Source: Candidatus Moraniibacteriota bacterium (GTDB taxonomy: Bacteria > Patescibacteriota > Minisyncoccia > Moranbacterales > GCA-2747515). From it: DNA of 18,642 bases. Where the stretch lies: contig JALXES010000057.1 in NCBI GenBank assembly GCA_027069365.1, positions 1-18,642 of the forward strand, in the 5' to 3' direction. The notes below the pieces were generated by a model. The model worked only from the letters and a program-made list of their open reading frames with translations. It was not told where the DNA came from and searched no databases. Shown here one piece after another: positions 1 through 18,642 of the stretch; position 1 is the first letter of the stretch; each line of letters opens with the position of its first letter. Both the position numbers and the translations under genes were made by a program.

Positions 1-915
1 AGCATGTTCAACGAGGAGCTTACCGGCACATTTGAGGGGATTGGTGCTGAGATTGGTATGCGAGATGGCGTGCTGACAATTGTCGCACCGCTTGATGGTG
101 CACCGGCACAGCGCGCAGGGCTGCGGCCGGGTGATGCTATCGTCAAAATTGATGGCGCCTCAACAGCGCAGATGAGCATTGATAAGGCTGTTAGTCTCAT
201 TCGTGGTCCGCGGGGCACGCAGGTGGTTCTGACAATTTATCGCGATGGGGCTGATGATACGCAGGATATTACGGTGACGCGTGATGAAATCATTGTGCAG
301 AGCGTTACGAGTACCGTGGAGGATGGCACCGTCGGCGTCATTCGTGTGCGGCGCTTTGGCCCCGAGACAGCGGCTGCGTTTGAACATGCCATTACCACGC
401 TTGTGCAGAATCCTGATGTGCGTGCGCTTGTGATTGATGTGCGCAACAACCCCGGTGGCTACCTGGAGGCGGCCGTGCGCATGGCGGGGTTGATGTTGCC
501 ACCGGGCGCAACGGTTGTGATGAGTGAGGATAGCAATGATCAGCGCAAGAGCTACTTTGCGCGTGGTAGCAATATTGCCGGCGCAATGCCCACTGTTGTT
601 CTTATCAATGAAGGAAGCGCAAGTGCGTCAGAAATTCTCGCCGGGGCGCTGCGAGACAATCGTGATGATGTCGTGCTTGTGGGGCGCAAGTCCTTTGGCA
701 AGGGCTCTGTGCAGGAGCTTATCCCGCTCAAGAGCGGTGCAGTCAAGGTGACAATCGCCAAGTGGTTAACACCGAATGGCGACCAAATCAATGGCGTTGG
801 CATTACGCCGGACGAGGATGTAGAGCGCACAGAGGAAGACTTTGTCAATGACAGAGATCCTCAAAAAGAGCGTGCGGTGGAGCGTGCACAGGAGCTGTTG
901 CGGCAACGCACATGA
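1..915 (+). CDS. S41 carboxy-terminal processing peptidase (CtpA/Prc family), 5'-partial
   Basis: The reading frame is open from base 1, so the N-terminus, expected to carry a signal or membrane anchor, lies outside the window. The Met at base 4 is probably internal, because it sits just before the FEGIGAEIG motif that normally follows about 80-100 residues of N-terminal sequence. Counting from that Met, a PDZ domain covers about residues 12-95 (GLRPGDAIVKIDG) and the S41 protease core about 105-275. The Ser-Lys dyad is visible: S207 in NEGSASASE and K233 in FGKGSVQ, at the spacing of E. coli Tsp S430/K455. The DVRNNPGG motif is at about 145-152. The family cleaves periplasmic or extracytoplasmic proteins from their C-termini. 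It is followed at once by the groES promoter, with no separate terminator seen. The family call is very secure; the physiological substrate is unknown. Confidence 0.95.
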   Translation, partial: SMFNEELTGTFEGIGAEIGMRDGVLTIVAPLDGAPAQRAGLRPGDAIVKIDGASTAQMSIDKAVSLIRGPRGTQVVLTIYRDGADDTQDITVTRDEIIVQSVTSTVEDGTVGVIRVRRFGPETAAAFEHAITTLVQNPDVRALVIDVRNNPGGYLEAAVRMAGLMLPPGATVVMSEDSNDQRKSYFARGSNIAGAMPTVVLINEGSASASEILAGALRDNRDDVVLVGRKSFGKGSVQELIPLKSGAVKVTIAKWLTPNGDQINGVGITPDEDVERTEEDFVNDRDPQKERAVERAQELLRQRT

Positions 916-919
916 CCTC

Positions 920-947
920 TTGACGCCAAGAGTGGTTTTGCTATCAT
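920..947 (+). promoter_or_regulatory. sigma-70-type promoter for groES
   Basis: TTGACG (920-925) and TATCAT (942-947) are separated by 16 bases, with an extended-10 TG at 939-940. The predicted start is about 30 bases before the groES ATG. No CIRCE or other heat-shock inverted repeat is present, unlike the clpB promoter at the other end of the window. Confidence 0.6.
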
Positions 948-984
948 AAATGGTGCAAGATGTAATAGGCTAAGAGAATATTCT

Positions 985-1257
985 ATGAAAACAACAATTC
1001 AACCATTGGGAGAAAATGTGCTTATTCAGGCACAGACACAAGAAGAGCAGACGGAGAGCGGCATCTTCTTGCCGGAAACGGCAACCAAAGAGAAGCCACA
1101 GCAGGGCACTGTGGTAGCGGTTGGCACGGATGATGAAATTGCTGTTAAACCGGGACAAACGGTTATCTACAGTCGCTATGCCGGCACGGAAGTAACAGTG
1201 GATGGCACGGACTACCTGATTGTCAAAAATGATGACATCCTGGCAATCGTTCAGTAA
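985..1257 (+). CDS. groES: GroES co-chaperonin (10 kDa chaperonin)
   Basis: The 90-residue product matches the usual GroES length. It has the N-terminal strand IQPLGENVLIQ, the mobile-loop region that contacts GroEL (about residues 18-36, with SGIFLPETA), the GTVVAVG strand and the C-terminal YLIVKNDDILAIV. GroES caps the GroEL folding cage in the cytoplasm. groEL does not follow: the gene is monocistronic, with its own promoter upstream and a strong terminator 20 bases after the stop. No CIRCE lies upstream, so HrcA control of this copy is not supported by the sequence. There is no clear Shine-Dalgarno; the start context is TTCTATG. Identification is secure. Confidence 0.96.
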   Translation: MKTTIQPLGENVLIQAQTQEEQTESGIFLPETATKEKPQQGTVVAVGTDDEIAVKPGQTVIYSRYAGTEVTVDGTDYLIVKNDDILAIVQ

Positions 1258-1277
1258 CGCCTCGTCAAATGTTCAAC

Positions 1278-1308
1278 AAAAAACACCCTCCACAGGAGGG
1301 TGTTTTTT
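1278..1308. terminator. bidirectional intrinsic terminator between groES and the rhodanese operon
   Basis: This is a perfect 14-bp inverted repeat with a 3-base ACA loop: the arms are 1278-1291 and 1295-1308. The GC core (CACCCTCC/GGAGGGTG) is flanked by A6 and T6, so a U-run follows the hairpin on either strand. It lies between convergent genes and can end both the groES transcript and the minus-strand priA-def-fmt-rhodanese transcript. Confidence 0.93.
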
Positions 1309-1319
1309 AAGTGCGTATT

Positions 1320-2156
1320 CTACTGTTGCACATCACGATTGGAGCGAATCCAGTCAATGTAGCCACTGTTGAGTGTCTGCGCCGTCAAAAAGTTGAGATC
1401 GTAGAGTTGTACGCCACCGCGAAAGCTGTCAATGGACGTTTCACCATAGACGATGATGCGCTTTGTTGCCGGGAGGGAATCATAGGTGCGCTCAAGGTCC
1501 GGCAGAGGGATGTTGATGGCGTAGGGAATGTGCCCGCGCTCAAACTGTGCTCGTGGGCGTATGTCAAGGATAATGTCCCGGCGATTGGTGCCGGCTTGCT
1601 TTGCGGCAATAATATCGTCAAGTTCCTCCGGCGTGACATAGCTTATCTTTGCCGCGTCAACGACGGATTGCGGGTCGCCGGCAGACAACAGTGGCGGATT
1701 GACAGCGTTCCATGTAGAAATACCGCCGGAGAGAGCAACAACGTAGTCATTTTGCTTCTCAAAAATTTTGATTGCTTGCGAGATGAGGCCCGCATTAAGT
1801 TCATCAAAAACAACAACAACCATGTCAACATTGTAGCGAGGAGCAACGTTTCCTTTGATGAGGTCATCAAGAGGGATGTTGACAGAGCCAACAATGTGCT
1901 GGCGAGCAAATTCATTTGCCGGTCGTACGTCAACAAGTTTGACGCTATCAGGCTTGTTGCGAATTTTCCGCCGGATAACATCTGTTGTCACCTCTGTATA
2001 GTCATAGTCAATATAGGCCTCCGGATCAAGGTCGCTCGTGAGCGCAGCGTAATCCGTGTCAGCGCTCTTCTGAGCCGTGCGCATGAGCGAAAGGAGGACA
2101 ATAATGAGAATGAGGAATGTTCCGGCAGTAAAGATTGTTTTGTTTGAGATGTACAT
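1320..2156 (-). CDS. membrane-anchored tandem rhodanese-domain protein, no catalytic cysteines
   Basis: 278 residues: an N-terminal transmembrane segment (about residues 9-25) followed by two rhodanese-like domains (about 52-155 and 173-272). Each domain keeps the CDC25/rhodanese landmark of strand plus DxRxxxxFxxxHI (D76-R78 with HIVGSVNIP; D198-R200 with HIPYAINIP). The active-site loop, which normally reads C-x-x-G-x-R/S, has lost its cysteine in both: VVVVF at F117 and RIIVYG at G238. The whole protein contains no cysteine. Classical sulfurtransferase chemistry is therefore not possible. A binding, scaffold or redox-independent role outside the membrane is more likely (inference). It is the last gene of the minus-strand operon, 27 bases after fmt, and ends at the bidirectional terminator. 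The fold call is firm; the function is unknown. Confidence 0.85.
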   Translation of the reverse strand: MYISNKTIFTAGTFLILIIVLLSLMRTAQKSADTDYAALTSDLDPEAYIDYDYTEVTTDVIRRKIRNKPDSVKLVDVRPANEFARQHIVGSVNIPLDDLIKGNVAPRYNVDMVVVVFDELNAGLISQAIKIFEKQNDYVVALSGGISTWNAVNPPLLSAGDPQSVVDAAKISYVTPEELDDIIAAKQAGTNRRDIILDIRPRAQFERGHIPYAINIPLPDLERTYDSLPATKRIIVYGETSIDSFRGGVQLYDLNFLTAQTLNSGYIDWIRSNRDVQQ

Positions 2157-2183
2157 AGCAATGTGATAATCGTTTCTTCCATA

Positions 2184-3161
2184 CTACCACATTTCACCGA
2201 GACGTGCAGTGTTGATATCGGGATAGCCGTTAACAAATGCGCGTGCGTCCATGTCGTTCTTGCCCTGTAGTTGCACGCGCTTCACAACAAGCGCACCGTC
2301 GGCTGTGGCGACACACAACGGGTGCGTGTCTGTGCTAAAGACGGTCCCGGGCATATGACGTGGTGCGTCCATGCACGGCCTAATGTCGGTAAGCTTGAGA
2401 CGTAGCGGCGTGTTTGCCGCGTCGCGATGCCATAGTGTAAATATGCCCGGCCACGGGTCATAGGCGCGGAATTGGTTGTAGATGGATTGCGTTGTGTCGT
2501 GCCAATTGATATGCCCATCATCACGCGTTAGCGTGCGACATGTTGTCACGCCATGCGTGCTCTGAGGCTGTGGGACGCGTGCACCGCGGAGATAGTCGGG
2601 TAATACTTCCACCAAGAGACGTGCACCATCATCAGCCAAGAGCGCAAAGAGTTCCGGCGTGTGCATGTGGGGCGTGATGGCGCGCGATTTTTGGGCGATG
2701 ATGGGCCCGGTGTCCAACCCGGCATCCATACGCATGATTGTCACGCCGGTTTGCGTGTCACCCGCACGAATGGCGGCATGGATGGGTGAGGCACCGCGCC
2801 AGCGTGGCAGCAGGGAAGCGTGCACGTTAACACAGCCGTGCCGCGGCAAATCCAAGACACTCTGTGGCAGAATGTTGCCATAGGCGGCAACGATGATGAT
2901 GTCCGGCGCCAGACTGCGAAGGGTAGCGAGGGTGTCGGCATCAGAGAGGCGCCCGGCCGGGTCGTGGACGGGGATGGCGTGGCGCTCTGCACGTGCGCGC
3001 ACGGGATTGGGTACGGCCTTTGTGCGACTGCGGCCGTGCACGCTCAGGGGCTTGGTGTAGACGGCGACGACGGAGTAGTTTGCTGCGATGAGTACCGCAA
3101 GAGAGGGTGCGGCAAACTCACCGGTCCCCATAAAAACGATGCGTGGTGCGGATGGTGTCAT
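2184..3161 (-). CDS. fmt: methionyl-tRNA formyltransferase
   Basis: 325 residues, the normal length. It transfers a formyl group from 10-formyl-tetrahydrofolate to initiator Met-tRNA in the cytoplasm. The N-terminal Rossmann-like domain begins RIVFMGTGEFAAPSL. The catalytic triad expected from E. coli N108/H110/D146 is seen as N112 and H114 (NVHASLLPRWRGASPI) and D150 (DAGLDTGP). The folate-loop sequence AAYGNILPQ is at 92-100. A C-terminal OB-like domain (about 205-320) completes the family architecture. It starts 12 bases after the def stop, in the classic def-fmt order. The only slight oddity is the lack of a visible Shine-Dalgarno before the ATG. Confidence 0.97.
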   Translation of the reverse strand: MTPSAPRIVFMGTGEFAAPSLAVLIAANYSVVAVYTKPLSVHGRSRTKAVPNPVRARAERHAIPVHDPAGRLSDADTLATLRSLAPDIIIVAAYGNILPQSVLDLPRHGCVNVHASLLPRWRGASPIHAAIRAGDTQTGVTIMRMDAGLDTGPIIAQKSRAITPHMHTPELFALLADDGARLLVEVLPDYLRGARVPQPQSTHGVTTCRTLTRDDGHINWHDTTQSIYNQFRAYDPWPGIFTLWHRDAANTPLRLKLTDIRPCMDAPRHMPGTVFSTDTHPLCVATADGALVVKRVQLQGKNDMDARAFVNGYPDINTARLGEMW

Positions 3162-3173
3162 ACGGTGAAACTA

Positions 3174-3704
3174 TTAGCCGATGCGATGTGTTGTGGCGGT
3201 GTCATCAACTTCGTGAAACTGCGCGCGCAGTGATGACTGCTGCGCGTAGCGGTCGGTCATCAGAATGCCGTCCAAATGGTCAATTTCGTGCTGAAACGCC
3301 ACGGCCAGGAGGTCGTCAGCGGCAATGGTGTGGCGCTGTCCTTGCGTATCATAGTAGCGTACGCTGACGCGTTCACTGCGCACAACAGGAACGAACTCAC
3401 CGGGAATGGACAGGCAGCCCTCCTCGGTCATGACCAACGCGCGAGACGCCGTGGTGATGACGGGATTGATGCACACAAGCGGTGTGCGCGCCGTGCGTCC
3501 ATCCGGCCCGATGTCAAAAACGACTATGCGCTGATGCACATTAACCTGCGGTGCGGCCAATCCGATGCCGCGCTCAGCGCGCATGACAGCAATCATATCA
3601 TCCACAAGAGCACGCACTGCCGGCGCTGTCGGATCCGCAACGCGCTGTGACGAGCGGTGCAAGTCCTCCAAATGGCCGTTGATTGTAATGAGTGTATGCG
3701 GCAT
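3174..3704 (-). CDS. def: peptide deformylase
   Basis: 176 residues. It removes the N-formyl group from nascent proteins, the reverse partner of Fmt encoded just downstream. All three family motifs are intact: motif 1 GIGLAAPQV (46-54), motif 2 EGCLSIPG (95-102) with metal ligand C97, and motif 3 QHEIDHLDG (138-146) with ligands H139 and H143 and catalytic E140. It lies 69 bases downstream of priA on the same strand. That gap is wide enough for a separate promoter, but I find no convincing -35/-10 pair in it. Start chosen: the ATG giving MPHTLITING; an out-of-frame ATG lies 5 bases upstream. Confidence 0.97.
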   Translation of the reverse strand: MPHTLITINGHLEDLHRSSQRVADPTAPAVRALVDDMIAVMRAERGIGLAAPQVNVHQRIVVFDIGPDGRTARTPLVCINPVITTASRALVMTEEGCLSIPGEFVPVVRSERVSVRYYDTQGQRHTIAADDLLAVAFQHEIDHLDGILMTDRYAQQSSLRAQFHEVDDTATTHRIG

Positions 3705-3773
3705 GGCATCTAAGTAGTATCTATGACCAGTTTAACACACTACCGTACCACACAAAGTGTTTCATGTATAGTG

Positions 3774-5789
3774 CTACACCAAGCTCACCGGGTCTATGTC
3801 AATGATAGTGCGCGGCGGTGTGGCGGACAGGAGTGTAGCGAGGGTCTCGGGGATAGGCGCGACCGTGCGTGTGGGGTTTGTGATGCGGATGAGAATTTGA
3901 CAGCGGTGCAACCCACGCAGCTTGGGCAAAAGCGGCGCGTGTGGTGCGCTGATGAGCCATGGTGTGTGTGCAACTGCCAGGTCGGTGATTTTAGCGTGCC
4001 ACTCTTGTGCAAGTGTGGCGACCTTGTCGGCGTCCTTGTGCTGAAAGATAAGCTTGATGACGCGCCAGTAGGGCGGGTAGTGCAGCGTACGGCGCTCGGC
4101 AAGAACGCGCTTGCGAAAGCGGTCATAGGCGAGGCGCGCGGCATCGGCAAAGAGGTGGTAGTCCGGTTTGTACGTCTGAACGAGGACTGTGCCGGGAGAA
4201 CGTCGCGCATGCGTGACAGCGGCAGCAGCGTTGGCGATAAACGCAAAGAGGCGCTCATCGGCACTAATGTCCGGGATAGAGAGGAGCGCGTCCGCATCCA
4301 GGATACCGACGACGCGCAGTCGCGGGTTGCGCCAATCCTTGAGCGCCATTTGCGTGCCGATGATAATATCGGCATCGTTGGCCTGTGCAATCACCTCACG
4401 TGCCGCGTGAGTGCCCCGCATGCTGTGTCCGTCAATACGTATGATACGGGCGCGGGGGAAGAGCTTGGCGCACATGTTCTCAATTTTGCCGGTGCCGTAG
4501 CCGACATTGCGAAATGTCATGCCGTTACACTGTGCACATGTGGGAAAGATGGACGTGGTGTACGTGCAGTGAAAGCACTCATAGTGTCCCTCGGTGGCAA
4601 GGACCAGCGCACGGTCGCAGTCGGGACACGCCAGGAGCGTGCCGCAATCCGTACACAGTGAAAATGCGCTCATGCCTTTGTGATTGAAGAAGAGCAATAC
4701 TTGGTGTCGGTGCGCAAGTGCAGTGCGCATGGCGTCAAGGAGGATGGGGGAGAAGAGGGTGACGGGCGGCTTTTTGCGCTTCTTTGCTGTCGCCTCTTTG
4801 ACACGCTCAAAGTGGACCGCGCGCATGTCCACGAGTGTGATGGGCGGCGAGAGCGGTGCCGCCGCCAACGGTCGGGGCACGGTGCGCGTGATGTGCGGTG
4901 CAGCACTCACGGCAACGAGTGGGCAACTGTGCATGCGCGCAAGCGTGTCGGCAACGGCACGTGCGTCAAAGCGCGGTGCGCGTTCCCACTGCTTGAAGCT
5001 CATGTCGTGTTCTTCATCAACAATAACAAGTGCGAGGTTGGCAAACGGTGCAAAGAGCGCCTTGCGCGTGCCGATAATGATCTGTGCTGTGCCACTGGCA
5101 ATATCGCTGTACGCGCGCCAGAGAGCACCCTTGGCGAGTTTGTTGTGGATGACGCTGATGTGCTGCGTCGGGAAGTGTGCGCGCACAAACGCAACTGTCT
5201 GTGCCGTGATGAGGATTTCCGGCAGGAGGATGAGAACTTGTGCGGTGGCGTCCGTGGCGTGCAGGCGCGCGATGAGGTGTGTGAAGAGTGCGTCACGCGC
5301 TGTGGCGGGCGTGTCGCGCAACAGAAACGACGCGTACGTCCCGGTGCGTGCGAGAACATCTGCGCACACGGTGCGCGTGGTTGCGGTCAGTGCGGGACGT
5401 TTGCGTGCGCGTTGGGAGGGTGCTGTGTCGTGTGTTCCGGCGCGTGCAGCGGTTGGTGGCACATAGAACTGTGACAGCACGGTGCCCAGGGAGGTAAACG
5501 TCGTTGTGGCAATGTGCGTTGCCAGTGCAATCTGCGTAGGCGTGAAATAGTTGTTGTGGAGGACGGCGGCAATACGCTTGAGCTTGATGTTGCCGCCGGC
5601 ACGCGTGTGGTCACTGTGGCACGCCAGCACAACACCGCGCACGGTGCGGCGAAACAGCGGCACGCGTACGAGCGTGCCCGGTGGCAGTGGGACGTCACTT
5701 GTGTACCAAAAAAACTGCTCGCGTGTGAGCGGGATGTGTGCAAACACGGCGACGTCGCAGAGGTATGTTGGAGAGGTATGCTGTGTCAT
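3774..5789 (-). CDS. priA: primosomal protein N' (PriA) with degenerate helicase motifs
   Basis: About 671 residues from the chosen ATG (MTQHTSPTYLCDVAV). An upstream in-frame Met at 5807 overlaps the likely promoter. Domains: 3'-DNA-binding domain (about 1-105), helicase lobe 1 (about 145-320), lobe 2 with the zinc site, and the C-terminal domain ending in IDIDPVSL. The zinc-binding cysteines are all present (C379, C382, C388, C391, C405, C408, C418, C421), as is the Walker B-like VDEEHD (257-262). The P-loop is missing: where GVTGSGKTE is expected the sequence reads RDTPATARDA (about 158-167). The arginine-finger motif VI (GRAGR) reads NAAAAVTHARR (about 519-530). The protein can probably bind forks and act as a restart scaffold, but is unlikely to be an active helicase (inference). 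It is the first gene of priA-def-fmt-rhodanese. Confidence 0.9.
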   Translation of the reverse strand: MTQHTSPTYLCDVAVFAHIPLTREQFFWYTSDVPLPPGTLVRVPLFRRTVRGVVLACHSDHTRAGGNIKLKRIAAVLHNNYFTPTQIALATHIATTTFTSLGTVLSQFYVPPTAARAGTHDTAPSQRARKRPALTATTRTVCADVLARTGTYASFLLRDTPATARDALFTHLIARLHATDATAQVLILLPEILITAQTVAFVRAHFPTQHISVIHNKLAKGALWRAYSDIASGTAQIIIGTRKALFAPFANLALVIVDEEHDMSFKQWERAPRFDARAVADTLARMHSCPLVAVSAAPHITRTVPRPLAAAPLSPPITLVDMRAVHFERVKEATAKKRKKPPVTLFSPILLDAMRTALAHRHQVLLFFNHKGMSAFSLCTDCGTLLACPDCDRALVLATEGHYECFHCTYTTSIFPTCAQCNGMTFRNVGYGTGKIENMCAKLFPRARIIRIDGHSMRGTHAAREVIAQANDADIIIGTQMALKDWRNPRLRVVGILDADALLSIPDISADERLFAFIANAAAAVTHARRSPGTVLVQTYKPDYHLFADAARLAYDRFRKRVLAERRTLHYPPYWRVIKLIFQHKDADKVATLAQEWHAKITDLAVAHTPWLISAPHAPLLPKLRGLHRCQILIRITNPTRTVAPIPETLATLLSATPPRTIIDIDPVSLV

Positions 5790-5795
5790 TGATTT

Positions 5796-5806
5796 AGTGT
5801 ACCACA
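5796..5806 (-). promoter_or_regulatory. extended -10 promoter for priA operon
   Basis: Read on the minus strand this is TGTGGTACACT, with -10 TACACT (5801-5796). It matches the TGTGGTATACT elements found elsewhere in the window. No good -35 is visible. The predicted +1 falls at or within a base or two of the priA ATG at 5789, suggesting a leaderless transcript. Confidence 0.45.
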
Positions 5807-5852
5807 TGCTGCGACAGACGAGAGCTTCACAAAAAGTGCTCTGGCAGGTAGG

Positions 5853-6443
5853 ATGGGGGGTATGGAAGAGACGCGACGGCTCTTTGTGGGTGTGACACTG
5901 CCGCATGACGTGGTGACGATTATCCGCAAACGTGAGCAACAACTTATGCGTACGTATCCGGACTTACCGGTGCGCTGGACGCCGCTGGAAAATCTCCACA
6001 TGACGGTGAGTTTTTTGGGACACGTGCAGGATGCGCGCTTGCCGGAGCTCATCACTGCACTGGAGAACGCTGTGCGCACGTGTGCGTCGTTTGACATGGT
6101 CTTTGACCGCTGGATGCTTGGTCCTTCGGCGGCGCAGCCAAAGATGGTGTGGCTCGGCACAGACACGCCCAGTGCCCCGCTTGGCGCGCTTACAACAGCG
6201 GTTGCGCGCGTTGTGGCACCGTTGCACCCACCGCGCGGCGCCTATCGCCCACACGTGACGCTGGGGCGTATTGCGCAGAAGCGGTACCGTGCGCTTGATG
6301 AGGTGCCGTCCATAGAGTGCACAACATCATTGGTTGTCATGGTAGACCATGTGACGCTTTTTGAGAGCACGGTTGTGGACGGTACGCGCGCCTTTGTGCC
6401 GCTGGCAACATGTGAATTGGATACAACACGTCATGCAACCTAA
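5853..6443 (+). CDS. thpR: RNA 2',3'-cyclic phosphodiesterase / 2'-5' RNA ligase family
   Basis: 196 residues, typical for the LigT/ThpR branch of the 2H phosphoesterase superfamily. The two catalytic H-x-T-x motifs are HMTVSFLG (H49, T51) and HVTLGRI (H134, T136), separated by the usual 85 residues or so. The N-terminus RLFVGVTLP is typical of the family. Known members hydrolyse 2',3'-cyclic phosphate RNA ends and can join 2'-5' linkages in vitro; the in vivo target is unclear. It is divergent from priA, with 63 bases between start codons. A second in-frame ATG at 5862 (MEETRRLF) is equally plausible. The 3' end overlaps the next gene by 11 bases, so the two are probably translationally coupled. 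Confidence 0.93.
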   Translation: MGGMEETRRLFVGVTLPHDVVTIIRKREQQLMRTYPDLPVRWTPLENLHMTVSFLGHVQDARLPELITALENAVRTCASFDMVFDRWMLGPSAAQPKMVWLGTDTPSAPLGALTTAVARVVAPLHPPRGAYRPHVTLGRIAQKRYRALDEVPSIECTTSLVVMVDHVTLFESTVVDGTRAFVPLATCELDTTRHAT

Positions 6444-7215
6444 GACACACGCTACAAATGTGAGGAAACGTGCGTGGCGCACATCCTTGACGCTTGCGCT
6501 TGGCGGGAGCGTCATTATCATTGTTGCTGCGTGGCATACGCCGCGTGTGGCTACGGTGCGGCAGATGGCAGCGTGCTCGGTAAAAGCGCCCGGTGAGCAT
6601 ACGTCGGACGTACCGGATGGGGCGCCGTGGCGTGAGGCGCGTATATTGCGCAGCATGCCACCGCCGGGCTACAGTGCCGGTGCGGCGTGGTTGACAGCAG
6701 CCACGACAACGCCATGTCTGCCGTTACGTGCACATGCGCAAATTGATATCGCTGCACTCCGCGTGGTGGGTGTGCAGCGTGATGGTACAGAGCGTATCGT
6801 TTTTGAAGCAGACTTTGCGCGTGATGGCAATGCACACCTAGACGCCGGCCTCTACACACGCTATCCAACGTGGTTTGCAACAGACCGCCACACACCGCTT
6901 GCTGTGTCAACTGTTGCCGGTGCATGGACGCTTGATCTGGCACGTTACCCATACAGCGTCATTCATGCGTGGACGCCACGTTTCGCAGTGACACAGGGAG
7001 TGCGATACGTTGTGGAGGCGCGTGTGCGCGTCAGTGGTGCCGCACGCCTTCAGTTCGGGCTGGATTTTTGGCGGGACTTCCGCGTGGCACACAACGGCTT
7101 TGATGAGTTTTGTCGCGGAACAAACAACTGTGAAGCACATGTCGGTCCATGGATTGGTGACACGCACGGTGCGTTCATGACAGTGCGGTCGGTGTCTGAC
7201 CAGATAGCAAGGTAG
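6433..7215 (+). CDS. unknown membrane-anchored extracytoplasmic protein
   Basis: I do not recognise a family. Start chosen: ATG 6433, because it puts a basic n-region (K4, R11, K12, R13, R16) directly before a transmembrane segment (about residues 19-34). Longer in-frame starts back to 6361 would lie well inside thpR. The 260-residue product then has a Pro/Ala-rich stretch (about 52-90) and a C-terminal, probably all-beta region (about 100-255). Alternating strands such as RYVVEARVRVSG and RLQFGLDFWRDF are reminiscent of carbohydrate-binding beta sandwiches. Four cysteines (48, 95, 227, 233) could form disulfides outside the cell. It overlaps thpR by 11 bases and precedes the surface GH-like protein, which has its own promoter. 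A link to that protein is positional inference only. Confidence 0.7.
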   Translation: MQPKTHATNVRKRAWRTSLTLALGGSVIIIVAAWHTPRVATVRQMAACSVKAPGEHTSDVPDGAPWREARILRSMPPPGYSAGAAWLTAATTTPCLPLRAHAQIDIAALRVVGVQRDGTERIVFEADFARDGNAHLDAGLYTRYPTWFATDRHTPLAVSTVAGAWTLDLARYPYSVIHAWTPRFAVTQGVRYVVEARVRVSGAARLQFGLDFWRDFRVAHNGFDEFCRGTNNCEAHVGPWIGDTHGAFMTVRSVSDQIAR

Positions 7216-7220
7216 AAATG

Positions 7221-7231
7221 TATGGTATACT
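7221..7231 (+). promoter_or_regulatory. extended -10 promoter for the first GH-A-like surface protein
   Basis: TATGGTATACT, with -10 TATACT at 7226-7231 and TG-G extension. It is identical to the element before the paralogous gene at 10617. The predicted leader is about 45 bases. No convincing -35 is present. Confidence 0.6.
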
Positions 7232-7282
7232 ATGCGTAAAGATGTCCACGTTCTAACAATCGCTAAAAACAAATAAGATAAT

Positions 7283-9388
7283 ATGGAAGCACTCCTCAAT
7301 CAACTCATACAAATCATTCTTGCGCTCATTACACTTGTGTCAAGCTATGTCGTGACGACAAGCGCTGTGACAAATACGTCATCACAAGCAGCAAATACGC
7401 AACAACAGTCAATGGTTGCTGCCACCACCGGGTCGCAGAGTGGGGCTGCGAGCACGACGGCGGCCGCACCGGCGGCGCCAACGTCTGTATCCGGTGGAAC
7501 ATCTGGTAGCGCTGCAGCAAGTACGAGCACGACAACGACCGCATCATCAGGCGGTGGCGGTTCGTCAGTAGCTATTGGTGGCGTCACGACGATTACTCTT
7601 GCCAACGGCGGTGGCTCCAATACAACGTTTGGCACGGGACCAATGCAAATCGGTATTAATGATGCATGGATGATCTATGGCGGGATTTACAGTGCGGCAG
7701 GGTGGAGCCCGACGTTAATTGAACACCTCAAGAGCGTGCCGTATGCTGCATTTCGGTTTATGAACTTCAATGGTAACGGTGGAAATGTGCCATTCCAGGT
7801 AGGCGAGCTTGGCGCGATGCCCAGTGGTGGTCCGGATGGGACATGGGCAGGACGTGTAAAGCCGGGAGAAATTCGTCCGGACAGCAATGGTGACTCCGGA
7901 CTTATCTCCTATGAGGCACAAATTGAACTGTGCAACAAAGCGCAGGTGGATTGTTGGATTAGTGTGCCTGCAAAAAGCGATCAAGAGGCAGACTATTCTG
8001 TGAAATTAGCGAAACTTGTCAAGGAGAAGCTAGATTCTTCGCGAAAGGTGTATGTGGAGTGGGCCAATGAGTCATGGAACTTCTTGGGTGGACTGTATGC
8101 GGCGGAGTATGCCGTAGCACGTGGCAAGCAGATGGGACTGTCCGGGGGAGATAGTGGATTGTATGGTATGGGATTTCAGTACACAGCGTGCGCCGGCGCA
8201 CAGCTCTGGAGTGGATTTGAGAGTGTCTTTACCGGTGCGGATCGCAACCGTTTGGTGACAGTGTTGTCAGGGCAATTTGGCGACCCCAATGATCCAAACA
8301 TCTACCTTCTGCGGACGCACTTTGATGCTTTGAAAGATGCAAAATGCAACCCCAACGGTGTGATGCCGGACGCCTATGCGATTGCACCGTATTTTGATGG
8401 TACGACAGGACAACTTGGTGCTTATGATACGGCACTTCAGGCATTTGAGGACGCCCTCCCTGATGGTGTATCCCTCGTGACATATGAGGGCGGCACAGAA
8501 AAGACGTATGACTACAATGCGTACTATGAGTACTTAAATGTGCTCTCCAAACACGTGAAGCTCTTCATGGCGTACAACCTCAATCAGCCGACATGGGGTG
8601 TTGCCAACGAAGACCTCAGTGATACACCACGTCTCAAAGCAATCCGAGACTGGCTGGCAAAGAACGGAACAGGGACAGGTGTGAGTGGTGGAACTGCCGC
8701 AGCAGCCAGCACAACCACCGCCGGCACAACCACCACTGCAGCAACAACGACGGGAGCGGCAACAGGTAGCACGACGAGTGGTACAGCAACGAGCGCTGCC
8801 GGGACAGGGAGCGCCACCACGGCGACAGCGAGTGCTACAGGGGGGACGATTACCAATGCCGGGACCGGTGCCAGCGCACAAAATACCGGCACGGATGGAT
8901 TTACTGCCGATGCCGGCGGTGCGTCTACACTACATGGAGAGCACTGGGACTACTGTGGTCCGACAGTGGAGACGTGGGATGTGCCATGTATCCGTCAGGG
9001 TGTGTCCGGGACATTTACAAACATTGCCAAGGGCAATGGCCCCGGGACGCTGCAGTTGTCAATCTTTGGTGACCACGACAGTGAGCCGCCGGGAGAGGAT
9101 GATGAGTGGATTCGCGTCATGGTGGATGATGTTGACCTCGGACTGATTTTCAACCACACTGTGGCGGACGACCGGTTCAACTTTACGCCGGAAATGGGCA
9201 GTAACGGTGACTGGGGAAATCTGAAGGAGCGTGAAGTCTCCAGTACAGCGCAGTTGACGGCAGATGAAATTGCGCGCATCACGGCAGATGGAACGGTAAC
9301 GGTACGCTTTGACTTTGTGGGGGACAGTCACAACAATTTCCAGTATGTGCCGGCAGAAGAGTACATCAAGTGGACGTTGAGTTATTAG
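7283..9388 (+). CDS. surface-anchored GH-A-clan-like protein with C-terminal beta domain
   Basis: 701 residues; the start is fixed by an in-frame stop 9 bases upstream. Architecture: hydrophobic anchor (about 6-24), Ser/Thr/Ala/Gly linker (about 25-118), core (about 119-461), second Thr/Ala/Gly linker (about 463-538), C-terminal beta-rich domain (541-701). The core shows the strand pattern of a clan GH-A (beta/alpha)8 barrel: QIGIN, FRFMNFN (Arg after strand 2), [17 protein letters not shown] with N262-E263 as putative acid/base, TVLSG, AIAPY, LVTYEGG with E402 as putative nucleophile, and [11 protein letters not shown]. That Asn-Glu plus later Glu pairing is the clan signature, so a retaining glycosidase on an extracellular glycan is the leading guess. 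The substrate cannot be read from the sequence. The C-terminal domain may bind sugar. There is no Lys or Arg before residue 150, which is unusual for an anchored protein. Confidence 0.8.
8219..8253 (+). repeat. 35-bp exact direct repeat within paralogous genes (copy 1)
   Basis: It is identical to 11580-11614 and encodes the same [11 protein letters not shown] stretch in both surface proteins. Flanking bases are also similar. Silent differences elsewhere between the paralogs make this perfectly conserved block stand out. Confidence 0.9.
8669..8902 (+). repeat. low-complexity Thr/Ala/Gly linker-coding segment
   Basis: Codes about 78 residues dominated by Thr, Ala, Gly and Ser, with runs of ACN/GCN codons. 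It separates the GH-like core from the C-terminal beta domain and is absent from the shorter paralog. Composition suggests a flexible, possibly O-glycosylated spacer prone to slippage in length. Confidence 0.75.
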
Positions 9389-9408
9389 GCAGAGACGCAG
9401 GGGATATG

Positions 9409-9446
9409 CACACACCAGCACGCTTGTGGCAGCGTGCTGGTGTGTG
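9409..9446. other. perfect 15-bp hairpin between GH-like gene and epimerase
   Basis: The arms CACACACCAGCACGC (9409-9423) and its exact complement (9432-9446) enclose an 8-base loop. No T-run follows on either strand, so it is not a standard intrinsic terminator. It overlaps the predicted epimerase promoter: the loop carries the candidate -35 and the 3' arm the spacer. It could be an attenuating structure at the end of the upstream mRNA or an operator. Confidence 0.8.
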
Positions 9447-9453
9447 GTAAGAT
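9424..9453 (+). promoter_or_regulatory. candidate promoter for the epimerase
   Basis: TTGTGG (9424-9429) and TAAGAT (9448-9453) are spaced by 18 bases, with TGTGG directly before the -10 as in other promoters of this window. It overlaps the 15-bp hairpin. Moderate match only. Confidence 0.4.
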
Positions 9454-9486
9454 GGTGAGGAAACAATTCATAAAGAACTCATTTGT

Positions 9487-10473
9487 ATGACGAAGGTGTT
9501 GATTACCGGCGGGGCCGGCTTTATCGGGAGTGCATGCGCAAAGGCGTTGATGGACCGCGGTGATAAGGTGGTACTCGTTGACAATTTCAATGATTACTAT
9601 GACCCGCAACTCAAGGAGGATCGCATTGCAAAGTTCTTGAAGGGGTATCGCAACAAGCGCGGAGAAGATAAGAAGGGAAAATTTACGCTGTACAGGGCGG
9701 ATATTGGTGATGTTACGCGCATGGAGCGTATTTTTGCAAAAGAAAAACCGCACAAGGTTATTCACTTGGCAGCGATGGCCGGTGTGCGCGCATCACTGGA
9801 GGATCCGCTGCGCTATGTTGACGTGAATGTGTTAGGGACAACAAACCTCTTGACGCTTGCCGTTAAGTACAAGGTTAAGAACTTTGTGTATGCGTCCAGT
9901 TCCAGTGTGTACGGCGGGAACACCAAGGTGCCGTTTAGCGAGAAGGACCCCGTGGATCGGCCTGTCTCACCCTACGCAGCAACCAAAAAAGCAACAGAAC
10001 TTCTGGCGCATACGTTTAGTCACTTGTACGGACTCAAGACAACGGGCCTGCGCTATTTCACCGTCTACGGTCCGTGGGGACGTCCGGATATGGGTGTGTT
10101 TACGTTTCCCGAGCGCATCATGCGCGGCCAGACGATTGACGTATACAACCGCGGAGACATGGAGCGCAACTTCACATACATTGATGACATTGTTTCCGGG
10201 ACACTGACGGTGCTGGATGCTAACTTGGATTATGATGTGATAAATATCGGTGGCGACCGCACGGTAAAACTGATGGATTTCATCGCTGAGACGGAGAAGG
10301 CACTTGGTATCAAAGCCAAGAAACGCTTGCTGCCAATGCAGCCGGGTGATGTCAAAGTCACATCGGCCAATATTCGCAAATTGCGTGCGCTGGGGTGGCG
10401 CCCGACAACACGCATAGAGCAGGGCATCCCGGCATTCATTGCGTGGTACAAGGAGTATTACAAAGACGCATAG
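9487..10473 (+). CDS. NAD-dependent epimerase, UDP-glucuronate 4-epimerase-like (extended SDR)
   Basis: 328 residues of the extended short-chain dehydrogenase type. The NAD-binding Rossmann motif GGAGFIG is at residues 8-14. D32 in LVDNFNDYYD marks NAD rather than NADP preference. The catalytic set is Ser/Thr in YASSSSVYGG (about 135-144) and the YxxxK pair in YAATKKATELL (about 163-173). The NDYYD segment, RYFTVYGPWGRPDMG and the RNFTYIDDIV motif are characteristic of the UDP-glucuronate 4-epimerase (CapI/LpsL-like) subgroup, which makes UDP-galacturonate for surface polysaccharides. A UDP-glucose/galactose specificity cannot be excluded. It sits between the two GH-like paralogs on the same strand, pointing to a role in envelope or exported glycan synthesis (inference). 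Confidence 0.9.
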   Translation: MTKVLITGGAGFIGSACAKALMDRGDKVVLVDNFNDYYDPQLKEDRIAKFLKGYRNKRGEDKKGKFTLYRADIGDVTRMERIFAKEKPHKVIHLAAMAGVRASLEDPLRYVDVNVLGTTNLLTLAVKYKVKNFVYASSSSVYGGNTKVPFSEKDPVDRPVSPYAATKKATELLAHTFSHLYGLKTTGLRYFTVYGPWGRPDMGVFTFPERIMRGQTIDVYNRGDMERNFTYIDDIVSGTLTVLDANLDYDVINIGGDRTVKLMDFIAETEKALGIKAKKRLLPMQPGDVKVTSANIRKLRALGWRPTTRIEQGIPAFIAWYKEYYKDA

Positions 10474-10547
10474 CGGGTTGTGCAAGAGCGTAAATATGCC
10501 TTAGTGGAAAGGGGTGTGTGTGGCGGCATGGCTTGTGGGGGAATACA

Positions 10548-10558
10548 TATGGTATACT
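10548..10558 (+). promoter_or_regulatory. extended -10 promoter for the second GH-A-like surface protein
   Basis: TATGGTATACT, with -10 TATACT at 10553-10558, identical over 11 bases to the element before the first paralog. The predicted leader is about 52 bases. The -35 is poor. Confidence 0.6.
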
Positions 10559-10616
10559 GAAACAAAGAGAACTGTGCGCGTGTTGTGCGTGCACAAACAC
10601 TAAACAAAAGATATCT

Positions 10617-12023
10617 ATGGAGGCAATCCTCAGTCAGCTTATACAGATCGTCCTTGCACTCATTACGCTGATTTCCAGTTACATGGTAACAACAACTGCT
10701 GTTTCGCAAACGGCAACGACTGCGGCGAGCGGCGCAACAACACAACAGCGATCAGCTGTTGTCGCACAGACTGGAGCAGCTGCGCAACATCAGAGCGCTG
10801 CCTCGCAGGCTGCTGCGCCGACGGCGCCAACGTCTGTGTCCGGTGGCACCACCGCATCACAGACATCATCAACAACAAACGCAGCAGCGCAGACGCGCAC
10901 AGCTGCGACTGGCGGCGGGACGTCTGTGGCTGTTGCGGGCGTGACGTCGCTGACGACGAGCTCTAGCGGTGGCACCGCAGCGACCACAACCGGTGGCACA
11001 ACGACAACAGTTGCCAATGGTGGCGGATCCAATACAACGCTCGGTGCAGGACCGATGCAGATCGGCATCAATGATACCTGGGAGGTTTATGGAGGCATTT
11101 ACGGTGGTGGACTGACGTGGAGCGGTGCACTGGTCGAACATCTCAAGAGTGTGCCATACAGCGTATTCCGGTTTATGAACTTCAATGGCAATGGTGCGCA
11201 AATCCCGGATGGTGGACCGGAGGAGACGTGGGCAACACGCGTACCGGCCGGAGAGACGCAAGGTGTACGCATCTCCTATGAGGCGCAGATTGCGCTGTGC
11301 AACCAGGCCAAAATTGATTGCTGGATTAGTGTGCCGGCAAAGACGGACAAAGATCCCACATTTGCCCCAAGCCTCGCAAAACTTGTCAAAGAGCAATTGG
11401 ATCCCTCGCTCAAGGTGTACATCGAGTGGTCCAATGAAGCGTGGAATGATGGTGGGTATAGCGCCGGCTATGCGGCACGCCGTGCGCGTGAAATGGGATT
11501 TACAGCAGATGATACGTCAGATTATGTCATGAGCATGATGTATGCACCGTGTGCAGCCGCACAGCTCTGGAGCGGATTCGAGAGTGTCTTTACCGGTGCG
11601 GATCGCAACCGTTTAGTGACGGTACTCTCCGGGCATGCAACAGGGGATAACTGGTGGAATGAACAAGCGATTAAGCGCTTGGATGACCCGAAGTGCAATC
11701 CAAATGGCTTGCACCCTGATGTGTTTGCAACGGCACCGTACTTTGGTGGGAGTGCCAGCGATGCAGATGCATTGGAGCCGAGCTTCAAAAAACTGCGCGA
11801 GGTTGTCCCGGACGATATTGCTCTTGTGACCTATGAAGGCGGTACGTGGGAGGCGTATGATTACGACGGGTACTACCACTATTTGGATGTTCTGTCAAAA
11901 TATTTCACACTCTTTATGGCATACAACCTCAATCAGCCGACGTATGGCGTTGCCAACGAAGATCTCAGTGATACGCCGCGCCTGAAAGCAATTCGTGATT
12001 GGTTGGCAAAGAATGCACAATAA
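10617..12023 (+). CDS. surface-anchored GH-A-clan-like protein, short paralog
   Basis: 468 residues. ATG 10617 is chosen because the product then starts [12 protein letters not shown], aligned with the first paralog; the open frame extends upstream past the promoter. Of the first 29 residues, 23 are identical to the paralog. Architecture: hydrophobic anchor (about 6-24), Ser/Thr/Ala/Gln-rich linker (about 25-144), GH-A-like core (about 145-465), then stop, with no second linker or C-terminal beta domain. The putative catalytic pair is conserved: N273-E274 in [10 protein letters not shown] and E407 in LVTYEGG. The barrel-end strand reads NQPTYGV where the paralog has NQPTWGV, so a position often occupied by an aromatic stacking residue is Tyr instead of Trp. 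It is probably a tandem duplication, with different glycan reach or specificity (inference). Confidence 0.8.
11580..11614 (+). repeat. 35-bp exact direct repeat within paralogous genes (copy 2)
   Basis: It is identical to 8219-8253, about 3.36 kb apart in direct orientation. Recombination between the copies would delete the epimerase and fuse the two GH-like genes in frame, since both copies code the same residues. Confidence 0.9.
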
Positions 12024-12025
12024 AC

Positions 12026-12055
12026 TTGCCTTAGACGGCACTCATGTAGTATAGT
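12026..12055 (+). promoter_or_regulatory. promoter for the TasA-like/SipW module
   Basis: TTGCCT (12026-12031), an 18-base spacer and TATAGT (12050-12055) in the context TGTAGTATAGT. Directly after the -10 lies a small palindrome, GGATT-ATT-AATCC (12056-12068), at the expected transcription start. That is a possible operator site. Confidence 0.55.
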
Positions 12056-12085
12056 GGATTATTAATCCGCTCTAAGTGTGAGTCT

Positions 12086-12703
12086 ATGGGAACAATTCTG
12101 CGCAGCGCACTGATTGTGTTGGCAATTGCTGCTGCTGTCAGCGGCGCAACGACAGCGTATTTCAGTGACAGCGAAACAAGTCACAATAACACCTTTACAG
12201 CAGGGACGCTGGACCTCGCGGTGGATGGTGAAAATCCACTGGCGCATGCGAAATTCGCCGTAACAAATATGCATCCTGGTGAGAGCACACAAGGCATCTA
12301 CCGCTTGACAAATACCGGCAGTATTGATGGCTATGTAGATATTGCGTCACTAACAGTGACATCACAGGAGAATGGCTGCAACGAGCCGGAAACGACAGCG
12401 GGAGATGCAACGTGCGGCACACCGGGTGCCGGCGAGGGGGAATTGGCGCAGTTTATACAGGTACAGCTGTTTGAAGACGCAGGGTGCGACGGCGCTGTCT
12501 CAAGTGGAGACACTGTCTTTTACAGTGGTCTCGTCAAGGATGTGCCGAGCAGTTTTGAGTTAAACACAGCACTTGCTGCCGGTGGTGCGCTGTGTATCTC
12601 TGCGCGGTTTGACTGGCCGAGCACAGCACAGGACAATCTCGCGCAGGGTGACGGTATGCAGCTTGATCTGGCCTTTGAGCTTGCGCAGACAACAGCACAG
12701 TAG
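12086..12703 (+). CDS. TasA/camelysin (CalY)-family secreted fibre-type protein
   Basis: 205 residues. The N-terminus is a SipW-type signal: a hydrophobic stretch (about 7-19), then the hallmark GATTAYFSDSE (20-30) and NNTFTAGTLDL (34-44), which follow the cleavage site in TasA/camelysin proteins. The rest is a beta-sandwich with the family's internal pattern (LTNTGSIDGYVDI at about 74-86 and the closing NLAQGDGMQLDLAFEL). Four cysteines (98, 110, 134, 170) suggest two disulfides, which Bacillus TasA lacks. Relatives assemble into extracellular fibres or act as surface metalloproteases; no HExxH motif is present here, which favours a structural role. The gene for its likely dedicated signal peptidase starts 9 bases downstream. 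The family is secure; fibre formation is inference. Confidence 0.9.
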   Translation: MGTILRSALIVLAIAAAVSGATTAYFSDSETSHNNTFTAGTLDLAVDGENPLAHAKFAVTNMHPGESTQGIYRLTNTGSIDGYVDIASLTVTSQENGCNEPETTAGDATCGTPGAGEGELAQFIQVQLFEDAGCDGAVSSGDTVFYSGLVKDVPSSFELNTALAAGGALCISARFDWPSTAQDNLAQGDGMQLDLAFELAQTTAQ

Positions 12704-12712
12704 GCGCACGCT

Positions 12713-13243
12713 ATGAACGTCTCACGTATTTTTCGCGGTATCCAGTACGTTATTGTCGCACTCATTGTCGCGCTGGGAGTGTTGCTGGGCGCAAGCGCTG
12801 TGCCGCTATTCGGTAAGTACGGCGTCTATACAGTGCTCTCGGGCTCCATGGCGCCGACAATCAGCACGGGTAGTATTGTTGTGGTACGTCCCCAAGAGAC
12901 ATACACGCGCGGTGATGTTATCACTGCAAAGAGCGGTGACCCGCACCGACCAGTCACGCACCGTATTGTGGATGTGACACCGGAAGGCTTTGTCACACAG
13001 GGTGATGCCAATGCCGCTCCCGACAGCATCGTGCGCGCACCCAAGGACGTGCTGGGGCGCGTGGTATTTCACGTGCCACTTGTTGGCTATCCCATTGCTT
13101 GGGTGCAAACGCCGCAGGGCTTTATCTTTTTGCTCGTCATCCCATCGGTGCTTATTGTATACCATGAGATTTTGTCCATGGCGACGACGCTTGAGAAAAC
13201 ACTACGCCAACGGACACGACGCACGCATGCGCAGCGGGAGTAG
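12713..13243 (+). CDS. signal peptidase I, SipW/ER type (Ser-His)
   Basis: 176 residues with an N-terminal membrane segment (about 10-30) and a C-terminal one (about 136-155), the SipW topology. The catalytic region reads VLSGSMAPTI, with nucleophile S45. The second catalytic residue is H83 in VTHRIVDV, replacing the Lys of ordinary bacterial signal peptidases. The acidic box is GDANAAPD (D98, D104). These are the features of the archaeal/ER-like S26B group. It should cleave the TasA-like protein encoded 9 bases upstream, as SipW does for TasA in Bacillus. The C-terminus is strongly basic (RQRTRRTHAQRE) on the presumed cytoplasmic side. Not given the symbol sipW, because other S26B peptidases look alike. 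Confidence 0.92.
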   Translation: MNVSRIFRGIQYVIVALIVALGVLLGASAVPLFGKYGVYTVLSGSMAPTISTGSIVVVRPQETYTRGDVITAKSGDPHRPVTHRIVDVTPEGFVTQGDANAAPDSIVRAPKDVLGRVVFHVPLVGYPIAWVQTPQGFIFLLVIPSVLIVYHEILSMATTLEKTLRQRTRRTHAQRE

Positions 13244-13321
13244 GCACAGAAGTCGTGTATTCACGCAAAGTATGTTGAGCAACTGTGGCGCGATAGCACC
13301 GTGTGAAGCATAACGATAACC

Positions 13322-14227
13322 ATGAGATCGTACAACCGAACAACTTCATGGCGCTCTCTGATGGTGGCGCTGGTGTGCGCGTGCATACTGTTTGCAGCAC
13401 CGGCACACGCACAAGTAGCGATTGACGTGTCGTGGGGACGTCACGAGCGTGTTTTTAATGAGCGCAATATTGCACCGGGAACACAGGTACGTCACACAAT
13501 CACCGTCACAAATGCGGGTGATGTACAGGACGTGTATCTCACGCTCCGGCACGTGCGTGGGCGCGCGCTTGCGCGGCACTTGCGCGTGGCGCTGATTGAG
13601 AAAAAGACCGGCGCGTACCTCATCGGTGGTCCGGGTGAACGTATGACGGTGCACCAACTGGCCGCCGCGAAGCATGTGTTTGTACAGCGGCTGGGTGCTG
13701 GTGAGCGCCGCCGTTATACACTTCTTGTAACGTTTGACAAGGATGCCGGCAATACTTTGCAGGGCGCCTCTACGCGTTTTGATCTCACGTTTGGCGTGAC
13801 CGGTGAACCGGTGTCACCCAGTGCGCCATTGCCGCGACGTCACACACCTGGTGCTGCAGCGCACAGAGGTGATGTGTTGGGTGCGGAGACAGTCGTGGAT
13901 GACGACGTGCAGGATGCGGTGGTGCTGGGTGCCGATGGTGTGGCGCGGCGCGCGGATGCTGTTGTGTGCGCCGGATGGGAGCGTCTGGCGTGGCTTATTG
14001 GTTTACTTGTGTTCAGCGGACTTGTGGTACTGACAGTGCGCCGCACACGTGCCGCGCGCAGAGCTGACGGCACAGTGTTGCGCGCACCGGTAGTGGTACT
14101 TTTGCTTTTCAGCATGCTTCTGTTTGTGGCGTGGTTTGTGATTGCGCAGTGTCCGACGACGTGGTGGTTCCCATTGGGTGTGCTGGCGGGGAGCCTTGTT
14201 GCAATCACAGTGCAGCGCAGGCCATAG
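13322..14227 (+). CDS. secreted TasA-like-domain protein with C-terminal membrane segments
   Basis: 301 residues. A conventional Sec signal peptide ends AAPAHA-QV (predicted cleavage after residue 30). It is followed by one beta-sandwich domain (about 31-162) whose start (NIAPGTQVRHTITVTNAGDVQDVYLTL is the region 49-75) and end (AGNTLQGASTRFDLTFG, 142-158) echo the TasA/camelysin fold. A Pro/Asp-rich spacer (163-215) contains two VLGA(E/D) motifs. Three predicted transmembrane helices follow (about 222-239, 255-275, 281-298). No member of this exact architecture is known to me. Lying 78 bases after the signal peptidase on the same strand, it could anchor or nucleate fibres of the TasA-like protein at the cell surface, as TapA does in Bacillus by a different structure (inference). 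Confidence 0.75.
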   Translation: MRSYNRTTSWRSLMVALVCACILFAAPAHAQVAIDVSWGRHERVFNERNIAPGTQVRHTITVTNAGDVQDVYLTLRHVRGRALARHLRVALIEKKTGAYLIGGPGERMTVHQLAAAKHVFVQRLGAGERRRYTLLVTFDKDAGNTLQGASTRFDLTFGVTGEPVSPSAPLPRRHTPGAAAHRGDVLGAETVVDDDVQDAVVLGADGVARRADAVVCAGWERLAWLIGLLVFSGLVVLTVRRTRAARRADGTVLRAPVVVLLLFSMLLFVAWFVIAQCPTTWWFPLGVLAGSLVAITVQRRP

Positions 14228-14240
14228 GGCGGAAGGTCTT

Positions 14241-14262
14241 CGCATTCTCTCGACGAGATGCG
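14241..14262. other. imperfect hairpin upstream of lepA
   Basis: CGCAT-(T bulge)-CTC pairs with GAG-ATGCG around a TCGAC loop. No T-run follows. It overlaps the candidate -35 of lepA, so it may be an operator or the weak end of the preceding transcript. Support is structural only. Confidence 0.35.
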
Positions 14263-14278
14263 CAGCGCCGTGTATGAT
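14250..14278 (+). promoter_or_regulatory. candidate promoter for lepA
   Basis: TCGACG (14250-14255) and TATGAT (14273-14278) are separated by 17 bases, ending 43 bases before the lepA ATG. Partial consensus match. Confidence 0.4.
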
Positions 14279-14321
14279 GGTGACAAGGGGCGTGCGAACA
14301 CAGAGCTTTTACGGTACAGAC

Positions 14322-16112
14322 ATGAACACGGACCACATTAGAAATTTTTGCATTATCGCACATATTGATCACGGGAAGTCAACACTGGCGGACCGCTTTT
14401 TGGATGTGACGGGGACGGTAGAGAAGCGCAAGATGCAGGACCAACTCCTGGATACGATGGACTTGGAGCGCGAGCGCGGCATTACCATCAAGTTGCAGCC
14501 GGTGCGGATGAGGTACACGATTGATGGCGAAGAGTACATGCTCAATCTCATTGATACGCCGGGGCACGTGGACTTCCAGTACGAGGTGAGCCGCTCGCTG
14601 GCGGCGGTGGAGGGCGCAATCCTGCTGGTAGATGCCTCACAGGGCGTACAGGCGCAGACGCTCTCCAACCTCTACGCCGCACTGGAGCAGGACCTCACGA
14701 TTATTCCGGTGCTCAACAAAATTGACCTGCCCAACGCCGACCCGGAGAAGGTGGCAAAGGAAATCATGCATGTGCTGGGGTGCACGCGGGAGGAGATTCT
14801 GGCGGTCAGCGGCAAGACGGGCGCGGGTGTGCCGGAGCTCTTGGCAGAGGTCATCGCGCAGGTACCGCCACCGGCGGGTGTGGCGGACGCACCGGCGCGC
14901 GCGCTGGTGTTTGACAGTATCTACGACCCCTACAAGGGCGTGCTGGCGTACGTGCGCGTGGTGGACGGTACGCTTGTAGCGCACAAGGATTTGCGCATGA
15001 TGGCGACCCACGGGCGCAGTTCTATCGTAGAGCTTGGCGCGCTATCGCCACAGTACGTACCGCAAAAGACACTGACCGTCGGTGAAATCGGCTACATTGC
15101 CACCGGCTTTAAGAGTGTGGCGGAATGCCGCGTGGGTGACACGGTAACGATGCTGGAAGGTGCCGCTACGCAGCCGTTGGGCGGCTACAAAAAGGTGCAG
15201 CCCATGGTGTACGCCAGTTTCTATCCCGTGGATGGTGGCGATTACAATACAATGCGTGATGCGTTTGAAAAACTCGCACTCAATGATGCGGCGTTTGTCT
15301 TTGAGCCGGAGAGCAACAGCGCGCTGGGACGCGGTTTTCGGTGCGGCTTTCTGGGCCTGCTGCACCTGGAGATTATCCAAGCGCGCTTGGAGCGTGAGTT
15401 TGACATCGTGCCGACAATTACGGCGCCAAGCGTGGTCTACAAGGTTGCCAAGACCAACGGCGAGGAGCGTATGGTCTACGCGCCAACGGATCTGCCGGAT
15501 CCGACACACATCGCTGCGATTGCGGAGCCGTATGTAAAGCTTGAGGTGCTTACACCGAGCGCCTATCTGGGTGGTGTGATGGAGCTGTTGGGGCGCACGC
15601 GCGCAAGTTATCGCACAACGGACTATATTGACCAAGACCGCGTGCAGCTGATGTTTGACGCTCCGTTGGCGGACGTCATTGTGGACCTGCACGACCAACT
15701 CAAGAGCGTCTCCAGCGGCTATGCCTCCATGAATTACGAGGTGAATGCGTATCGTGAAAGTGACCTGGTCAAGATGGACATCTTGGTAGCAGGGGAGCGC
15801 GTGGAGGCGTTTAGTCGGATTGTGCCACGTGAACGTGCTGCAGCAGAAGGCAAGCGCGTTGTGGCCAAACTCAAGGAGGCACTGCCGCGACAGAATTTTG
15901 CCATCGCACTCCAGGCGGCGATTGGCGGCAAGATTATCGCACGTGAGACGATTAGCGCATTTCGCAAGGATGTGACGGCAAAGCTCTATGGTGGCGACGT
16001 GACGCGCAAAAACAAACTGCTGGAGAAACAGAAGAAGGGAAAGAAGCGCATGGCAAGCGTCGGTCGCGTGGAGATTCCCCCGCAAGCATTTCTCTCTGTG
16101 ATGAAACGGTAA
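14322..16112 (+). CDS. lepA: elongation factor 4 (back-translocating GTPase LepA)
   Basis: 596 residues, normal for EF4. ATG 14322 is chosen because the product then begins MNTDHIRNFCIIAHIDHGKS, as in the family; the frame stays open back to 14142, but that part is non-homologous. G motifs: G1 AHIDHGKST (13-21), G2 region ERGITIK (51-57), G3 DTPGH (78-82), G4 NKID (132-135), G5 VSGKTG. The EF4-specific C-terminal domain ends with KKRMASVGRVEIPPQAFL, complete. LepA acts on ribosomes, remobilising or helping maturation of stalled 30S/70S complexes. It is flanked by candidate promoters on both sides, so it is probably its own transcription unit. No oddities seen. Confidence 0.97.
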   Translation: MNTDHIRNFCIIAHIDHGKSTLADRFLDVTGTVEKRKMQDQLLDTMDLERERGITIKLQPVRMRYTIDGEEYMLNLIDTPGHVDFQYEVSRSLAAVEGAILLVDASQGVQAQTLSNLYAALEQDLTIIPVLNKIDLPNADPEKVAKEIMHVLGCTREEILAVSGKTGAGVPELLAEVIAQVPPPAGVADAPARALVFDSIYDPYKGVLAYVRVVDGTLVAHKDLRMMATHGRSSIVELGALSPQYVPQKTLTVGEIGYIATGFKSVAECRVGDTVTMLEGAATQPLGGYKKVQPMVYASFYPVDGGDYNTMRDAFEKLALNDAAFVFEPESNSALGRGFRCGFLGLLHLEIIQARLEREFDIVPTITAPSVVYKVAKTNGEERMVYAPTDLPDPTHIAAIAEPYVKLEVLTPSAYLGGVMELLGRTRASYRTTDYIDQDRVQLMFDAPLADVIVDLHDQLKSVSSGYASMNYEVNAYRESDLVKMDILVAGERVEAFSRIVPRERAAAEGKRVVAKLKEALPRQNFAIALQAAIGGKIIARETISAFRKDVTAKLYGGDVTRKNKLLEKQKKGKKRMASVGRVEIPPQAFLSVMKR

Positions 16113-16113
16113 G

Positions 16114-16124
16114 TGTGGTATACT
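16114..16124 (+). promoter_or_regulatory. extended -10 promoter for the small protein-ftsB-foldase operon
   Basis: TGTGGTATACT, with -10 TATACT at 16119-16124, immediately after the lepA stop. The GGAGGT at 16125-16130 would fall before or at the transcription start, so it is unlikely to serve as a ribosome-binding site. The predicted leader is about 18 bases. Confidence 0.6.
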
Positions 16125-16148
16125 GGAGGTGTACGTAACCAGACGAGT

Positions 16149-16253
16149 ATGAGACACAAAACAGTCGTTCGCGTTTTTTGGGTTGTCATGGCGACGCTCA
16201 TGGTCATCGCCATGATTGGGTTCACCATTGCGCCGGCACTGTATAGCTACTAG
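16149..16253 (+). CDS. 34-residue single-pass membrane protein
   Basis: The product is MRHKTVVRVF followed by a hydrophobic helix (about residues 9-31) and a short tail, APALYSY. The basic n-region predicts a cytoplasmic N-terminus, and the tail would be outside. The gene is preceded by a strong extended -10 and followed 25 bases later by the FtsB-like gene, in the same direction. The start context GAGTATG resembles neighbouring starts, and the length is just below usual annotation limits. A division- or envelope-associated micropeptide is possible from position alone; I know of no characterised homolog. Confidence 0.6.
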   Translation: MRHKTVVRVFWVVMATLMVIAMIGFTIAPALYSY

Positions 16254-16278
16254 AGCCGCACATTTCTAAGACAACACT

Positions 16279-16668
16279 ATGCGCAAGTCATTTATCGTTA
16301 TCGTTGGTATGGTGGTGTTGCTCAGTGTCGCCGGTCTCCTGGGGTTTTCGGGCGTAAAGGAGTACAAGCGGGTCAGTGCGATTGACCGCGAGATTGCACA
16401 GTTGCGTGCAGAAGTGGAGCGTCTTGAGCGCAAGAATGCCGATTTGCAGGATCGCATCTCCTATTTTTCATCGGATGCCTACCATGAGCGCCTCGCAAAA
16501 GACCGTCTCGGTTATCGGCGCAAAGACGAACAGGTGGTAATGATTGCACCGTCACAGAACAGTACGCAGGAGGAACGTATGTCGGATACGCAGGAAGACA
16601 CCTCTGTCCCTGTGCGCGTGCAGACGTGGTTTGAGCGATTGTTTGGCAGATCATCATACGCATATTAA
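16279..16668 (+). CDS. FtsB/DivIC-type septum formation initiator protein
   Basis: 129 residues: a short basic N-terminus, one transmembrane helix (about 5-22), a heptad-rich coiled coil (about 32-65, IDREIAQLRAEVERLERKN), then the family's C-terminal motif YHERLAKDRLGYRRKDEQVVMI (69-90 region), which corresponds to the ExxARExLGxxxxxE segment of FtsB/DivIC. An acidic tail of about 35 residues is extra. FtsB/DivIC links the FtsL/FtsQ complex in divisome assembly at the membrane. Neighbours: the 34-aa membrane protein 25 bases upstream and a foldase gene 20 bases downstream, probably one operon. FtsB versus DivIC cannot be decided from this sequence, hence no symbol. Confidence 0.85.
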   Translation: MRKSFIVIVGMVVLLSVAGLLGFSGVKEYKRVSAIDREIAQLRAEVERLERKNADLQDRISYFSSDAYHERLAKDRLGYRRKDEQVVMIAPSQNSTQEERMSDTQEDTSVPVRVQTWFERLFGRSSYAY

Positions 16669-16688
16669 GTAAGTGAACACATGCTCCT

Positions 16689-17786
16689 ATGAGTACAAAA
16701 AAATCAAGCATAAAACATCGTGGCGCTATCATCGGCAGTGTTGTAGCGGTTGTGCTGCTTGGCGCGCTCATCACAACGGCTGTTATGGTGTACAGCGGCG
16801 GAGGGTCCAACAGTGTGACGCGCATGGTTGAGCGCATCGTACCAATGCCGGCGGCAGTGGTGGGGTGGACGCACATTATCCCGGTATCTGATGTGCGGCG
16901 CAATGTGGAGGCAACGCGAAGCTTCTATGAAAATCAAGATTTTGCGAGTATCGGCGTGCGCGTGGACTTCACTACCGAAGATGGACAAAAGAAGCTCAAG
17001 CTCTGGGAGCAGACGCTACTGGACAAGTTGATTGAGGATGAGGTTGTTTACATTCTTGCAAAACGTGCCGGCATTGAGATTACCGATGCGCAAGTGCACG
17101 CGCGTGTCAAGCAGGAGCTGGACCGCTATGGTAAGGGTCGCATCGTGCAGAAGAATATTCGTCGGCTGTGGGGCTTTACACTAAGGGACTTTGAGGAGCG
17201 TGTTGTTAAGCCGCAGTTGTATCGTGAGGCGCTGGAGAAGTATGCGCAGAAGCAGTACAACACGCAACCGCTGCGGCAGAAAGCACTGGAGGCGCACACG
17301 GCGCTCAGTGATGGCATGGACTTCAGTGCCGCGGTGCAGAAGTACTCTGACAGTGCCGCGCTGGATGCGTCCGGCAATGCCGGGTGGTTTGCATACGATG
17401 ACCTCTTGCCGGAGATTGCCGAAGTTGCCATGCAGCTCAAGATTGGTGAGAGCAGCAATGTTATTGAGGCGGCAAATGGCTTTCACATTATCAAAGTAGA
17501 GGACCGTCGCAGCGGACCGAGCGGTGACCAGGTACTGCTACGGCACATCATCATCCTGAAACCAACCTTTGCAGAGTGGTTGGATGAGCAGATGAAGCGT
17601 TTCTCCGTGCGGGTGTTTCTGCCGGCGTATACCTGGGATGCTGAGACGCGCCATGTCATTCTCAAGGATCCGGAGCTGATAGAATACGCCAATCAGTTGA
17701 TTGAGGAGAACGTGGCAGACTATCGTGCGACAAGCAAAGCGCTGCAACAGGTTCAAGAATCACAAGACGATGCGGCACAGCAGTAG
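16689..17786 (+). CDS. membrane-anchored parvulin-type peptidyl-prolyl isomerase (SurA/PrsA-like)
   Basis: 365 residues with a basic N-terminus, an anchor helix (about 13-35), and a SurA-N-like helical chaperone region (about 65-190: LLDKLIEDEVVYILAKRAG, then ITDAQVHARVKQEL). A parvulin (PpiC) domain core covers about 196-273 (DFSAAVQKYSDSAA, GNAGWFAYDDLLPEIAEVAMQL, GFHIIKVEDR). The family usually opens the parvulin domain with a strand like ARHILV; that strand is missing in front, but a closely similar LLRHIIIL (283-290) appears after the domain. The protein should act outside the membrane, folding exported proteins. Such foldases would suit the nearby secreted fibre and GH-like proteins. 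The tail is Gln/Asp-rich. It is followed by a clear terminator, so it ends the operon. Confidence 0.85.
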   Translation: MSTKKSSIKHRGAIIGSVVAVVLLGALITTAVMVYSGGGSNSVTRMVERIVPMPAAVVGWTHIIPVSDVRRNVEATRSFYENQDFASIGVRVDFTTEDGQKKLKLWEQTLLDKLIEDEVVYILAKRAGIEITDAQVHARVKQELDRYGKGRIVQKNIRRLWGFTLRDFEERVVKPQLYREALEKYAQKQYNTQPLRQKALEAHTALSDGMDFSAAVQKYSDSAALDASGNAGWFAYDDLLPEIAEVAMQLKIGESSNVIEAANGFHIIKVEDRRSGPSGDQVLLRHIIILKPTFAEWLDEQMKRFSVRVFLPAYTWDAETRHVILKDPELIEYANQLIEENVADYRATSKALQQVQESQDDAAQQ

Positions 17787-17801
17787 TTATGCATGCAACA
17801 C

Positions 17802-17833
17802 AAAAAACAGGCCTCCGCAGGGTCTGTTTTTTT
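17802..17833 (+). terminator. intrinsic terminator after the foldase gene
   Basis: An A-run, then ACAGGCCT, a short loop and AGGGTCTGT, followed by T7. The 8-bp stem has two G-T wobbles and is extended by A-T pairing. It begins 16 bases after the stop codon and separates this operon from clpB. Confidence 0.88.
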
Positions 17834-17849
17834 GTGGATGTGTGGGCGA

Positions 17850-17876
17850 TTAGCACTCTCACTTGACGAGTGCTAA
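17850..17876 (+). promoter_or_regulatory. perfect CIRCE operator (HrcA-binding site)
   Basis: TTAGCACTC, nine bases, GAGTGCTAA: an exact match to the CIRCE consensus TTAGCACTC-N9-GAGTGCTAA. The -35 box TTGACG lies inside its spacer and right arm, so a bound HrcA repressor would block RNA polymerase. hrcA itself is not in the window. Confidence 0.97.
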
Positions 17877-17891
17877 TGTGCGGGCTATACT
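17863..17891 (+). promoter_or_regulatory. sigma-70-type promoter for clpB
   Basis: TTGACG (17863-17868), a 17-base spacer and TATACT (17886-17891): near-perfect consensus, overlapped by CIRCE. The predicted start near 17898 gives a 5' leader of about 120 bases. Confidence 0.92.
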
Positions 17892-17929
17892 GGAGACACA
17901 GAAGAGAGGGTGGCAAACGAAGGTGGCAC

Positions 17930-17965
17930 ATGAAGATGGATGGCGTTCTCTTCTCAATGAAGTAA
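17930..17965 (+). CDS. possible 11-residue leader ORF in the clpB 5' leader
   Basis: ATG to TAA coding [11 protein letters not shown], preceded by the purine-rich GAAGGTGG. It is one of few starts here with any Shine-Dalgarno-like sequence. It sits between the promoter and the leader hairpin. A chance ORF of this length is common, so confidence is low. Confidence 0.2.
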
Positions 17966-17975
17966 GACATATTTA

Positions 17976-17993
17976 CGTACGCTTCTGCGTACG
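17976..17993 (+). other. 7-bp hairpin with TTCT loop in the clpB leader
   Basis: CGTACGC-TTCT-GCGTACG, a perfect stem ending 24 bases before the clpB ATG. Upstream, GAAGAGA (17901-17907) can pair with TCTCTTC (17947-17953). It could affect translation or mRNA stability of this heat-shock gene. Confidence 0.55.
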
Positions 17994-18017
17994 CTAAGCA
18001 CACATAAAGACAATCAT

Positions 18018-18642
18018 ATGAATATCAATAAATTTACAACAAAAGCGCAGGAAGTGCTCCATGCCGCGCAGGAAGCGGCGCTTGCGCGCGGTCACCAGAG
18101 TGTTGGTGCGCTACACTTGCTCTTGGGGCTTCTGCGCCAGAGTGATGCTACAGTGGGTGCCGTGTTTGCGGCGCAGCACGTGGATGCCGGTGCGCTGGAT
18201 GACGCTGTTCAGAAGCGTTTGGCACAGGAGCCGACGACGTCTATCACGGACAGTTCGCAGATGGTCTTTAGTCGCGAGCTGGCACAGATTTTGGAGCGCG
18301 CAGAAAAGGAAATGCGGGACATGAAGGATGAATACGTTGCGACAGAGCACCTGCTTTTGGCGCTCTTGGCAGTGAACTCGCCGGCACAGACAATTCTGCA
18401 GGACGCCGGCGTGACGGTGGAGAGTGTGCGCACAACGCTTGCAAATGTGCGTAGTGGTAACGTGCAGAGTCAGGATGCCGAAGGCGCCGGAGGTGGTAAG
18501 AATCTGGAGAAGTATACGCAGAACATCACGCAGATGGTGCGCGAGGACAAGATTGATCCGATTATCGGGCGTGACGAGGAAATTCGCCGTGTGATGCAGG
18601 TGCTGTCACGTCGCACCAAGAACAATCCGGTACTTATTGGTG
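18018..18642 (+). CDS. clpB: ClpB-type AAA+ disaggregase, 3'-partial
   Basis: 208 residues are visible before the window ends, just short of the first Walker A motif (the sequence stops at [11 protein letters not shown]). The Clp N-domain with its two repeats covers about 1-145 ([45 protein letters not shown]). The linker and start of NBD1 follow ([34 protein letters not shown]). ClpB with DnaK extracts proteins from aggregates in the cytoplasm. ClpB is preferred over ClpC because the N-terminal MNINKFT and the LEKYTQNIT linker resemble ClpB; the middle coiled-coil domain that would prove it lies outside the window. Expression is controlled by the CIRCE/HrcA promoter upstream. The start has no Shine-Dalgarno (context CATATG). 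Confidence 0.88.

Follow-up and report, generated by a model that had tools for sequence, protein, structure and literature searches.

What would a bacterium with a small genome do with two similar anchored proteins encoded on either side of a sugar-nucleotide epimerase gene? To our knowledge, how Patescibacteria pass through host glycan layers is largely an open question. The source genome, which by kinship we take to be that of a patescibacterium related to "Candidatus Moraniibacteriota", comprises 749 kb in 128 contigs (~92% complete by estimate), and the window, by which we mean the whole stretch of DNA analysed, covers 18.6 kb (18,642 nucleotides) of one contig. Its forward strand carries gene A (7283..9388; 701 amino acids), the epimerase gene in the middle (9487..10473) and gene B (10617..12023; 468 amino acids). 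We consider it likely that A and B encode exported, surface-held paralogues of glycosidase clan GH-A, which would trim a polysaccharide, plausibly a uronic-acid-bearing one, at the cell boundary. The observations behind this reading are the sequence, the predicted fold, the invariance of catalytic positions, synteny and a common anchor.

Upstream of A, a gene for a LigT-type RNA 2',3'-cyclic phosphodiesterase (5853..6443, forward strand; 98.2 bits to TIGR02258 against a cut-off of 65.7) is a conserved neighbour and serves as a synteny marker. Directly upstream of A lies a conserved protein with an N-terminal hydrophobic segment and no family assigned (6361..7215, forward strand; the coordinates are those of a mechanical TTG start, the true start probably being later), for which a Pfam search to E 1 gave no match. 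It shows 46% identity over 248 positions to its positional counterpart in G012, a genome of the same genus and the nearest relative searched. There, on contig C18, the order LigT-hypothetical-GH-epimerase is retained (the LigT copy being identified by eye), and the genes further downstream differ. This bears on the idea of assembly contamination, whereby the GH genes would stem from a proteobacterial contig binned here. The nearest non-anchored relatives of named source are indeed from Myxococcales and Gammaproteobacteria; however, an independent genome of the genus repeats the gene order, a third GH-A paralogue has a matching location in both genomes, and clear anchor matches are confined to the genus among 120 genomes, all of which makes contamination extremely improbable.

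Architecture, fold and family of A and B

Across 488 aligned positions, A and B are 54% identical (E 7e-165), a likeness that cannot be put down to chance. They were earlier described as paralogues on one strand with a common anchor, linker and core, and this description holds, with hydrophobic N-termini and spacers of T, A, S and G in both. The start of B is taken as the ATG at 10617 rather than the mechanical GTG at 10518, which gives it an A-like N-terminus (MEAI/MEAL). Residues 1-30 form the hydrophobic anchor in A (7283..7372, without Lys or Arg) and in B (10617..10706), the best 19-mer Kyte-Doolittle values being 2.08 and 2.06, respectively. The spacers, mainly of T, A, S and G, span 91 residues in A and 117 in B; the linker motif reads SVAIGGVT in A (7565..7588), in common with other anchored proteins, and SVAVAGVT in B (10923..10946). 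The first 140 residues hold no Lys or Arg in A and two Arg in B, and because such a scarcity near the N-terminus is atypical of a signal peptide, surface anchoring is a prediction. As read from these features, the proteins are quite likely held at the outer surface; they would be exported and kept there by the short hydrophobic helix together with the long, nearly uncharged spacer.

The catalytic core comprises residues 122-461 of A, as delimited by alignments (7646..8665), and residues 143-468 of B (11043..12020), modelled as a (beta/alpha)8 barrel. The C-terminal domain of A (residues 548-701; 8924..9385) is mostly beta in a low-confidence model (pLDDT 58) and may be carbohydrate-binding. 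A protein search found three proteins carrying such a domain, and Foldseek returned mixed beta-sandwiches including phage, virus-coat, lectin, BcsB and CBM entries; given the weak model and mixed list, assigning it a single identity was dropped.

The predicted core (pLDDT 87.9) shows eight strands alternating with helices, and DSSP on the model places the Asn-Glu after strand 4 and the later Glu after strand 7, the placement of clan GH-A. In retaining glycosidases of this clan, the Glu after strand 4 is the acid/base and that after strand 7 the nucleophile. These residues are N262-E263 and E402 in A and N273-E274 and E407 in B, precisely as the earlier note had numbered them, and the TIM barrel with clan GH-A strand order that it had proposed agrees with the model, to which GH51 comes closest. 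GH51 was also best in the structural search, with GH39 and GH5 alike as well; GH families off these lists are not thereby excluded. The Asn, both Glu and a strand-2 Arg are invariant in 127/127 aligned sequences, i.e., A, B and 125 proteins drawn from the family matches listed rather than from all 1060, P0001 and P0005 having been dropped as identical or near-identical to B and A. Thus, the loss of a catalytic Glu among homologues, which had been named beforehand as evidence against the proposal, was not seen.

The GH51-like barrel, the Glu placement after strands 4 and 7 and this invariance lead us to predict that A and B are retaining clan GH-A glycosidases of a family unnamed in Pfam and NCBIfam; judging from the model, they are very probably enzymes of this clan active on a glycan. 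In a retaining enzyme of this kind, whether glycosidase or transglycosidase, E263/E274 would serve as acid/base and E402/E407 as nucleophile. Were A and B instead non-catalytic pseudo-enzymes that bind glycans for adhesion, their predicted surface display, adhesin-like spacer and a symbiotic lifestyle presumed from the small genome would fit; however, retention of both Glu, the Asn and the strand-2 Arg throughout the alignment renders this quite improbable.

The closest known fold is that of the clan GH-A GH51 alpha-L-arabinofuranosidase, at 12-16% identity in the rows listed and with no sequence-level match, the aligned stretch being only part of the ~490-residue GH51 chains. The likeness to other clan GH-A enzymes, namely GH39 beta-xylosidase and the beta-glucuronidase/heparanase structures that we take to be GH79-type, is mostly at 10-12% identity, again with no sequence-level match, and leech hyaluronidase stands at 14%.

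In sequence libraries, B gave no Pfam match to E 1 and A gave a chance linker match alone; Pfam and NCBIfam together yielded two matches above E 0.3, both within spacers and not cores, and no NCBIfam model matched either core. A Pfam scan of 12 family members returned DUF488 and DUF5767 only, in one member each (best E 0.26), and neither A, B nor these 12 matched the models of GH39, GH79, GH5, GH30 or other families represented in Pfam. Among PDB sequences, the 12-sequence family profile reached no GH51 chain and no solved relative to E 10, with one chance glycosyltransferase stretch. The same profile recovered 1060 proteins at E <=1e-3 among the 8000 candidates scored, and, by Pfam domain name, none of the 120 family matches listed carries a glycosidase domain. 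A scan of species genomes for two peptide patterns picked out 302 stretches, of which 271 encode a relative; 80 were kept. Relatives come from Myxococcales, Gammaproteobacteria (e.g., Thiothrix), Planctomycetota, Verrucomicrobia, Paenibacillus, cyanobacteria and others.

With so many matches across these groups and no Pfam or NCBIfam model, this is a widespread family that lacks a model in those two libraries. The earlier statement that it matches no named GH family thus stands for Pfam, NCBIfam and PDB sequences, CAZy models lying outside the comparison. Abstracts of open-licence papers gave no account of the core family, nor did they describe glycosidases with an anchor in this lineage. More than 1000 database matches, invariant carboxylates in all the sequences checked and the lack of a model in either library make it a candidate new glycosidase family. 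Closer to the source, it is present in 2/17 genomes of the taxonomic family and in 3/128 of the order; in one of the three, the match is partial and falls within a protein of 1032 residues.

Descent of the pair and carriers of the anchor

Trees were built from 39 and 62 chosen rows. In the former, A-type proteins (A, P0006 and P0007; 99/99) are separate from B-type proteins (B, P0002, P0003 and P0004; 100/100). P0003 and P0006 are recorded on contigs of equal length (54,808), as are P0004 and P0007 (72,167), which makes it probable that two more genomes hold the pair; G012 has the B-type and no A-type. Given the separate groups and the probable presence of the pair elsewhere, the duplication is, as judged from the 39-protein tree, older than the split of the lineages that hold it. 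A protein from Myxococcales branches next to the A/B group as its sister (98/94), and in the surrounding clade those members with a named source are Gammaproteobacteria (P0012, P0014 and P0023); the simplest reading would be that A and B were gained from Proteobacteria.

A profile covering residues 1-36 and derived from the eight known anchor carriers plus P0009 detected four proteins in this genome and four in G012 (E 2.1e-16 or better, as expected for training sequences) and no ninth carrier in these two genomes of the genus. When 118 further genomes of the order were searched, 114 gave nothing and 4 gave one doubtful partial match each (E 0.016-0.039). The carriers are A, B, the third GH-A paralogue (contig C63) and a beta-helix protein (contig C100) in this genome, and the B-type GH, the third paralogue, another GH-A protein (P0017) and a beta-helix protein in G012; all eight have a predicted carbohydrate-active domain, either GH-A or beta-helix lyase-like. 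The anchor is also found on 14/127 database family proteins, including P0009, P0025 and P0038, whose source organisms lie outside the known set, so it need not be private to the genus. On the 62-protein tree (a quick method, with an outgroup not confined to one side of a branch), the anchor label changes at least four times, as gains or losses, three of the changes being forced by well-supported branches. The SVAIGGVT-type linker pattern, defined after examples had been seen, occurs in 11/17 distinct anchored proteins, that of C100 included; it is absent from the linkers of P0003, P0004, P0006, P0007, P0020 and a protein on contig C13 of G012, the last having a looser variant by eye.

The C100 protein, encoded outside the window, resembles PL9-type rhamnogalacturonan lyase (5olq)/Pel9A in the N-terminal part of its beta helix, in a match that spans ~55 residues and where xylosidase 3vst matches too. 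G012 encodes a full-length relative of it, and a further 2 of the 17 family genomes gave partial matches. We raise, as a speculation that is rather unlikely to hold in full, that the anchor helix, the uncharged spacer and often the linker motif constitute a display module nearly private to the genus, a socket into which glycan-cutting domains that differ in fold are plugged and whose tethered products would open or remodel an acidic glycan between cell and host. Such a socket would have received a parallel beta-helix lyase-like domain and GH-A cores belonging to several branches, those of A/B at least having apparently come from Proteobacteria. If true, an ultrasmall, presumably host-dependent bacterium would be dressed with tethered glycan-acting enzymes. 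An enzyme set nearly limited to one genus, with a possible uronic-acid link, would give the question of passage through host glycans concrete proteins and substrates, the anchor being a sequence handle to its remaining members.

Transcription, the epimerase and the candidate substrate

Identical copies of TATGGTATACT, an extended -10 promoter-like element, lie upstream of A (7221..7231) and of B (10548..10558) on the forward strand; with one mismatch allowed, there are 3 matches against 0.07 expected. The earlier note had pointed to these 11-base elements, and they are present as claimed; they are not, however, specific to the locus. Genome-wide there are four exact copies, the other two preceding an enolase-like gene (by eye) and the C20 glycosyltransferase-Ugd (UDP-glucose dehydrogenase) cluster, and the core TGGTATACT has 38 copies versus 5 for the reversed control. 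The element is thus a general promoter that also lies before other genes, and its use as a regulon or module mark of A and B was ruled out. A plain sigma-70 scan gave another site immediately before A (7253-7282) and, across 6900-12200, 10 sites against 4.5 in shuffles. Between A and the epimerase gene is a 16-bp perfect hairpin with no T-run (9409..9446, forward strand), whose last bases are overlapped, by eye, by a TGGTAAGAT box upstream of the epimerase. The separate promoter-like boxes and the hairpin after A make a single operon unlikely; from these signals, A, the epimerase and B are probably separate transcripts.

The gene between the paralogues encodes a putative NAD-dependent UDP-glucuronate 4-epimerase-like SDR protein with both the YxxxK catalytic motif (Y163/K167) and the Gly-rich NAD motif. 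Its R199, in an RPDM motif, aligns with Arg185 of 6zl6, which we take to be the Bacillus cereus UDP-glucuronate 4-epimerase. In the B. cereus enzyme, Arg185 is described as holding the C5 carboxylate of the product (PMC12338863). In the alignment, this position is not occupied by Arg in chain 4zrm, a UDP-glucose 4-epimerase. The UDP-glucuronate 4-epimerases (6zl6 and relatives, and MoeE5, 6kv9) have the SDR fold, YxxxK and RPDM with the Arg185 equivalent in common with our protein; in the PDB it is matched best by 5u4q, a chain deposited under the name dTDP-glucose dehydratase, and none of the 25 listed NCBIfam matches (of 111) reaches its own cut-off. The SDR motifs and the uronate-binding Arg accord with the earlier naming of this gene.

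In G008, a relative from the same taxonomic family, genes for a UDP-glucuronate decarboxylase (matching 4gll at E 4e-104), a GT2, a Ugd-type protein and a GT4 come after a copy of the epimerase gene, a cluster that indirectly supports the predicted interconversion of UDP-GlcA and UDP-GalA. The source genome has the GT2-Ugd-GT4 part on contig C20. With R199, these clusters make it probable that a route UDP-Glc -> UDP-GlcA -> UDP-GalA is encoded; the epimerase would probably turn UDP-glucuronate into UDP-galacturonate, fed by the genome's Ugd.

The activity, topology, substrate and owner of the glycan are each matters that we infer. A uronic-acid-bearing substrate is plausible because of the probable UDP-galacturonate-forming epimerase, the Ugd and the rhamnogalacturonan lyase-like protein on the common anchor; we propose it tentatively, at less than even odds. 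Close epimerase copies (>=65% identity) occur in 6/17 genomes of the taxonomic family, and in the two genus genomes GH and epimerase genes are adjacent; however, the GH is absent in 4/6 of the genomes with a close copy. Such absence favours a substrate unrelated to uronic acids, with the epimerase a chance neighbour serving a general envelope glycan and A and B cutting a neutral host or biofilm polymer (arabinan-, xylan- or glucan-like). The presence of Ugd-type genes in 17/17 family genomes (16 above cut-off), GH or no GH, the probable lack of co-transcription, the fold likeness to GH51, GH39 and GH5 and the varied neighbourhoods of 12 relatives, with no partner in common by eye, point the same way. 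Against it stand the GH-epimerase adjacency in both genus genomes despite differing downstream genes and the best match of the co-anchored beta-helix protein, over its short stretch, to rhamnogalacturonan lyase; we put the neutral polymer somewhat short of an even chance.

Under the preferred reading of trimming at the cell boundary, the chances that the target is a host glycan rather than the cell's own are about even. Another possibility, to which we give less than even weight, is that A and B are biosynthesis-associated hydrolases that attack no foreign glycan and instead remodel an exopolysaccharide or capsule of the cell itself as it is exported. The GT2-Ugd-GT4 genes of the source genome fit it, as does a distant relative from Desulfobacter vibrioformis that, by eye and from N-termini, sits in an apparent exopolysaccharide gene cluster. 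Conversely, no polysaccharide export gene was recognised beside A and B within the window, and a genome of 0.75 Mb that places several distinct enzymes on one anchor would better suit degradation or boundary trimming.

Genes flanking the GH-A pair

The gene directly upstream of A, the first of the two anchored GH-A paralogues, encodes a protein of unknown family (window 6361-7215, + strand), which is kept between the LigT (RNA 2',3'-cyclic phosphodiesterase) and GH genes in both of the two genomes of the genus, with the copies being 46% identical. By eye, the second half of its sequence looks like a beta-rich carbohydrate-binding domain. On the other side, the second paralogue, B, lies directly upstream of genes for a TasA/camelysin-like protein and an archaeal/SipW-type signal peptidase (window 12086-13243, + strand): the former has a SipW-dependent signal (TIGR04088, 35.3 bits; cut-off 19) and also matches PF12389, and the latter matches TIGR02228 (96.7 bits; cut-off 51.85). 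This system could possibly form a surface fibre of the bacterium. Comparison of gene order showed that these genes do not adjoin the GH gene in G012, the second genome of the genus. A 301-aa protein encoded 3' of the signal peptidase gene (13322-14227, + strand), for which neither Pfam nor NCBIfam gave a match below E 0.5 and which by eye has hydrophobic segments close to its C-terminus, perhaps belongs to the same system.

Further anchored proteins and GH-A paralogues

The window's own genome codes for a third anchored GH-A paralogue (L105, contig C63, 6996-8792, - strand), flanked by genes for an M17 aminopeptidase and, by eye, an M16-like peptidase; a copy is found at the same place in G012. 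The genome also encodes an anchored parallel beta-helix protein (L106, contig C100, 1405-3207, - strand), with a Pel9A-like N-terminal helix part, a DUF5123 match under that family's cut-off and a 54% identical relative on contig C13 of G012. Among the database members of the family, P0025 and P0038, anchored GH-A proteins from different branches, are perhaps another tandem pair, since a contig of size 8217 is listed for both.

Other glycosidase-like and window proteins

In G011, a genome with a copy of the window's UDP-glucuronate 4-epimerase-like gene, a search of the genome yielded no match to the GH-A family of A and B; directly upstream of the epimerase copy is a six-hairpin glycosidase-like gene (L129, 1527-2588, + strand; PF17389 and PF06202 above their cut-offs). 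Elsewhere in the window, Pfam identifies two rhodanese-domain stretches in a protein (1320-2156, - strand) with an N-terminal hydrophobic segment by eye.
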